A program made the position numbers and the translations under genes. Of a stretch of 64,000 bases of DNA, positions 1 through 64,000 are shown piece after piece. The stretch spans positions 248,001 through 312,000 of the forward strand of contig NZ_NFUU01000002.1 of the NCBI RefSeq assembly GCF_002127265.1, in the 5' to 3' direction. The notes under the pieces were generated by a model. That model had not been told where the DNA came from, did not search any database, and worked only from the letters and a program-made list of their open reading frames with translations. The DNA comes from Hydrogenophaga sp. IBVHS1. Its GTDB lineage: Bacteria; Pseudomonadota; Gammaproteobacteria; Burkholderiales; Burkholderiaceae_C. Each line of letters opens with the position of its first letter. Position 1 is the stretch's first letter.

Positions 1-2
1 TG

Positions 3-2510
3 GAAGAACTGCGCACAGCCATTGCCGCCGCGAACAACAACCAGCCCAAAGGCAGTTTTGACGGCGCGCTGCGCAGCACCATGCTGGACGCCAACGACCA
101 GCTGCGCTCCGCCGCCGAATACCAGCGGCTCATCGTGGCCTGGCGCAATGGCGCGCCCCTGCGCCTGGCCGATGTGGCGCAGGTGGAAGAGGGCGCGGAA
201 GACCGGTTCCTCGCCGCCTGGGCCGGCATGGCCTGCGCCGAAGGGCAGACCGAGGGCTGTGGCCTCGCGCCGGCGGTGCTGCTGAACATTCAGCGCCAGC
301 CGGGCGCCAACGTGATCGCCGTGGCCGACCAGGTGCGCACGCTGCTGCCGCAGCTCACGGCCACGCTGCCGGCCACGGTGAAGGTGCAGGTGGTGTCGGA
401 CCGCACCGAGAGCATCCGCGCTTCGGTGCGAGACGTGCAGAAAGAGCTGCTGTTCGCCATTGCGCTGGTGGTGCTGGTCACCTTCGTGTTTCTGCGCACG
501 CTGCCGGCCACGCTCATTCCCAGCGTGGCGGTGCCGCTCTCGCTCATCGGCACCTTCGCGGCCATGTATTTGCTGGGGTATTCGCTGAACAACCTGAGCC
601 TGATGGCGCTGACCATCGCCACCGGTTTCGTGGTGGACGACGCCATCGTCATGCTGGAAAACATTGCCCGCCACCGCGAGGAAGGCGCCGCGCCGATGGA
701 GGCCGCGCTCAAGGGCGCGAGCGAGATCGGCTTCACGCTCATCTCGCTCACGGTCTCGCTGGTGGCGGTGCTGATTCCGCTGCTGTTCATGGCCGACGTG
801 GTGGGCCGCCTGTTCCACGAATTCGCGGTCACGCTGGCGGTGGCCATCGGCATCTCGCTGGTGGTGTCGCTCACGCTCACGCCCATGATGGCCGCGCGCA
901 TGCTGCCCCGGCCGGCCACGCACGGCGCGCAGCGCGATTGGTTGAGCGGCACCATCGAGCGCTACGGCCGCGGGCTCAACTGGGTGCTGGCGCGCCAGCC
1001 GCTGGCGCTGCTGGTACTCGCCGCCACGCTGCTGCTGACCGCACTGCTCTATATATATGTACCGAAGGGATTTTTCCCGGTGCAGGACGCGGGCGCCATC
1101 CAGGTGGTGACCGAAGCGCCGCAGAGCGTGTCGTTCGGCGCCATGGCCGAAAGACAGCAGGCGCTGGCCGAAGCGTTGCTGAAAGAGGCGCCGGTGCACA
1201 GCGTGTCGTCGTTCATTGGTGTGGACGGCAGCAACGCCACGCTCAACAGCGGGCGCATGCTGCTCACGCTGGCGCCGCACGCCAACCGCTCGGTGTCGGC
1301 CAGCGAGCTCATTGAACGCCTGCGCGAACGCGCGCGCGGCATCTCGGGCATTCAGGCCTGGTTCCAGCCGGTGCAGGAGCTGGGCATGGAAGACCGCATC
1401 AGCCGCACGCAATACCAGTTCACGCTCAGCTCGCCCGACCGCAACGTGCTGGCCGAATGGACCGGCCGCATGCAGCAGGCGCTGGCTGAGCGTCCCGAGC
1501 TCGCCGACGTGGCGAGCAACCTGCAGCGCGAAGGCCTGCAGGCGTTTCTGGAGATCGACCGCGACGCCGCCGCGCGCCTGGGCCTGCGCATGAGCGACAT
1601 TGCCTCGGCCTTGCAGAGCGCCTTTGGCCAGCGGCAGGTGAGCACGCTGTTCACGCACGCCAGCCAGTACCGCGTGGTGCTGGAAACGGACGACGCGAAG
1701 CAGGGCGGGCTGCAGGCATTGGAGGGCGTGTTCGTGAAGCCCGCCACCGGTGGCGCCACGGCGGTGCCGGTGCCGCTTTCGGCTGTGGCGCGCGCGGTGG
1801 AGCGGCGCGCGCCGCTGGCCATCGACCACCAAGGCCAGTTCCCGGCCGTCACGCTGTCGTTCAACCTTGCGCCCGGCCATTCGCTGGGCGAAGCGGTGGC
1901 GGCCATTGAAGAAGTGCAGGCGCAGGTGGCGCTGCCGGCGTCGGTGGAGCTGGCCTTTCAGGGCGCGGCGGAGGGCTTCCGCAACTCGCTGGCCAACACG
2001 CTGTGGCTGGTGCTGGCGGCGGTGGTGGTGATGTACCTGGTGCTGGGCATGCTGTACGAAAGCGCGGTGCACCCGCTCACCATTCTGTCCACGCTGCCAT
2101 CGGCCACGGTGGGCGCGCTGGCCGCGCTGCTGCTGGCCGGGCGCCCGCTCGATCTCATCGCCATCATCGGCATCGTGCTGCTGATTGGCCTGGTGAAGAA
2201 GAACGGCATCATGATGGTGGACTTCGCGCTCGACGCGCAGCGCCGACTGGGCCTGTCGCCGCGCGAGGCCATCCACCGCGCCGCGCTGCTGCGCTTCCGC
2301 CCCATCCTCATGACCACACTCGCCGCGCTGTTCGGCGCCGTGCCGCTCATGCTGGCCAGCGGCTCGGGGGCAGAGCTGCGCCAGCCGCTGGGCATCGTCA
2401 TGGTGGGTGGGCTCATCGTCAGCCAGGTGTTGACGCTGTTCACCACGCCGGTGGTGTACCTGGCGTTTGATCGGTTGACGCGGCGGCGCAAGGCAGTGGC
2501 GGCTTCATGA
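3..2510 (+). CDS. RND multidrug efflux permease, MdtB-like (5' partial)
   Basis: Inner-membrane proton/drug antiporter of the resistance-nodulation-division family. The reading frame is open from base 3, so the gene begins upstream and about 835 residues of a usual ~1040 are present. The TM4 proton-relay motif VVDDAIVMLEN is visible near bases 632–664, and a second block of membrane helices with the LVKKNGIMMVDFAL motif lies near the C-terminus, as in MdtB/MdtC/AcrB. Its stop overlaps the next RND gene by ATGA (2507–2510). Two different RND permeases side by side resemble the MdtBC heteromer. The periplasmic adaptor gene expected upstream is outside the window. Family assignment is firm; the substrate range cannot be read from sequence. 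Confidence 0.95.
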   Translation, partial: EELRTAIAAANNNQPKGSFDGALRSTMLDANDQLRSAAEYQRLIVAWRNGAPLRLADVAQVEEGAEDRFLAAWAGMACAEGQTEGCGLAPAVLLNIQRQPGANVIAVADQVRTLLPQLTATLPATVKVQVVSDRTESIRASVRDVQKELLFAIALVVLVTFVFLRTLPATLIPSVAVPLSLIGTFAAMYLLGYSLNNLSLMALTIATGFVVDDAIVMLENIARHREEGAAPMEAALKGASEIGFTLISLTVSLVAVLIPLLFMADVVGRLFHEFAVTLAVAIGISLVVSLTLTPMMAARMLPRPATHGAQRDWLSGTIERYGRGLNWVLARQPLALLVLAATLLLTALLYIYVPKGFFPVQDAGAIQVVTEAPQSVSFGAMAERQQALAEALLKEAPVHSVSSFIGVDGSNATLNSGRMLLTLAPHANRSVSASELIERLRERARGISGIQAWFQPVQELGMEDRISRTQYQFTLSSPDRNVLAEWTGRMQQALAERPELADVASNLQREGLQAFLEIDRDAAARLGLRMSDIASALQSAFGQRQVSTLFTHASQYRVVLETDDAKQGGLQALEGVFVKPATGGATAVPVPLSAVARAVERRAPLAIDHQGQFPAVTLSFNLAPGHSLGEAVAAIEEVQAQVALPASVELAFQGAAEGFRNSLANTLWLVLAAVVVMYLVLGMLYESAVHPLTILSTLPSATVGALAALLLAGRPLDLIAIIGIVLLIGLVKKNGIMMVDFALDAQRRLGLSPREAIHRAALLRFRPILMTTLAALFGAVPLMLASGSGAELRQPLGIVMVGGLIVSQVLTLFTTPVVYLAFDRLTRRRKAVAAS

Positions 2511-5500
2511 ACGCGCTGGCCCGCTTCTTCATCCGCCGCCCGGTGGCCAGCTGCATGCTCGCCATCAGCATCGTGCTTGCCGGTCTGCTCGCCCTGCGCA
2601 TGCTCCCCGTGGCACCGCTGCCGCGGGTGGATTTTCCGGTGATTCAGGTGCGTGCCAGCCTGCCCGGCGCCAGCCCCGAGAGCATGGCGTCCACCGTGGC
2701 CGCGCCGCTCGAACGCGCGCTGGGCAGCATCGCCGGGGTGATCAGCATCCGGTCCAGCAGCAACCAGGGCAGCACCAACGTGACGCTGAACTTCGACCTC
2801 GATCGAGACATCGACGAGGCCGCGCGCGAGGTGCAGGCCGCCATCAACGCCTCGCGCGGGCAGCTGCCCTCGGGCATGACGGGCAACCCCACCTTCGTGA
2901 AGATCAACCCGTCGCAGGCGCCCATCATGGCGCTCGCACTCTCATCGCCCCGGCTGCCGCCTTCGGCGCTGTACGACAACGCCTCCACCGTGCTGGCGCA
3001 GAAGCTGGCGCAGATCGTGGGCGTGGGCGAGGTCTCGGTGGAGGGTTCTTCGCTGCCGGCGGTGCGGGTGCAGGCGCGGCCCGATGCGCTGGCGCACCAG
3101 GGCATGTCGCTCGACGACGTGCGCCGCGCCATTGCCGACGCCAACGCCTGGCGCCCGCTGGGCCAGGTGGAGCAGGGCGCACAGCGCTGGCAGATTGCGC
3201 TGCCCGCGCCGCTGCGCACGGCGGCCGACTTTGCGCCGCTGGTGGTGCGCAATCAAAACGGCGCGCTGGTGCGCCTGTCCGACGTGGCCGATGTCACCGA
3301 CTCGGTGGAGAACCGCTTCACCAGCGGTTACCACAACGACCAGCCCGCCGTGCTGCTCATGATCAGCCGGCGCGCGGACGCCAACATCGTGCAGACCATC
3401 GACGCCATCCACGCGCAGTTGCCTCAGTTGCGCGCGCTGCTGCCGGCCGACGCGCAACTCAGCGCGGTGATCGACCGCTCGCCCGGCATCCGCGCCACGC
3501 TGCGCGAAGCGCGCTTCACGCTGGTGCTCTCGGGCGTGCTGGTGCTGCTGGTGGTGTGGGGGTTTCTGGGCAGCCTGCGCACCGCGCTCATTCCGGCGCT
3601 GGCCTTGCCGGTGGCGCTCATCGGCGCGTTCTCGGTGATGTGGTGGCAGGGCTTTTCGCTCAACAACCTCTCGCTCATGGCGCTCATCGTGGCCGCCGGC
3701 CTGGTGGTGGACGACGCCATCGTGGTGATGGAGAACATCCAGCGCCACATCGAGCGCGCGCGCGCCGCGCAGGCCGCTGCGGGGCAAAAGGAAGTGGGCC
3801 GGCGCACCGTGTGGCGCGCGGCCATGCAGGGCGCGGGCGAGGTGGGCTTCACGCTGCTGGCCATGAACCTCGCGCTCATCGTGGTGTTCCTCTCCATCCT
3901 GTTCATGGGGGGTGTGGTGGAGCGGCTGTTCCGCGAGTTCTCCATCACGCTGGTGGCGGCCATGCTGATCTCGCTGGCGGTGTCGGTCACGCTCACGCCC
4001 GCGCTGTGCGCCCACGGCCTGCCCGCCGGGCCGCGCACGCGAGCGCCCGGGCCGGTGGCACGCTTCATCGCCAGCCTGCTGGCCGATGTGCAGTCGGGCT
4101 ACGCGCGCAGCCTCGGGTTTGCGTTGCGCCACGGCGTGTTCACTTTGCTGTTGCTGGCGGGCACGGTGGCGCTGAACGTGTGGCTGTATGTGGCCATCCC
4201 AAAAGGCATGCTGCCGCAGCAGGACACCGGGCAGCTCGGAGCCTTCGTGCGCGGTGACGACGGGTTTTCTTTCCAGGGCATGAAGCCCAAGTCCGATGCG
4301 TACCGGCGCATCCTCATGGCCGACCCGGCGGTGGCCGACGTGGCCGGCTCCAGCGGCGGTCGCCACGGCATCAGCAACTCGTGGTTTCGTGTGCGCCTGA
4401 AGCCACTGGCCGAACGCGGTGAGTCGGCGCAGGCGGTGGTGGCGCGGCTGCGTGCCACAGCGCCGCCCATGCCCGGCGGTGTGCTCTACATGTCGGTCGA
4501 TCAGGACATTCGCCTCTCCAGCGGCGGCGGCGAAGGCGAATACCTGTTCGTGATGCGCTCCGATTCGCTGGCGGATCTGCGCGCATTCACCAAACCCGTG
4601 GGCGAGGCGCTGCGTGCGCTGCCCGAGCTGCGCGACGTGGACTTTGGCGCTGGCGAAGATGCGCAGCAGGTGGTGCTGGATGTGGACCGCGAAGCCGCTC
4701 GCCGCCTGGGCGTGCGCATGGACACCGTGACCACCGCGCTGAACAACGCGTATTCGCAGCGGCAGGTGGCCACGCTGTACGACCCGCTGAACCAGTACCG
4801 TGTGGTGATGGAAGCCGACCCGCGCGGCAACAGCGAGCCCACGTCGCTGGAAAAGCTGGACCTGCAGAACGACGCCGGCCAGCGCGTGCCGCTCTCGGCC
4901 ATTGCCACCTGGAGCTACGGCCTCACGCGCGACCGCGTGCAGCACGACGCGCAGTTCGCCTCGGCCGGCATCAGCTACGCGCTGGCGCCGGGCGTGAGCC
5001 TGCAGCAGGCGCAACAAGCGATCGACCGCGCGGTGGGCGGCCTGCTGCTGCCCACCAGCATTTCCACCGGTGAGCGCAGCGGCGACCCGAGCAGCCTGCG
5101 TGCCACGCTCAAGCGCCAGCCATGGTTGCTGCTGGCGGTGCTGGTCACGGTCTACCTCGTGCTCGGCATGCTCTACGAGAGCCTGCTGCACCCGATCACC
5201 ATCCTCTCCACGTTGCCTTCGGCTGGCGTGGGTGCCTTGCTGGCCCTGCGCATTTCAGACACCGAGTTCAGCCTGATCGCGCTGCTTGGCCTGTTCCTGC
5301 TGATCGGCGTGGTGATGAAGAACGCGATTCTGATGATCGACTTCGCGCTGGCCGCGCAGCGCACGCGCGGGCTGGCGCCGCAGGAGGCGATTCACGAAGC
5401 CGCGCTGCGCCGGCTGCGCCCCATCTTGATGACCAACCTGGCCGCGCTGCTGGGCGCGGTGCCGCTGGCGCTGGGCCTGGGCGAAGGCGCCGAACTTCGG

Positions 5501-5653
5501 CGACCGCTCGGCATCGCCATCATCGGCGGGCTGGCCGTGAGCCAGCTGCTCACGCTGTACACCACGCCGGTGGTTTATCTTGCACTGGAGCGCCTGCGCC
5601 GCCGTGTGTGGCGCGTCCGGCGTGAAGATCCTCCGGTCGTCCGACCTGCCTGA
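2507..5653 (+). CDS. RND multidrug efflux permease, MdtC-like
   Basis: Complete 1048-residue RND pump subunit, the usual family length. It has an N-terminal membrane helix, periplasmic porter domains, the TM4 motif LVVDDAIVVMENI with the paired aspartates of the proton relay, and a C-terminal repeat containing GVVMKNAILMIDFAL. It starts inside the stop of the upstream RND gene (ATGA overlap), so the two are translationally coupled and probably form a mixed trimer as MdtB/MdtC do. The outer-membrane factor starts 5 bases after its stop, completing an operon of adaptor (off-window), two pumps and channel. The substrate is unknown; drugs, bile-salt-like detergents or metals are all possible for this family. 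Confidence 0.95.
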   Translation: MNALARFFIRRPVASCMLAISIVLAGLLALRMLPVAPLPRVDFPVIQVRASLPGASPESMASTVAAPLERALGSIAGVISIRSSSNQGSTNVTLNFDLDRDIDEAAREVQAAINASRGQLPSGMTGNPTFVKINPSQAPIMALALSSPRLPPSALYDNASTVLAQKLAQIVGVGEVSVEGSSLPAVRVQARPDALAHQGMSLDDVRRAIADANAWRPLGQVEQGAQRWQIALPAPLRTAADFAPLVVRNQNGALVRLSDVADVTDSVENRFTSGYHNDQPAVLLMISRRADANIVQTIDAIHAQLPQLRALLPADAQLSAVIDRSPGIRATLREARFTLVLSGVLVLLVVWGFLGSLRTALIPALALPVALIGAFSVMWWQGFSLNNLSLMALIVAAGLVVDDAIVVMENIQRHIERARAAQAAAGQKEVGRRTVWRAAMQGAGEVGFTLLAMNLALIVVFLSILFMGGVVERLFREFSITLVAAMLISLAVSVTLTPALCAHGLPAGPRTRAPGPVARFIASLLADVQSGYARSLGFALRHGVFTLLLLAGTVALNVWLYVAIPKGMLPQQDTGQLGAFVRGDDGFSFQGMKPKSDAYRRILMADPAVADVAGSSGGRHGISNSWFRVRLKPLAERGESAQAVVARLRATAPPMPGGVLYMSVDQDIRLSSGGGEGEYLFVMRSDSLADLRAFTKPVGEALRALPELRDVDFGAGEDAQQVVLDVDREAARRLGVRMDTVTTALNNAYSQRQVATLYDPLNQYRVVMEADPRGNSEPTSLEKLDLQNDAGQRVPLSAIATWSYGLTRDRVQHDAQFASAGISYALAPGVSLQQAQQAIDRAVGGLLLPTSISTGERSGDPSSLRATLKRQPWLLLAVLVTVYLVLGMLYESLLHPITILSTLPSAGVGALLALRISDTEFSLIALLGLFLLIGVVMKNAILMIDFALAAQRTRGLAPQEAIHEAALRRLRPILMTNLAALLGAVPLALGLGEGAELRRPLGIAIIGGLAVSQLLTLYTTPVVYLALERLRRRVWRVRREDPPVVRPA

Positions 5654-5657
5654 ACCC

Positions 5658-7076
5658 ATGCCGCCATTGCCGTTTCAATTCCGCCGCATCGCGCTCGCCA
5701 CGGGGGTGCTGCTGCTCGCCGCCTGCGCCACCGTCGACGAACACCGCTCGCCCGAGATCGCGTTGCCACCGGCGTTCGTGTACGCCACCATGCCGTCGAA
5801 CGCGGCAACGATTAAGGCGGACTGGTGGCGCGTGTACGGCGACGCGGAGCTGAACCGCTTGCTGCAACGCGTGGGCGAGTCGAATGCCGAACTGGCCCAG
5901 GCCGAGGCACGCTGGCGGCAGGCCATGGCGCAGGTGGATGCCGCGCGTGCGCTGGCGTTTCCGCAATTGGGTGTGGGCGCTTCCATCACCAGAAGCGGCG
6001 GCACTGCCAGCAGCACCTTGGGCGGCGGCACCGGCACGCGTCAGATCTACGCGACCGGCCTCGATCTGTCGTGGGCACCCGATGTGTGGGGCCGCGCCGC
6101 GCGCACGCGCGTGGCCGCCGAGGCGGATGCGGACGCGCTGGCCGCGCTGCGCGACGCCGCGCGGCTGGCCCTGCAACTCACCGCCGCGCAGGGCTACGTG
6201 CGCATGCGCGCGCTCGATGCCAATCTGGCGCTGCAGCTGCAGGCCGATGTGGCCTATGCGCGTTCGCTGCAGGTGACGCGCCTGCAGTACGAAGCCGGGC
6301 TGGTGGCGCGCGCCGATGTGATCCAGGCCGAGACACAACTGCAATCGCTGCGCACGCAGGCCTTCACGCTCCAGCGGCAGCGGGCGCTGGAAGCCAATGC
6401 GCTGGCGCTGCTGGCGGGTGCCACACCAGCCGAGGTCCCGCTGTTTCCTATCGACACCGCACTACCCGCCGTGCCGCCCGTGCCTACCGCCTTGCCCGGC
6501 GAGCTGCTGCGCCGGCGGCCCGATCTGGCGGCCGCCGAACGGCAGCTCGCTGCGGCGCACGCCCGGCTGGGCGTGGCACAAACGGCGTGGCTGCCCGACT
6601 TCACGCTCTCTGCCAGTGGCACGCTGCAGGCCAGCAACCTCGCGCGCTTGCTCGACGCGCCGGCGCGCGTGTGGTCGCTCGGGCCGCAGCTGGCGGCCAC
6701 GTTGTTCGACGGCGGCGCGCGCCGCGCCAACGAAGTGGCGTTCAACGCCGCCTACGACGAACAGGCGGCGGCCTGGCGCGGTGGCGTGCTCGCGGCGGTG
6801 CGCGAAACCGAAGACGCGCTGGTGCGCGTGTCGACCTTGGCCGAGCAGGAGCAGCAACAACAGCGGCTGGTGGAACTGGCCAGCGAGAACGAGCGCGTGG
6901 TGGGCTTCCGCTACGAGGCCGGCGAAATCAGCTTTCTCGAAGTGGCCACGGCGCAGAACCTGGCCCTTTCGGCGCGCCGCGCGGCGATCGACGTGCGCGC
7001 GGAACGGCTGGCGGCCAGCATGGCGCTGGTGGCCGCACTCGGCGGCGGATGGCAGCCGCCCGCGCCGGTGCGCTGA
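5658..7076 (+). CDS. Outer-membrane efflux channel lipoprotein, NodT/OprM family
   Basis: TolC-like outer-membrane factor of 472 residues that completes the RND pump. I chose the ATG at 5658, five bases after the upstream stop, because it gives a proper lipoprotein signal: basic start, hydrophobic stretch, then the lipobox LLAAC about 20 residues in. A start further upstream would bury that signal. Two repeated alpha-helical/beta-strand halves are recognisable, with the typical RRPDLAAAERQL segment mid-protein. It should be acylated and sorted to the outer membrane, forming the exit duct for the two preceding permeases. Confidence 0.93.
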   Translation: MPPLPFQFRRIALATGVLLLAACATVDEHRSPEIALPPAFVYATMPSNAATIKADWWRVYGDAELNRLLQRVGESNAELAQAEARWRQAMAQVDAARALAFPQLGVGASITRSGGTASSTLGGGTGTRQIYATGLDLSWAPDVWGRAARTRVAAEADADALAALRDAARLALQLTAAQGYVRMRALDANLALQLQADVAYARSLQVTRLQYEAGLVARADVIQAETQLQSLRTQAFTLQRQRALEANALALLAGATPAEVPLFPIDTALPAVPPVPTALPGELLRRRPDLAAAERQLAAAHARLGVAQTAWLPDFTLSASGTLQASNLARLLDAPARVWSLGPQLAATLFDGGARRANEVAFNAAYDEQAAAWRGGVLAAVRETEDALVRVSTLAEQEQQQQRLVELASENERVVGFRYEAGEISFLEVATAQNLALSARRAAIDVRAERLAASMALVAALGGGWQPPAPVR

Positions 7077-7079
7077 GCG

Positions 7080-7490
7080 TTACCGCGCCGGCCGGCGCAG
7101 CGGCCGAACCCACCACCACGCCAGCGCCACCAGCAAGGCGAACCCCGTGTAAGCCGCCACGAAGACCCACCACGGTGCTTCCCAGTACAGAAGGCGAGAG
7201 AGCCAGTGCTCGATGAAGCTCTCGCCATAGCTGCCTTGTCCCGCGATGCGCCGCAAGTCCTGCTCCCACACCGTGAGCGGACACAGTTGCCCCAGCCAGG
7301 CCTGCCCGGCAATGAAGACCATCAAGCCCAGGTGCGTGAGCCGCAACCCGAAACGCCGCACCCAGCGCCAACCCAGAGCGCCGCCCAGCAACACCAGCGG
7401 CAACAGCCCGACCACGAAGACGACGATGCCCACGTGCAGGGCCAGGATCGCGTCGGCCAGCAGGGTGGCGGTGGTGGGGGAGAGTGTCAT
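7080..7490 (-). CDS. DUF2784-type small membrane protein
   Basis: 136-residue integral membrane protein with about four hydrophobic helices, matching my recollection of the DUF2784 family (motifs such as LHLGLMVFIAGQAWLG and CPLTVWE). Function is unknown. I chose the start at 7490 (MTLSPTTATLL) because the longer frame up to 7658 would run through the promoter region of the divergent Fic gene and adds a non-conserved tail. It converges tail-to-tail with the efflux operon (only 3 bases between stops) and is divergent from the Fic-domain gene. Confidence 0.75.
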   Translation of the reverse strand: MTLSPTTATLLADAILALHVGIVVFVVGLLPLVLLGGALGWRWVRRFGLRLTHLGLMVFIAGQAWLGQLCPLTVWEQDLRRIAGQGSYGESFIEHWLSRLLYWEAPWWVFVAAYTGFALLVALAWWWVRPLRRPAR

Positions 7491-7557
7491 GGAGGTCGTG
7501 TCGCAGAAAACCGATTCTGGCGACACGTTTGGCGCTTGTGTCACTGGCGGCGACAAG

Positions 7558-7632
7558 TATCTGCTCAAAAATGGCGAATATCCGATCAAAACTGTTAATA
7601 TCCGCTCAATATGAGCAGATACTGAGCGGATA
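7558..7632. promoter_or_regulatory. Five-copy operator array upstream of the Fic gene
   Basis: Five copies of a 10-bp half-site with consensus TATCYGMTCA. Forward copies lie at 7558–7567, 7579–7588 and 7599–7608; inverted copies lie at 7612–7621 and 7623–7632. Spacings of 21, 20 and 11 bases correspond to whole helical turns. The copies at 7599 and 7612 form an imperfect palindrome with a 3-base centre. The last copy overlaps the ribosome-binding region of the gene starting at 7638. The arrangement suggests binding by an oligomeric regulator, most simply the helix-turn-helix of that gene's own product. Repeats are seen directly; the regulator is inferred. Confidence 0.7.
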
Positions 7633-7637
7633 CCAGC

Positions 7638-8972
7638 ATGAAAATCACGCGCGAACACGTACTTGAGGCGTTGCGGCGCCAGGCGGAAACCGATGAATCG
7701 GGGATGTCTTCCTCAAAGGTGCTTGAGATCACCGGGGGCAGTTCTGCGACCGTGCGCCGTCACCTGGCCGCGCTGTCTGCCGATGGCGAACTGGTCCGTG
7801 ACGGCCATGCGCGGGCGACACGATATCGGCTGGTCAGCCAACAGCCCTTGCTCGCGGCCGAACCCGAATCTCTTGCAGCATGGTCGCCTGCTGCACGCCA
7901 ACTGCGCCGCAGGCTGGACGTTCCTCTGGCCGCACGTAACCCGGTCACCTACCAGCGCGAATTCGTGGACCGCTACGTGCCCAACACCACGTGGCTGATG
8001 CCGCAGGAACTGGCCAACGAGCTCTACCGCCTCGGGCGCATGCAGGACCAGCAGCCGGCGGGAACCTATGCCCGCAAGGTGCTGGAGCAATTGCTGATCG
8101 ACCTTTCGTGGGCGTCGTCCCGTCTGGAGGGCAACCGCTACACGCTACTCGCCACAGAGGAACTCTTCAAGCGGGGAGGAGCGGGCACCGATGTGGATTC
8201 GGTGATGCTGCTCAACCACAAGGCCGCCATCGAGTTCCTGGTGGACGCCGTGCCGATGCAGGGACTCTCGACTTCGCTGGTGAGGAACCTGCACGCGGTG
8301 TTGATGCAGGACTTGCTGGCCGACAGCGAAGCGCTGGGCGCCATACGGCAGAAGGTGGTCAACATCAGCGACACCGTCTATGTGCCGACCCAGGTGCCCT
8401 CGCTTCTCGAAGAGATGCTGGAGAGCGTCGTCGAGAAAGCAAAGCTCATCAAGAACCCCATCGAGGCGGCTTTCTTCCTGTGGGTGAACCTGGCCTATTT
8501 GCAGCCATTTGAAGACGGCAACAAACGCACCAGCCGCCTGGCGGCCAACATCCCACTGATGCTCTACAACTGCGCGCCGTTGTCCTTCCTCGATGTGGAT
8601 GTGCACGATTACGCGCGGGCCATGCTCGGTGTGTACGAGTTTCGCGATGTGTCGCTGGCCGCAGATCTGTTCGGCTGGGCTTACCGACGCTCGCTGAAGA
8701 AATATGCCGTGGTCAGGGAATCGTTGGGGACGCCCGACCTGACGCGGCTGCGTTACCGCGAGAGCCTCACCGATGCCATGGGCATGGTGGTCCGCGAGCG
8801 CAGGCCCGTGCAGAGCGCATTGGAAGAGCTGGCGCTCACCGACGACTCGGCACCCGGATTTCGGGCACTGCTGCTGGAGGAACTGGGCAAACTGGAGGTG
8901 TTCAACTGCGCCCGGTACCGCCTGACCCTGTCGGCCACCGAGGCCTGGATTGCCGCAGGTCGACCGCACTGA
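7638..8972 (+). CDS. Fic-fold protein with N-terminal winged-helix DNA-binding domain; active-site His replaced
   Basis: 444 residues. Residues ~1–66 look like a winged helix (KVLEITGGSSATVRRHLAAL). Residues ~150–350 are a Fic domain. The motif at 289–300 reads QPFEDGNKRTSR, where active AMP-transferases have HPFxxGNGRxxR: the catalytic His is Gln289 and the second Gly is Lys296. An intact class-II-like inhibitory motif S-x3-E-G is present at 160–165. The protein may therefore not AMPylate, or may use different chemistry, and could act mainly as a ligand-responsive regulator. The upstream half-site array supports autoregulation. From memory, related Fic proteins with Gln at this place exist, so this may be a subfamily trait. 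There is no toxin–antitoxin partner next to it. Confidence 0.85.
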   Translation: MKITREHVLEALRRQAETDESGMSSSKVLEITGGSSATVRRHLAALSADGELVRDGHARATRYRLVSQQPLLAAEPESLAAWSPAARQLRRRLDVPLAARNPVTYQREFVDRYVPNTTWLMPQELANELYRLGRMQDQQPAGTYARKVLEQLLIDLSWASSRLEGNRYTLLATEELFKRGGAGTDVDSVMLLNHKAAIEFLVDAVPMQGLSTSLVRNLHAVLMQDLLADSEALGAIRQKVVNISDTVYVPTQVPSLLEEMLESVVEKAKLIKNPIEAAFFLWVNLAYLQPFEDGNKRTSRLAANIPLMLYNCAPLSFLDVDVHDYARAMLGVYEFRDVSLAADLFGWAYRRSLKKYAVVRESLGTPDLTRLRYRESLTDAMGMVVRERRPVQSALEELALTDDSAPGFRALLLEELGKLEVFNCARYRLTLSATEAWIAAGRPH

Positions 8973-8976
8973 ACAT

Positions 8977-9008
8977 AAAAAAACCGCCAGCACACAAGGC
9001 ACTGGCGG
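8977..9008 (-). terminator. Rho-independent terminator of the Liv-type operon
   Basis: On the minus strand a 7-bp stem (CCGCCAG paired with CTGGCGG, loop 11 bases) is followed by seven T residues (A-run at 8977–8983 on plus). It lies 50 bases beyond the stop of the binding-protein gene and between convergent genes. Confidence 0.85.
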
Positions 9009-9058
9009 CTGCACGCAGAGCCTGCCAAAGCAGGCGGCGTCATAGCTGTGGATTCAGA

Positions 9059-10243
9059 TCACTTGGAGGCGTCGAGCTTCATGTATTCACCCACCACCTT
9101 CCAGCGGTTGTCGACCAGCTGCGAGTAACGCGTGGCGTTGCTGCCCAGGCGCTTTTGCGGGCCGAAGGTCATCTCGGAGCTGCCGAAGATATCGGGCGGG
9201 ATGGTCATGGTGTCCATGGCCTTGATGAAGCTCTCGGTGGTCAGGTTGTTGCCCGCTTTGCCGGCGGCGCGCAGGAAGGCATCGATCACCGTGTAACCGT
9301 ACACCGAGAACACGGTGGGGTCTTCGTTGAACTTGGTCTGGTACTTGTTGGCCCAGAAGCGGATCGGTTGCGAGGCTGCGTCGGTGTAGGGGTTCTGAAC
9401 CGTCATGGCGGCGTAGAAGCCGTTCATGGCCGGGCCGCCCAGCTTGTGGATGAGGTCGGTGTAGGCGGCGCTGGAACCCACGAAGGTCGGGTTGAAGCCC
9501 AGGCGCTTGGCCGTGGCGATGCCGCCGATGGTCTCGCGGATGATCGTGCCCATCACCACCAGGTCGCACTGCTCCGAAGCCAGCTTCTGCATCTGGCTGG
9601 CGAAGTCGGTGGCGCCGCGCTTGTAGGTGGTTTCCACCGCCAGCGTCATGCCGGCGGCTTTCAGGCCGTCTTCGGCGCCGCGCTTCACTTCCAGGCCGAA
9701 CTCGTCGTCCTGGTACATGGCGCAGACCTTCTTGGCGTTCTTCTCTTTCGCCAGCTTGGGCACCACCAGCTTCATCTGGTCGTAGTAGGTGGCGGCGAAG
9801 CTGTACTTGAGCTTGTGGAACGGCTCGTACATTTCGCGCGCGGCCGTCACGGGGAAGAAATTGATGACGTTCTTCTGGAACTGCACCGGCATGGCGGCCA
9901 TGTTCTGCGCGGTGCCGATGTGGCCCACCATCATGAAGATCTTGTCCTGGTTCACCAGCTTCTGCGCGGCCAGCACGGCATTGCGCGGGTCGTACTTGGA
10001 GTCTTCCACCAGCAGCTTGATCTTGCGGCCGTTGATGCCGCCCTGCTCGTTGACTTCGTCCACGCGCAGCATCATGCCCAGGCGCACCTGCTTGCCGAAG
10101 CCGGCAATGGGGCCAGACAGATCCTGGATCGAGCCGAGCACGATTTCGTCCTTGCTCACCCCTTGCGTCTGCGCATGGGCTGCGCCGGCCGCCAGCGCCA
10201 GCGCGGCTGCGGCGGCAGTGGTGAAAGTGAAACGGGTCTTCAT
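9059..10243 (-). CDS. ABC transporter periplasmic binding protein, branched-chain amino acid (Leu/Ile/Val-binding) family
   Basis: 394-residue type-I periplasmic binding protein. The N-terminus is a clear Sec signal (MKTRFTFTTAAAAALALAAG, cleavage after AHA). The mature part begins like LivJ/LivK relatives (GVSKDEIVLGSIQDLSGPI). It is the last gene of the operon livH-livM-livG-livF-acyl-CoA synthetase-binding protein. Because a CoA ligase sits between the ATPases and this gene, the ligand is more likely an aromatic or aliphatic carboxylic acid than a branched-chain amino acid; that is inference from context. A Shine-Dalgarno GGAG precedes the start, and a terminator follows the stop. Confidence 0.92.
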   Translation of the reverse strand: MKTRFTFTTAAAAALALAAGAAHAQTQGVSKDEIVLGSIQDLSGPIAGFGKQVRLGMMLRVDEVNEQGGINGRKIKLLVEDSKYDPRNAVLAAQKLVNQDKIFMMVGHIGTAQNMAAMPVQFQKNVINFFPVTAAREMYEPFHKLKYSFAATYYDQMKLVVPKLAKEKNAKKVCAMYQDDEFGLEVKRGAEDGLKAAGMTLAVETTYKRGATDFASQMQKLASEQCDLVVMGTIIRETIGGIATAKRLGFNPTFVGSSAAYTDLIHKLGGPAMNGFYAAMTVQNPYTDAASQPIRFWANKYQTKFNEDPTVFSVYGYTVIDAFLRAAGKAGNNLTTESFIKAMDTMTIPPDIFGSSEMTFGPQKRLGSNATRYSQLVDNRWKVVGEYMKLDASK

Positions 10244-10293
10244 GGTGTTGTCTCCTGGAGGGTGGTCGGTGAGGGGTTGGAAAGACGGATGTT

Positions 10294-12150
10294 TCAGCGG
10301 TACATGGCTTCGATCTGGGGCTCGTATTTCGTCTGCACCAGCTTGCGCTTGAGCTTCATGGTGGGTGTGAGTTCTTCGTCTTCCGCGCTGAGCTGGGTGT
10401 CGAGCAGGAAGAACTTCTTGATCTGTTCGACCCGGGCAAATTTCTTGTTCACGCGGTCGATCTCGGCTTGTATGAGGCCTTGCACCTCGGGCGCGCGGGT
10501 GAGGCTGGCGTAGTTGGAAAACGGCACGTCGTTGTCCTGCGCATACTTCTCCACGTTCTCCTGGTCGATCATGATGATGACGGTGAGGTAGGGCCGCTTG
10601 TCACCGATCACCACGGCGTCGGTCACGTAGGGCGAGAACTTCAGTTCGTTCTCCAGCTCGCTGGGCGTGATGTTCTTGCCGCCTGCGGTGATGATGATGT
10701 CTTTCATGCGGTCGGTGATGCGGAAAAACCCTTCCTCATCGACCACGCCCACATCGCCCGTGTGCAGCCAGCCATCGGCGTCGATGGTCTCGGCGGTTTT
10801 CTCGGGCAGATTCAGGTAGCCCGTGAACACATTGGGTCCGCGCACCAGAATCTCGCCGGTGGCCGGGTCCAGCTTCACTTCGTTGTAGCTGGCCGCGGGG
10901 CCGATGCTGCCGGGCTTGATGCGATCGGCTGGTATGCCGGTGGACGCGCCACAGGTTTCCGTCATGCCCCACACCTCGAGCATGGGCACACCCAGTGCCA
11001 GGTACCAGCGAACGAGATCGGGCGAGATGGGTGCGGCACCCGTGACGAGGAAACGCGCGCGGTGAATGCCGATCAGCTTGCGCACGTTGTCCAGCACCAG
11101 CAGCCGCGCCACCGTGAAGCGCATGCGCAGGCTGGAAGGCACGGGCTGGCCGGCCATCACGAGGTCCGCCACCTGCTGGCCCACGCCGATGGCCCAGGCG
11201 TACGCGGCCTGTTGCGCCTTGCTGGCTTCCTTTAGCGTGATCATCACGCCCGAATAAAACTTTTCCCAGACACGCGGCACGGCCGTGAACACCGTGGGCG
11301 CAATCTCGCGCACGTTCTCCGGCACGGTTTCGGGGTTCTCCACGAAGTTGAGCTTCGCGCCGGTGTAGAGCGAGAAATACTCACCGCCCATGCGTTCGGC
11401 AATGTGGCAGAGGGGCAGGAAACACATGCATTCGTCCTGCTCGCTGCGCGCAATCAGCGTGTTGTAGCCGCGCACGGTGTACACCAGCCCGTGATGGTTG
11501 TGCATGGCCCCCTTGGGCCGGCCCGTGGTGCCCGAGGTGTAGACCAATATGGCGAGGTCGTTGGGCTTCACGGCGGCCACGCGCGCTTCCACCTCGCCCG
11601 GGTGCTGCTGCAGGTGGGTTCGACCCTGCTCGCGCAGCGCGGCCAGGCTCATCACCTGCGGGTCGTTCAGCTCGCGCAGGCCTTCCATGTTGCACACGAT
11701 GATCTTCTTCAGCCGCGGTAGTTGGGCCCGCACTTCCAGCGCCTTGTCCAGTTGCTCGTCGTCTTCCACAAACAGCACGGTGGTGCCCGAATCGGCGCAA
11801 AGGTATTGCACTTGCTCGGCCGCGTCGGTGGGGTAGATGCCATTGGCCACGCCGCCGGCACTCAGCACCGCCAGGTCGCACAGCACCCATTCGATCCGCG
11901 TGTTGGAGAGGATGGACGCGGTCTCACGCGCCTCGAAACCCAGCGCCATCAGGCCATGGGCAATTTCACGCACCGCCTCGCCGGTCTGGTTCCAGGTCCA
12001 GCTGCGCCAGATGCCGAAGTCCTTCTGCCGCATCCAGATGTTCGGCCCACGCTCCTTCACGCCGTTCCAGAAAAGGGCCGGAATGGTGTCGCCTTGCAGC
12101 ACCACCTCGGTCTGCGGTTTGATATGCGAGAGGTCCCAGAGGTAGCTCAT
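10294..12150 (-). CDS. AMP-binding long-chain acyl-CoA synthetase-like protein
   Basis: 618-residue ANL-superfamily adenylate-forming enzyme, expected to couple a carboxylic acid to CoA using ATP. The phosphate-binding loop VYTSGTTGRPKGA and the WLHTGDVGVVDEEGFF and ITAGGKNITPSELEN segments of the C-terminal domain are all present, so it looks catalytically complete. It lies in a Liv-type importer operon (5 bases after the LivF-like stop, 50 before the binding protein), which suggests it activates the imported substrate at the inner face of the membrane. Long-chain fatty acid is the default prediction, but sequence alone does not fix the chain length. Confidence 0.9.
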   Translation of the reverse strand: MSYLWDLSHIKPQTEVVLQGDTIPALFWNGVKERGPNIWMRQKDFGIWRSWTWNQTGEAVREIAHGLMALGFEARETASILSNTRIEWVLCDLAVLSAGGVANGIYPTDAAEQVQYLCADSGTTVLFVEDDEQLDKALEVRAQLPRLKKIIVCNMEGLRELNDPQVMSLAALREQGRTHLQQHPGEVEARVAAVKPNDLAILVYTSGTTGRPKGAMHNHHGLVYTVRGYNTLIARSEQDECMCFLPLCHIAERMGGEYFSLYTGAKLNFVENPETVPENVREIAPTVFTAVPRVWEKFYSGVMITLKEASKAQQAAYAWAIGVGQQVADLVMAGQPVPSSLRMRFTVARLLVLDNVRKLIGIHRARFLVTGAAPISPDLVRWYLALGVPMLEVWGMTETCGASTGIPADRIKPGSIGPAASYNEVKLDPATGEILVRGPNVFTGYLNLPEKTAETIDADGWLHTGDVGVVDEEGFFRITDRMKDIIITAGGKNITPSELENELKFSPYVTDAVVIGDKRPYLTVIIMIDQENVEKYAQDNDVPFSNYASLTRAPEVQGLIQAEIDRVNKKFARVEQIKKFFLLDTQLSAEDEELTPTMKLKRKLVQTKYEPQIEAMYR

Positions 12151-12155
12151 GATCC

Positions 12156-12944
12156 TTATCTCCAGTTCTTCTTTTTCTTCCAGCGCCGCTCGCCGCGCTC
12201 GCCGGTTTCCTTCATGCCCAGGTAGAACTCCTTGATGTCGTCCTTCTCGCGCAGGTGGGCGCAGGTGTCTTCCATCACGATGCGGCCGTTCTCCAGCACG
12301 TAGCCGTAGTCGGACGCGTTGAGCGCCATGTTGGCGTTCTGCTCCACCAGCAGGATCGTGGTGCCGCGTTCGCGGTTGATGCGCACCACGATCTCGAAGA
12401 TTTCTTTCGTCAGCTTGGGCGAGAGGCCCAGGCTGGGCTCGTCGAGCAGGATCAGATCGGGATTCGCCATGAGTGCGCGGCTGATGGACAGCATCTGCTG
12501 CTGGCCGCCCGAGAGCAGACCGGCATCCTGCGCGGCGCGTTCGCGCAGGATGGGGAAATAGTTGAACACCGCCTCCATGTCGCGCGCCACGCCGTCGCGG
12601 TCCTTGCGGGTGTAGGCCCCCATCTGCAGGTTGTCGCGCACGCTGAGCAGCGGGAACACCTCGCGCCCCTCGGGCACATGGCTAAGGCCCTGCTGCACGA
12701 TGAACGCCGGGTCCTGCGCGGTGATGTTTTCACCCTTGAATTCGATGCTGCCCTTGCGCGGATCGATGATGCCGCTGATGGTTTTGAGAATGGTGGTCTT
12801 GCCCGCGCCGTTGGAGCCCAGCACGGTGGCGATTTCGCTGCGGCGCACCTGCAGGCTCACGCCGCGAATGGCCTTGATGGGGCCGTAGGCGCTCTCCACA
12901 TTCAGCAGCTTGAGCACCGGCGCGTCGGTCGTCGGAATGCTCAT
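12156..12944 (-). CDS. ABC transporter ATP-binding protein, LivF-like
   Basis: 262-residue ATPase of a branched-chain-type importer. The start at 12944 overlaps the LivG-like stop by ATGA. Walker A is GSNGAGKT at residues 43–50, the ABC signature is LSGGQQQML, and Walker B is LILLDEPSLGLSP. The C-terminus carries a very basic extra tail (ERRWKKKKNWR) beyond the usual LivF end; this may be a lineage feature. It pairs with the LivG-like ATPase to drive the LivH/LivM permease. Confidence 0.93.
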   Translation of the reverse strand: MSIPTTDAPVLKLLNVESAYGPIKAIRGVSLQVRRSEIATVLGSNGAGKTTILKTISGIIDPRKGSIEFKGENITAQDPAFIVQQGLSHVPEGREVFPLLSVRDNLQMGAYTRKDRDGVARDMEAVFNYFPILRERAAQDAGLLSGGQQQMLSISRALMANPDLILLDEPSLGLSPKLTKEIFEIVVRINRERGTTILLVEQNANMALNASDYGYVLENGRIVMEDTCAHLREKDDIKEFYLGMKETGERGERRWKKKKNWR

Positions 12945-13771
12945 GCGGCCACCTTGTGGTTCTCGCGCCGCAGGCTCGACACATCGTCCACCGAGCCCAG
13001 GTAGGCCTCGATCACGCCCGGGTCGCTCTGCACCTGCGCGGGCGTGCCGGTGGCCAGCTCGGTGCCCATGCTCATGGCGAGCACGCGGTCGCTCACCTTC
13101 GAGACCAGGCTCATGTCGTGTTCCACCATCAGCACCGTGATGCCCAGCTCCTTCTGGATGTCGCTGATCCAGAACGCCATGTCTTCGGTTTCTTCCACGT
13201 TCAGGCCTGAGGAAGGTTCGTCCAGCAGCAGCAGGCGCGGCTCGGTGCACAGCGCGCGCGCCAGCTCCACCACCTTGCGCACGCCATACGGCAGGCCCGC
13301 CACCAGCGATTCGCGGTGGTGCTGCAGGTCCAGCAGGTCAATGACGTGCTCCACCTTCTCGCGCGCTTCCACTTCGGCCGCGCGCGTTTTGCTGGTGAAG
13401 AAGATTTCGCTCCACAGGCCCGTGCGGCGGTGTGTGTGGCGCCCGATCAGCAAGTTCTGAAGCACCGTGGCGTGCTCGAACAGCTCGATGTTCTGGAAGG
13501 TGCGCGCAATGCCCAGCTTGGCAATGCGGTGCGGCGCCTGGTCGGTCAGGCGCAGCGTGCCGTCGGGCCCGGCGTAGTCGATGGTGCCGGTGGTGGGCGT
13601 GTAGATGCGGCTGATGAGGTTGAACACCGTGGTCTTGCCCGCACCGTTGGGGCCGATCAGCGTGAACACTTCGCCGCGCTTCACGTCGAAGCTCACGTTG
13701 TTCACGGCCAGCACGCCGCCGAAGCGCACGCTGAGGTTTTTCGCCGAGAGAAGGATGTCGTCTTGGTTCAT
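12941..13771 (-). CDS. ABC transporter ATP-binding protein, LivG-like
   Basis: 276 residues starting MNQDDILLSA at 13771, overlapping the LivM-like stop by four bases. Walker A is GPNGAGKT at about residues 40–47. The signature region reads LPYGVRKVVELARAL, the usual LivG departure from LSGGQ. Walker B is RLLLLDEPSSGLN. A long overlapping frame running further upstream is an artefact of reading through LivM and LivH. It functions with the LivF-like ATPase. Confidence 0.93.
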   Translation of the reverse strand: MNQDDILLSAKNLSVRFGGVLAVNNVSFDVKRGEVFTLIGPNGAGKTTVFNLISRIYTPTTGTIDYAGPDGTLRLTDQAPHRIAKLGIARTFQNIELFEHATVLQNLLIGRHTHRRTGLWSEIFFTSKTRAAEVEAREKVEHVIDLLDLQHHRESLVAGLPYGVRKVVELARALCTEPRLLLLDEPSSGLNVEETEDMAFWISDIQKELGITVLMVEHDMSLVSKVSDRVLAMSMGTELATGTPAQVQSDPGVIEAYLGSVDDVSSLRRENHKVAA

Positions 13772-14844
13772 TTCAGGCGATCCGACTTCTGGAAGGTTTT
13801 CTGGCGCTTGAACATGCCCTTGCGGTAGAAGGGGAACAGCTGGAAGTAGGCGCGCACCTTGAGCCAGCGGCCATACAGGCCCATGGGCTCGAACAGCACG
13901 AAAGCGATCAGCACCATGCCGTACACCGCGCCTTGCAGGCCGGCCGCCTGGCCAATGGCTGCGGGCAGGAAGTCTTTGCCGAGCGAGATGAGCTGGGGCA
14001 TGACGATGAGGAAGATCGCACCCAGGAAGGCGCCGTGGATCGAGCCCAGCCCGCCGATCACCACCATGAGCAGCAGGTCGATCGACTGGATGATGCTGAA
14101 CTGCTCCGGCGAGAGGAACTGGATCTTGTGCGCGTACAGCGCACCGCCCACACCGGCCAGCGCGGCCGACACCGCAAAGCTCAGCGTCTTGTAGCGCGCC
14201 AAGTGAATGCCCATGCTCTGCGCGGAAATCTCCGAATCCCGAATGGCCACGAAGGCGCGGCCGGTGGACGAGCGCATGAGGTTGACCACGCCCAGCGTGG
14301 CCAGCACCGTGACCACCAGGCAGAGAAAGTAGAACTCGTTGGTGGAATCGAGCTCCCAGCCGAAGAAGCTGGGGTAGTTCACCATCAGGCCCTTGTTGCC
14401 ACCGGTGAGCGATTCCCAGCGCGCAATCACTTCCTCGACGATGAAGCCGAAGGCCAGCGTGGCCATGCCGAGGTAGATGCCTTTCACGCGCAGCGCTGGC
14501 AGGCCCACCACCATGCCCACGGCCGCCGAGAGCAGGCCGGCACAGGCCAGTGCAATCGGAAACGGAATGCCGGCGTTGACCATGATGGCCTGCGTGTAGG
14601 CGCCCACGCCAAGGAAGGCCGCGTGGCCGAGCGAGAACAGCCCCGTGAAGCCCGCCAGCACCATGAGCCCGAGGCCCACGATGGAATAGATCAGCACGAA
14701 AGTGAGCTGCGCCAGCCAGTATTCCTGGATCACCCACGGCGCTGCCACCAGAAAAAGGCCCAGCAGGCTGTACCAGAACGTGTGCCCGCCGTGTTTGGCG
14801 AGCTTGATGTCCTGGTTGTAGTCGGTCTTGAAGATGAATCGCAT
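13768..14844 (-). CDS. ABC transporter permease, LivM-like
   Basis: 358-residue polytopic membrane protein of the LivM family, with about eight or more hydrophobic segments and the characteristic GLFSLGHAAFLGVGAYTQA and LLMVVIGGLGSIHGAFLGA stretches. It sits between LivH-like (12 bases upstream) and LivG-like (4-base overlap). It forms the membrane channel with LivH. The N-terminal ~35 residues (MRFIFKTDYNQDIKLAKHGG) are hydrophilic, as is common in Burkholderiales homologues. Confidence 0.93.
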   Translation of the reverse strand: MRFIFKTDYNQDIKLAKHGGHTFWYSLLGLFLVAAPWVIQEYWLAQLTFVLIYSIVGLGLMVLAGFTGLFSLGHAAFLGVGAYTQAIMVNAGIPFPIALACAGLLSAAVGMVVGLPALRVKGIYLGMATLAFGFIVEEVIARWESLTGGNKGLMVNYPSFFGWELDSTNEFYFLCLVVTVLATLGVVNLMRSSTGRAFVAIRDSEISAQSMGIHLARYKTLSFAVSAALAGVGGALYAHKIQFLSPEQFSIIQSIDLLLMVVIGGLGSIHGAFLGAIFLIVMPQLISLGKDFLPAAIGQAAGLQGAVYGMVLIAFVLFEPMGLYGRWLKVRAYFQLFPFYRKGMFKRQKTFQKSDRLK

Positions 14845-14856
14845 GACGTGGTGGCC

Positions 14857-15732
14857 TCAGACCTTCTTGCGCAACTTCTCGCCGAACAAGCCGTTGGGCT
14901 TGAGCACGAGCATGAGCAGGACCACCACGTAGGGGGCCACGTCCTTGAAGCCTTCGGGCAGATAGAAGCCCGAGAGCGCTTCGACGATGCCGATGATCAA
15001 CCCGCCCACGATGGCGCCGGGCAGGCTGCCGAAGCCGCCCACCACCGCCGCAGGGAAGGCCTTGAGGCCGATGAAGCCCATGTTGGCGTGCACAAAAGTA
15101 ATGGGTGCCAGCAGCAGGCCCGCAATGGCGGCCACGCCCGCCGCCAAACCCCACACCAGGCCGTTGAGCCGCTTCACCGGAATGCCCATGTAGTAGGCCG
15201 CCAGCTGGTTCTGCGACGACGCCTGCATGGCGACGCCGAGCTTGCTGTAGCGGAACATGGCAAACAGGCCGGCGCACAGCAGCGCGGTGGAGCCGATCAC
15301 CACCACCTGTTCGGCCGACACCACCAGCCCGCCCATGCGCAGCACCTCGTTGGCGTAGGGCACCGGCAGCGTGTGGGTTTCGGTGCCGATGTCCGGGATC
15401 ATGGTGATGAGCCCGCGCAGCACATAGCCGACACCGATGGTGAGCATGACGATGGAAAACGCCGGCTGCCCCAGGATGGGGCGAATCACCACGCGTTCGA
15501 GCACCACGCCGAACAGGCCCATGCCGATGATGGCCGCCGGCACCGAAAGCCAGAACGGAAAGCCCAGCATGGTCATGGCCGCCAGACCGAAGAAGGCGCC
15601 GACCATCATGAGGTCGCCCTGGGCGAAGCTCACCGTTTCGGTGGCCTTGTAGATCAGCACGAAGCCCAGCGCGATGAGTCCGTAGATACATCCCTGGGCC
15701 ACGCCGCTGATCAGCAGCTGCAGCAATTGCAC
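14857..15732 (-). CDS. ABC transporter permease, LivH-like (GTG start)
   Basis: 291-residue permease, first gene of the minus-strand importer operon. I chose the GTG at 15732 because an AGGAG Shine-Dalgarno lies seven bases upstream and the product then begins QLLQLLISGVAQGCIYGLIA, the normal LivH start. A much longer open frame upstream is spurious and antisense to the divergent gene. It contains LivH motifs ATETVSFAQGDLMMVGAFFG and AVVGGFGSLPGAIVGGLIIG. The promoter should lie in the 156-base divergent gap, where minus-strand TATAAA occurs at 15818–15823. Confidence 0.92.
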   Translation of the reverse strand: MQLLQLLISGVAQGCIYGLIALGFVLIYKATETVSFAQGDLMMVGAFFGLAAMTMLGFPFWLSVPAAIIGMGLFGVVLERVVIRPILGQPAFSIVMLTIGVGYVLRGLITMIPDIGTETHTLPVPYANEVLRMGGLVVSAEQVVVIGSTALLCAGLFAMFRYSKLGVAMQASSQNQLAAYYMGIPVKRLNGLVWGLAAGVAAIAGLLLAPITFVHANMGFIGLKAFPAAVVGGFGSLPGAIVGGLIIGIVEALSGFYLPEGFKDVAPYVVVLLMLVLKPNGLFGEKLRKKV

Positions 15733-15772
15733 TCGATGTCTCCTGTGTGTTCTTGGTCGCCGTGGCGGCGGG

Positions 15773-15785
15773 GTTTGCTGCAAAC
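15773..15785. promoter_or_regulatory. 13-bp palindrome in the divergent livH/AtuA-like promoter region
   Basis: GTTTGC-T-GCAAAC, perfect apart from the central base, with a further TTGCAA palindrome 4 bases downstream (15790–15795). It lies between two divergent operons that appear functionally linked, so it is a candidate operator for a shared regulator. No regulator gene is adjacent. Confidence 0.4.
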
Positions 15786-15888
15786 TCTGTTGCAATCTGC
15801 CCAGCAGGTGAGCGCAATTTATAGCTGTCTTGCATGAGACTGCCGCTAGGGGTTGTCCCCCATCGGGAGTCGCGGACGCGCCATCAAG

Positions 15889-17304
15889 ATGAAGTCCACC
15901 ATGAAATCCATTCGAATCGGCGCCGGCCTCGGGTTCTACGGCGACAACTGGGAGCCTGTGGCCGCGAGCATCGAGCGCGGTGGTGTGCAGTTCATTGCCA
16001 GCGACCACCTGGCCGAACTCACCCTGGCGATCCTGCAGAAAGACCGGCAGCGCGACCCGGCGCTGGGTTACGCGCGCGACGTGGTGCCCATGCTCATGAA
16101 GCTCTGGCCGCTCATGCGCGAGCGCGGCGTGCGCTTTGTGTGCAACGCCGGTGGCCTGAACCCGCACGGCGCGGCGCAGGCGGTGCTGGCGGCCTATGCC
16201 CTTAAGGGCTGGAAGGCGCGCGTGGCGGTGGTGAGTGGCGACGACGTGTTGCCTCGCCTGCAGGACGAAGCCGCGCCAGCCGGCGACTTCGCCCACCTGT
16301 TCACCGATGAACCGGTGGCGCAGGTGCGCAGCCGCCTGGTGTTCGGCAACGCCTACCTCGGTGCGCGGCCGATCGTGCAGGCGCTGGACGAGGGCGCCGA
16401 CATCGTGATCACCGGCCGTGTGGCCGATGCGGCGCTGCTCCTCGGCCCGCTGGTGCACGGCCTGGGCTGGAAACTCGATGGCGCCACGCGCAGCGAAGAC
16501 CTGGACCGGCTGGCGCAAGGCCTCACCGTGGGCCACTTGCTGGAATGCTCGGGCCAGGGCAGCGGCGGCAACTTCGGCAGCCAGGGCGCCTGGCAGGCCA
16601 TTCCGGACCTCGCGCACATCGGCTACCCGATCGCGGAAGTGTGGGAAGACGGCAGTGCGCTCATCACCAAGGCGCCGGGCACGGGCGGGCGCGTGAACTT
16701 CGACACCGTGCGCCAGCAGCTGCTGTACGAAGTGCACAACCCGCACGCCTACTTTTCGCCGGACGTGGTGCTCGACATGGGCGGCATTCAGTTGAAGGAC
16801 GAGGGTGACGATCGCGTGCGGCTCACCGGTGCGCGCGGCACCGCGCCCACCGACACGCTCAAGGTGGTGGCGGGTTTTCGCGATGGGTACAAGGCCGAGG
16901 TCACCTGGGGGTTCTCGTGGCCCGATGCCTGGGACAAGGCGCAGGCTGCGCAGAGCACCATCCGCACCCTGTTGAAAGACAAACGCATCCCACACGACGA
17001 GCTGTACGTGGAGTACCCGGGGCTGAACTCGGCGCACGGCGCGCTGGCACCGTTGCCCGCAGCCGACGCGTTGAACCAGAGCAACGAGATCTGGACACGG
17101 CTGGTGCTGCGCACACCCGACAAGGCCGCAGCTGATGGCTTTGGCCGCCTGTTTCCCTGGATGGGCCTGAGCGGGCCGGCCTACACCTGCGGTTTCACGG
17201 GCTTGCACAACACCAGCGAACTGCTGGGCATCTGGCCGACGCTGATTCCACGTGCCGATGTGGAAGCCGGCGTGAAGGTCGACGTGTTGGGAGCGGCAGC
17301 ATGA
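15889..17304 (+). CDS. Acyclic terpene utilisation AtuA-like protein (DUF1446)
   Basis: 471 residues of the DUF1446/AtuA family, recognised by the start SIRIGAGLGFYGDNWEPV, by CNAGGLNPHG and by DIVITGRVADAALLLGPL. AtuA is required for citronellol/geraniol breakdown in Pseudomonas, but its biochemical role is not established. I chose the ATG at 15889; a TTG at 15853 and an ATG at 15901 are alternatives. Its stop overlaps the next start (ATGA at 17301–17304). Together with the following small protein and the crotonase it forms a three-gene set common in beta-proteobacterial acyl-CoA catabolic clusters. Confidence 0.85.
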   Translation: MKSTMKSIRIGAGLGFYGDNWEPVAASIERGGVQFIASDHLAELTLAILQKDRQRDPALGYARDVVPMLMKLWPLMRERGVRFVCNAGGLNPHGAAQAVLAAYALKGWKARVAVVSGDDVLPRLQDEAAPAGDFAHLFTDEPVAQVRSRLVFGNAYLGARPIVQALDEGADIVITGRVADAALLLGPLVHGLGWKLDGATRSEDLDRLAQGLTVGHLLECSGQGSGGNFGSQGAWQAIPDLAHIGYPIAEVWEDGSALITKAPGTGGRVNFDTVRQQLLYEVHNPHAYFSPDVVLDMGGIQLKDEGDDRVRLTGARGTAPTDTLKVVAGFRDGYKAEVTWGFSWPDAWDKAQAAQSTIRTLLKDKRIPHDELYVEYPGLNSAHGALAPLPAADALNQSNEIWTRLVLRTPDKAAADGFGRLFPWMGLSGPAYTCGFTGLHNTSELLGIWPTLIPRADVEAGVKVDVLGAAA

Positions 17305-17675
17305 GCTCCCTGCGCATTCCACTGGTGCGCATTGCCCACGCCCGCAGCGGCGACAAGGCCGACTGGGTCGACTTCGGCCTGTTCGCGTGGAACGAAGCCG
17401 GCTACCGTTTGCTCGTGCGCGAAGTTACCGCCGAGCGTGTGCAGGCCCATTTCGCGCCCTGGTTGCCCGGCGAGGTGGACGCCTGGCCGCTGCCCAACAT
17501 CCTGGCGCTGAAGTTCGTGCTGCGCGGCGCGCTGCAAGGCGGTGGTGCGCGCAACCTGCGGCTGGACAACCTGGGCAAGGCGATGGCGGGCGCGCTGTTG
17601 CGAATGGAGATCGATGTGACACAGGACGAAGTGAACGAAGCCATGAACCAGCCGCGTGTGGGGGTGTGGCCATGA
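17301..17675 (+). CDS. Small AtuA-associated protein (C-terminal partner domain of AtuA family)
   Basis: 124-residue soluble protein with no signal or membrane segment. In longer AtuA-family proteins a domain like this forms the C-terminal part (pattern IAHARSGDKADWVDFGLFAWN and NILALKFVLRGALQGGG); here it is a separate gene, coupled by ATGA overlaps to the AtuA-like gene upstream and the crotonase gene downstream. It most likely works as a subunit with the AtuA-like protein. The enzymatic role is unknown. Confidence 0.75.
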   Translation: MSSLRIPLVRIAHARSGDKADWVDFGLFAWNEAGYRLLVREVTAERVQAHFAPWLPGEVDAWPLPNILALKFVLRGALQGGGARNLRLDNLGKAMAGALLRMEIDVTQDEVNEAMNQPRVGVWP

Positions 17676-18463
17676 ATGCCGTGACGACAGAGAAATTGGG
17701 CGATGTCTGGGTGGTCACCCTCAACCGCCCCGAGGTCCGCAACGCGGTCGACAGCCCGACCGCCCGAACCCTGCACGACACCTTCCTTGCCTTTGAAGAC
17801 GACGCCGCCGCGAAGGTGGCGGTGTTCCACGGCGCGCACGGTCACTTCTGCGCGGGCTGGGATCTGCAGTACGGCGCGCGCCTGTCCGAGTCGGGCGACA
17901 CCGGTGGGCTCGATCTCGATTTCGATGCCGACGACACCCGCCCGCTCGGCCCCATGGGGCCGTCTCGGCTGCAGCTCTCCAAACCCGTGATCGCCGCCGT
18001 CAGCGGCGCGGCCGTGGCCGGCGGCATGGAGCTTGCGCTTTGGTGCGACATGCGCGTGGTGGAAGAAGACGCGTACTTCGGCGTCTACTGCCGCCGCTTC
18101 GGCGTGCCGCTGATCGACGGCGGCACGGTGCGCCTGCCGCGCCTGATCGGCATGGGGCACGCGATGGACCTGATTCTTACCGGCCGCAAGGTGGAAGCGT
18201 CAGAGGCACTGCAGATGGGCCTGGCCAACCGCGTGGTGCCCACCGGCCAGGCGCGCGAGGCTGCCATTGCGCTCGCGCGGCAGATCGCCGCCTTTCCCCA
18301 GGCCACCATGCGCGCCGACCGCGAGAGCGCATTGCGGCAGTGGGATTTGCCGCTGGGTGAAGCGCTGCACCAGGAATGGGTGCGCGGGCGCGAGCGCATT
18401 CCCGATGCACTGGAAGGCGCACGGCGCTTTGCTGCCGGGCAGGGGCGTCACGGGAAGTTCTGA
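17672..18463 (+). CDS. Enoyl-CoA hydratase/isomerase family protein (crotonase)
   Basis: 263 residues of the crotonase fold. The oxyanion-hole segments are visible (GAHGHFCAGWDLQ and SGAAVAGGMELALWCDMRV). In the catalytic region, RRFGVPLIDGGTVRLPRLIG, the glutamate equivalent to rat crotonase E144 seems replaced by arginine. Other crotonases share this form, so the reaction may not be simple enoyl-CoA hydration. It starts within the stop of the preceding gene (ATGA). In context it probably acts on CoA thioesters made by the divergent operon's ligase. Confidence 0.88.
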   Translation: MNAVTTEKLGDVWVVTLNRPEVRNAVDSPTARTLHDTFLAFEDDAAAKVAVFHGAHGHFCAGWDLQYGARLSESGDTGGLDLDFDADDTRPLGPMGPSRLQLSKPVIAAVSGAAVAGGMELALWCDMRVVEEDAYFGVYCRRFGVPLIDGGTVRLPRLIGMGHAMDLILTGRKVEASEALQMGLANRVVPTGQAREAAIALARQIAAFPQATMRADRESALRQWDLPLGEALHQEWVRGRERIPDALEGARRFAAGQGRHGKF

Positions 18464-18472
18464 GGGCGCACG

Positions 18473-19312
18473 ATGAAGCGCGCGTGGCTTCTTGCGGGTC
18501 TGCTTGCCGCTGTGGGCTTGGCACAGGCGCAGCCCGCACCCGGTGGGTGTGGCGAGGTGGTGCTCATCGATGCGCAACCGGGCAGCACACAGCGCTATGC
18601 CTTTCAGCCACCTTCGGGCACTGCGGCGCCTGTCACCTTTCTGCTGCTGCCGGGTGGTGACGGTTACCCGAAGCTGGACGCGCAGGGCTGCGCGCTCCGG
18701 CTCAAGGGCAACTGGCTGGTCCGCTCGATGCACCTTTTTCAGGCGGCCGGCTTCGGCACCGCGCTGGTGGACGCGCCCACGGGCTTTCACGGCGAGGACG
18801 GTCTGGGGGGTTACCGCGTCGATGCCCGCCACGCGCAAGACCTTGGCCGAGTCATTGCCGATGTGCGGGCGAAAACGCGGGGCGCGGTGTGGGTGCTGGG
18901 CACCAGCCGGGGGGCGATCTCGGCGGTGAATGCCGCCTCTCGGCTCACCGGTGAAGCCGCGCCCGATGGTGTGGTGCTGTCTTCGTCGGTGGTGTCCGGT
19001 CAGCTGGGCGCGCGCAAACCGTGGGTGGCGCACTCGGTTTTCGATCTGCCGCTGGAGAACATCCGCCAGCCCTTGCTGGTGATGGGCCACGCGGCGGATG
19101 CCTGCATCCGGTCGCCGGCTGCGCTCATGGAGCGAATCACGGCGCGCACACAGGGCGTGCGCGAGCAGGTCGTCACGGTCACGGGCGGGCCGGGTGGCGC
19201 CCACCTTTCCAGCGTTGACGCCTGCGAAGGTCGGTCCCCGCACGGTTTCATCGAACAGGAGGCCGAAACGGCGGCGGGCATCGCGCGCTTTGTGCGCGGC
19301 GGCCGCTATTAG
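18473..19312 (+). CDS. Secreted alpha/beta-hydrolase-like protein
   Basis: 279 residues with a Sec signal peptide (MKRAWLLAGLLAAVGLAQAQ). The nucleophile elbow GTSRG fits an alpha/beta-hydrolase Ser, and a late GGAHLSS could provide the His. It resembles periplasmic esterase/lipase-like proteins of unknown substrate. It begins 10 bases after the crotonase stop, so it may ride on that transcript, but no pathway link is evident. Confidence 0.65.
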   Translation: MKRAWLLAGLLAAVGLAQAQPAPGGCGEVVLIDAQPGSTQRYAFQPPSGTAAPVTFLLLPGGDGYPKLDAQGCALRLKGNWLVRSMHLFQAAGFGTALVDAPTGFHGEDGLGGYRVDARHAQDLGRVIADVRAKTRGAVWVLGTSRGAISAVNAASRLTGEAAPDGVVLSSSVVSGQLGARKPWVAHSVFDLPLENIRQPLLVMGHAADACIRSPAALMERITARTQGVREQVVTVTGGPGGAHLSSVDACEGRSPHGFIEQEAETAAGIARFVRGGRY

Positions 19313-19315
19313 GAT
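19310..19315 (+). promoter_or_regulatory. Possible -10 element of a leaderless transcript
   Basis: TAGGAT ends seven bases before the ATG at 19323 and there is no Shine-Dalgarno sequence. It is a weaker match than the other members of the same pattern in this window. Confidence 0.3.
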
Positions 19316-19322
19316 CGGGTGC

Positions 19323-20060
19323 ATGCGCGCCCTCGATTCCGAACCTGCTGATGTCCTCGTCCTGCAACACCTGAACGAGGACGGCCCCGGCTATCTGGGC
19401 GAGTGGCTCGATGCTCAGGGCATCGCGTGGCATGTGCGCTGCGCCGAGGCCGGGGAAACCTATCCGCCGAGCCTGCGCGGCTACCGGGGGCTGGCGGTGC
19501 TGGGCGGCGCGTGGGGCGCCAACGACGACCGGCCCACGCTGCGTCAGGCCGAGGCGCTGATTCGAGAGGCCGACGCGCTGGGCATTCCGGTGATCGGCCA
19601 TTGCCTGGGCGGCCAGCTGCTGGCGCGGGCTCTGGGTGGGAGCGTGCGGCCGTTGCCCCGGCCCGAAGTAGGCTGGTGGCCGATCGCGCACACGGGCAGT
19701 GCGGCGGCGCTCGCGTGGTTTGGCGCCGAGACCGCGCACACGGTGTACCAATGGCACCAGGATGGATTTGTCGACCTGCCGCCGGGCGCCGAGCTGCTGG
19801 CCTCATCGCCAGCTTGCGCGCACCAGGCGTTTGCCATCGGCCCGCACCTGGGCATGCAGTTTCACATCGAGATCACGCCGCAGAAGATCGCCATCTGGCT
19901 GGACCAGCCGGGTGAGGCCTACCGGGCGAACGTGCCACGCTTCCCGGACAGCGTGCAGGACCCCGCTTCCATGAACGCCGCCACGCCGCGCCATCAGGCC
20001 GGCAGCCAGGCGCTGGCCGACCGCATCTACGCCACCTGGCGCTCCCGCTGGACCGGCTGA
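19323..20060 (+). CDS. Type 1 glutamine amidotransferase-like protein
   Basis: 245 residues with a class-I glutamine amidotransferase fold: nucleophile Cys in PVIGHCLGGQLLARALGG and the His/Glu pair in GMQFHIEITP. Stand-alone proteins of this type include gamma-glutamyl hydrolases of the PuuD kind and GMP-synthase-like proteins; the substrate cannot be fixed here. I chose the ATG at 19323 because the longer frame overlaps the previous gene and lacks the fold's normal start (DVLVLQHLNEDGPGYLGEWL). Confidence 0.8.
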   Translation: MRALDSEPADVLVLQHLNEDGPGYLGEWLDAQGIAWHVRCAEAGETYPPSLRGYRGLAVLGGAWGANDDRPTLRQAEALIREADALGIPVIGHCLGGQLLARALGGSVRPLPRPEVGWWPIAHTGSAAALAWFGAETAHTVYQWHQDGFVDLPPGAELLASSPACAHQAFAIGPHLGMQFHIEITPQKIAIWLDQPGEAYRANVPRFPDSVQDPASMNAATPRHQAGSQALADRIYATWRSRWTG

Positions 20061-20067
20061 CGGGAGA

Positions 20068-20508
20068 TCAACCCGCCAGGCCCGGCAGGTTCAAACCGTC
20101 GCGCGGAATGGGCCGGGGTTTGCCTTCCAGGTCGATCGCCACGTAGGTCAGGCTGGCTTCGGTGACCTTCACGTACTGCCCCTGCGAGAGGAAACGCTCG
20201 GCGTACACCTCCACCTGCACCGTGATGGAGGTGCGCCCCACGCGCGTGACGTGGGCGAAGAAGCTCAGGATGTCGCCCACGCGCACTGGTTGCTTGAAGA
20301 TGAACTGGTTCACCGCCACGGTGGCCATGCGCCCGCGCACGTAACGGGCCGGCAGCACGGCACCGGCCAGGTCGACCTGCGCCATGACCCAGCCCCCGAA
20401 GATGTCGCCGTTGGCGTTGCAGTCGGCTGGCATGGGAATGACCTTGAGCACCAGTTCCCGGTCTTTCGGCAGGGTGGTTTCGGGGTTCGGGCTTGATTCG
20501 AGTGACAT
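20068..20508 (-). CDS. Acyl-CoA thioesterase, YciA-like hot-dog fold
   Basis: 146-residue single hot-dog-domain thioesterase. The NANGDIFGGWVMAQVDLAGAV segment is the hallmark of YciA/BFIT-type acyl-CoA hydrolases, with the catalytic Asp in the helix. I chose the start MSLESSPNPE at 20508; upstream extension would overlap the divergent ABC exporter. It converges with the amidotransferase gene (7 bases apart) and is divergent, 37 bases away, from the ABC exporter. Confidence 0.88.
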   Translation of the reverse strand: MSLESSPNPETTLPKDRELVLKVIPMPADCNANGDIFGGWVMAQVDLAGAVLPARYVRGRMATVAVNQFIFKQPVRVGDILSFFAHVTRVGRTSITVQVEVYAERFLSQGQYVKVTEASLTYVAIDLEGKPRPIPRDGLNLPGLAG

Positions 20509-20545
20509 GGGCACAATCTCTGGACGACGATCTCCATTCTCCTGC

Positions 20546-22393
20546 ATGCGCCCCGATTCCTCCGCCCAACCCGCCATCGCCTTGCCCGCTAGCCCCGGCG
20601 CGCCCAATTCGAAGGCGGCTCCACGGTCCGACTGGGCCACCCTCAAGCGCCTGTTGCCCTACCTCTGGCAATACAAGGTGCGCGTGGTGCTGGCGCTGGC
20701 CTTCATGGTGGCGGCCAAGATGGCCAACGTGAGCGTACCGCTGCTGCTCAAGCAGCTGGTGGATGCCATGACCATCAAACCGGGCAGCGCGGAAGCGCTT
20801 CTGGTGGTGCCGCTGAGCCTGCTGCTGGCCTATGGCCTGCTGCGTTTGTCCACCAGCGTGTTCACCGAACTGCGCGAACTCGTGTTTGCCAAGGCCACCG
20901 AAGGCGCCACGCGCAGCATCGCGCTGCAGGTGTTCGGCCACCTGCATGCGCTGAGCCTGCGCTTTCACCTGGAACGCCAGACCGGTGGCATGACGCGCGA
21001 CATCGAACGCGGTACGCGCGGCGTGCAGTCGCTCATTTCCTATTCGCTCTACAGCATCATCCCCACGCTGATCGAGGTGGCCATGGTGCTGACGCTGCTA
21101 GGCACGCAGTTCGACATGGGCTATGTGTGGATCACGCTGGTGGCGCTGGTGCTGTACGTCACCTTTACGGTGATCGTGACCGAGTGGCGCACGCAGTTCC
21201 GCCGGCAGATGAACGAGCTCGAATCCACCAGCCAGAGCCGCGCCATCGACTCGCTGCTGAACTACGAGACCGTGAAGTATTTCAACAACGAAACCTTTGA
21301 AGCGCGGCGCTACGACGAGGCGCTGGAAAAACTTCGCCGCGCCCGCATCAAGAGCCAGACCACGCTGTCCATGCTCAACGCGGGGCAGCAACTGGTGATC
21401 GCCGTGGCGCTGGTGCTCATGCTGTACCGCGCCACGCAGGGCGTGGTCAGTGGTGAGCTCACGCTGGGCGACCTTGTGATGGTCAACGCCTTCATGATCC
21501 AGCTCTACATTCCGCTGGGCTTCCTGGGGGTGCTCTACCGCGAGATCAAGCAAAGCCTGACCGACCTGGACAAGATGTTCGTGTTGCTGGAGAAGGAACG
21601 CGAAGTGGCCGACGAGCCGGGCGCGCAAGCACTGGCCCTGGCAGGCCCGCCGGCGGTGCGCTTCGAGAACGTGCATTTCTCCTACGAGCCGGCGCGCGAA
21701 ATCCTGCACGGCATCAGCTTCGAGATTCCGCCCGGCAAAACGGTGGCCGTGGTGGGGCCATCGGGCTCCGGCAAGAGCACGCTGGCAAGGCTTTTGTACC
21801 GCTTCTACGACGTGAGCAATGCGGACGAGGGCGGCCGCATCACGCTGGATGGCCAGGACATCAAGGCGGTCACGCAATCGAGCCTTCGCCAGGCCATCGG
21901 TATCGTGCCGCAGGACACCGTGCTGTTCAACGACACCATCGAATACAACATCCTCTACGGCCGCCCGGACGCCGGGCACGAGGCGGCGGTGCAGGCGGCG
22001 CAGGCCGCGCACATTCACAGCTTCATCGAACGCCTGCCGCTGGGCTACCGCACCATGGTGGGCGAACGCGGTCTGAAGCTCTCGGGCGGTGAAAAGCAGC
22101 GCGTGGCGATTGCGCGCACGCTGCTCAAGAACCCACCCATCGTCATCTTCGATGAAGCCACCTCGGCGCTCGATTCGGCCAACGAACGCGCCATTCAGGC
22201 CGAACTGAAGACCGCAGCGCGCAACAAGACCACGCTGGTGATCGCGCACCGCCTGTCCACCGTGGTGGACGCGCACGAAATCCTGGTGCTGGTGAACGGC
22301 GAGATCGTGGAGCGCGGAGCGCATGCAGATCTGGTGGCTCGTGATGGCGTGTATGCGGGGATGTGGGCGCTGCAGCAGAGCGGGGCTGATTGA
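20546..22393 (+). CDS. ABC exporter of the Atm1/HMT1 type (fused membrane and ATPase domains)
   Basis: 615-residue half-transporter: six-helix membrane domain (~40–340) followed by an ATPase (Walker A GPSGSGKST, signature LSGGEKQRVAIARTLL, Walker B PPIVIFDEATSALDS). The NYETVKYFNNE motif in the membrane domain is typical of mitochondrial Atm1 and bacterial Atm1-like exporters, which export glutathione conjugates and protect against heavy metals. I chose the ATG at 20546; the longer frame is antisense to the thioesterase. It should work as a homodimer in the inner membrane. Confidence 0.92.
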   Translation: MRPDSSAQPAIALPASPGAPNSKAAPRSDWATLKRLLPYLWQYKVRVVLALAFMVAAKMANVSVPLLLKQLVDAMTIKPGSAEALLVVPLSLLLAYGLLRLSTSVFTELRELVFAKATEGATRSIALQVFGHLHALSLRFHLERQTGGMTRDIERGTRGVQSLISYSLYSIIPTLIEVAMVLTLLGTQFDMGYVWITLVALVLYVTFTVIVTEWRTQFRRQMNELESTSQSRAIDSLLNYETVKYFNNETFEARRYDEALEKLRRARIKSQTTLSMLNAGQQLVIAVALVLMLYRATQGVVSGELTLGDLVMVNAFMIQLYIPLGFLGVLYREIKQSLTDLDKMFVLLEKEREVADEPGAQALALAGPPAVRFENVHFSYEPAREILHGISFEIPPGKTVAVVGPSGSGKSTLARLLYRFYDVSNADEGGRITLDGQDIKAVTQSSLRQAIGIVPQDTVLFNDTIEYNILYGRPDAGHEAAVQAAQAAHIHSFIERLPLGYRTMVGERGLKLSGGEKQRVAIARTLLKNPPIVIFDEATSALDSANERAIQAELKTAARNKTTLVIAHRLSTVVDAHEILVLVNGEIVERGAHADLVARDGVYAGMWALQQSGAD

Positions 22394-22440
22394 ACGGAGG
22401 GCTGGTGTAACTCCCACCCGTTCGCCCCCCAGCGCCGCTC

Positions 22441-22446
22441 CATAAT
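22441..22446 (+). promoter_or_regulatory. -10 element of a near-leaderless LysR-family gene
   Basis: CATAAT ends eight bases before the ATG at 22455, and no Shine-Dalgarno sequence is present. The spacing matches that between the rnpB -10 and the mature RNA 5' end in this window. Confidence 0.5.
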
Positions 22447-22454
22447 CGCGCCCC

Positions 22455-23381
22455 ATGGAAACCAAATGGCTTGAAGACTTCGTGAGTCTTGCGGAAACCC
22501 GAAGCTTTAGCCGATCGGCGCAGCTGCGCCACGTCACCCAGCCGGCCTTCTCCCGCCGAATTCAGTCGCTCGAAGCCTGGGCCGGCACCGATCTGGTGGA
22601 CCGGTCTTCCTACCCCACACGCCTCACGCCGGCCGGCCAGACGCTGTACGACCAGGCGCTGGAGATGCTGCAGGCGCTGCAAAGCACACGCGCCATGCTC
22701 CGCGCGCACACCGCCGCAGCGCAGGACGTGATCGAGTTTGCCGTGCCGCACACGCTGGCGTTCACTTTCTTTCCGTCCTGGCTCTCGGGCTTGCGCGAAA
22801 CCTGCGGTCCGATCAAGAGCCGGCTCATCGCCCTCAACGTGCATGACGCGGTGATGCGGCTGGTGGAGGGCAGTTGCGATCTGCTCATCGCCTACGACCA
22901 TGCCGCGCAGCCCATTCAGCTCGACGCCGCCCGTTACGAAATGCTGCCCTTGGGCAAGGAACTGCTCGCGCCCTATGTGAAACCCACGCCCAAGGGCGCG
23001 CCCATGTACGCGCTGCCGGGCACCGCGGGCCACCCGCAGCCTTACCTGGCCTATGCCCCGGGCGCTTACCTCGGCCGCGCGGTCGACCAGATGCTCAAGC
23101 AGAGCAGCACGCCCATGCACCTGGACCGCCTGTACGAAACCGACATGGCCGAAGGCCTGAAGGCGATGGCGCTCGAGGGCCACGGCATCGCCTTTTTGCC
23201 CGCCAGCGCGGTGCGCAACGAAGTGGCCGCGCGCAAGCTGGTTTCGGCGGGCGACGGGCTGGAGACGTCGCTGGACATCCGCATCTACCGCGCGCGGCCG
23301 CTGGACGCGCAAAAAGGCAAGCGGGCGGTGCAGGTGTTCTGGGACCGGCTTGGCGAGAGCCTGGGCACGCCGGCGGTTTGA
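22455..23381 (+). CDS. LysR-family transcriptional regulator
   Basis: 308 residues: N-terminal LysR winged helix (residues ~1–60, FSRSAQLRHVTQPAFSRRIQSLE) and C-terminal periplasmic-binding-like effector domain. No divergent gene lies directly upstream in the classical LysR arrangement (the neighbour is a same-strand ABC exporter), so the target is not obvious. The gene is followed closely by pyrC. The HypT-like start METKWLEDFVSLAETRSFSRSA suggests kinship with hypochlorite-responsive HypT/YjiE; this is an impression, not proof. Confidence 0.9.
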   Translation: METKWLEDFVSLAETRSFSRSAQLRHVTQPAFSRRIQSLEAWAGTDLVDRSSYPTRLTPAGQTLYDQALEMLQALQSTRAMLRAHTAAAQDVIEFAVPHTLAFTFFPSWLSGLRETCGPIKSRLIALNVHDAVMRLVEGSCDLLIAYDHAAQPIQLDAARYEMLPLGKELLAPYVKPTPKGAPMYALPGTAGHPQPYLAYAPGAYLGRAVDQMLKQSSTPMHLDRLYETDMAEGLKAMALEGHGIAFLPASAVRNEVAARKLVSAGDGLETSLDIRIYRARPLDAQKGKRAVQVFWDRLGESLGTPAV

Positions 23382-23387
23382 GACAAT
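23382..23387 (+). promoter_or_regulatory. -10 element of a leaderless pyrC transcript
   Basis: GACAAT ends six bases before the pyrC ATG at 23394. No convincing Shine-Dalgarno or -35 is visible. Initiation would fall on or next to the start codon. Confidence 0.45.
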
Positions 23388-23393
23388 CGGGGC

Positions 23394-24446
23394 ATGAACG
23401 CCCCTCGAACCCCGCTCGATAGCCTCACCCTCACGCGCCCCGACGACTGGCACCTGCATGTGCGCGACGGCGATGCGCTCGCCACCGTGGTGCCGCACAC
23501 CGCCGCGCAATTCGGCCGCGCGATCATCATGCCCAACCTCAAGCCGCCGGTGACCACGGCGGCGCAGGCCATCGCTTACCGCGACCGAATCCGTGCCGCC
23601 GTGCCGGCCGGCTTGAGTTTCGAGCCGCTGATGACGCTCTACCTCACCGACAACCTGCCGCCCGACGAGATCGCGCGGGCGAAGGACGCGGGCGTGGTGG
23701 CCCTGAAGCTTTACCCGGCAGGCGCCACCACCAACAGCGATGCCGGCGTGACAGACATCCGCAAGACGTACAAGACGCTGGAAGCCATGCAGCGCGCCGG
23801 CCTGCTGCTGCTGGTGCACGGGGAAGTCACTTCGCCCGACATCGACCTGTTCGACCGCGAGGCCGTGTTCATCGAAGAACAGCTCATTCCGCTGCGGCTC
23901 GATTTTCCGGAGTTGAAGATCGTGATAGAGCACATCACCACGAAGGAGGCCGCGCAGTACGTGAGCGAAGCGGGTCGATTCACCGCCGCCACGCTCACCG
24001 CGCACCACCTGCTGTTCAACCGCAACGCCATCTTCACCGGCGGTATCCGTCCGCACTACTACTGCCTGCCCGTGCTCAAGCGCGAGACGCACCGCCAGGC
24101 CCTGCTGGCTGCGGCCACCAGCGGCAGCGACCGCTTCTTCCTGGGCACCGACAGCGCGCCGCACCCGGCGCACCTGAAGGAGCACGCCATGGGCTGCGCT
24201 GGCTGCTACACCGCGCACGCCGCCATCGAGATGTACGCCGAGGCCTTCGATTCGGTCAACGCGCTTCACCAGCTCGAAGGCTTCGCCAGCGTCCACGGCC
24301 CGGCCTTCTACGGCCTGCCGCGCAACACCGGCACCATCACCCTCCAGCGCGAAAGCTGGACCACACCCGAGAGCTTCCGCTTCGGCCAGGCGGATCTGAA
24401 ACCGCTGCGCGGCGGCGAGGCGCTGCCGTGGAGGCTGGTGGCCTGA
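23394..24446 (+). CDS. pyrC: Dihydroorotase
   Basis: 350-residue class II dihydroorotase, third step of pyrimidine synthesis (carbamoyl aspartate to dihydroorotate). The zinc ligands are visible: H20 and H22 in [10 protein letters not shown], the lysine to be carboxylated in [11 protein letters not shown], histidines in LLLVHGE and IEHITT, and the Asp in [10 protein letters not shown]. Length matches E. coli PyrC. Its end overlaps the DUF3025 start by 19 bases. Confidence 0.96.
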
Positions 24447-25183
24447 CGCCCCGGATCGACTGGAACGCGCCGTGGCTCGCGCCGCTGGCGCACCACGGCA
24501 AGGCGGTGTCGCTCGCCATCGACCGGGGCCAACCGCTGCCACACGCGCTCGGCGCCCAACCCGCTTGCCCGGTGCGTTTCGTCCCGCAAGAAGCACTGCC
24601 GCCCGGCGTGGCCTACGAGCAGTTCATTTTCGACACTGCTCAGGTGCCCACCCGCGAGAACCTGCACGACTTTCTCAACGGCCTGTGCTGGCTGCGCTTC
24701 CCGCTCGCCAAACAGCGCTTGAATCGCCTGCAGGCGGCGGAGATCGGGGCGGTGGGCGTGGGCGCCGTGCGCGGAGCGGTGCGCGACGCCCTCACGCTTT
24801 TCGACGAAAACGCCGCGCTGCTGCAAGCGCCCGATGCGATCTGGCAAGCGCTGCTGGCGCGCGACTGGCGGGCGCTGTTCGTCACGCACCGCGCGCTGTG
24901 GGCAGAGGCCCGGCTGGTGCTCTTCGGCCATGCGCTGATGGACAAACTGGTGGCGCCGTACAAGTCCATCACCGCGCACGTGTTCCGCGAGCCGGTTCCT
25001 CTCTTGCTGGGCGATGAACTGGCCAGGTGGGACGCCTGGCTGGCCGACCGGCTGGATGCGCCGACCCTGGCGTGCAAGCCGTTCACGCCGCTGCCGGTGC
25101 TGGGAGTGCCCGGTTGGTGGCCTGCGAATGAAGCCCCCGGTTTCTATGACGATCCGTCCGTGTTCCGGCCGCCGCGCGCTTGA
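24428..25183 (+). CDS. DUF3025 domain protein
   Basis: 251 residues, GTG start overlapping the end of pyrC. The [20 protein letters not shown] and [10 protein letters not shown] stretches are characteristic of DUF3025 as I remember it. Function is unknown. No signal or membrane segment. The conserved acidic and histidine residues in the first half suggest an enzyme, but I cannot assign one. Its stop lies inside the predicted heat-shock promoter of htpX. Confidence 0.8.
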
Positions 25184-25204
25184 TTTCCGGGCCCGTGGCC
25201 CCAT
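25179..25204 (+). promoter_or_regulatory. Sigma-32 (heat-shock) promoter of htpX
   Basis: CTTGATT at 25179–25185, 13-base spacer, CCCCAT at 25199–25204. This closely matches the RpoH consensus CTTGAAA-N11–16-CCCCAT. htpX is a known heat-shock gene in E. coli, so the match is in the expected place. Transcription would start about 25211, giving a leader of roughly 130 bases. Confidence 0.75.
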
Positions 25205-25229
25205 ACTGGTTTCTCGGTATCATGCGCCG

Positions 25230-25329
25230 TCCCGAAGGGGGCTGCACCTGGTGCCGACACCCCCGAAGCATCGGGAACCTGGATGATCCGGAAGGATCAG
25301 AAGCGCAGCCGGCGACCCACCGCCGCTGC
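25230..25329 (+). promoter_or_regulatory. Structured 5' leader of htpX: three successive hairpins
   Basis: Hairpin 1, 25230–25276: TCCCGA/TCGGGA outside, GGGGG/CCCCC inside, GCAC/GTGC at the tip. Hairpin 2, 25284–25299: TGATCC/GGATCA, a perfect 6-bp stem closed by the GNRA-type loop GGAA. Hairpin 3, 25305–25329: nine base pairs with a single bulged C and a 6-base loop. The Shine-Dalgarno GGAG (25336–25339) lies just after hairpin 3. The region does not look coding. Pairings are seen in sequence; a role as an RNA thermometer or other cis-regulator is inferred. Confidence 0.55.
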
Positions 25330-25344
25330 AACAACGGAGAAAAC

Positions 25345-26214
25345 ATGAAGCGCATCCTGCTGTTTGTTCTGACCAACTTCGCCGTCATGGCGGTGCTGTT
25401 GATCACCACCCGCATCCTGGGCGTGGACCGGTTTCTCACAGCCAACGGGCTGAACATGACGGCGCTGGCCGGGTTCTCGCTCGTCATCGGTTTTGGTGGC
25501 GCCATCATCTCGCTGCTGATCAGCAAGCCCATGGCCAAGTTCAGCACCGGCGCGCGCGTGATCAACCAGCCGCAAACGGCCGACGAGGCCTGGATCGTGG
25601 AAACCGTGCGCCGCTTTGCCGACAAGGCCGGCATCGGCATGCCCGAGGTCGCCATCTTTGAAGGCGCGCCCAACGCGTTCGCCACGGGTGCGTTCAAGAA
25701 CTCGGCGCTGGTGGCGGTGTCCACCGGTCTGCTGCAGAACATGACGAAAGAGGAAGTCGAGGCCGTGATTGGCCACGAAGTGGCGCACGTGGCCAATGGC
25801 GACATGGTCACCATGACGCTGATCCAGGGCGTGATGAACACCTTTGTGGTGTTCCTCAGCCGCCTCATCGGCTACGCGGTCGACGCCTTCCTGCGCCGTG
25901 GCAGCGACAGCAACTCCGGTCCAGGCATCGGCTACATGATCACCACCATCGTGATGGACATCGTGCTCGGTTTCCTCGCGGCCATCATAGTGGCCTGGTT
26001 CAGCCGCCAGCGCGAGTTCCGCGCCGACGCGGGCGCCGCCGGCCTGATGGGCCGCAAGCAACCCATGATCAACGCGCTGGCCCGCCTGGGTGGCCTCACC
26101 CCCGGTGAGCTGCCGAAGACCATGCAGGCGCTGGGCATCACGGGTGGCCTGGGCAAGCTGTTCTCGACGCACCCGCCGATCGAGGAACGGATCGCGGCAC
26201 TGCAAAAGAGCTGA
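25345..26214 (+). CDS. htpX: Membrane heat-shock zinc metalloprotease HtpX
   Basis: 289 residues starting [20 protein letters not shown]. Two N-terminal membrane helices are followed by the zinc-binding HEVAH at residues 144–148 and two more helices (~155–215); the third zinc ligand Glu lies in the [12 protein letters not shown] segment. Length equals that of E. coli HtpX (about 290). It degrades misfolded or surplus inner-membrane proteins alongside FtsH. The start has a GGAG Shine-Dalgarno six bases upstream. Heat-shock control is supported by the sigma-32 promoter at 25179–25204. Confidence 0.95.
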
Positions 26215-26234
26215 ACACCGTCGGCGGAACAAAG

Positions 26235-26262
26235 AAAAAGCGACCCTCGGGTCGCTTTTTTT
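26235..26262 (+). terminator. Rho-independent terminator after htpX (possibly bidirectional)
   Basis: Stem AGCGACCC/GGGTCGCT with a tight loop, followed by seven Ts on plus and preceded by an A-run, so it could also serve the converging minus-strand gene ending at 26280. Confidence 0.9.
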
Positions 26263-26279
26263 CTTGGGGATTTCGCCTC

Positions 26280-27035
26280 TCAGCGTTGCCGGTCCCAGCG
26301 GTTGTCGTTGTTGTTGCCGCGGTGGTTGTCCCAGCGGTTGTTGTCGCGGTGGTCGTGGCGGTCATGGCGCCGGCCATCGTCGCGGCGCGGGTCGTAATAG
26401 CCCGGGCCCCAACGGTAACCATGGATCGGCACCACGGCTTGTCCGCCGTAGGGGTAGTACTGCGTGCCGATGGTGATGCGGGTGGTGGGCTCCACGTATT
26501 GCACCTGCGGGCGATAAGCCGGGTAGGTCACGACCGGTGGCGGGGGTGGCATGGCGTCTGCCGGCGTCACGTTCAGGCGCACAAAGCGGCCAGGGTCCTG
26601 CGGCATCTGCACGCGGTACTGGCGGCCAGCGTATTCGTAGACCACGTCGTAGGAAACCGGGCGGTTTTCGTAGTAGGTCTGCGTGCTGCACTGGCGGTAG
26701 GTTTCGGTCTGGGGCTGACCGGGGCCTTCGACGCGGTTGCCGACGATGGCGCCACCGATCAGGCCGATCACCGTGGCGGCGGCTCGGCCGCTGCCGTTGC
26801 CGATGGCATTGCCCATGGCGCCGCCGGCGATGCCGCCGATGAGCGCGCCGGCGCCAGACTTCTGGCCCTGGTAGGTCACGCTTTCATCGCTGCAGACCTC
26901 ACGTGGCACGGCCACTTGCTGGATCACCGGCGTGCTGCTGATGACGCGGCCTTGTTCTTCCTGAGCCTGTGCGAGGCCACTGCCGGCCAAGGCAAGCAGG
27001 CCGGTCATCACGGGAATCAGAGCGGGGGTTTTCAT
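26280..27035 (-). CDS. Exported glycine-zipper (2TM) protein
   Basis: 251 residues with a Sec signal peptide (MKTPALIPVMTGLLALAGSG, cleavage after AQA). Residues ~60–100 form a glycine-zipper repeat (GALIGGIAGGAMGNAIGNGS) of the type found in outer-membrane lipoprotein-like proteins. A proline-rich linker follows, and the last ~40 residues are strongly enriched in Asp, Arg, His, Asn and Trp. No lipobox Cys is evident at the cleavage site. Probably a periplasmic or outer-membrane-associated structural protein; exact role unknown. Confidence 0.75.
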   Translation of the reverse strand: MKTPALIPVMTGLLALAGSGLAQAQEEQGRVISSTPVIQQVAVPREVCSDESVTYQGQKSGAGALIGGIAGGAMGNAIGNGSGRAAATVIGLIGGAIVGNRVEGPGQPQTETYRQCSTQTYYENRPVSYDVVYEYAGRQYRVQMPQDPGRFVRLNVTPADAMPPPPPVVTYPAYRPQVQYVEPTTRITIGTQYYPYGGQAVVPIHGYRWGPGYYDPRRDDGRRHDRHDHRDNNRWDNHRGNNNDNRWDRQR

Positions 27036-27080
27036 GGGGGAACTCCTGATGGGGGTAGTCTGAACTCTGCGCCCGCTGTG

Positions 27081-28946
27081 TCAAGCCGGCATGCGCTCTT
27101 TGTAAATATTCGTTGCAGCTTCGTGAGAAATGCCCAGCAGGTCACACGCCAGCGCTTCCGCCACCTTCAGGCCGTCCACGCCAGCCGAAAGAATGCCCCC
27201 CGCATAGCCGGCGCCTTCGCCGGCCGGGTAGAGGCCGCGCGTGTTCAGGCTCTGGTGGTCGGCGCCGCGCGTGATGCGCAGCGGCGATGAAGTGCGGGTT
27301 TCCACTCCGGTGAGCACGGCGTCTGCCATGTCGTAGCCCCGGATCTTGCGGCCGAACACCGGCAACGCCTCGCGCATGGCCTCGATGGCGTAGGCGGGCA
27401 GGGCGGGCGCCAGATCGCCAAGGTTCACCCCCGGCTGGTACGACGGCTCCACGGCGCCGAGCGCGCTGGAGGCCTGCTGTTTCAGGAAATCCCCCACCAG
27501 TTGCCCGGGCGCGTTGTAGTTGTTGCCGCCGAGCTGGTAGGCGCGGGCCTCGAGCGTTCGCTGCAGCACGATGCCGGCCAGGGGGTGTGTCGTGCCCTGT
27601 CGTGCCAGTGTGCGGGCCTGGTCGGCGTAGCGTGAACCATCCACCTCGCCGAACGCAGCGGCCCAGAGCGGCTGATCCTGTGGAAAAGTCAACGGGAAAT
27701 CGGCGGGCTCGATGCCCACCACCAGGCCCGCGTTGGCGTTGCGCTCGTTGCGCGAGTACTGGCTCATGCCGTTGGTCACCACGCGGCCGGGCTCGGAGGT
27801 GGCGGCCACCACCATGCCGCCCGGGCACATGCAGAAGCTGTAGACCGTGCGCCCGTTCTTTGCGTGGTGCACCAGCTTGTAGTCGGCTGCGCCCAGCAGC
27901 GGGTGCCCGGCGTGTCGGCCCCAGCGCGCGCGGTCGATCAAGCCCTGCGGGTGCTCGATGCGAAAGCCCACCGAGAACGGCTTGGCTTCCATGAACACGC
28001 CCGCGTCCCACAGCTGCGCAAAGGTGTCGCGCGAGCTGTGGCCTGGCGCCAGCACCACGCGCCGCGCCGCCAGCTTGAACGATTCGCCGGTGTCCAGGCG
28101 CTTCACGCTCAGCGCGGCCACGCGTTGCGCCGCACCTTCGGGAGCCAGCTCGAATCCCTGTACCTGGTGCTGGAAGCGGATCTCACCGCCGAGCGCAACG
28201 ATCTTCTCGCGCATGGCCTCGACCACGCGCACCAGCTTGAAGGTGCCAATGTGCGGGTGCGCGGTGTAAAGAATTTCGGGTGGCGCGCCGGCTTCAACAA
28301 ACTCGTGCATGACCTTGCGGCCCAGAAAACGCGGGTCTTTGATCTGGCTGTAGAGCTTGCCGTCGGAAAACAGCCCGGCACCCCCTTCGCCATACTGCAC
28401 ATTGCTTTCGGGGTTGAGCACATGGCGGCGCCACAGGCCCCAGGTGTCTTTGGTGCGTTCGCGCACCGGCTTGCCGCGCTCGAGCACGATCGGCTTCAGC
28501 CCCATCTGTGCCAGTGCCAGCGCGGCGAACAGGCCGCAGGGTCCGAGCCCCACCACCACGGGCCGATCGGCTTCGTCGGTCGGCCAGTTCGCAGGCGCGC
28601 GCCCGGGCGGGTGCCATGCCATGTCGGGTGTGGGTTGCACATGCGGCTTGCCCGCGTGTTGCGCCAGCAACGTGGCTTCCTGCGCCGGGTCGCCCAGCGC
28701 CACATCGACGATGTAGACCGCCAGCAGGTCCGCCTTGCGCGCGTCGAAACTGCGTTTGAAAACCTGCAGTTCCGCAATGGCTTGTCTGTCGATGCCCAGG
28801 GCGGCAGCCGCCAGTTTCGTCAGCGCGTCCACGGGGTGCGGTGGCGGTTCGCGGTCGAGGTCGGTCTCGGCGGGTGCGTCGGCAGCGCGGCGGTGTTCCG
28901 CTGGCACGTCGGCCAGCGGCAGCTTGAGTTCGGAGAGTCGGATCAT
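27081..28946 (-). CDS. FAD-dependent dehydrogenase of the COG2509 type
   Basis: 621-residue flavoprotein. A short N-terminal domain (~1–120) precedes an FAD-binding Rossmann motif (VVVGLGPCGLFAALALAQMG) and an ESNVQYGEGGAGLFSDGKLY segment typical of this uncharacterised family. C-terminal segments FCMCPGGMVVAA and ALPVFGRKIRGYDMADAVLTG complete the fold. No membrane segment or partner is evident. The physiological substrate is unknown. Start MIRLSELKLPL at 28946; 127 bases separate it from the divergent DUF2239 gene. Confidence 0.85.
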   Translation of the reverse strand: MIRLSELKLPLADVPAEHRRAADAPAETDLDREPPPHPVDALTKLAAAALGIDRQAIAELQVFKRSFDARKADLLAVYIVDVALGDPAQEATLLAQHAGKPHVQPTPDMAWHPPGRAPANWPTDEADRPVVVGLGPCGLFAALALAQMGLKPIVLERGKPVRERTKDTWGLWRRHVLNPESNVQYGEGGAGLFSDGKLYSQIKDPRFLGRKVMHEFVEAGAPPEILYTAHPHIGTFKLVRVVEAMREKIVALGGEIRFQHQVQGFELAPEGAAQRVAALSVKRLDTGESFKLAARRVVLAPGHSSRDTFAQLWDAGVFMEAKPFSVGFRIEHPQGLIDRARWGRHAGHPLLGAADYKLVHHAKNGRTVYSFCMCPGGMVVAATSEPGRVVTNGMSQYSRNERNANAGLVVGIEPADFPLTFPQDQPLWAAAFGEVDGSRYADQARTLARQGTTHPLAGIVLQRTLEARAYQLGGNNYNAPGQLVGDFLKQQASSALGAVEPSYQPGVNLGDLAPALPAYAIEAMREALPVFGRKIRGYDMADAVLTGVETRTSSPLRITRGADHQSLNTRGLYPAGEGAGYAGGILSAGVDGLKVAEALACDLLGISHEAATNIYKERMPA

Positions 28947-29034
28947 GTGTCGTGGGGCTTGTGTTGATCAAGCAGATGACGGAGGCCGCGTATTGTCGCC
29001 AATGCCTGGTCGATCCAGGCGGTGCCTCTAAATA

Positions 29035-29066
29035 ACCCGGGTAAAAATAATAAACCCGGGTATAAT
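29035..29066 (+). promoter_or_regulatory. Promoter with twin ACCCGGGT operators, leaderless DUF2239 gene
   Basis: Two identical 8-bp palindromes, ACCCGGGT at 29035–29042 and 29054–29061, are centred 19 bases apart. A perfect TATAAT (29061–29066) abuts the second and ends seven bases before the ATG at 29074. The first palindrome covers where a -35 would be, and there is no recognisable TTGACA-like hexamer. This suggests a regulator that either blocks or activates the promoter. A further inverted repeat, GCCTGG-N5-CCAGGC, lies at 29004–29020. Confidence 0.6.
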
Positions 29067-29073
29067 TCAGCGC

Positions 29074-29649
29074 ATGACTGCCTCCAGCTCCCCTTCCTGC
29101 ACCGCCTTCCTGGGCGCGCGCCGCGTGGCCTTCGGCACCTATGAAGCCGTCGCGAAAACCCTCGCTTCGCTCGACCCCTCCGCCGGTGGGGTGCTGGTCT
29201 TCGACGACGCCACCGGTGCGCAGGTCGATCATCCCTGGCCACCGGGTTACCCCGAGTTGCCCAGCAGAGCGGCCTCCCCCCCAGTGCCGGCGACCGGGCC
29301 GCAAGTCGGGCGGCCGCGCATGGGCGTGGTGGCGCGCGAGGTGACCCTGTTGCCGCGCCACTGGGAATGGCTGGCGCAACAACCCGGTGGCGCGTCAGCA
29401 GCGTTGCGGCGCCTGGTCGAGGAAGCCCGTCGCGTCCATGGGGATCGCGATGGCCAGCGGATCGCCAAGGAGCGGGCTTACCGCTTCATGAGCGCCATTG
29501 CGGGCGGTTTCGCGGGCTTTGAGGAAGCGTCGCGCGCGCTCTTCGCCCAGGACGCCGAAGCCTTTGCTCAGCGCATCGCAGACTGGCCACCCGACGTGCA
29601 GGCGCATCTGTCCTGGCTGGCCCGAGACGCCTTCGCACTCGCGGTCTGA
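29074..29649 (+). CDS. DUF2239 family protein
   Basis: 191 residues matching my recollection of DUF2239 (GRPRMGVVAREVTLLPRHWEW and GGASAALRRLVEEAR). Soluble, no signal peptide. The arginine-rich middle and helical C-terminal half resemble small DNA- or ligand-associated proteins, but function is unknown. It is preceded by an unusually clear promoter with two palindromes and no Shine-Dalgarno. The MATE exporter starts 27 bases after its stop, so the two are likely co-transcribed. Confidence 0.8.
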   Translation: MTASSSPSCTAFLGARRVAFGTYEAVAKTLASLDPSAGGVLVFDDATGAQVDHPWPPGYPELPSRAASPPVPATGPQVGRPRMGVVAREVTLLPRHWEWLAQQPGGASAALRRLVEEARRVHGDRDGQRIAKERAYRFMSAIAGGFAGFEEASRALFAQDAEAFAQRIADWPPDVQAHLSWLARDAFALAV

Positions 29650-29676
29650 CGTTCAACGTTTCTTTTCTGGAATCAC

Positions 29677-31038
29677 ATGGTCCCGCAGCACCCTGTCCAG
29701 CGCCCGCTCTGGCGCGTCTACCTCGTTTTTCTCCTGCCCATGGTGTTGTCCAATATCCTGCAGGGGCTGTCGGGCACGATCAATGGCATCTATATCGGCC
29801 AGATGCTGGGCACGCACGCGCTGGCGGCGGTCTCGGGCATGTTCCCGATCGTTTTCTTCTTCATTTCGCTCGTGATCGGCATCGGCGCGGGCGCGTCGGT
29901 GTTGATCGGCCAGGCCTGGGGTGCGCGCGAACCGCACAAGGTGAAAGCCATTGCGGGCACCGCACTGGTGCTGGGTGGCTTGATCGGCCTCGTCGCGGCT
30001 GGGCTGGGCTTGCTGGTGGCGCGCCCTGCCATGCAGGCGCTGGGCACGCCGCTGGATGTGATCGACGACGCCGTGGCCTACGCCCGCGTGGTGCTGCTCA
30101 TCATGCCGCTGCTGCTGGTGTTCATTCTGTTCACCCAGTTGCTGCGCGGCGTGAGCGACACCGTGTCGCCGCTGCTGGCGTTGCTGCTGTCGACCACGCT
30201 GGGCTTGCTGCTCACGCCGGCGCTTATCAAGGGCTGGCTGGGTCTGCCGCCGCTGGGCATTCAAAGTGCGGCCTACGCGGGGCTGGTGTCCTACGCCGTG
30301 GCGCTGGGTTTTCTGGTGTGGCGGCTGCGCCGCCTGCGTCACGTGCTGGCGTTCGACCGCGAGTTGCTGGCCGCCTTGAAGCTGGACCGCGCCATCCTCG
30401 CCAAAGTGATGCGCATCGGTCTGCCCACGGGCTTGCAGATGGTGGTGATTTCCCTGTCGGAGCTGGTGATCCTGGCGCTGGTGAACGGCCACGGCTCTCA
30501 GGCCACGGCAGCGTATGGCGCGGTCACGCAGATCGTGAACTACGTGCAGTTCCCGGCACTGTCGATTGCCATCACGGCGTCGATCCTGGCGGCGCAGTCC
30601 ATCGGAGCGGGCCGGGTCGACCGCCTGGGCGCGATCCTGCGCACCGGGCTGTGGCTCAATGCGGCGCTCACCGGCGGCCTGGTGCTGCTGGGTTATGCGC
30701 TCTCGCACAGCCTGCTGGGCCTGTTCCTCACCGAGCCCGGGGTGCGCGTGCAGGCCGAGCAATTGCTCCACATCATGCTGTGGAGCATCCTGGCCTTCGG
30801 CTTCCAGGCGGTGGTGGGCGGCATCATGCGCGCCAGTGGCGTGGTGCTCGTCCCCATGGCGATCTCCATCTTCTGCATCCTTGGCATCCAGCTCCCTGCG
30901 GCCTACGCGCTCGACGCCTACATGGGCTTGCCGGGTGTGTGGGTGGCATTTCCGGTGGCCTATGTGGCCATGCTCGTGCTGCAGACGGCCTACTACCGGC
31001 TGGTGTGGCGCCACCGCAAGATCGAGCGCCTCGTCTGA
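29677..31038 (+). CDS. MATE-family multidrug efflux transporter
   Basis: 453-residue exporter with about twelve hydrophobic helices in two halves, the standard MATE length. Typical segments are LPMVLSNILQGLSGTINGIY in helix 1 and GIGAGASVLIGQAWGARE in helix 2. It uses a sodium or proton gradient to export cationic compounds. It follows the DUF2239 gene at 27 bases, raising the idea that the twin-operator promoter controls an efflux pair. rnpB begins 33 bases after its stop. Confidence 0.92.
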   Translation: MVPQHPVQRPLWRVYLVFLLPMVLSNILQGLSGTINGIYIGQMLGTHALAAVSGMFPIVFFFISLVIGIGAGASVLIGQAWGAREPHKVKAIAGTALVLGGLIGLVAAGLGLLVARPAMQALGTPLDVIDDAVAYARVVLLIMPLLLVFILFTQLLRGVSDTVSPLLALLLSTTLGLLLTPALIKGWLGLPPLGIQSAAYAGLVSYAVALGFLVWRLRRLRHVLAFDRELLAALKLDRAILAKVMRIGLPTGLQMVVISLSELVILALVNGHGSQATAAYGAVTQIVNYVQFPALSIAITASILAAQSIGAGRVDRLGAILRTGLWLNAALTGGLVLLGYALSHSLLGLFLTEPGVRVQAEQLLHIMLWSILAFGFQAVVGGIMRASGVVLVPMAISIFCILGIQLPAAYALDAYMGLPGVWVAFPVAYVAMLVLQTAYYRLVWRHRKIERLV

Positions 31039-31056
31039 GCGATTCCGAACGCAGGG

Positions 31057-31062
31057 GATAAT
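31057..31062 (+). promoter_or_regulatory. -10 element of rnpB
   Basis: GATAAT, with eight bases between it and the predicted 5' end of the RNase P RNA at 31071. A reference for judging the leaderless promoters in this window. Confidence 0.6.
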
Positions 31063-31070
31063 CGCGCGGT

Positions 31071-31416
31071 GAAGCGCACCAGGCCGTCGCTGGCACGATA
31101 CCCCGAAAGGGAGTGCTGGAGGAACGTCCGGACTGCACAGGACAGCGTAGGAGGTAACACCTCTCCACCGACAAGCTCTGAGAGTTCGCTCGATGGGCCC
31201 TAAGGTGAGGATCAGAGCAACAGAGACGAGCCGATTCAGTTCGGGTGAAACGGGCAATCTCTACGCGCAGCAATACCAAATAGGCCAGCGTTGACGTGGT
31301 TCCGCGGAGCTGGCGGGTAGGTAGCACCGAGCCGGGGGGTGACCCCCGGCCCAGATGAATGGCGGTCACATCCGGAGCAATCCGGATGCACAGAATCCGG
31401 CGTAACGGTGCGCTTC
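31071..31416 (+). ncRNA. rnpB: RNase P RNA (catalytic RNA of tRNA 5' maturation), class A
   Basis: The ends pair to form helix P1 (GAAGCGCACC with GGTGCGCTTC), setting the limits at about 346 bases. Conserved core segments occur in the bacterial order: GGAGGAACGTCCGGACTGCA near the start, the CAACAGAGA box, CAATACCAAATAGG, GGCCCAGATGAATG and CACAGAATCCGGC near the end. It combines with the protein RnpA to cleave the 5' leader from pre-tRNAs. A TTTTT run just after P1 (31421–31425) probably ends transcription. Confidence 0.95.
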
Positions 31417-31432
31417 ACACTTTTTCTGCCAC

Positions 31433-32521
31433 TCAGGGCTGCCGATCGCGCACGTACACGATCGCCTCCGCCCGCGTGCGCACGCCCAGCTTGTCGAAGA
31501 TGCTCGACACCTGGTTGCGCACCGTCTTCTCGCTCTTGTTCAACCGCTGCGCGATGGCGGGGTTGTCCAGGCCAAGGGCCACGAGGTGCAAGACCTCGCG
31601 CTCGGCCAGCGTCAGCGCCGCACCGCCGGCGTCTTCGGCCGCATCGACCTTCGCGGTGCCCAGAAAGGCACGCAGCTCCGCCAGGAAAGTGGACCACGCC
31701 GGCTCGGTGTCCAGCAGCACGTGGTTGTCGCTGTCCAGCGGCACGAAGCGAGCCCCCGGGATCAGCGCGGCCAGCCGCAGCCCTTCGTCGAACGGCACGC
31801 GCGCATCGCCACGCGCATGCAGCACCAGCGTGGGCACGCGCAACTGGCGCGCCAGGTCGGTCACGTCGACGCGGTGGAACGCATCGAGCGTGCGGGCAGC
31901 GTTCTCGGGGCTGGCGGTCAGGCGCTCCAGTTCGTTCCACCACTGGTGCTGCGCTGGCGTGCCGCCTGGGATGAACTGGTTGGTGAACACCTGGCGGAAG
32001 GCCGCGTTGTCGCGCCCCCAGCCCAGGCGAATCAGGTTGACCAGGGTCTCGGCTTCCAGCCGCTCGGCGTCGCTGGTGGCGCGTTGCAGTGCGCCGCGCG
32101 CGTAGGCGCCGGGCAGGACGAGGTGCGACACTTTGTCGGGGTGGCGCACCGCGTAGGCGATCGCCACTGCGCCGCCTTGCGACATGCCGATCAGCGGGAA
32201 GCGGCGCAGGCCCAGGCTGTCGACCACGGCTTCGAGGTCGCCGACCCAGGCGTCGAGCGAGAAGTCGGCCACCGAGCTGTCGGACAGGCCGCAGCCGCGC
32301 TGGTCGTAGCGGATGTAGTAGTGGTCGCGGGCGAGTTCGGCCAGCCAGGGTCGCCAGACCGGGCTGTGCAGGTCGTGCTCGACATGGCTCAGCCAGTGCG
32401 CGGCACGCAGCAGCGGCGGGCCAGAGCCGATCGACGCGATCGCGATGCGCGTGCCATCGGTCGCGGTGCAGAAGCGCAGGCTCTGACGCGGGTTCGAGGG
32501 CGGACGCTGAACAGCGGGCAT
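31433..32521 (-). CDS. Alpha/beta-hydrolase–LuxR fusion transcriptional regulator
   Basis: 362 residues. Residues ~15–290 are an alpha/beta-hydrolase with a complete candidate triad: Ser114 (GMSQGG), Asp239 (HARGDARVPF) and His267 (DSDNHVLLD). Residues ~300–352 are a LuxR/GerE helix-turn-helix (LTLAEREVLHLVALGLDNPA, EKTVRNQVSSIFDKLG). No membrane or response-regulator receiver domain. It is probably a one-component regulator that binds or hydrolyses a small molecule through the hydrolase domain. I chose the start at 32521; a longer frame overlaps the divergent di-iron gene, its likely target. Its stop is 16 bases from the rnpB end. Confidence 0.85.
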   Translation of the reverse strand: MPAVQRPPSNPRQSLRFCTATDGTRIAIASIGSGPPLLRAAHWLSHVEHDLHSPVWRPWLAELARDHYYIRYDQRGCGLSDSSVADFSLDAWVGDLEAVVDSLGLRRFPLIGMSQGGAVAIAYAVRHPDKVSHLVLPGAYARGALQRATSDAERLEAETLVNLIRLGWGRDNAAFRQVFTNQFIPGGTPAQHQWWNELERLTASPENAARTLDAFHRVDVTDLARQLRVPTLVLHARGDARVPFDEGLRLAALIPGARFVPLDSDNHVLLDTEPAWSTFLAELRAFLGTAKVDAAEDAGGAALTLAEREVLHLVALGLDNPAIAQRLNKSEKTVRNQVSSIFDKLGVRTRAEAIVYVRDRQP

Positions 32522-32582
32522 GCGCGATTGTCTCGCGCCTGGGTCGTCCGTCCCATGCCATGGAGCCTGCGATCTCCCCCGC

Positions 32583-32607
32583 TGAGGGATGCGGGACATC
32601 CGCCTCA
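32583..32607. promoter_or_regulatory. Imperfect palindrome between the hydrolase–LuxR regulator and the di-iron gene
   Basis: Outer arms TGAGG/CCTCA and inner arms GGATG/CATCC around a 5-base centre, with a small bulge, in the 157-base divergent gap. Candidate binding site for the LuxR domain of the adjacent regulator. Pairing is imperfect, so confidence is limited. Confidence 0.4.
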
Positions 32608-32678
32608 TGCGCCGGCGCTCGCACCGGTGAATCCTTGGCTCACGTCGACACGACGGATCCCACCCGAAAGGAAACACC

Positions 32679-33668
32679 ATGGAAACCCAAGCCATTCCCC
32701 TGGACATCTCTCGCTACGCGAGGACCATCGAAGTCTCGAAACGCATCCGCTGGGACATCGATCACGATGTGATCCGCGGCCGCAGCTTCGATCTGGACCA
32801 CACCTTCCTGCCCGACGGGCTGTCGCTGGCCGACGAATTGGCCTTCCTGAGCCCGGCCGAGCACCGCTTCCTGAGTCAGGTGCAGGGCCGCACCTACGCC
32901 AACATGTTCGGCGTGGTCGAGCGCTTCATCGGCGCGAAGATGCTGGAGGTGAGCCGCGACCACTGGCTTGGCGACCAGACCGCGCTGGAAGCCCTGGTGC
33001 GCTTCACCGACGAGGAGCTGAAACACCAGGAGCTGTTCCGCCGCATCGAGTTGCTGGTGGGCGCCGACATGCCGGCGGGCTACCGCTTCGACGTGTCAGC
33101 CAACGATGTGGCCGCCTTCGTGCTGGGCAAGTGCACCTGGGCCGTGCTGGCGCTGACCTGCCACATCGAGCTGTTCTCGCAGGCGCACTACCGCGCCAGC
33201 ATCGACGCCGCGCCAGACCTGTCGCCGCTCTTCAAGGATGTGTTCCTGTTCCACTGGAAGGAGGAATCGCAGCACGCGATCATCGACGAGCTGGAATGGC
33301 AACGTGAAGACGCCAGACTGGCGTCCGAAGCAGAACGCGATGCGGCGGTGGACGACCTGATCGCACTGGTCGGCGGCGTCGACGGCATCCTGCAGGCGCA
33401 GGCCCAGGCCGATGCGACGTACTTTTTGACAACCATCGGAATGGCCGGACACAGCGAGCGCGCCGAGCAGATGAACGCCACGGTGCTGAAGGCCTACCGC
33501 TGGCAGTACATCGTTTCCGGCACCCTGGAGCCGCGCTTCCAGACACTGCTGGGCAGACTGGTGAGTTCAGCGCAGATGGCACGCATCCAGGCCGCGCTGG
33601 CGCCGCTGAGCTACGCGGTACCGGCGCGCGCGGAGGCGATGAACGCGATGAGAGCCACGGTGCACTGA
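32679..33668 (+). CDS. Ferritin-like di-iron protein (AurF/oxygenase-like)
   Basis: 329 residues, almost certainly all-helical. Two E-E-x-x-H motifs are present at residues 112–116 (EELKH) and 195–199 (EESQH), with further glutamates at 81 (VVERF) and 164 (HIELF) at the spacing expected for the four-helix di-iron fold. This suggests an oxygen-activating enzyme (N-oxygenase, desaturase or hydroxylase) rather than a storage ferritin. A good AAGGA Shine-Dalgarno precedes the ATG. It is transcribed divergently from a hydrolase–LuxR regulator, which suggests ligand-induced expression. The substrate is unknown. Confidence 0.7.
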   Translation: METQAIPLDISRYARTIEVSKRIRWDIDHDVIRGRSFDLDHTFLPDGLSLADELAFLSPAEHRFLSQVQGRTYANMFGVVERFIGAKMLEVSRDHWLGDQTALEALVRFTDEELKHQELFRRIELLVGADMPAGYRFDVSANDVAAFVLGKCTWAVLALTCHIELFSQAHYRASIDAAPDLSPLFKDVFLFHWKEESQHAIIDELEWQREDARLASEAERDAAVDDLIALVGGVDGILQAQAQADATYFLTTIGMAGHSERAEQMNATVLKAYRWQYIVSGTLEPRFQTLLGRLVSSAQMARIQAALAPLSYAVPARAEAMNAMRATVH

Positions 33669-33726
33669 GGCCTCAAGCGCGTGGCTGACCTGCGTGGCGA
33701 GGAAGTTGCGAGGGCAGGATGCAACG

Positions 33727-33873
33727 TCAGGCTTCCGGGCTGTCGGTGTCGGTGCCGCCCCTCTTCAGCCAGACCCCGATGAGCGCGGCCGCCAGCGTGA
33801 AGACGCAGGGCCGCCCTCAGAAGTGGGAAGCGGCCTTGGCGAATTGGGAGTACCGGTTGGTGGACTTGGGCAT
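33727..33873 (-). pseudogene. Remnant of a low-affinity iron permease-family gene
   Basis: Translating minus from the ATG at 33873 gives MPKSTNRYSQFAKAASHF, then an in-frame TGA (33817–33819), then GRPCVFTLAAALIGVWLKR and a stop at 33727. The two parts together resemble the N-terminus of the low-affinity iron permease family (PF04120), whose members begin with a short basic segment, ...G-P-aliphatic helix...VW. The rest of the family's ~130 residues is missing. I read this as a decayed gene: one nonsense codon and loss of the 3' part. The resemblance is from memory, so moderate confidence. Confidence 0.5.
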
Positions 33874-33891
33874 GTCGGGCCTCGATGGCGG

Positions 33892-35613
33892 TCAGAGGTT
33901 GAAGCCGCCCAGGCTCTGGATGCGTTCCACATGCGCCATGAGCGAGCGCTTGGCCACCGGCCACAGGCGTTCGGGTACATCGTCGTAAGCGAGCTCTACC
34001 CAGTCGTCGGGCGAACCTTCGGGCAGGGCTTGCAGCGCGCGGGCCACTTTCGCTTCGCGCTTCAAGCGGTGCGCCTTGAGTTGCGCGATCGCGGCGCGTG
34101 CGCCACCTTCCGCGGGCGCCGAAGGGTTGTTTTCGCTTCGCCGCAGATCGCCAAGCACATAGCCGTGCGCGGGCAATATGAATTCGATGCCGTGCCGCAC
34201 GCAGGCCGCGTCGAGCTTGTCGAGCGAATCGAGGTAGGCGCCCATGTTGCCGTCGGGTGGGTCGATCACCGTGGTGCTGCCGTTCAAGATGTGGTCACCG
34301 GTGAAGAGCAGGCCGTCTTCTACCAGCGCGAGGCACAGGTGGTTGGCGGCGTGGCCCGGCGTGTGCAGCACCTCCAGCGTGTGCGACACCATGCCGTGCC
34401 CCGCTTGCCCCACCAGCATGATCTGCTCGCCATCCGAAAGCGAGCGCTCGGGCGAGAAACGGCTGTTCTCGCGCGCGGTGGCGGCACTGGGCAGACCCAG
34501 GATGGGTGGCCGGGCCAGGCCCGCGTCGGTGCACAGGGCCTGCAGGCGGGGTGCACCGGGGGAATGGTCGGGGTGCGAATGGGTGCACACGATGGCGTTG
34601 ATGCGGCCACCGGTCGCGCGCCACAGGCGTTCGATGTGCTCGGGCTCGTCGGGGCCGGGGTCGATCACCACATGGCCGCTGGCCGGATCGCCCACGATGT
34701 AGCTGTTGGTGCCGGGTCCTGTCATGTAGCCGGGGTTGGGCGCGGTCAGGCGTTGCACGTTCTTGAGCAGTTGCACCGGCTGATCGTGCTGCCAGTCCAG
34801 CGTGTGCACGATCTGGCCGTCAGGGCAGACCATGGCGAGTTCACCGAAGGGCGCCTCGTGTTCCATGTGGCGCGACTCGGCGCCATGCGTGAGGCCTGCG
34901 CGTGGGCAGCTGGTCCACAGCGGTTCGTCATTTTCGGCACAGGCGTCCAGCACTCCCTGCACATCCGCATAGGCCTGCAGCCGCTCCAGCGTGCGGATGG
35001 TGGGGAAGATGATGAAGAAACCACCGGCCTTGTGGCGTTCCAGCGCGTCGGCCGGGCGCACCCAGCAAGGCTCGAACTGCTCGGCTTCATCGGCCACCGG
35101 GGCCTGGCCCTCGGGCATGCGCGCCACGAGGAAAGGCACGTCGAAACGGCGCGGCAGGTCGCGGTCGGTGATCCAGTGCGCCAGCACGAACACACCGGCA
35201 CCGTCCAGCGTGAGTCCCCTGGCCTGGCATTGCGCGGCAAACGGAGCCTTGCGGTCGAGCGTGGCGATGTCGCTGTCGTCCACCGGTGTGCCATCGGCCC
35301 GGTGCGCCAGCAGCACGCCCAGTTCTTCAAAACTTTCGCGAATGGCCGCAATCGCCTGCGTGAGGTGCAGGTCGCTCTGGGTAGGACGGCGCGAGGCGAT
35401 GGCGTGCGCCTGCGCGTCGGCCGCGTCGATGCCACCGCCGGGGAACACGTAGGCGCCCGGTGCAAAACTGGCCGTCATCGATCGACGCGTCATCAGCACC
35501 TCGATGCCGGGGTTGGCGGCGTCGGTGCTGTCGCGCAGCAGCAGCACGGTGGCGGCGGGGCGAACGGGAACGCTCGGGCGGGGTGGGTGCAGGAGTTGGG
35601 TGGGTCGGACCAT
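33892..35613 (-). CDS. Nudix–metallo-beta-lactamase fusion hydrolase
   Basis: 573 residues. The N-terminal half (~10–240) has a Nudix fold with a split Nudix box: GGGIDAADAQ, an insertion, then AAIRESFEELGVLL, as in NUDT19-like enzymes that hydrolyse CoA esters. The C-terminal half (~275–500) is a metallo-beta-lactamase with the HSHPDH metal motif and TGDHILNGS, similar to LACTB2-like hydrolases. The ATG at 35613 is preferred; a TTG at 35631 would add six residues. Last gene of the seven-gene minus-strand operon, 24 bases after the racemase gene. Both halves appear to keep their active-site residues. Confidence 0.85.
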   Translation of the reverse strand: MVRPTQLLHPPRPSVPVRPAATVLLLRDSTDAANPGIEVLMTRRSMTASFAPGAYVFPGGGIDAADAQAHAIASRRPTQSDLHLTQAIAAIRESFEELGVLLAHRADGTPVDDSDIATLDRKAPFAAQCQARGLTLDGAGVFVLAHWITDRDLPRRFDVPFLVARMPEGQAPVADEAEQFEPCWVRPADALERHKAGGFFIIFPTIRTLERLQAYADVQGVLDACAENDEPLWTSCPRAGLTHGAESRHMEHEAPFGELAMVCPDGQIVHTLDWQHDQPVQLLKNVQRLTAPNPGYMTGPGTNSYIVGDPASGHVVIDPGPDEPEHIERLWRATGGRINAIVCTHSHPDHSPGAPRLQALCTDAGLARPPILGLPSAATARENSRFSPERSLSDGEQIMLVGQAGHGMVSHTLEVLHTPGHAANHLCLALVEDGLLFTGDHILNGSTTVIDPPDGNMGAYLDSLDKLDAACVRHGIEFILPAHGYVLGDLRRSENNPSAPAEGGARAAIAQLKAHRLKREAKVARALQALPEGSPDDWVELAYDDVPERLWPVAKRSLMAHVERIQSLGGFNL

Positions 35614-35637
35614 TTCCGCATTTTGCGGCAAGTGTCC

Positions 35638-36375
35638 TTATCGCGTTCCGAGCGCAGCCATCTCGGGTGAAAGCCCTTGCCAGGCGACGTCGAAGCCGGC
35701 TCGCTCACGCGCGGGTGGCAGCGGTGCGCTGCGCAGGGCCCAGTGCGCGCCCGCCACCACGCTGTCGATCACGGGAATCGGCACCTCGGCCTGTACGAGC
35801 GCAGCCATGCCGGCCAGCCCGGCGCCGCCAAGGATGACGGCTTCTACGCCCAACTGGCGCGAGGCGTCGCGGCAGGCCTGGGCCAGCAGGGTGCGCGCGG
35901 CCACCGGGTCTGCCGCGAGCTGCGCGCCGGTGGGCGCCACGGTGTGGATGCCGGCGAGTTGCTGAGACTGCCCGAGCGCCTGCGCCAGGCGCTGCAGCAT
36001 GGGGCCCCAGCGCGCGCCGCCGGTCACGATGGCGTAGCGTCCGTGGCGCGCGGCCTCGATGAACGCAGCCTCGGCCAGACCAGTCACCGGCACCGGGCTG
36101 CTCTCGCGCAGGGCCATCAGGCCGGGGTCGCCGAAGCAGCCGATCAGCACGGCGTCGGGGGCACGCGTTTCGCTGACAAGTGCGTGGGCCCAGGCGTCGA
36201 GCGCGGCGTGGGACGCCACGGCGTAGCTGGCCTCGTCGGCAATGTAGGGCGAACCGAAGCGGGCGGTGACCGTGCGAACGCTCACATGCAACCCCGCTGC
36301 CTGTTGCACATGGGTCTGCAGCAGCTCGCTCACGCTGGCCGAGGTGTTGGGGTTGATGACCAGCAGTTGCCGCAT
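35638..36375 (-). CDS. Aspartate/glutamate/hydantoin racemase-family protein
   Basis: 245 residues, starting MRQLLVINPNTSASVSELL, the hallmark of the hydantoin/Asp-Glu racemase family. The first catalytic cysteine is present in VLIGCFGDPGL. The second, normally in a GCAGM-like motif, is replaced: AVILGGAGLAGM. Single-Cys members with a GG motif exist in this superfamily (arylmalonate decarboxylase is a different, better-known one-Cys case), so the enzyme may isomerise, decarboxylate or split its substrate. It follows the GntR gene by 7 bases in an importer operon. Confidence 0.8.
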   Translation of the reverse strand: MRQLLVINPNTSASVSELLQTHVQQAAGLHVSVRTVTARFGSPYIADEASYAVASHAALDAWAHALVSETRAPDAVLIGCFGDPGLMALRESSPVPVTGLAEAAFIEAARHGRYAIVTGGARWGPMLQRLAQALGQSQQLAGIHTVAPTGAQLAADPVAARTLLAQACRDASRQLGVEAVILGGAGLAGMAALVQAEVPIPVIDSVVAGAHWALRSAPLPPARERAGFDVAWQGLSPEMAALGTR

Positions 36376-36382
36376 GGCGCGT

Positions 36383-37087
36383 TCAGAGCGAGGGCGTGAA
36401 AAGGCTTTCGAGATCGGGCACCTTGCCGCCAGACGGTGAAAAATCGAGCTGAGACTCCAGCCGGTCCAGGTGGTCGCGCATCAAACGCGCCGCCTCGCGC
36501 GCGTCGCGCAGGCGAATGGCGGCGAGCAGCGCACGGTGTTCCACGCAGCCGCAGGCAGTGGCATCGCGCCGCGCCTGCGCATGGCTGCTGCTGTAGGTCA
36601 TGAGGATGAGCGATGTGCGGGAGACCATCTCGCGCAGGATGCGGCCCATCGTCTGCTGCCCGGCGCGGTCGGCAATGTGCAGGTGGAAATCGCCCGAGAG
36701 GCGGATCGCGCGGCGCATCTCGCCGGCTTCCCGTGCCGCTTCCTCGTCGCGAATGCAGCGGCTGAGCAACTGGATGTCGTCGTGCACGGCGCGGTCCACG
36801 AAGCGTTCGACCAGTTGCGATTCGATCAGGCGACGCACCTCGAACACCTCGCGCGCTTCCTGCTCGCTGGGCTGGGCGATGGTGGCTCCGCGGTTGGGCG
36901 TGAGGGTGACGATGTGCTCATTCGCCAGGCGCACCAGCACCGGTCGGATCAGCGTGCGCGAAACCCCGAAGGCACTGGCCAGGCGGTCTTCCACCAGCTT
37001 GGTGCCGGGCGGGAGGCGGTGATCGAGGATGGCGGAGACGACGCGGTCGTAGATGGTGCTGTCGCTCGCCGAGGGAACACCGGTCAT
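36383..37087 (-). CDS. GntR-family regulator with FCD effector domain
   Basis: 234 residues: GntR winged helix (~10–75, IYDRVVSAILDHRLPPGTKL and FGVSRTLIRPVLVRLANEHI) and an FCD-type all-helical effector domain (~85–215) with metal-binding His/Asp residues (GDFHLHIAD). I chose the start at 37087, overlapping the stop of the permease gene by ATGA. FCD regulators usually sense carboxylate or amino-acid-like ligands. Being inside the operon, it probably autoregulates it through the inverted repeat at 41295–41323. Confidence 0.9.
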   Translation of the reverse strand: MTGVPSASDSTIYDRVVSAILDHRLPPGTKLVEDRLASAFGVSRTLIRPVLVRLANEHIVTLTPNRGATIAQPSEQEAREVFEVRRLIESQLVERFVDRAVHDDIQLLSRCIRDEEAAREAGEMRRAIRLSGDFHLHIADRAGQQTMGRILREMVSRTSLILMTYSSSHAQARRDATACGCVEHRALLAAIRLRDAREAARLMRDHLDRLESQLDFSPSGGKVPDLESLFTPSL

Positions 37088-37980
37088 TCCGCGCGTCCCT
37101 TCTTCTGGCGCTTGCCCAGCCACATCGCCAGCGACACCGCCACCCCCATCACCAGCAGCGAGACCACGGTGGTCACCGTGCCCAGTGCGTAGATGGCTGG
37201 CGTGGTCACCTTGGAGGTGAGTCCCTGCAGTTCGAGCGGCAGCGTGTTCACATCGCCGATGGCCTGCGAGGTGCGCGCAATTTCGTCCCAGCTCAGCGTG
37301 AAGCCGAACATGCCGATGCCGACCACCGAGGGGCCGATCAGCGGCAGCACGACGTGGCGGAAACCTTGCCAGGGCGTGGCGCCCAGGTCGCGCGCGGCTT
37401 CTTCGTAGGCCGGGTTGAAGCGGTTGAACACCGCGAACATGATGAGCAGGCCGAACGGCAGCGTCCAGGTGAGGTGGGCGCCGAGTGCGGAGGTCATGAG
37501 GCCCAGCGCGGTGCCGTAATTCTCCAGCGTGCCGGTGGCGCCCATGGCCTCCAGCAGCCATTTGATGCCACCATCGAGCAGACGGAACTGCAGGCCGATG
37601 CCGAGCGAAACAATGATGGACGGCATGATCAGGCTCGCCACCGTCAGGTAGAAGAGGGCGTTGCCGCCGCGCAGCGGTTTGCGGAATGCGAGGCCGGCAA
37701 GCACCGAGAGCACCACGGTCAACAGCATCACCACGCCGCCCAGCCACAGCGAGCGCAGAAATGCCGCGCCAATGTCCACCGTGCCCAGACCTTCGGCGAG
37801 TTTGTAGAACCAGTGCAGCGACACACCTCGCAGCGGAAAGGTGAGGCCGCCTTCGGGCCCCTGGAAGCTGAGCACGAAGATGACGAACATGGGGCCGTAC
37901 ATGAACAGCACGAACAGCGCGAAGACGATCGCCAGCGGCCAGAAGCCGGGCGCGCGGGGTTCTGAAATCCGGCTGGCCAT
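37084..37980 (-). CDS. ABC transporter permease, PotC-like
   Basis: 298-residue inner-membrane permease with six helices. The EAA-type loop that docks the ATPase reads YEEAARDLGATPWQGFRHV. Best placed with PotC-type components of spermidine/putrescine-family importers. Start at 37980, two bases after the PotB-like stop. Confidence 0.92.
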   Translation of the reverse strand: MASRISEPRAPGFWPLAIVFALFVLFMYGPMFVIFVLSFQGPEGGLTFPLRGVSLHWFYKLAEGLGTVDIGAAFLRSLWLGGVVMLLTVVLSVLAGLAFRKPLRGGNALFYLTVASLIMPSIIVSLGIGLQFRLLDGGIKWLLEAMGATGTLENYGTALGLMTSALGAHLTWTLPFGLLIMFAVFNRFNPAYEEAARDLGATPWQGFRHVVLPLIGPSVVGIGMFGFTLSWDEIARTSQAIGDVNTLPLELQGLTSKVTTPAIYALGTVTTVVSLLVMGVAVSLAMWLGKRQKKGRAE

Positions 37981-37982
37981 GA

Positions 37983-38882
37983 TCAGAGTTCCTTTCTGAT
38001 GTCGACCAGGCGCGTCAGGCCCCAGATGATCATGAGCACGATCGCCAGCAGGATCACCGCATTGGCCGCGGCCAGCGGGAACTGCAGGTAAGAGGTCTGC
38101 ACCTGAATGATCTTGCCTACCGAGGCGATCTGCTGCCCGCCCATCACGCCGATGGTGACGAAGTCGCCCATGACGATGGTGATGACGAAGATCGAGCCGA
38201 TGATGATGCCGGTCTTGGAGAGCGGCACGATCACGTTCCACAGCGTCTGCCAGCTGCTCGCGCCGCTGTCGCTGGCGGCTTCGAGCAGGCTGCGGTCGAT
38301 GCGCATCATGCTGTTGAAGATCGGCACGATCATGAACATGGTGTAGAGGTGCACGAACGCGAGCACCACCGAAAAGTCGGAGAACAGCAGCCACTCCACG
38401 GGCTCGTTGATCACGCCGATGCCCATCAGGCTCTGGTTGACCAGGCCATTGCGGCCCAGCAGCGGCACCCAGGAAATCATGCGGATGACGTTGGACGTCC
38501 AGAACGGCACGGTGCACAGCACGAACAGCAGCGTCTGCATGCCGGGCGAGCGCACGTGGAAGGCGAGGAAATACGCCACCGCGAACCCCACCACCAGCGT
38601 GATGCCCCAGACCAGCAGGCAGAACTTGAGTGTGGAGAGGTAGGTGGACAGCGAGACGCAGAAGTCGCCATGCTCGGTGAGCACCGAGCAGCCCTCGAAA
38701 ATGGCCGCGTAATTGCGCAGCGTGAAGCCGGGAATGAGCTCGTACTCGTTGAAATTCCAGAAGCTCACCATGACGGTGAGCGCCAGCGGAATCAGGAAGA
38801 ACACCACGAACACCAGCGTGAACGGCGCGGCCTGCCACCAGGCACGCACGGTCTTGATGGGGTTCGTGGTGGTGTTGCTCAT
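37983..38882 (-). CDS. ABC transporter permease, PotB-like
   Basis: 299-residue permease with about six helices and the docking loop LLEAASDSGASSWQTLWNVI. It forms the membrane channel with the PotC-like permease. The periplasmic segment after helix 1 contains two cysteines (EGCSVLTEHGDFC), which could form a disulphide. It lies 5 bases after the binding-protein stop. Confidence 0.92.
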   Translation of the reverse strand: MSNTTTNPIKTVRAWWQAAPFTLVFVVFFLIPLALTVMVSFWNFNEYELIPGFTLRNYAAIFEGCSVLTEHGDFCVSLSTYLSTLKFCLLVWGITLVVGFAVAYFLAFHVRSPGMQTLLFVLCTVPFWTSNVIRMISWVPLLGRNGLVNQSLMGIGVINEPVEWLLFSDFSVVLAFVHLYTMFMIVPIFNSMMRIDRSLLEAASDSGASSWQTLWNVIVPLSKTGIIIGSIFVITIVMGDFVTIGVMGGQQIASVGKIIQVQTSYLQFPLAAANAVILLAIVLMIIWGLTRLVDIRKEL

Positions 38883-38887
38883 GGCAT

Positions 38888-40177
38888 TCAGGCTGCTACG
38901 AACTCATTCCACTTGCGAACCATGTACTCGTTCTCGTCCATCACGGCGTTCCAGCAGGCGATGCCACCCATGCGCGCCTCGTAGCTGCCGCCGTCGCGCA
39001 CCGCGCCGGTCTTGGCCAGCACATCGCCGTTGGGGCTCTTGATGTCTTGCGAGGCGGGTTTGCCTTCCATCCAGTAGGCCCACTCATAGGCTTCCATCTT
39101 GGTCTTGGCGGTGTCGAGCACGGCGCTGTAGTAGCCCTGGCGGTTCAGGTAGGCGCCGGCCCAGCCGTCGAGGAACCAGTTGATGAACTCGTAGGCACCA
39201 TCCTGCTTGCGGCCGCTGAGCGTGGCGGGCAGGCCGAAACCAGCCGCCCAGGCGCGGTAGCCCTCTTTCAGTGGCTGGAAGTTGCAGGCGATGCCCTTGG
39301 TGCGCACGGCGGTCACGGCGGGGCTCCACATCGACTGGATCACCACCTCGCCCGAGGCCATCAGGTTCACCGATTCGTTGAAGTCCTTCCAGAGCGCACG
39401 AAACTGGCCAGCCTTCTTGGCCTCGATCAGGGTCTTGATCGTCAGGTCGATCTCGGCCTTGGTCATGTTGCCCTTGTCCTTGTACTTGTGGATGCCCTTG
39501 GCCTCCACCACCATGGCGGCGTCCATGATGCCGATCGAGGGGATGTTCAGGATCGCGGCCTTGCCCTTGAACTCGGGGTTGAGCAGCTCGGCCCAGCTCT
39601 CGATCGGGCGCTTGATCAGGTCGGGGCGGATGCCCAGCGTGTCGGCGTTGTAGACCGTGGGGATCAGCGACATGTACTGCGTGGGCGAGGTCGCGAACTT
39701 CTTGCTCTTCTCGCCTTCGAGGTAGATCACCTTCTTGGGCGCCGTGCCCTGGTCACCCACGGTTTTACCGGCCACCGTGCCGGTGGTGAACAGCGGCGTG
39801 ATCTTGTCGGCTTTCTTGATCTTCTTGGTATCGATGCCTTTGAGGTTGCCCGTGGGCACGATCTTCTTGAGAGAGAAGTACTCGGTGTCGATCAGGTCGA
39901 AGCTGTTGGGGGCGGTCACGGCGCGCTTGGTCACGTCGTCGGTGGTCACGGCCACGTACTGGATCTCGATGCCGGTGTCGGCCTTGAACTTCTCGGCGAT
40001 CGCCTTGTCCTGGTTCACGGCGGTGCCCAGGTAGCGCAGCACGATCTTCTCTTGCGCATGTACGGCGGGCGCGAGCCCCGTGGCCAGGATGCCGGCCATG
40101 CCGGCGGTGCCTTGCAGCAGGCTGCGGCGGCTCAGGCCAGCGGCGGCGATGGTGGGCTCTTGATCGGGTTTCGACAT
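38888..40177 (-). CDS. ABC transporter periplasmic binding protein, PotD-like (Tat signal)
   Basis: 429 residues. The N-terminus carries a twin-arginine signal (AAAGLSRRSLLQGTAGMAG, cleavage near VHA), so it should be exported folded by Tat, which is less common for this family. The mature part is a type-II binding protein of the spermidine/putrescine (PotD) class. The ligand is probably not a simple polyamine, given the racemase-family gene and GntR/FCD regulator in the operon; that is inference. Start chosen at 40177; the longer frame lacks a sensible N-terminus. Confidence 0.9.
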   Translation of the reverse strand: MSKPDQEPTIAAAGLSRRSLLQGTAGMAGILATGLAPAVHAQEKIVLRYLGTAVNQDKAIAEKFKADTGIEIQYVAVTTDDVTKRAVTAPNSFDLIDTEYFSLKKIVPTGNLKGIDTKKIKKADKITPLFTTGTVAGKTVGDQGTAPKKVIYLEGEKSKKFATSPTQYMSLIPTVYNADTLGIRPDLIKRPIESWAELLNPEFKGKAAILNIPSIGIMDAAMVVEAKGIHKYKDKGNMTKAEIDLTIKTLIEAKKAGQFRALWKDFNESVNLMASGEVVIQSMWSPAVTAVRTKGIACNFQPLKEGYRAWAAGFGLPATLSGRKQDGAYEFINWFLDGWAGAYLNRQGYYSAVLDTAKTKMEAYEWAYWMEGKPASQDIKSPNGDVLAKTGAVRDGGSYEARMGGIACWNAVMDENEYMVRKWNEFVAA

Positions 40178-40232
40178 GGCAAATCTCCTGCGGTGCGGGT
40201 TGGGAAGGAAAGGAAAAAATCCGCCTGGAAAG

Positions 40233-41276
40233 TCAGGCGTTGAGGGTCGGCGCAAAGCTGTGCGCCTGCCAGGCCGCCCAGCTCAGGCTGACCTGGTCGC
40301 CCGGCGCATAGGGGCGCTGGGCAAAACTCGCCTCGGGCAGCATCACCGAGACGTTCTCGCCCGCCTGACCCTCGGCCAGGTGCAGGCCGAGCAGCACATA
40401 GCTGCCCTGGTACTCGACATCGTTCACCGTGGCGGGCCAGCCGTTCTCGCCAGCCTCCAGCGGCGCCACGCGTATGTGGTCGTTGCGCACGGCCACCTTG
40501 CCCTGCGTCGTCTGCAGCACGTTGTGGCCGCCCATGAACCGCGCCACGAACTCGCTGGCGGGCCGGTTGTAGACCTCGTGCGGCGAGCCGACCTGTTCAA
40601 TGCGGCCGTGGTCCATGACCACCATGGTGTCGGCCAGCGCCATCGCCTCTTCCTGGGAGTGCGTGACGTGAATGAACGTGAGCCCCAGTTCCTTCTGCCA
40701 GCGGCGCAGCTCGGCGCGCATCTGTACGCGCAGGAAGGGGTCGAGCGCGGACAGCGGTTCGTCGAGCAGCAACACGCGCGGCTGCGTGATGAGGGCGCGC
40801 GCCAGTGCCACGCGCTGCTGCTGGCCCCCCGAGAGCTCGCCGGGCTTGCGCTGGGCGAGGTGCCCCATGGCCACGCGCTCCAGCAGGTCCTGCGCCTGCC
40901 TGTGGCGCGCGTCCTTGTCGATGCCTTTCATCTTCAGGCTGAAGGCCACGTTGTCCAGCGCCGAGAGATGGGGGAACAGCGCAAAGCTCTGGAACATCAT
41001 GGCCGTGCCGCGCCCAGCGGCTGGCAAGTGGGTGATGTTGCGGTTCTCCAGCAGGATGTCGCCGCTGGTGGTGCTCTCGTGCCCGGCGATCATGCGCAGC
41101 GTGGTGCTCTTGCCGCAGCCCGAAGGCCCCAGCAGACAGCAGTAGCTGCCACTGGCAATGCGCAGGTTGATGCTGTCCACCGCCACGCTGCCTGCGGCGT
41201 ACTGCTTGGTCAGCGCGATCAGTTCAATGCCGGCGGCCTGGGGCGTGGGATCGTTCATGACGATCGCTGTTTGCAT
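40233..41276 (-). CDS. ABC transporter ATP-binding protein, PotA-like
   Basis: 347 residues from the ATG at 41276 (an ATG at 41258 is an alternative; neither has a good Shine-Dalgarno). Walker A GPSGCGKST, signature LSGGQQQRVALARAL and Walker B VLLLDEPLSALDP are intact, and a C-terminal TOBE-like beta domain (~260–340) follows, as in PotA/FbpC. First gene of the seven-gene operon: ATPase, binding protein, two permeases, GntR, racemase-family protein, Nudix–MBL. Confidence 0.93.
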   Translation of the reverse strand: MQTAIVMNDPTPQAAGIELIALTKQYAAGSVAVDSINLRIASGSYCCLLGPSGCGKSTTLRMIAGHESTTSGDILLENRNITHLPAAGRGTAMMFQSFALFPHLSALDNVAFSLKMKGIDKDARHRQAQDLLERVAMGHLAQRKPGELSGGQQQRVALARALITQPRVLLLDEPLSALDPFLRVQMRAELRRWQKELGLTFIHVTHSQEEAMALADTMVVMDHGRIEQVGSPHEVYNRPASEFVARFMGGHNVLQTTQGKVAVRNDHIRVAPLEAGENGWPATVNDVEYQGSYVLLGLHLAEGQAGENVSVMLPEASFAQRPYAPGDQVSLSWAAWQAHSFAPTLNA

Positions 41277-41294
41277 AAGCCGTGCCAGCCGTTT

Positions 41295-41323
41295 TGTACG
41301 CACTTTTCTTCAGATTGCGTACA
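41295..41323. promoter_or_regulatory. Inverted-repeat operator upstream of the PotA-like operon
   Basis: TGTACGCA at 41295–41302 and its exact inverse TGCGTACA at 41316–41323, centred 21 bases apart (two helical turns), with flanking TTT/AAA. A third degenerate half-site (TTTGTGCGCA) follows near 41339. It sits 19 bases upstream of the first operon gene, fitting control by the operon's own GntR/FCD protein. Confidence 0.6.
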
Positions 41324-41445
41324 GAAAAGCACCCCGTTTGTGCGCAGTGTTGCGGGACCGGCGCCGTTCAAGTCATCGCGGTGCGCCCGCTGTGCACCAG
41401 CTTGTGGCCCCGCGCCAGTGCGGTGCGCGCCAGACGGGCTGGACG

Positions 41446-41451
41446 GATAAT
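41446..41451 (+). promoter_or_regulatory. -10 element of a leaderless dapF transcript
   Basis: GATAAT ends seven bases before the dapF ATG at 41459; no Shine-Dalgarno sequence is visible. Confidence 0.5.
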
Positions 41452-41458
41452 CCCGTCC

Positions 41459-42334
41459 ATGCACATCCGATTCACCAAGATGCAGGGCGCGGGCAACGAT
41501 TTCGTTGTGCTCGACGAGACGCAGGGACGCCTGGGCCTGAGCGCGGCCCAGTACCGTTTCCTGGCCGACCGGCATTTCGGTGTCGGCGCCGACCAGATCC
41601 TGAGCGTGCGGCCTTCGCCGGGCGCGGGGCTGGATTTCGAATACGCCATTCACAACGCCGACGGTGGCGAGGTGGAGCACTGCGGCAACGGGGCTCGCTG
41701 CTTCGTGCGCTACGTGCACGACAAGGGACTGAGCCAGAAGAACCCGCTGCGCGTGAAGGTGATCAATGGCGAGCTGGAACTGCGCATGCACGGCGACGGC
41801 CGAGTGACAGTGAACATGGGGCCGCCGGTGTTTGAACTCGATCGCGTTCCTTTCCTGGCCGAGGGCTTCCAGCCCGAGCCCATGGGCGACTTCGAGCGCT
41901 GGCCGCTGGCGCTGCCCTACGCCGGCGATGTGCCGGTCGCGGTGCTCTCCATGGGCAACCCCCACGCCGTGCTGCTGGTGGAAGACGTGCAGACTGCGTC
42001 GGTGCAGGCCTGGGGTCCGTGGATCGAATCGCACGAACGCTTTCCCCAGCGCGTGAACGCCGGCTTCCTGCAGGTGGTCAACCGCGGCGAGGTGCGCCTG
42101 CGGGTGTACGAGCGCGGCGCGGGTGAAACCCTGGCTTGCGGCACCGGCGCCTGTGCCGCTGTGGTGGCCGGCATTCGCCTCGGCCTGCTTGATGCGAGGG
42201 TGGATGTGCACACGCGCGGCGGCGTGCTCAGCATCGAATGGGAGAACACGCCGGGCCACGATCAGCCGGTGTTCATGACCGGCCCGGCCACCACCGTGTT
42301 TGACGGTGAGATCGAGCTGCCCGACCTGGCGTGA
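41459..42334 (+). CDS. dapF: Diaminopimelate epimerase
   Basis: 291 residues, converting LL- to meso-diaminopimelate for lysine and peptidoglycan. Both catalytic cysteines are present ([10 protein letters not shown] and [11 protein letters not shown]), as is the start [20 protein letters not shown]. It supplies the meso-DAP that the MurE encoded later in the window adds. Neighbours DUF484 and xerC follow, a conserved proteobacterial order. Confidence 0.97.
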
Positions 42335-42341
42335 TGTCGTC

Positions 42342-42347
42342 TACAGT
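42342..42347 (+). promoter_or_regulatory. Possible -10 element just upstream of the DUF484 gene
   Basis: TACAGT ends eight bases before the ATG at 42356; no Shine-Dalgarno sequence. Weaker member of the leaderless pattern. Confidence 0.3.
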
Positions 42348-42355
42348 GCAGCACC

Positions 42356-43036
42356 ATGAACCCCAACCAGATTCCCCCCATCACCGAAGACGACATCGCC
42401 AATTACCTGGCGAACACGCCCGACTTCTTTGAGCGCCACGCCAGCCTGCTGGCCGCCGTGCAGCTCACCAGCCCCCATGGCCAGCGCGCCGTGAGCCTTC
42501 AGGAACGCCAGGCCGAGATGCTCCGCGAGAAGATCCGTGGCCTCGAGCTCAAGGCGGCCGAGATGATCCGCAATGGCCACGAGAACACCACCATTGCCGA
42601 CAAGCTGCAGCGCTGGACCCGTGAACTGCTGCTGACCCGCGAGGCCAACGATCTGCCGACCGTGGCCGCGCGCGCCATCGGCGAGCACTTCCTGGTGCCT
42701 CAGGTGGCGATCAAGGTGTGGGACGTCTCGCCTGAGTTCGCAGACGAACCTTTTGCGCAGGGCGCGAGCGAAGACGTCCGGTCTTTCGCCTCGTCGCTCA
42801 TGCATCCCTATTGCGGCGCCAACCCCGGCCTGGAGGCTGCGCAGTGGCTCGCCGACCCGACCTCGGCCGCCTCAGTGGCCCTCATTCCGCTGCGCGCAGG
42901 TCTGGCGCCCCAGGCGTTCGGATTGCTGGTGCTGGCCTCTGCCGACCACCAGCGCTTTGCTGCCGACATGGGTACCGACTTCCTGGAGCGCATTGGTGAA
43001 CTCTCCAGCGCGGCGCTCTCCCGCTTGCGCCCATGA
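42356..43036 (+). CDS. DUF484 family protein (GAF-like)
   Basis: 226 residues of the DUF484 family, commonly found between dapF and xerC. Residues 1–60 are a helical region (EDDIANYLANTPDFFERHASLL); the rest resembles a GAF-like fold ending in a short helix (FLERIGELSSAALSRL). No catalytic motif. Function unknown. Stop overlaps the xerC start by ATGA. Confidence 0.88.
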   Translation: MNPNQIPPITEDDIANYLANTPDFFERHASLLAAVQLTSPHGQRAVSLQERQAEMLREKIRGLELKAAEMIRNGHENTTIADKLQRWTRELLLTREANDLPTVAARAIGEHFLVPQVAIKVWDVSPEFADEPFAQGASEDVRSFASSLMHPYCGANPGLEAAQWLADPTSAASVALIPLRAGLAPQAFGLLVLASADHQRFAADMGTDFLERIGELSSAALSRLRP

Positions 43037-44034
43037 ACATCCCCACCAGCGTTGAAGATGCTGCGCTGGTGACGGCCTACCTGAACCACGTGCGCGTGGA
43101 GAAGCGCCTGGCCGAGCGCACCGTCGAGCTTTACACGCTGGATCTTGAAAAACTCGCCGCCCATGCGCGCGAGGCCGGCGTGGCGCTTACGGCAGTGCAG
43201 AGTCCCCACATCCGCCGCTGGGTGGCGAAGATGCACGGCGGTGGCCGCAGCGCGCGCGGCATTGCACTCATCCTCTCGGGCTGGCGAGGGTTTTATGTGT
43301 GGCTGGGTCGCCAGGCCCTGATCAACCACAACCCGGTGCAGGACGTGCGCGCGCCCAAGGCCGGCAAGCCCCTGCCCAAGGCGCTCGGGGTGGACGAGGC
43401 GGTTCAGCTGGCCTCGCACCATGAAGCGGCCGACCCTCCGTCGCTGGAGGCGCGAGATGCCTGCATCACCGAATTGCTGTATGGCTGCGGCATGCGCATT
43501 GGCGAGCTGGTGGGGCTGGATGTGGCGGCCAGCGCCAGCGCGCGCGGCTGGATCGACGCGCGGGACGGCGAGGCCCATGTGCTGGGCAAAGGGGCCAAGC
43601 GGCGCAGCGTGCCGGTGGGCCGCCAGGCGCTCGATGCCCTGGCTCGCTGGCTGGAGCTGCGCGCCGCCTGGGCGAGCGACAACCCGGCGTTGTTCATTGG
43701 CGCGCGTGGCCAGCGTTTGACGCCTCAGCACATCCGGCTGCGGCTCAAGCGCCGATCCCTGCTCGCCGGCCTGGCCACACCGGTGCACCCGCACATGCTG
43801 CGGCACTCGTTTGCCAGCCACGTGCTGCAGTCCAGCGGCGATCTGCGCGCCGTGCAGGAACTGCTCGGTCACGCCAGCATCAGCACCACGCAGGTCTACA
43901 CCCGGCTGGATTTTCAGCACCTCGCCAAGGCCTACGACGCGGCGCACCCCCGGGCGCATGCGAAAGGTGCTGCGCCCGGGGCGGCCGACGATTCGCTGGC
44001 ACCCGCAGCGCCTCGCGTCCGATCTCCCCGCTGA
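43033..44034 (+). CDS. xerC: Tyrosine recombinase XerC (chromosome dimer resolution)
   Basis: 333 residues. N-terminal SAM-like DNA-binding domain (~10–95) and a catalytic domain with the Arg in YGCGMRIGEL, the HxxR box in HPHMLRHSFASHVL, and the late His and nucleophile Tyr in LGHASISTTQVYTRLDFQH. With XerD it resolves chromosome dimers at dif. The C-terminus extends about 30 residues (alanine- and proline-rich) beyond the E. coli protein. Neighbours dapF and DUF484 support XerC over XerD. Confidence 0.94.
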   Translation: MNIPTSVEDAALVTAYLNHVRVEKRLAERTVELYTLDLEKLAAHAREAGVALTAVQSPHIRRWVAKMHGGGRSARGIALILSGWRGFYVWLGRQALINHNPVQDVRAPKAGKPLPKALGVDEAVQLASHHEAADPPSLEARDACITELLYGCGMRIGELVGLDVAASASARGWIDARDGEAHVLGKGAKRRSVPVGRQALDALARWLELRAAWASDNPALFIGARGQRLTPQHIRLRLKRRSLLAGLATPVHPHMLRHSFASHVLQSSGDLRAVQELLGHASISTTQVYTRLDFQHLAKAYDAAHPRAHAKGAAPGAADDSLAPAAPRVRSPR

Positions 44035-44094
44035 GGCCCCGGTCGGGCCGATGCTTGTAGGATGCGCCCTTGCCTGCATCCATTGGAGACCACC

Positions 44095-44535
44095 GTGTTC
44101 AAATTTCTCGCCGCTTTCAAGTCCCTGTTGCTTGCCGCCGTGATGGCCACGACGCTTCAGGCGCAGGCCCAGACGCCGCCGGCCGTGAAGGTCGTCTACC
44201 ACCTGAGCGACGGCATTCCTCAAGCCTCGCGCGCGATCCAGAACATCCGGAATCACCTGGCTGCCGACCCCACCGCCAAGATCGTGGTGGTGACGCACGG
44301 CGCCGGCATCGATTTCCTGCTCGACGGTGCCAACAACACGGCCAACCAGTCCTTCGCCGGGGCCATCGGCGACCTGTCCGCCAAGGGCGTTGGGTTCTTC
44401 GTGTGCAACAACACGCTGGTCTCGCGCAACATCGATGCGTCCAAAGTGGCGATGGAAGCCAAGGTGGTGCCCTCGGGCGTGGCCGAGGTGGCCCGTTTGC
44501 AGGCCCGTGAAGGCTACGTCTACCTGCGCCCCTGA
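44095..44535 (+). CDS. Exported DsrE-family protein
   Basis: 146 residues. I chose the GTG at 44095 because a GGAG Shine-Dalgarno lies seven bases upstream and the product then has a normal Sec signal (hydrophobic core LLLAAVMATTLQAQ, cleavage after AQA). An ATG at 44062 would give an odd pre-signal. The mature part has the DsrE/DsrF-like pattern (KVVYHLSDGIPQASRAIQNI, VGFFVCNNTL). It keeps one Cys, in FVCNNTL. Likely a periplasmic sulphur-relay-like or small-molecule-binding protein; no partner is evident. Confidence 0.75.
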   Translation: MFKFLAAFKSLLLAAVMATTLQAQAQTPPAVKVVYHLSDGIPQASRAIQNIRNHLAADPTAKIVVVTHGAGIDFLLDGANNTANQSFAGAIGDLSAKGVGFFVCNNTLVSRNIDASKVAMEAKVVPSGVAEVARLQAREGYVYLRP

Positions 44536-44619
44536 TCCCGGCCTGCGCAACCGACCGGGCTCGCATACACTCCCCGGTTTGCTTCCGCTCCCCCCTCCAC
44601 CGATCGCCGCGCCCGCCCC

Positions 44620-45687
44620 ATGTCACTCATTCCCGCCACCATACTCACCGGCTTTCTGGGCTCGGGCAAAACCACGCTGCTCAAGCGCGTGCTCTCGGAG
44701 GCGCATGGTCAGAAGATCGCCGTGGTGGAGAACGAATTCGGTGAAGAAAATATCGACACCGAAATTCTCGTGTCGGACACGCAGGAAAACATCATCCAGA
44801 TGAGCAATGGCTGCATCTGCTGCACGATTCGCGACGACCTGCGCGCCACGCTGCAGGACCTGGCGCAGAAGAAGCGCAAGGGCGAGCTCGATTTCGACCG
44901 GGTGGTGATCGAGACCACGGGTCTGGCCGACCCAGGGCCTGTGGCGCAGACGTTCTTCATGGACGACGAAATCGCCGAGCAGTACCTGCTGGACTCCATC
45001 CTCACGCTGGTGGATGCGAAGCACGCCGCCGATCAGCTCAACGACCGGCAGGAAGCGCGCCGACAGGTGGGCTTTGCCGACCAGATCTTCATCAGCAAGG
45101 CCGATCTGGTGACTGGCGAGGAGCTGGACGCGCTGACCCACCGCCTAAAGCACATGAACCCGCGCGCACCCATGCGACCTGTGCACTTCGGCGAGGTTTC
45201 GCTCAAGGAAGTGTTCGACCTGCGCGGCTTCAACCTCAACGCCAAGCTCGACATCGACCCCGACTTCCTGAAGGTCGATGACCACGACCACGACCACGAC
45301 CACGATCACGAACACGAACATGGTGAGCACTGCGACCATCCCTCGCACCAGCACGACCACGGAGACCACGGTCACCACCACCATCACGACGACGATGTGA
45401 AGAGTTTTGTGTATCGGGCCACCAGACCCTTCAGCCCCGCCAAACTCGAAGACTTCCTGGGCGCCATCGTTCAGGTGTATGGCCCGCGCATGCTGCGCTA
45501 CAAGGGCGTGCTGCATATGGATGGCACCGACCGCAAAGTAATCTTCCAGGGTGTGCACCAGCTCATGGGCAGCGACCTCGGACCGGTCTGGGCCGAAGGC
45601 GAGCCTCGGGTGAGCAAGATGGTGTTCATCGGCATCGACCTGCCCAAGGACATCCTGATCCAGGGTCTGGACCAGAGCCTGGCCTGA
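44620..45687 (+). CDS. CobW/COG0523-family metal GTPase with His-rich loop
   Basis: 355 residues. G1/Walker A is GFLGSGKTT and the metal-binding CICC motif of the family follows in SNGCICCTIRDDL; the G4-like ISKAD segment is also present. Between the GTPase and C-terminal domains a histidine/aspartate-rich stretch (~215–262) should bind zinc or another divalent metal. Members act as metal-transfer GTPases (ZNG1/YeiR type, zinc) or in cobalamin or nitrile hydratase maturation; no such client gene is nearby, so a zinc chaperone is the most economical reading. No Zur-box is evident upstream. Confidence 0.88.
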   Translation: MSLIPATILTGFLGSGKTTLLKRVLSEAHGQKIAVVENEFGEENIDTEILVSDTQENIIQMSNGCICCTIRDDLRATLQDLAQKKRKGELDFDRVVIETTGLADPGPVAQTFFMDDEIAEQYLLDSILTLVDAKHAADQLNDRQEARRQVGFADQIFISKADLVTGEELDALTHRLKHMNPRAPMRPVHFGEVSLKEVFDLRGFNLNAKLDIDPDFLKVDDHDHDHDHDHEHEHGEHCDHPSHQHDHGDHGHHHHHDDDVKSFVYRATRPFSPAKLEDFLGAIVQVYGPRMLRYKGVLHMDGTDRKVIFQGVHQLMGSDLGPVWAEGEPRVSKMVFIGIDLPKDILIQGLDQSLA

Positions 45688-45960
45688 GGGTGCGAGTCCG
45701 CAGGTCCGTGCTTCTCCATCAGAACCAGGTCCGAACGTGTTGTTTGTCTCGCTTCTCCAACGTGTCGGGTTGCCCCCGGGGCAGGAATCCGGGCCGCTTG
45801 GAGCAGTCTCGTTACAATCGCGGCCCAAGTCGGCAGGCCGGCGGTCTGCAACGCTTGACCTCCACCCGCCTTCAAAGGCGTTGGGCAATGGGGGTATAAC
45901 GACCCTCAGCGGCGCCCCGGCCCCAGATCCCGCATCGTCAGGTACACAGAGGAGACCGTT
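45688..45960 (+). promoter_or_regulatory. Intergenic region upstream of dksA with candidate promoter
   Basis: 273 bases with no gene. A candidate promoter is TTCAAA (45871–45876), 18-base spacer, TATAAC (45895–45900). A hairpin CGCCTT-CA-AAGGCG at 45867–45880 overlaps the -35. A GGAG Shine-Dalgarno sits before the GTG at 45961. I see no terminator with a T-run behind the CobW gene. Confidence 0.4.
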
Positions 45961-47091
45961 GTGAAAGCCCCGGCAACCAGGACAGCGAAATCAGGCAAAC
46001 CCGCCGCACCGGGAGCCAAGTCACGCGCGCCGGTGGCCAGCAAGACCGCCACCACCAGGTCGGCGGTCAAGTCGAAGCCTCCTGCCAAGGCCGCCACCAA
46101 GTCCAAAGTGACGGCGAAACCCGCCGCCAAAGAGCCTGTCAAGAAGGCTCCAGTGAAGGCCGCTGTGAAACCTGCCGCCAAGAAGCCCGCTCCCAAGCCG
46201 GTCGCCAAGAAAGTGGCGGTCAAACCTGCCGCCCGACCTGCGGTCAAGAAAAGCGCTCCCCTGCCGGTGCCGAAGGCGTCAGCCAGGAAGCCCGTGCCCT
46301 CCAAGACGACCCAACCGGCGGCCCAGGCCGCCAAAACCAAGATCCAGCCCGTTGCCAAGGCGGCTGCCCCCAAAGTGATTCCTCCGGTTACCAAGGCCGC
46401 GCCCGTCGCAGCGCCTGCTCCCAAGCCCTCCAGCGCCAAGCGCGCGGCCACTCCCGCACCTGTGGTGGTGGAGCCCACGCCGCGCCCATTGGGCAAGCGG
46501 GCCGCCAAGAAAGTCATGATGGAGCAGATGACCCAGGCCGCGGTGGTTCCCACCCACGCCCCGGACGCTGCCAAAGCGACCTTTTCCCAAATGAACGAAC
46601 GCGCCGTCATGACCCCTCCCGTCCCCTCATCCATTCAGAAAGATCCCAAGCGGGCCAACAACTGGAAGACCCTGTCGGTGGAACAACTCACCGACCAGGA
46701 TGTGCAGGCCATGCCCGACACCGAGTACATGAGCGACTTGCAGCTGGCCTTCTTCCGCCGCAAACTCTCTCAGCTCAAGGCCGACATGCTGGCCAATGCC
46801 GGCGAAACCACCGAGCACCTCCGCGAGGACACCGTGGTCGTGCCCGATCCGGCCGATCGCGCCACCATCGAAGAAGAGCACGCGCTCGAGCTCCGCACAC
46901 GGGACCGTGAACGCAAGTTGCTCAAAAAGATCGAACAGGCGATTGCCCGCATTGATTCTGGCGACTACGGCTACTGCGAAGAAACAGGCGAGCCCATCGG
47001 CGTGGGCCGGCTCATGGCCCGCCCCACCGCGAGCCTGTCGCTCGAGGCGCAGCAGCGCCGTGAGCTCAAGCAGAAGATGTTTGGCGACTGA
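45961..47091 (+). CDS. dksA: RNA polymerase-binding regulator DksA with long Lys/Ala/Pro-rich N-terminal tail
   Basis: 376 residues, more than twice the 151 of E. coli DksA. Residues 1–~190 are a basic, low-complexity tail of histone-H1-like composition (repeats such as KPAAKK). Residues ~230–376 are a normal DksA: coiled-coil tip motif D296-P-A-D299-R-A301, matching E. coli D71/D74/A76, then ELRTRDRERKL. The zinc site is degenerate: Cys339, Thr342, Ser360 and Ala363 replace the four cysteines, so zinc binding is unlikely. It modulates transcription with ppGpp. Start is the GTG at 45961 with a good Shine-Dalgarno; internal ATGs do not have one. Next gene starts 41 bases after the stop. Confidence 0.92.
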   Translation: MKAPATRTAKSGKPAAPGAKSRAPVASKTATTRSAVKSKPPAKAATKSKVTAKPAAKEPVKKAPVKAAVKPAAKKPAPKPVAKKVAVKPAARPAVKKSAPLPVPKASARKPVPSKTTQPAAQAAKTKIQPVAKAAAPKVIPPVTKAAPVAAPAPKPSSAKRAATPAPVVVEPTPRPLGKRAAKKVMMEQMTQAAVVPTHAPDAAKATFSQMNERAVMTPPVPSSIQKDPKRANNWKTLSVEQLTDQDVQAMPDTEYMSDLQLAFFRRKLSQLKADMLANAGETTEHLREDTVVVPDPADRATIEEEHALELRTRDRERKLLKKIEQAIARIDSGDYGYCEETGEPIGVGRLMARPTASLSLEAQQRRELKQKMFGD

Positions 47092-47132
47092 ACCCGGTCC
47101 GGCACGCTTTCTTCATTGCGATAACAGCACCC

Positions 47133-49019
47133 ATGTCCAAGGACGACTCCAACGGCGGTTTCCTGTCCAAGGTGGTGAAGTTCGTCCGCCACCCGACGAC
47201 GAGCTGGTCGGATCTGGACACGCGTTCTGCGGACCGCGAGAGCGAGTACAGCAAGGCCGCGCTCAAGGAAATGATCGAGCGCAAGCGGCGAAACGATTTC
47301 GTGCGCAAGCGCGAGTTCGACATGCTCCGCAAGATCCGCAGCCGTGAAGGCACGCCGGGCGAAGGTCAGGGCATGCGCCCGTCTTTCTTCCAGAGCAGCC
47401 TGCCCTCAAAGCCGGACGATCGCGCCGAGACGCTGAAGAAGATCGACGAGATCGAAGCCCAGATGTCGATGCAGTGGTGGAAGACCAAGGGACCGGACTC
47501 GCTGGTGAGCACGGGCTCGGGTTTGAACACCGCGCCGCATGGCCCAGGTGGCCCGTCCTCCAAAAAGGACGACTCCAGCTCGGTGCCGGCCGCACCAGAC
47601 CCCAACGTCAAGCAGCGCAAGGCCCAGTACGACGAAACCGAACCCGGCCCGCTGCCCAACCCGGCGTCGGCCGGCCCGAACTCGGCCAGCCAGAGGCTGG
47701 AGCGGTCGATGCTCGACACCCAGCCGGGGAGTGCCCCGGTGCCGCTCCGCAAGACCTGGTCACCCTCTCGTGAGCGTCAGGTGGCCGACGCACCACCGCC
47801 GCCCGCGGCCACGCCACCCGCGCGCACCGGCCTGATGGCGCCCACGTCGCAGCGGCAGTCGGGCAGTCCCGCTTCCCTGTTCTCTGCCTCGCATTTTTTT
47901 GCGCTGGATGTGCAGGAGATTGCGCAGGATCCCGAGGTCGAAGAGGCCGCGATCCGCTTCGCGAATGGCGACGATGCCGGTGCGGAGCAGGGCTTGCTCG
48001 AGGTGTTGAACGAGGGAGGCAGCAAGGCCGACCAGCAGGAAGACTGGCTGGCTTTGTTCGACCTATACCGCGCCACCGGCCAGCTCGCACCCTTCGAAAG
48101 CCGCGCGGTGGACTTCGTCAACCGCTTCGACCGCTCGGCACCGCAGTGGTACGACATGCCCGATGCGGTGTCCCGCATGACGGGCAAGGTCTATACCCCC
48201 TCCACCGGTCAGAACCGCGCGGTCTGGGTCAGCGAAGCCGAACTCGACGCGCATGCGGTGGGTACCCTGCAGAACGTGCTTTTGCGCGCGCCACAGCCCT
48301 GGGTGCTGGACTGGACGCCACTGGAAAGCATGGACCTCAAGGCCGCTCGTGCCCTGTTGGGCATGTTCACGCTCTGGGGCGACCAGGATGTGGAGCTGCG
48401 TTTTCAGGGCGCAGCTTCGTTTCGTGACCTGCTGAAGAGCCAGACACCTTCGAGTCGGCGCGACGTGGAGCAGCTCTGGTGGGAACTGCGCATGGCCGTG
48501 CTGCGCATCATGAACCGCCCGGATGAATTCGAGCTGACCGCGCTCGATTTTTGCGTCACCTACGAGGTGTCGCCACCGGGCTGGGAGAAGCCCCGCTGCC
48601 ACTACACGTCGGTGTCCAACAGCAAGCCCGGTGACGCTGGGCAGTCTGTGCTGGGCGAATCGGTGCTGGAACAGGTGGCCTCGGGCTACCCTGGCGGTGG
48701 CGAGTCGCTGCTCGACAGCCAGGGGTCGGAGACCAGCCAGCTGGGTCTGGTGGAACTCTCAGGCGAGATTCGTGGCGATCCGCAGACCACGCTCGATGCG
48801 CTGGAGCGCAAGCTCAAGGGCGCCGACGTGCTCATCATTTCCTGCCGCCACCTGATCCGGGTGGACTTTTCTGCAGCGGGCACCCTGCTCAACTGGGTCT
48901 CCAGCCACCACGCCGAAGGCCGTCTGGTGCAGTTCGTGGACGCGCACCGCCTGGTGTCGGCTTTCTTCCACGTGATCGGCATTACCGAATACGCCAAAGT
49001 GGTTGTTCGCGTCGACTGA
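47133..49019 (+). CDS. STAS-like domain protein between dksA and hslVU
   Basis: 628 residues. Residues ~1–100 are charged and helical; ~110–240 are low-complexity, rich in Pro, Ser and Gly; ~250–450 look like a globular helical region; the last ~90 residues (DVLIISCRHLIRVDFSAAGT, LVQFVDAHRLVSAFFHVIGI) resemble the STAS/anti-sigma-antagonist fold, though the usual phospho-Ser is not clear. No signal or membrane helix. It could be an adaptor or scaffold. I recall similar proteins in the same place in related Burkholderiales, but no function. Confidence 0.75.
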   Translation: MSKDDSNGGFLSKVVKFVRHPTTSWSDLDTRSADRESEYSKAALKEMIERKRRNDFVRKREFDMLRKIRSREGTPGEGQGMRPSFFQSSLPSKPDDRAETLKKIDEIEAQMSMQWWKTKGPDSLVSTGSGLNTAPHGPGGPSSKKDDSSSVPAAPDPNVKQRKAQYDETEPGPLPNPASAGPNSASQRLERSMLDTQPGSAPVPLRKTWSPSRERQVADAPPPPAATPPARTGLMAPTSQRQSGSPASLFSASHFFALDVQEIAQDPEVEEAAIRFANGDDAGAEQGLLEVLNEGGSKADQQEDWLALFDLYRATGQLAPFESRAVDFVNRFDRSAPQWYDMPDAVSRMTGKVYTPSTGQNRAVWVSEAELDAHAVGTLQNVLLRAPQPWVLDWTPLESMDLKAARALLGMFTLWGDQDVELRFQGAASFRDLLKSQTPSSRRDVEQLWWELRMAVLRIMNRPDEFELTALDFCVTYEVSPPGWEKPRCHYTSVSNSKPGDAGQSVLGESVLEQVASGYPGGGESLLDSQGSETSQLGLVELSGEIRGDPQTTLDALERKLKGADVLIISCRHLIRVDFSAAGTLLNWVSSHHAEGRLVQFVDAHRLVSAFFHVIGITEYAKVVVRVD

Positions 49020-49062
49020 CACTTCGCGTCCGCTGGCCTTGGGCCGACCCCGGTACCATCCG

Positions 49063-49093
49063 TTGCAAAACCCGCCATGCCCGGCGGTTGCAA
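49063..49093 (+). repeat. Inverted repeat upstream of hslV
   Basis: TTGCAA-aac-CCGCC-atgccc-GGCGG-TTGCAA, an imperfect hairpin with 11 paired bases between the STAS-like gene and hslV, followed by a T-rich stretch. It may end the upstream transcript or lie in the hslV leader. No sigma-32 promoter match was found here. Confidence 0.35.
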
Positions 49094-49121
49094 TTTCTTC
49101 CCAAGACCCCAACTCGAATCC

Positions 49122-49679
49122 ATGGAATCCTTTCACGGCACCACCATCATCTGCGTTCGCCGGCAGACACCCCAAGGCGTGCAGGTGGCCATTGGCGGCG
49201 ATGGCCAGGTAACCTTGGGCAACATCGTGGTCAAGGGCACGGCGCGCAAGGTGCGCAAGCTCTACCACGAGAAGGTGCTGGCTGGCTTCGCAGGCGCTAC
49301 CGCCGACGCTTTCACCCTTTTTGAACGCTTCGAGGCCAAGCTGGAAAAGCACCAGGGGCATCTGGTGCGGGCCGCCATCGAACTCACGCGCGACTGGCGC
49401 ACCGACCGCGTGCTCCGCCGCCTGGAGGCCATGCTCGCGGTGGCAGATCACAGCGCCTCGCTCATCATCACCGGCAACGGCGACGTGCTCGAACCTGAGC
49501 ACGGCATCGTCGCCATTGGCTCGGGCGGTGCCTACGCTCAGGCGGCCGCTAAAGCCCTGGTCGACCACACGGAACTCAGCGCCGAAGAGGTGGTGCGCAA
49601 GTCGCTGGCCATTGCCGGTGAGCTGTGCATCTACACCAACATGAACCACACCATCGAAACGCTGGAGACAACGACATGA
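49122..49679 (+). CDS. hslV: ATP-dependent protease peptidase subunit HslV (ClpQ)
   Basis: 185 residues with a six-residue propeptide, MESFHG, before the catalytic Thr (TTIICVRR); E. coli HslV has only Met there. Self-cleavage should expose Thr, as in B. subtilis CodW-type or other beta-proteobacterial HslV. The [10 protein letters not shown] and [18 protein letters not shown] segments fit the proteasome-like fold. It forms a dodecamer capped by HslU. Start chosen at 49122, since an upstream start would add a non-family tail. Confidence 0.96.
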
Positions 49680-49680
49680 G

Positions 49681-49756
49681 CGCCGCGCCGGGCCGCCCCA
49701 AGCAAGCTCGCACCCCCTTGGGGGGCAGCGCAGTACACGGAGTGACAAGCGAGGGG
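49681..49756. repeat. Comamonadaceae-type intergenic repeat between hslV and hslU
   Basis: The segment holds CACCCCCTTGGGGGGCAGCG with a C5/G6 hairpin, a preceding GGCCGCCCCAAGCAAGC and a following GGAGTGACAAGCGAGGGGGC. From memory, this pattern recurs in intergenic regions of Comamonadaceae genomes. I see only one copy in this window. It separates two genes that are normally co-transcribed. Confidence 0.55.
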
Positions 49757-49761
49757 GCTTC

Positions 49762-51102
49762 ATGTCTTCAATGACTCCGCAGGAAATCGTTTCCGAACTC
49801 GACCGTTTCATCATCGGCCAGAAAGGCGCCAAGCGCGCTGTGGCCATTGCTCTGCGCAACCGGTGGCGGCGCCAGCAGGTCGACGACAAGCTGCGCCCCG
49901 AGATCACGCCCAAGAACATTCTCATGATCGGCCCGACCGGCGTGGGCAAGACCGAGATCGCGCGCCGTCTGGCTCGGCTGGCTGATGCACCGTTCATCAA
50001 GGTGGAGGCCACCAAGTTCACCGAGGTGGGCTACGTGGGCAAGGATGTGGACAGCATCATTCGCGACCTCGCCGAAATCGCCATCAAACAGACGCGTGAA
50101 GTGGAGATGCGAAAGCAGCGCACACGCGCGGAAGACGCCGCCGAAGACCGCATCCTCGACATCCTGATTCCGCCGCCGCGCAGCATGGCGGCCGAACCGG
50201 CCAGTGTGGTGGCCACCACTGAAAGCACGGCGCGCCAGAACTTCCGCAAGAAGCTGCGCGAAGGCGAGCTGGACGAGCGGGAGATCGAGATCGATCTCAT
50301 CGAGCAGCGGCCGCCGATGGAGATCATGGGTCCGGCCGGCATGGAAGAAATGGCCGAACAACTGCGCGGCATGTTCAGCCAGATGGGTGCAGGCAAGCGC
50401 CAGACGCGCAAGCTGCCCATCGCCGAGGCGAAGAAGCTGCTCATCGAAGAAGAGGCCGGCAAGCTCGTCAACGAAGACGAGATCCGCACGCGCGCGCTGC
50501 ACAACGCGGAGCAGAACGGCATCGTGTTCATCGACGAGATCGACAAGGTCACCTCGCGCAACGAAGGCGGCGGCAACGCCGAGGTTTCCCGCCAGGGCGT
50601 GCAGCGCGACCTGCTGCCGCTGGTGGAAGGCACATCGGTCACGACCAAATACGGTGTGATCAAGACCGATCACATCCTGTTCATCGCCAGTGGCGCCTTC
50701 CATCTGGCCAAGCCGAGCGACCTGATCCCCGAATTGCAGGGCCGCTTTCCGATTCGTGTGGAGCTACAGTCGCTGTCGGTCGACGACTTCGAGGCCATCC
50801 TTACGCAGACGCACGCCTCGCTGGTGCGCCAGTACCAGGCGCTGCTGGCGACCGAGGGTGTCACGGTCGAATTCAGCCCCGAAGGCATCCGCCGCCTGGC
50901 GCAGATCGCCTGCGATGTGAACGAGCGCACCGAGAACATTGGCGCGCGCCGCCTGGCCACTGTCATGGAGCACCTGCTCGACGAGGTGAGCTTTGGAGCG
51001 GCCCATCTGAGTGGTCAGACCATCGCCATCGACGCCGCCTACGTGGACGGCCGGTTGAGCGAACTCAGTCAGAACGAAGACTTGTCTCGCTACATCCTCT
51101 GA
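49762..51102 (+). CDS. hslU: ATP-dependent protease ATPase subunit HslU (ClpY)
   Basis: 446-residue AAA+ unfoldase. Walker [10 protein letters not shown], the GYVGKDV pore motif, an intermediate domain (~115–230) and Walker [10 protein letters not shown] are all present. The C-terminus ends EDLSRYIL, as required for docking into HslV. Length matches E. coli HslU (443). Downstream partner of hslV, separated by the 82-base repeat-bearing gap. Confidence 0.97.
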
Positions 51103-51148
51103 GTTCCAGGCGCGAGACTGCCGCGCAGACACCTGATTGCCCGTACAG

Positions 51149-51169
51149 CCCTCTCTGCCAGAGGGTTTT
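51149..51169 (+). terminator. Rho-independent terminator after hslU
   Basis: CCCTCT stem, CTGCC loop, AGAGGG, then TTTT. It lies 46 bases beyond the hslU stop and insulates the dcw cluster. Confidence 0.75.
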
Positions 51170-51293
51170 GAAGCATCACATGCAGTGATTCGTCTAAGTG
51201 CTTGCTTTTAATGCGCTTTTGTCGATTCAACATCCGCTTGCATGTTTGCGCCCTAAGTGGTTGATTTCATTGAAAAAAACTGTAGCCACGCGC

Positions 51294-51352
51294 TTGCAGC
51301 GCGACTGTTTCCTGCTAAAGTGGGGAAAAGTGCAATTAAGTGGTGAAAAGTG
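51294..51352 (+). promoter_or_regulatory. dcw promoter with MraZ-box repeats
   Basis: TTGCAG (51294–51299), 16-base spacer, TAAAGT (51316–51321) make a candidate promoter. Four AAGTG copies follow at exactly 10-bp period: 51318, 51328, 51338 and 51348. The first two match the TGGGN-like MraZ site (TGGGG, TGCAA) loosely. E. coli MraZ binds direct repeats at its own promoter in this phasing, so autoregulation is likely. Isolated AAGTG copies also occur at 51196 and 51255. Confidence 0.6.
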
Positions 51353-51372
51353 TTTTTCAAGGATTGGCTGCG

Positions 51373-51798
51373 GTGTTCCAGGGTGCGTCTTCTCTCAATC
51401 TCGATGTCAAGGGTCGGCTCTCCGTGCCGACGCGGCACCGTGACGCCCTGGGTGCGGGTTCCAACCAGCTCACCATCACCAAACACCCCCATGGTTGCCT
51501 GATGATTTTCCCGCGCAGTGCGTGGGAAGAGTTCCGTGATCGGATTGCAGCTCAGCCCATGGCAGCGCAGTGGTGGAAGCGAATTTTCCTCGGCAATGCC
51601 ATGGACGTCGAGATGGACAGCACGGGACGCGTGCTGGTCTCGCCCGAACTGCGCGCGGGCGCCGGCATCACCCGCGACGTGATGCTGCTGGGCATGGGTT
51701 CCTACCTTGAGTTGTGGGATGCCTCGACCTACGCGGCGCAGGAATCCGAAGCCATGAAGGCCGACATGCCCGATGTCTTCAAGGACTTCTCCTTCTAA
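51373..51798 (+). CDS. mraZ: MraZ, transcriptional regulator of the dcw cluster
   Basis: 142 residues (typical length) from the GTG at 51373: [20 protein letters not shown], the family start, with an AAGGA about 10 bases upstream. Two AbrB-like swapped-hairpin domains, the second around [17 protein letters not shown]. Forms ring oligomers that bind the repeats in its own promoter and repress the dcw cluster. rsmH follows after 5 bases. Confidence 0.93.
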
Positions 51799-51803
51799 GG
51801 GCG

Positions 51804-52730
51804 ATGGTGCAAGGCACATGGACTCACCACACCGTCCTGTTGAACGAAGCTGTGCAGGCGCTGTCGATCAACCCGGATGGTCATTACGTGGACGCCACAT
51901 TCGGACGCGGTGGTCACACGCGCCTGATGCTGGAGAGCCTGTCTGCGAAAGGCCGGCTGACCGCCTTCGACAAAGACCCACAGGCCGTGTCGGTGGCGCA
52001 GGAACTGGCGGCCAGCGATGGCCGTTTTTCCATTCGGCACGAAGGCTTTGCCCATCTGGCGGAGCTGGGCGCAGCGTGCGCAGATGGCGTGTTGATGGAT
52101 CTGGGCGTGAGTTCGCCGCAGATCGACGATCCCCAGCGGGGATTCTCTTTTCGCCACGATGGTCCTCTGGACATGCGCATGGATACCACGCGCGGACAGA
52201 GCGTGGCGCAGTGGCTGGAGACGGCCGATATTTCCACCCTGGCGGAGGTCATTCGTGACTATGGCGAAGAACGGTTTGCTCAATCGATTGCAAAGGCGAT
52301 TGATCGTCGCCGACAGGAACGGGGCCCTTTTCGAACCACCAGCGAGCTGGCCGAAATCGTGGCTGGCGCGGTCAAAACCCGCGAGCCGGGCAAGGACCCT
52401 GCAACGCGCACATTTCAGGCTCTTCGGATTTTCATCAACGCCGAGCTTGAAGAGTTGCAACAAGCGCTAGAAGCCAGTCTGAAAGTATTGCGCCCGGGAG
52501 GAAAACTGGTGGTGATCAGCTTCCATTCGCTCGAAGACCGCATGGTCAAGCAGTTCATGGCGCGCCATTCGCGCGCCGTGGTGGATCGCCGCGTGCCGTT
52601 TGCCGAACCCGCCCCGATGGCCCTGCGCGGTCTGAAGCGCGTGATGCCCTCTGACGAAGAAGTCAAAGGCAACCCGCGTTCACGCAGTGCGGTGATGCGG
52701 GTGGCCGAACGAACCGAGGCGGCCGCATGA
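51804..52730 (+). CDS. rsmH: 16S rRNA m4C1402 methyltransferase RsmH (MraW)
   Basis: 308 residues. SAM-binding segment is [16 protein letters not shown]; the [12 protein letters not shown] motif and the late [15 protein letters not shown] are signatures of RsmH. It N4-methylates C1402 of 16S rRNA in the decoding centre. I chose the ATG at 51804; the longer frame runs into mraZ. The stop overlaps ftsL by ATGA. Confidence 0.97.
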
Positions 52731-53032
52731 TCCGTCTCAATCTCGTCCTGCTGGTTGTGGTGATCGCGAGCGCGTTCTACCTGGTGCACACGCAGTACGA
52801 ATCGCGCCGTCTGTACGCAGCCGTGGACCGCGCGCAGGCGCAGTCGCGCAAGCTGGAATCGGAGCACGAGCAGCTGCAGGTGCAGAAGCGAGCCCAGGCC
52901 ACGCCCGCGCGCGTGCAGCTGATCGCCTCGCGCCAGTTGCAGATGCGGCCCGTCACACCGGGCATCACGCAGTACGTCACCGTATTCGAGCCGCAACCGG
53001 CTCTGGCGCCCGTGCCGGAGCGCAGGCCATGA
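52727..53032 (+). CDS. ftsL: Cell-division protein FtsL
   Basis: 101 residues: short cytoplasmic start, one membrane helix (~3–22, [20 protein letters not shown]), then a coiled-coil (~24–70). Size, position and architecture fit FtsL, the scaffold that links FtsB/FtsQ to FtsW/FtsI at the septum. Overlaps both neighbours by ATGA. Confidence 0.93.
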
Positions 53033-54762
53033 GCCGCAGCATCAACTATTCCGCGAGCCCCTTGCTCGCCAGCCGCACGCCGGTCTGGCGCAGCAAGTTC
53101 ATCGTTGCCTGCCTGGCCGTGGCCTTCGCGGGCCTCGCGGGGCGCGCCGCCTACGTGCAGGTGTTCGGCAACGATTTCTTCCAGCGCCAGGGCGAAGTGC
53201 GCTTTGCCCGCACGCTGGAACTGCCCGCCAACCGTGGCCGTGTGCTCGACCGCAATGGCCTGATCCTCGCGTCCAGCGTAGTGGCGCAGAGCATCTGGGC
53301 GATTCCCGAGGACGTGGACCGCGCCGATCCCAAGCTGCGCCAGCTCGCGAAACTGCTGGAGATGCCGCTGGCCGATCTGCGCAAGCGCCTGGCCCACGAA
53401 GACAAGACCTTTGTGTGGGTCAAGCGACAGGTGGACGATCCCGTGGCCAAGCAGATTGCCGCACTCGACATCAAAGGCATCTACCAGCGCCGCGAGTACA
53501 AGCGCGAATACCCCGAAGGCGAAGCCGGTGCGCACGTGGTGGGCTTCACCAACGTGGAAGACATCGGCCAGGAAGGCGTGGAGCTGGCCTTCAACGCACA
53601 GCTGGCGGGCAAAAGCGGTTCGCGCCGCGTGATCAAGGACCGCCTCGGGCGCGTGGTGGAAGATGTGCGCGATGTGGTGCCGCCGGTGGATGGACCGGAC
53701 CTGCAGCTCTCGATCGACAGCAAGGTGCAGTACTTCGCCTACCAGAAGCTCAAGGACGCGGTGCTGCAGCACAAGGCGCGCGCGGGCAGCGTGGTGGTGA
53801 TTGACACGCTGACGGGCGAGGTGCTGGCACTGGCCAACTACCCGAGCTACAACCCCAACCGGCGCCAGAACCTCACCGGCGAGCAGCTGCGCAACCGAGT
53901 GCTTACCGACAGCTTTGAACCGGGCTCGACCATGAAGCCGTTCATCGTCGGGCTGGCGCTGGACAAGGGGCTTGTTACGCCCAACACGCCCATCAACACC
54001 GCCCCAGGCCGCATCACGATCGGCGGATCCACCATCAGCGACTCGCATCCGAACGAGGTGCTTACGGTGTCGCAGGTGATCCAGAAGTCGAGCAACGTGG
54101 GCACCGTCAAGATGGCGATGCAGATGAGCCCGCGCGAAATGTGGGAAACGTATGCCCAGGTGGGCTTCGGGCAGAAACCGCAACTGCCCTTTCCCGGTGC
54201 TGTGGCCGGCCGGCTGCGGCCTTACAAGAGCTGGCGCCCGATCGAGCAGGCCACCATGAGCTATGGCTATGGGTTGTCGACCTCGTTGTTCCAGTTGGCG
54301 CAGGCCTACACCGTGTTCGCGCGCGACGGCGAGCTGATTCCCGTGACGCTGCAGAAGTCGGCCGATACCGTGGCAGGCGTGCGCGTGTTCAGCGCAAAGA
54401 ACGCGGTCGCCGTGCGCCAGATGCTGGGTCTGGCCGCCGGCCCGGGCGGCACCGGTTCACGCGCGCAGACCATGGGCTATTCGGTCGGCGGCAAGAGCGG
54501 CACGGCGCGCAAGCAGGAAGGCAAGGGCTACGCCGACAAGAAGTACCGCAGCTGGTTCGTTGGTCTGGCGCCGGTTGAATCGCCGCGCATCGTGGTGGCG
54601 GTGATGGTGGACGAACCCAGCAACGGCGCCTTCTACGGCGGCGTGGTGGCGGCCCCGGTGTTCAGTGAGACGGTGCAGCAGACGCTGCGCATTCTCGGCG
54701 TGCAACCGGACATGAACGTCAAGCCGCAGATCGTCACCGAAGTGGTCGAGGAATCCTTCTGA
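53029..54762 (+). CDS. ftsI: Septal peptidoglycan transpeptidase FtsI (PBP3)
   Basis: 577 residues. One N-terminal membrane helix (~23–45), a pedestal domain, then a transpeptidase with S300-T-M-K303 (active serine), S354-S-N356 and K489-S-G. It cross-links peptidoglycan at the division site with FtsW. The KSG variant replaces the common KTG box. Starts in the ftsL stop. Confidence 0.97.
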   Translation: MSRSINYSASPLLASRTPVWRSKFIVACLAVAFAGLAGRAAYVQVFGNDFFQRQGEVRFARTLELPANRGRVLDRNGLILASSVVAQSIWAIPEDVDRADPKLRQLAKLLEMPLADLRKRLAHEDKTFVWVKRQVDDPVAKQIAALDIKGIYQRREYKREYPEGEAGAHVVGFTNVEDIGQEGVELAFNAQLAGKSGSRRVIKDRLGRVVEDVRDVVPPVDGPDLQLSIDSKVQYFAYQKLKDAVLQHKARAGSVVVIDTLTGEVLALANYPSYNPNRRQNLTGEQLRNRVLTDSFEPGSTMKPFIVGLALDKGLVTPNTPINTAPGRITIGGSTISDSHPNEVLTVSQVIQKSSNVGTVKMAMQMSPREMWETYAQVGFGQKPQLPFPGAVAGRLRPYKSWRPIEQATMSYGYGLSTSLFQLAQAYTVFARDGELIPVTLQKSADTVAGVRVFSAKNAVAVRQMLGLAAGPGGTGSRAQTMGYSVGGKSGTARKQEGKGYADKKYRSWFVGLAPVESPRIVVAVMVDEPSNGAFYGGVVAAPVFSETVQQTLRILGVQPDMNVKPQIVTEVVEESF

Positions 54763-56318
54763 TGCGCACCATCCTCCATCCCCACGCGGTGGCCGAATGG
54801 CTGCGTGAGCGTGTGACGGGCGAGCTGCATTGCGACAGCCGCCGCCTGCGCGCGGGCGATGGATTTGTGGCCTGGCCAGGAGCGGCCACCGATGGCCGCC
54901 GCTTCGTGGCCGATGCCCTGCGTGCCGGCGCCAGCGCGGCGCTGGTCGAGCTCGACGGCGTGGAGGCCCACGGCTTCACCGATGAGCGGATTGCCGCCGT
55001 GCCGGGCCTCAAGGCTTCGGCGGGTGCCATCGCCAGCGCTTTTCACAGCATGCCCAGCGCAGCGCTGGACATGGTGGCCATCACCGGCACCAACGGCAAG
55101 ACATCCACCGCCTGGTGGACCGCCCAACTGCTCTCGGCCTGCCAGAAGCCCTGCGCGGTGGTGGGCACGCTGGGCATGGGCCAGCCGCCAGTGGCGGCGG
55201 AACGCGGCGAGGCGCTGGTGCCCACCGGACTCACCACACCCGACCCGGTGATGCTGCAGACGCAGTTGCGCCGATTTGTCGATGAGGGGCTGAAGGCCTG
55301 CGCGATCGAGGCCTCATCGATCGGGCTGGTGGAAGGTCGCTTGAACGCCACGCGGCTGCGCGTTGCTGTGTTCACCAATTTCACCCAGGACCACCTCGAT
55401 TACCACGGCAGCATGGAAGCCTACTGGGCTGCCAAGGCGGCCCTGTTCGACTGGCCCGCGCTGGTCAGCGCGGTGGTGAATCTGGACGATCCTCGTGGCG
55501 TGTCGCTGGCGGCCTCGCTGGCCAGCCGAGGTCTCGATCTCTGGACAGTGGCCATCGAGACCGAAGGTGTGGGCACCGAACGCCTGGCGCGTTCGCGCCT
55601 GTTCGCCACGGGCCTGCGCTTCACACACGAAGGCATGGCCCTGCAGGTCGGTGAACGCCACACGCAGGGCCAGGTGCTCGAGAACCACGAACTGACGTTG
55701 CCCCTGGTCGGCCGCTACAACGTGTCCAACCTGCTGTGCGTGCTCGCCACGGCACGCGCGCTGGGTGTGTCGCTGCGCGAAGCGGTGCGCGCCTGTGCGG
55801 CCCTCACGCCGGTGCCCGGCCGGATGGAGCAGGTGGCTGCCCCTGCGCCGGGGCAGCCCCTGGTGCTGGTCGACTACGCACACACCCCCGATGCCCTGCA
55901 GAAAGCATTGCAGGCCTTGCAGCCGCTGGTGCAGCAGCGCGGCGGTTCGCTCTGGGTGGTGGTGGGCTGTGGCGGCGATCGAGACGCCAGCAAACGCCCG
56001 CTGATGGCCGCTGCCGCCGAGCACGAGGCCGGGCAGACCGTGCTTACCAGCGACAACCCGCGCAGCGAAGACCCGCAAGCGATCCTGCTCCAGATGGTGG
56101 CAGGCCTGTCGAGCCCGGACGCGGCACGGGTCGAACCCGATCGTGCGCGCGCGATCGACCTGGCGGTGTCCCAGGCTGACGCACGCGACGTGGTGTTGAT
56201 CGCCGGCAAGGGCCACGAGGACTACCAGGACGTGATGGGCGTGAAGCGCGCTTTCTCCGATGTGCACGAAGCGCGTGACGCGCTGCAGCGGCGTGCGCGC
56301 CAGGGAGCCACTGCATGA
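54762..56318 (+). CDS. murE: UDP-MurNAc-L-Ala-D-Glu:meso-DAP ligase MurE
   Basis: 518 residues. ATP loop [10 protein letters not shown] at ~107–116. The DNPR box (TSDNPRSEDP, near 428) is specific for meso-diaminopimelate rather than lysine, fitting a Gram-negative wall and the nearby dapF. Starts at the last base of the ftsI stop. Stop overlaps murF. Confidence 0.97.
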   Translation: MRTILHPHAVAEWLRERVTGELHCDSRRLRAGDGFVAWPGAATDGRRFVADALRAGASAALVELDGVEAHGFTDERIAAVPGLKASAGAIASAFHSMPSAALDMVAITGTNGKTSTAWWTAQLLSACQKPCAVVGTLGMGQPPVAAERGEALVPTGLTTPDPVMLQTQLRRFVDEGLKACAIEASSIGLVEGRLNATRLRVAVFTNFTQDHLDYHGSMEAYWAAKAALFDWPALVSAVVNLDDPRGVSLAASLASRGLDLWTVAIETEGVGTERLARSRLFATGLRFTHEGMALQVGERHTQGQVLENHELTLPLVGRYNVSNLLCVLATARALGVSLREAVRACAALTPVPGRMEQVAAPAPGQPLVLVDYAHTPDALQKALQALQPLVQQRGGSLWVVVGCGGDRDASKRPLMAAAAEHEAGQTVLTSDNPRSEDPQAILLQMVAGLSSPDAARVEPDRARAIDLAVSQADARDVVLIAGKGHEDYQDVMGVKRAFSDVHEARDALQRRARQGATA

Positions 56319-57751
56319 AGACCATGGGCCAGCTTCTCTCGCAACTCAGCGGCGCTCAGGTGGTGGGCCAGGTGGATCTTCCGTTCATCCGGGTGCACAC
56401 CGACACGCGCAGCCTGCAACCTGGCGATCTGTTCGTGGCGCTCAAGGGCGAGCGTTTCGACGCGCACGAATTTTTGCCCCAGGCACACGCACAAGGCGCG
56501 CTGGCCGCCATCGCCGATCATGGCCTGGTCGAGGCCGGCCTGCCCGGCGTGCTGGTGGCCGACACACGGCGCGCGCTCGGCGAACTGGCGCGGCTGTGGC
56601 GCAACCAGTTCACACTGCCATTGATCGCCGTAACGGGCAGCAACGGCAAAACCACGGTCACGCAGATGATTGCGTCCATCCTGCGCGCGGCCGCTGGCGA
56701 GTCCGCACACGCCACGCAGGGCAATTTCAACAACGACATCGGCGTGCCGCTCACGCTGCTGCGCCTGCAGGCGGGGCACCAGCTCTCGGTGGTCGAGCTC
56801 GGCATGAACCACCCGGGCGAGATTGCCGAGCTCGCGCTCCTGACCCAGTCCACCGTGGCGCTGGTGAACAACGCGCAGCGCGAGCACCAGGAGTTCATGG
56901 CCAGCGTGGAAGCGGTGGCGCTGGAAAACGGACAGGTCATCCAGGCACTGGCTGCAGACGGCGTGGCGGTTTTCCCATCGGACGACACCTACACGCCGCT
57001 GTGGCGCAAGCTGGCTGCGCAGCGTCGTGTGCTCACCTTCAGCGATACCGACCCTGGTGCAGACGTCACCGCTGTCAGTGCGGAGTGGCAGGGTGGCGCC
57101 TGGGAACTTCGGTTCAACTCATCCGCCGGGCAAGCCAGCGTGCGCCTGCGCATCGCTGGGCGCCACAACGTGCGCAATGCGTTGGCGGCGACCGCCTGTG
57201 CCCTGGCCGCCGGCGTTCCGCTCGAAGCCGTGGCGCGCGGGCTCGATGCGTTTGAACCCGTGGGCGGCAGATCACGCGCACTCTCGCTGCGGCTGGGTGA
57301 GCGTCAGCTCACGCTGATCGACGACACCTACAACGCCAACCCCGACTCCGTGCGCGCCGCCATCGACGTGCTGGCCGAACTGCCGGCGCCGCGCCTGCTG
57401 GCGCTGGGCGACATGGGCGAAGTTGGTGAACAGGGCCTGGCCTTTCATGAAGAAGTGCTTCGCCATGCGCAGGCGCGAGGCATCGAAGCGGTCCACGTCA
57501 CCGGCGAATGGATGTCGCGGGCCTGTGCCGCGCTGCGTGAAGCCGGTGCGCCGGAGCCCGTGCATTGGGTCGAAGTGCCCGCCATGGCTGGCGCCATCTG
57601 CGCCGCGGTGAGCGACGACCGCCCGGTGTTTCGCAGCGTGCTCGTCAAGGGTTCGCGGTTCATGCGCATGGAGCGCGTGGTGCAGGCCTTGCAGGGGCTT
57701 GAACACGCACGTCAGCCGGACCATCTCAAGGACAACGCCCATGCTGCCTAG
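56315..57751 (+). CDS. murF: UDP-MurNAc-tripeptide:D-Ala-D-Ala ligase MurF
   Basis: 478 residues. ATP loop [12 protein letters not shown], central-domain [10 protein letters not shown] and late [10 protein letters not shown] motif are as in MurF. It adds the terminal D-Ala-D-Ala. Overlaps murE by ATGA and mraY by 11 bases. Confidence 0.97.
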
Positions 57752-58919
57752 CCTGGCCCTCTGGCTGCAAGGCCTTTCGCCCGAATTCGGTTCCCTGCGG
57801 GTGTTCCAGTACCTGACCTTTCGCGCCGTCATGGCCGCGCTCACCGCCTTGCTCGTGGGCCTGGTGGCGGGTCCCTTCTTCATCCGCCGGCTGGCCGCGC
57901 TCAAGATCGGCCAGCCGATCCGTGAGTACGCGATGCAGACGCACCTGAGCAAGGGCGGCACGCCCACCATGGGCGGCGTGCTGATCCTGTTCGCCATTGC
58001 GCTCTCCACCCTGCTGTGGTTCGACCTGTCCAACCGCTTCGTGTGGATCGTGTTGCTGGTCACGCTCGGTTTCGGGGCCATCGGCTGGGCGGACGACTGG
58101 CGCAAGGTGGTGCACAAGGACCCCGAGGGCATGCGCTCGCGCGAGAAGTACCTGTGGCAATCGGTGATCGGGTTGGTGGCGGCGTTCTACCTGGTGTTCA
58201 GTGTGTCCGAGAGCAACAACCTGCGCGTGCTCGAACTCTTCGTCGCCTGGGTGCGCTCGGGCTTTACGGTCGACCTGCCGCCGCAAGCCGGGTTGCTGGT
58301 GCCGTTCTTCAAGGAAATCAGCTACCCGCTGGGTGTGTTCGGTTTCGTGGTCATGACCTACCTGGTCATCGTGGGTTCCAGCAACGCCGTGAACTTGACC
58401 GATGGCCTGGACGGCCTGGCCATCATGCCTGTGGTCATGGTGGGCTCGGCACTCGGCGTGTTCGCCTACGTCACCGGCAACGCGGTGTTCTCGCGCTACC
58501 TGCTGCTGCCGCATATTCCGGGTGCCGGTGAGCTGCTGATCTTCTGCGCCGCCATGGCGGGCGCCGGTCTGGCGTTCCTCTGGTTCAACACGCACCCCGC
58601 GCAGGTCTTCATGGGCGACGTGGGCGCGCTCGCACTCGGCGGTGCGCTGGGCACCATTGCCGTCATCGTCCGCCAAGAAATCGTGCTCGCCATCATGGGC
58701 GGCATCTTCGTGGTGGAAGCGCTCTCGGTCATGCTGCAAGTGACCTGGTTCAAGTACACCAAACGCCGCTATGGCACCGGCCGCCGCCTGTTTCAGATGG
58801 CGCCGTTGCACCACCACTTCGAGAAGAAGGGATGGAAGGAGACGCAGGTCGTCGTGCGTTTCTGGATCATCACCATGCTGCTGTGCCTGGTGGGTCTGTC
58901 CACCCTCAAGCTGAGATGA
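57741..58919 (+). CDS. mraY: Phospho-MurNAc-pentapeptide translocase MraY (lipid I synthesis)
   Basis: 392 residues, ~10 membrane helices. Motifs [12 protein letters not shown], the Mg-binding [12 protein letters not shown] and [12 protein letters not shown] are diagnostic. Start [11 protein letters not shown] at 57741 matches family starts; longer frames run into murF. Stop overlaps murD by ATGA. Confidence 0.97.
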
Positions 58920-60700
58920 AAGACCAGGCCGTCCTCATCCTTGGGCTCGGGGCCTCCGGCCTGGCCATGGCACGCTGGTGCCAACGGCAGGGCGCGCGCG
59001 TGACGGTGGCCGACACACGCGAGTCACCCCCGCAACTCTCGGCCCTTCAGGCTGAGTGTCCGCAGGCCAGTTTCGTGGCGGGTCCATTCGACGAATCCCT
59101 GCTGGCGCGTGGTGACTGGCAACTGATCGCCCGCAGCCCGGGTCTGGCACCGGCTTCGTTGCAGGCGGTGTTCAGCTGGGCCCGGCAGCGCAGCGTGGCC
59201 GTGGTCGGTGAACTGGATCTGTTCGCACGCTCGCTGGGCGAACTTGCCCAGCGCGAACGCCTGCCGTACCGGCCCCAGGTGCTCGCGATCACCGGCACCA
59301 ACGGCAAGACCACCGTGACCTCGCTCACCGGCCTGCTGCTGCAGCGCGCAGGGGTGAACGTGGCGGTGGCCGGCAACATCGGCCCGGCGCTGCTCGATGT
59401 GCTTGGCGCCGCGCTGGACCACGAAGCGATCGCCCAGCAGGCCGACGACGAGCGTGCGGCAGCCGAGGTGCAAGCCGATACGCCGCCCGAGGTGTCGCCC
59501 GAGGTGTCGCCCGAGACGCCGGTGGTCGCTGCACCGCTCGATGACATCGCGGACGAAGCAGCGAGCGAAGAAATGTTGCCGCCTGCCGCCGAAGGCGATG
59601 ACGAAGGACCGACACAGCTGGTGCCGCCACCCATCGCGCCGCCGCAACCCGCCCACCTGCCATCGACGTGGGTGCTCGAACTCTCCAGCTTCCAGCTCGA
59701 CGGCACGGCCGGTGGCGACTGGGACCGCGTGCCCACGGCGGCGACCGTGCTCAACCTCACCGAAGACCACCTCGACTGGCACGGCGACATGCCGGCCTAC
59801 AGCCAGGCCAAGGCCGCAGTGTTCGGCGCGCAGGCGCTCATGCTGCTCAACCGGGACGACCCGCTGGTGATGGCCCTGCAACCTGGTCTGGTGACCGTGA
59901 AGGTGGGCAACCGCAACCGCAAGCAAAGCGCCCGGCCCTGGGCCAGCTTCGGCCTCGACGTGCCGACGCGCGCGGGGGACTGGGGCATCGAGACGGTCAA
60001 CGGCATGGCCTGGCTGGTGCGGGCGTTGGCACTGGATGAAACGCGCAAACGGGGCCGCACGGCCGACGATGACGAAGAGGTCTATTTCCAGCGCCTCATG
60101 CCGGTGGACGCGCTGCGCATCCGCGGCCGCCACAACGCCGCCAATGCGCTCGCCGCGCTCGCGCTGGCCACCTCCACCGGCGCTGCGCTGGGCCCCATGC
60201 TGCACGGCCTGCGCGAGTACCGGGGTGAGCCGCACCGCGTGGAGCCGGTGGCCATCGTCGACGAGGTCGAGTATTTCGACGACAGCAAAGGCACCAACGT
60301 GGGCGCCACGCTGGCGGCGGTGAATGGCCTCGGTGCCGAACGGCGACTGGTGGTCATTCTGGGTGGCGATGGCAAGGGGCAGGACTTCTCGCCTTTGGCC
60401 GCACCGCTGGCGCGGCATGCCCGCGCGGTCGTGTACATCGGCCGCGACGCCGCATTGTTGCGCGCAGCGTTGGGTGCGGCACTTGAAGACGCCGGAACGC
60501 CCCAGCTCGATGCCAGCACATTGCCAGAGGCCGTGACCCTGGCCGCGCAGCAGGCGCGTTCGGGCGATGCGGTGCTGATGTCGCCCGCCTGCGCCAGCCT
60601 GGACATGTTCGACAACTACGTGCACCGCGCACGCGTGTTCGTGGAAGCCGTCCAGTCGCTGGCGCTTGAGCACGGTGTGAGCCTGGAGAGTGGCCAGTGA
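58916..60700 (+). CDS. murD: UDP-MurNAc-L-Ala:D-Glu ligase MurD with large acidic insertion
   Basis: 594 residues versus ~438 in E. coli. The ATP loop GTNGKTT is at 127–133. Between GNIGPALLD (~153–161) and [11 protein letters not shown] (~252–262) lies an 80–90-residue insertion, acidic and Pro-rich, with a tandem PEVS repeat (12-bp DNA unit, 59486–59516). A second, smaller insertion ([12 protein letters not shown]) lies further on. Core substrate motifs ([17 protein letters not shown]) are intact, so it should be active. The insertions are in frame and look like lineage features, not damage. Confidence 0.95.
59486..59516 (+). repeat. 12-bp tandem repeat in the murD insertion
   Basis: CCCGAGGTGTCG occurs twice and a partial third copy follows, encoding [10 protein letters not shown]. 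It suggests replication slippage as the origin of part of the insertion. Confidence 0.8.
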
Positions 60701-62004
60701 AAAAGAAACCTGCACCCACCAAGCCCTGGCTGCAGCGCCTGCGCGAGAGCCTGCCGCATCTGGGTGGTCGCGACCTTGCGGGTGCGCTGGCGGGTGGTTC
60801 CTCGCGCGACGACCTGCCGGTGCGGCTGTCCAACCGCACCTACGCCGGCACGCGCAACGTGGCCGTGCGCGAACTTGGCTTTGACCAGCCCTTGCTGTGG
60901 GTGGTGGTGGCGCTGCTGGCCTGGGGCCTGGTGATGGTGTATTCAGCCTCCATCGCCTTGCCCGACAACCCGCGCTTTGCCAACTACGCGCACACGCACT
61001 TTGTGCTGCGGCACGGCATTTCCATGGTGATCGGTGTGATCGCCGCCATGGTGGTTTTTCAGTTTCCGCTGCGCTCCTGGGAAAAGATGGCGCCATGGCT
61101 GTTCGCCGCCGCGCTGCTGCTGCTCGTGCTGGTGCTCATTCCCGGCATTGGCAAGGGCGTCAACGGAGCGCGGCGCTGGATCTCGCTGGGCATCATGAAT
61201 TTCCAGCCCTCCGAACTCGGCAAGCTCGCCGTGCTGCTCTACGCCGCCAGCTACATGGTGCGCAAGATGGAAGTGAAAGAGCGCTTCTTCCACGCCGTGG
61301 CGCCGATGGCGGTGGCCGTGGGCGTGGTGGGCATGCTGCTGCTGGCCGAGCCCGACATGGGCGCCTTCATGGTGATCGTGGTGATCGCCATGGGCATCCT
61401 GTTCCTGGGTGGCGTGAACGCGCGCATGTTCTTCCTGATGGCTCTCGTGGTGGTGGGCGCGTTTGCGCTCATGGTCATGACCAGCGACTTCCGGCGCCAG
61501 CGCGTGTTCGCCTACCTCGATCCCTGGAGCGTGGAGCATGCGCTGGGCAAGGGCTACCAGCTCTCTCACTCGCTCATTGCCTTCGGCCGCGGCGAGATCT
61601 TCGGCGTGGGGCTGGGTGGCAGCGTGGAGAAACTTCACTGGTTGCCCGAAGCCCACACCGACTTCCTGCTCGCCGTCATCGGCGAGGAGTTCGGGCTCAT
61701 CGGTGTGGTGGTGCTCATTGCCCTGTTCCTCTGGCTCACGCGCCGCATCATGCACATCGGCCGCCAGGCCATCGCGCTCGATCAGGTTTTTGCCGGACTG
61801 GTAGCCCAGGGCGTGGGCCTGTGGATGGGGTTCCAGGCGTTCATCAACATCGGTGTGAACCTCGGTGCATTGCCCACCAAGGGTCTCACGTTGCCGCTCA
61901 TGAGTTACGGCGGCTCGGCCATCCTGCTCAACCTCGTGACCATCGCCATCGTGCTGCGCGTGGACTACGAGAACCGCCAGATGATGCGGGGAGGGCGTGC
62001 ATGA
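60697..62004 (+). CDS. ftsW: Septal peptidoglycan glycosyltransferase FtsW
   Basis: 435 residues, GTG start overlapping the murD stop (GTGA). A ~60-residue charged cytoplasmic N-terminus precedes ten membrane helices of the SEDS family. Motifs [12 protein letters not shown], the catalytic-loop region [20 protein letters not shown] and [13 protein letters not shown] are typical. It polymerises lipid II at the septum with FtsI. Stop overlaps murG. Confidence 0.96.
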
Positions 62005-63080
62005 AACAGCAACCCTGCGCGCTTGTCATGGCCGGCGGTACCGGTGGGCACATCTTCCCCGGCCTTGCGGTGGCGGAAGCTCTGCGCGAGCGCGGCTGGC
62101 GCGTGCACTGGCTGGGCGCGCCCGGCAGCATGGAAAGCCGGCTGGTTCCGCCGCGCGGCTTCCCGCTGGAGACGATCGACTTCGGCGGCGTGCGCGGCAA
62201 GGGCGTGATCACGCTGGCCTTGCTGCCGCTGCGCCTGCTGCGCGCTTTCTGGCAATCGCTGCAGGTGGTGCGCAAGGTGCGGCCCGACGTGGTGCTGGGC
62301 CTCGGTGGTTACATCAGTTTTCCGGGCGGCATGATGGGCGTGCTCGCCGGCAAGCCGTTGGTGCTGCACGAGCAGAATTCAGTGGCCGGCATGGCCAACA
62401 AAATCCTGGCGGGCGTCGCTGACCGTGTGTTCACCGCCTTCCCCAACGTGTTCAAGAAAGCCGAGTGGATCGGAAACCCGCTGCGCGCACCCTTCCTGCG
62501 CCAGCCCGAGCCCGCCACGCGCTTTGACGGCCGCACGGGCCCGCTGCGCCTGCTGGTGGTGGGTGGCAGCCTGGGGGCAAAAGCGTTGAACGACACCGTG
62601 CCGCAGGCGCTGGCGTTGCTGCCCGAGGCCGAGCGGCCACAGGTCACACACCAGAGCGGCGAGAAACAGATCGACGCGCTGCGCGCCAGTTACGCCGCCG
62701 CGGGCGTGAAAGCCGAACTCACGCCCTTCATCGACGACACGGCCCAGGCCTTTGCCGATGCCGATCTGATCGTCTGCCGCGCCGGCGCCAGCACCGTGAC
62801 CGAAATCGCCGCCGTGGGTGCTGCTGCGCTGTTTGTGCCTTTCCCGGCGGCGGTGGACGACCACCAGACCACCAACGCCCGCTTTCTGGTGGATGCCGGT
62901 GCTGCCTGGCTGGTGCCCCAGACACAGTTCACGCCCCAGGCGCTGGCGCACACGCTTCAGACCGTGGCCCGAGCTCAATTGATGGCGATGGCGCAAAAAG
63001 CCTTGCAGATGAAAAAAACAGAAGCCGTGGCGGCCGTGGTGTCCGCCTGCGAGCAACTCGCGAAAGTTCAGAAGACATGA
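62001..63080 (+). CDS. murG: Lipid II synthase MurG (UDP-GlcNAc transferase)
   Basis: 359 residues. The glycine loop [16 protein letters not shown] and the second-domain donor site ([29 protein letters not shown]) fit GT28-family MurG. Peripheral inner-membrane enzyme. Overlaps ftsW and murC by ATGA. Confidence 0.97.
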
Positions 63081-64000
63081 AACACGCCATACGCCACATT
63101 CATTTCGTTGGCATCGGCGGTGCCGGCATGAGCGGCATCGCCGAGGTGCTGCTCAACCAGGGCTACCGAATCTCGGGCAGCGACCTGGGCGAGAGCTCGG
63201 TCACGCGCCGGCTGGTGGCATTGGGGGCCGAGGTGTTCGTCGGCCACGACGCGGCGCACATTGAAGGTGCCGATGCCATCGTGACTTCCACGGCGGTCAA
63301 GGAAGACAACCCCGAGGTGATCGCAGCGCACGCGAAGCTGATCCCCGTGGTGCCACGGGCGGTGATGCTGGCCGAACTGATGCGCATGAAGAAGGGTGTG
63401 GCCATCGCCGGCACCCACGGCAAGACCACCACCACGAGCCTGGTGACCAGCGTGCTGGCCGCGGGGCACCTGGATCCCACCTTCGTGATTGGGGGACGCC
63501 TGAACAGCGCGAACGCCAACGCGCAGCTCGGCTCGGGCGAGTACATCGTGGTCGAGGCCGATGAATCCGACGCCTCCTTCCTCAACCTGCTGCCCGTGCT
63601 CTCGGTCGTCACCAACATCGACGCCGACCACATGGACACCTACGGTCACGACTTCGGCAACCTCAAGACCGCCTTCGTGGAGTTCCTCCACAAGATGCCG
63701 TTTTACGGAGCGGCCGTGGTGTGCGTGGACGATCCCGCCATCCGCGAGATCCTGCCGCGCATTGCACGGCCCATCACCAGCTACGGCTTCTCGGAAGACG
63801 CGCAGGTGCGCGCCGTCAACGTGCGCGCGGTCGACACCCAGATGCACTTCACGGTGCAGCGCCGCAACGGCGTTGAACTGCCCGATCTGGACATCGTGCT
63901 CAACCTGCCCGGCGAGCACAACGTGCTCAACGCGCTGGCGGCCATCGGCATTGCGGTGGAGCTCGGCGTGGAAGACGCAGCAGTGCAGCAGGCGCTGGCC
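63077..64000 (+). CDS. murC: UDP-MurNAc:L-Ala ligase MurC (3' partial)
   Basis: The first 308 codons are present, cut by the window end in frame. Starts [20 protein letters not shown]; the nucleotide-binding loop [10 protein letters not shown] and [12 protein letters not shown] are intact. It adds the first amino acid of the wall stem peptide. In most proteobacterial dcw clusters ddlB, ftsQ, ftsA and ftsZ follow. Confidence 0.96.

Follow-up and report, generated by a model that had tools for sequence, protein, structure and literature searches.

We consider it reasonably probable that an AurF-like oxygenase gene of Hydrogenophaga is under the direct control of the one-component regulator encoded beside it, in which an alpha/beta hydrolase would serve as the small-molecule receptor. 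The two genes lie within the window, the 64,000-nt stretch of DNA that was analysed, and are transcribed divergently across an intergenic gap of 157 bp, with the start codon of the regulator set at position 32521, where alignments with its relatives begin. This arrangement, noted in a first-pass annotation of the locus, is confirmed, and the interpretation offered with it is supported in part, namely as regards co-occurrence of the genes, the catalytic triad, the AurF/CmlI fold and a conserved pair of sites. The source organism, Hydrogenophaga sp. IBVHS1, is a soil/water bacterium. Positions within the window are as follows:

31433–32521, minus strand: alpha/beta-hydrolase–LuxR one-component regulator, 362 aa (ORF, Pfam, AlphaFold)
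31454–31618, minus strand: GerE/LuxR DNA-binding domain, aa 302–356 (Pfam)
31700–32365, minus strand: hydrolase (sensor) domain, Abhydrolase_1, aa 53–274, with triad S114, D239, H267 (Pfam)
32540–32555: putative operator site A, TGGGTCGTCCGTCCCA, 18 bp from the regulator start codon (in silico footprint, pair statistics)
32592–32607: putative operator site B, CGGGACATCCGCCTCA, the weaker site, 71 bp from the di-iron start codon (in silico footprint, pair statistics)
32679–33668, plus strand: AurF-like ferritin-like di-iron protein, 329 aa (ORF, AlphaFold, fold match)
33012–33026, plus strand: first EExxH motif (E112, E113, H116), in 80/80 rows
33252–33275, plus strand: H192-x-x-E195-E196-x-x-H199 motif with the AurF-typical third histidine, in 80/80 rows

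A hydrolase domain joined to a LuxR-type DNA-binding domain

Both domains of the regulator score well against their Pfam models (Abhydrolase_1, 73.7 bits with a cut-off of 25.8; GerE/LuxR, 49.1 bits with a cut-off of 23.5), and the AlphaFold model of the protein has a mean pLDDT of 90.0. The triad residues occupy the positions previously claimed for them and are conserved across a 45-row alignment, with Asp239 and His267 present in 45/45 rows and Ser114 in 44/45, the remaining row having a gap. With its Ser-Asp-His triad intact, the hydrolase domain is apparently catalytic, and the nearest folds revealed by structure comparison are arylesterase-type hydrolases. Assignment to the PcaD 3-oxoadipate enol-lactonases was rejected (TIGR02427, 111 bits versus an equivalog cut-off of 255.85), and the NCBIfam LipJ model gives 70.8 bits with the hydrolase part, far under its cut-off of 800.

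The protein resembles LuxR/GerE one-component regulators in its C-terminal GerE domain and in its putative palindromic sites, but its N-terminus is an alpha/beta hydrolase. A quorum-sensing LuxR identity was rejected, as the 12 Pfam matches at E ≤ 0.1 include no autoinducer-binding (acyl-homoserine-lactone-binding) domain. In Bacillus, the alpha/beta hydrolase RsbQ has a receptor role. The D14/KAI2 alpha/beta hydrolases of plants are likewise described as receptors, and these proteins, together with the hydrolase–adenylate cyclase LipJ, share with the Hydrogenophaga regulator a triad-bearing hydrolase used in, or fused to, signalling. They differ from it in their output; that of the regulator is a DNA-binding domain forming part of the same polypeptide. 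D14/KAI2-type structures do occur among the sequence and fold matches of the regulator, although the closest structures are instead hydrolases of the arylesterase/haloperoxidase type.

An AurF/CmlI-like fold and ligand pattern in the di-iron protein

Both EExxH motifs proposed for the di-iron protein are present and invariant in an 80-row alignment, as is each of the ligand positions E81, E113, H116, E164, H192, E196 and H199. For comparison of the ligands, E136, H223 and E227 of AurF were placed from the motifs, and AurF E101 was taken to be a matching ligand. The seven positions, comprising three histidines and four carboxylates, thereby appear, by sequence, to match the spacing seen in AurF. 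Passages of PMC12101540 describe a mode with three histidines and four carboxylates for AurF and name D135, H139, E196, D226 and H230. The second-shell residues differ, with Asp135/Asp226 of AurF being replaced by Glu112/Glu195. The CylC/NocO di-iron halogenases share with the Hydrogenophaga protein an AurF-related fold and a histidine-rich site, but have Gln at the position of AurF Asp135 (QExxH) (PMC12101540). A halogenase identity for the Hydrogenophaga protein was rejected, since this diagnostic position is Glu112, not Gln, in 80/80 rows.

Structure prediction, proposed earlier as a check against AurF/CmlI-like enzymes, yielded a model (mean pLDDT 92.6, pTM 0.91) that fits these arylamine N-oxygenases best. 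The six best structural rows are all AurF/CmlI (Z 18.7–19.3, rmsd 3.7–4.3, 260–281 residues aligned, 11–13% identity), ahead of RNR R2 (the next row, Z 16.3) and of R2lox. Foldseek gave no match for the model at E ≤ 0.001, its best match being CmlI at 1.4e-3. The AurF family model PF11583 scores 16.2 bits with the Hydrogenophaga protein (E 0.0061), under the curated gathering cut-off of 29.6, and matches 40/54 family members at E ≤ 1 (best 6.3e-8); in a search of 120 genomes of the family, matches were found in 62, most of them partial, with 4 genomes over the cut-off. A profile of the 54 members found no match among PDB sequences up to E 10, a single-sequence PDB search returned one chance-like match, and of two AurF-family proteins compared with the family by hhalign, one was reported, weakly, at a probability of 2.1%, with both motifs in register. 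There being no usable PDB sequence matches, the AurF link rests on the weak Pfam matches, the fold and the ligand pattern, which point to a di-iron protein with an AurF/CmlI-like fold and an AurF-like set of predicted ligands.

The description of this protein as an orphan was wrong. Relatives are encoded in 333 stretches of the genome collection, in Hydrogenophaga, Variovorax, Cupriavidus, Paraburkholderia and beyond, and the Hydrogenophaga genome itself holds a second copy (66% identical) that follows genes for a hybrid histidine kinase, an alpha/beta hydrolase and a patatin. The immediate neighbours of the di-iron gene in the window are unlike a biosynthetic cluster, which is a further difference from AurF/CmlI.

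The wider neighbourhoods raise the alternative of a stress or redox role for the di-iron protein, in place of oxygenation of a dedicated substrate, whether its targets are hydroperoxides (organic or lipid) or it is an iron-oxidising ferritin-like protein, with the various regulators reporting membrane or oxidative damage. OsmC belongs to the organic-hydroperoxide reductase family. Among 22 loci of more distant relatives, OsmC is encoded in 10; in nine of the 10 its gene immediately adjoins the di-iron gene and shares its strand. It occurs in both Novosphingobium plasmids as well. In Cupriavidus loci, a peroxiredoxin–glutaredoxin and a pyridine-nucleotide disulphide oxidoreductase are encoded some genes away; the patatin beside the second Hydrogenophaga copy could be read in the same manner, as could the weak Pfam matches of some relatives to EncFtn-like (12/54, best E 0.0056) and COQ7 (6/54, best 0.0046). 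Against these stand the lack of any OsmC match close to the di-iron gene, at the thresholds used, across the 80 closest named loci, the far better AurF matches in more members, the fold closer to AurF/CmlI than to RNR R2 or R2lox, and the invariant third histidine. On balance we judge a stress function to be unlikely, though it fares better than the alternatives considered below, and favour an AurF-like oxygenase.

Recurrent linkage of the two genes

Co-occurrence of the pair in other genomes, for which a test had been set beforehand, was found in more than half of the sample, which consisted of the 80 closest named loci of the di-iron gene. A regulator with the hydrolase domain adjoins the gene in 46/80 of these loci, in 29 cases divergently, in 16 in tandem upstream and in one downstream, with the identity of the regulator ranging from 46 to 94%. 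The neighbours in the other 34 loci are a response regulator (17), an AraC-type regulator (7) or a SARP-type regulator (2), with none found in 8. Mapped onto the tree, linkage changes 7 times, versus 25.6 in shuffles. Viewed from the regulator, 5 of about 32 genes in one family sample (33 matches, with one gene split) lie beside the enzyme, and in another class 6/30 hydrolase-domain matches lie beside a di-iron gene. Members of the regulator family also adjoin unrelated genes, which rules out a regulator dedicated solely to this enzyme. The pairing is thus recurrent but not exclusive, because the regulator family adjoins other genes and the enzyme is often found with other regulators. For the same reasons, the term "self-contained module" used in the first-pass annotation may hold for the Hydrogenophaga locus rather than for the two families.

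Related hydrolase domains (50–56% identity) also occur in fusion with other DNA-binding domains, an OmpR-type winged helix in 4 loci and a SARP/BTAD-type domain in 2, and all six adjoin a different class of di-iron gene. Sampling of these two kinds of fusion was confined to places beside the di-iron gene, and several branches of the tree are weak or long; because of this sampling, the tree does not distinguish ancestral linkage from gain.

These domain combinations bear on a second alternative, compatible with the explanation we favour, that the hydrolase is a pathway enzyme fused to a DNA-binding domain. Such a "trigger enzyme" would cleave an ester or thioester feeding the di-iron enzyme and would regulate through occupancy by its substrate. 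The invariant triad is consistent with this idea, as is the occurrence of separate alpha/beta hydrolases or patatin directly upstream of the di-iron gene where the fused regulator is absent; a hydrolase precedes the gene in loci L217 and L031, and an alpha/beta hydrolase and patatin precede the second Hydrogenophaga copy. However, the hydrolase domain occurs with three different DNA-binding domains, which is more in keeping with a sensor than with a metabolic enzyme, and the presence of family regulators beside unrelated genes likewise speaks against it. We regard this alternative as improbable, somewhat more so than a stress function, and retain the hydrolase domain as a candidate receptor.

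A conserved pair of palindromes between the genes

A bulged palindrome had been reported in the intergenic region without coordinates; a palindrome is indeed present there, and we equate the earlier one with site A. Within site A, 6/8 arm positions pair, as counted by eye. Sites A and B are each 16 bp long, with a start-to-start distance of 52 bp. A pair was scored where two sites, with no more than 1 mismatch allowed, fell in the 450 bp preceding the di-iron gene. By this measure it was present in 35/46 regulator-linked loci versus 1/34 loci lacking the regulator. The consensus had itself been derived from loci that were then counted, whereas the contrast loci and upstream regions played no part in deriving it. 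The pair was found in 16/15,800 Markov-generated upstream regions and upstream of 1/320 other genes in the regulator-linked loci. Spacing is narrowly distributed (n = 40), being 52–55 bp in 31 pairs, 42–43 bp in 4, 33–34 bp in 2, and 36, 57 and 59 bp in the remaining 3. Regulator-linked loci without the pair number 11/46 at 1 mismatch and 5/46 at 2; among the latter, L104 shows a perfect pair that lies only just outside the 450 bp.

The pair also appears to follow the regulator. Of the 21 loci in which a regulator relative lacks an adjoining di-iron gene, 5 have the pair, always immediately next to the regulator, and 16 lack it; no further pair was found in these 21 loci. The sole regulator-less locus with the pair (L067) belongs to a genome encoding a 58% identical regulator elsewhere, and such copies also adjoin other genes. 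In the 4.43-Mb Hydrogenophaga genome, the pair pattern has 1 match, versus 0 for a reversed control, the pattern fixing T at the first base. In a genome-wide regulon search across 250 genomes it has 16 matches versus 12 for the reversed control, 5 of the 16 (at 4 places) being beside a regulator of this kind; outside the locus the pattern is therefore mostly background. A scan of positions 32400–32800 for sigma-70-type promoters found none.

That the genes are mere neighbours, with the pair serving only autoregulation of the regulator, might be suggested by site A lying so near the regulator start codon and by the pairs in loci without a di-iron neighbour, but it is very improbable given that in tandem loci the pair is still upstream of the di-iron gene, and thus between the genes and downstream of the regulator gene, that linkage extends to more than half of the sampled loci, and that linkage changes on the tree are few.

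A model for ligand-dependent control

In the explanation we favour, direct control of the oxygenase by the hydrolase-type regulator, the N-terminal alpha/beta-hydrolase domain with its intact triad would act as the receptor, and the C-terminal LuxR domain would bind both palindromes on the same face of the DNA, approximately five helical turns apart. Binding to the putative site pair would control the divergent di-iron gene and, because of the position of site A, probably the regulator's own gene as well. The AurF/CmlI-like enzyme would in turn activate O2 at its predicted three-histidine, four-carboxylate site and oxidise a small molecule. As a working guess, the ligand of the receptor, perhaps slowly cleaved, might be an acyl ester, thioester or lactone, and might be the substrate of the enzyme or a close precursor.

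A broader version of this model is tentative and, in our estimation, rather doubtful. According to this version, the regulator would represent a widespread, uncharacterised one-component class in which a catalytically competent hydrolase receptor is mounted on three or more DNA-binding scaffolds (LuxR, OmpR-type winged helix and SARP/BTAD), with ligand cleavage serving as signal or reset, as in a one-chain bacterial counterpart of D14/KAI2. A recurrent charge of the class would be a new branch of AurF-like oxygenases that oxidise the same acyl compound, with OsmC handling a peroxidic product in some lineages.

If direct control of the oxygenase is correct, the locus would be an experimentally accessible example of bacteria turning an enzyme fold into a transcriptional receptor, with a defined DNA site pair as a ready reporter. 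It would also tie an uncharacterised AurF-like di-iron branch to a signal, and knowing the inducer would give a lead to what the enzyme acts on. Exact-word searches of open-licence PMC papers, judged by titles and abstract beginnings, gave no paper on the hydrolase–LuxR/AurF-like pairing among the matches listed. In a plasmid collection, there were 10 matches to the enzyme; of six that were examined, three are in stretches where no feature is annotated, and the enzyme in the remaining three bears the label "hypothetical protein".

A hydrolase–LuxR regulator and a di-iron gene with paired palindromes between them

The locus comprises two divergent genes and two short palindromes in the region separating them, the latter revealed by the alignment of 17 intergenic or upstream regions:

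31433-32521, minus strand: regulator, 362 aa, alpha/beta-hydrolase domain with a C-terminal GerE/LuxR domain (ORF, Pfam)
32540-32555 and 32592-32607: the two conserved palindromes of the pair
32679-33668, divergent from the regulator: di-iron protein, 329 aa, two EExxH motifs (ORF, Pfam)

As predictions, the AlphaFold models of both proteins are good, with a mean pLDDT of 90.0 for the regulator, in which the linker at 290-300 is poorly defined, and of 92.6 (pTM 0.91) for the di-iron protein. The locus is flanked by ordinary genes, namely those for a MATE transporter, for DUF2239 and NUDIX/metallo-beta-lactamase proteins (Pfam) and for RNase P RNA. The last of these, a class A RNA gene at 31071-31420, directly adjoins the 3′ end of the regulator.

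Linkage was assessed in the best 80 of 333 stretches encoding di-iron relatives in a named-genome scan. In 46 of these loci the di-iron gene has a hydrolase domain encoded no more than 2.6 kb away, a count that is not an unbiased frequency because the 80 are the closest relatives. The arrangement is divergent in 29 of the 46, tandem upstream in 16 and downstream in one; the association has survived shifts in gene order. Other regulators near the di-iron gene are of the OmpR response-regulator type (17 loci), AraC type (7) or SARP type (2), and no regulator was found near it in eight of the 80. On the di-iron protein tree of 80 rows the linkage label switches 7 times, versus 25.6 in shuffles, and the loci are therefore not independent draws. 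The rows closest to the window on this tree are from Hydrogenophaga and one Betaproteobacteria MAG. Among 250 genomes of the host's family, the di-iron gene is present in 20 (26 places, of which 20 were also inspected with flanks up to 6 kb) and the regulator in 27, its 33 matches at E ≤ 1e-60 representing about 32 genes; the two adjoin in five places within a 1.5-kb flank.

The paired sites accompany the regulator

Pairs were sought with the consensus YGGGNC-N4-GNCYCR, allowing at most one mismatch per pair, in the 450 bp that precede the di-iron gene. They occur in 35 of the 46 regulator-linked loci, a figure inflated by derivation of the consensus from the same loci, versus 1 of the 34 others. 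The contrasts with other genes are unaffected by this derivation: at the regulator-linked loci, a pair precedes 1 of 320 other genes. First-order Markov sequences yielded 16 in 15,800. At two mismatches the counts become 41 of 46 versus 2 of 34, and one of the five remaining regulator-linked loci, L104, carries a perfect pair slightly farther upstream. The spacing of 40 pairs is 52-55 in 31, 42-43 in four and 33-34 in two, with single values of 36, 57 and 59; the main classes thus differ by roughly a helical turn, which suggests that both sites are bound from the same face of the DNA.

Independent support that the pair travels with the regulator comes from 21 loci of regulator relatives that have no adjacent di-iron gene, three of which match in the hydrolase part only. 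Five (L266, L267, L269, L270 and L271) contain a pair and 16 do not; every one of the five pairs directly adjoins the regulator, and none was found elsewhere in the 21 loci. By our reading of the sequences, the gene that the pair faces is for a DMT-type transporter in L266 and for a methyltransferase in L267. The pattern, with T required as its first base, has a single match in the window's own genome, and its reversed control has none there. Across the 250 genomes there are 16 matches versus 12 for the reversed control, and five of the 16 (four places, one read on both strands) adjoin a regulator of the hydrolase–LuxR family described here.

L270, from the host's own genus, has a 58% identical regulator with a perfect pair beside it, and the scan of the 250 family genomes did not find the di-iron gene in that genome (G114). 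Hydrogenophaga intermedia S1 has the di-iron gene and a perfect pair (L067) with no regulator inside the fetched flanks, and its genome holds a 58% identical regulator elsewhere. In four Cupriavidus-type loci (L080, L083, L084 and L140), two pairs about 0.2 kb apart occupy a regulator–di-iron gap of about 0.9-1.3 kb; the pair closer to the di-iron gene is weak (two mismatches) in L083 and L084.

LuxR-type proteins are usually activators. We consider it very likely that the regulator would control the di-iron gene directly, through the putative paired sites.

The hydrolase domain is retained with different DNA-binding parts

In a different class within this phylum, six di-iron genes adjoin a protein in which the same hydrolase domain (50-56% identity) is joined to a different DNA-binding part. 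This sample consists of the fusions beside di-iron genes, and 6 of the 30 hydrolase-domain matches in that class have such a neighbor. An OmpR-type winged helix scores above the cut-off in four fusions (L219, L226, L228 and L229), and a BTAD/SARP-type N-terminus does so in L227 (26.4 bits, cut-off 22.1) and falls below it in L155 (19.9 bits). Five of the six di-iron genes fall in a divergent branch, in which the L155 protein is 31% identical to that of the window and the other four are 56-61% identical to L155's; the L219 protein is of the closer type (64%). Because the input domain and the neighboring gene persist while the output domain changes, which is the strongest hint available, the hydrolase domain is likely to act as a ligand sensor. 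Among 22 compared loci of more distant relatives, the hydrolase domain is present in six and OsmC in 10.

Large SARP- or TPR-containing regulators replace the hydrolase fusion near the di-iron gene in L230, L231, L232, L034, L037 and L039; those of the first three contain a stretch (39-46%) resembling the N-terminal part of the L155 fusion.

An AurF-like di-iron protein

The AurF match of the window's protein in Pfam lies below threshold; as the curated cut-off of PF11583 is not reached, we do not file the protein under that family. Among 54 members of the family alignment, 40 match AurF at E ≤ 1 (best 6.3e-8), 12 match EncFtn-like (best 0.0056) and six match COQ7 (best 0.0046). In a second structural comparison the top six rows are AurF and CmlI, with Z of 18.7-19.3, followed by RNR R2 (16.3) and R2lox (15.7), on a scale where helical bundles can attain about 13 through their common arrangement alone. 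Foldseek ranked CmlI and AurF at the top, yet with no E-value ≤ 0.001. A published description gives the AurF site as three His and four carboxylates, naming D135, H139, E196, D226 and H230 (PMC12101540). In our protein, E81, E112-E113-xx-H116, E164 and H192-xx-E195-E196-xx-H199 are invariant in all 80 rows (79 loci plus the window; L121 gave no gene call). The architecture thus appears to be that of an AurF-type di-iron oxygenase, and the protein probably functions in the same way; there is a good chance that it is an O2-activating oxygenase. Assignment as a halogenase was rejected, the hallmark Gln at the position of AurF D135 being absent.

Each of the components is of a known kind; among the matches listed from the open-licence literature, nothing appeared on these components in combination, on the paired sites or on swapping of the domain.

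Gene context and a second copy

The surroundings of di-iron genes, namely a patatin, a separate hydrolase with a hybrid kinase, OsmC and, at a distance of several genes in Cupriavidus loci, a peroxiredoxin–glutaredoxin, lean towards acyl or lipid-derived chemistry, possibly peroxidic, without being decisive. A more speculative proposal is that an ester, thioester or lactone ligand is the enzyme's substrate or lies upstream of it.

The window's own genome carries a second, 66% identical di-iron copy (G000:C2:76973-77878; L042 5968-6912), which comes last after a hybrid histidine kinase, an alpha/beta hydrolase and a patatin-like phospholipase. Homologues of all three occur in L043, L046 and L040, and the patatin homologue additionally in L038 and L102. 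None of the 80 closest loci (best 80 of 333) was seen to have OsmC beside the di-iron gene. An OsmC gene directly adjoins it on the same strand in L137, L138, L139, L155, L220, L221, L222, L227, L231, L233 and L234, the hosts of such neighbors including Novosphingobium plasmids, one Nostoc plasmid and distant genomes.
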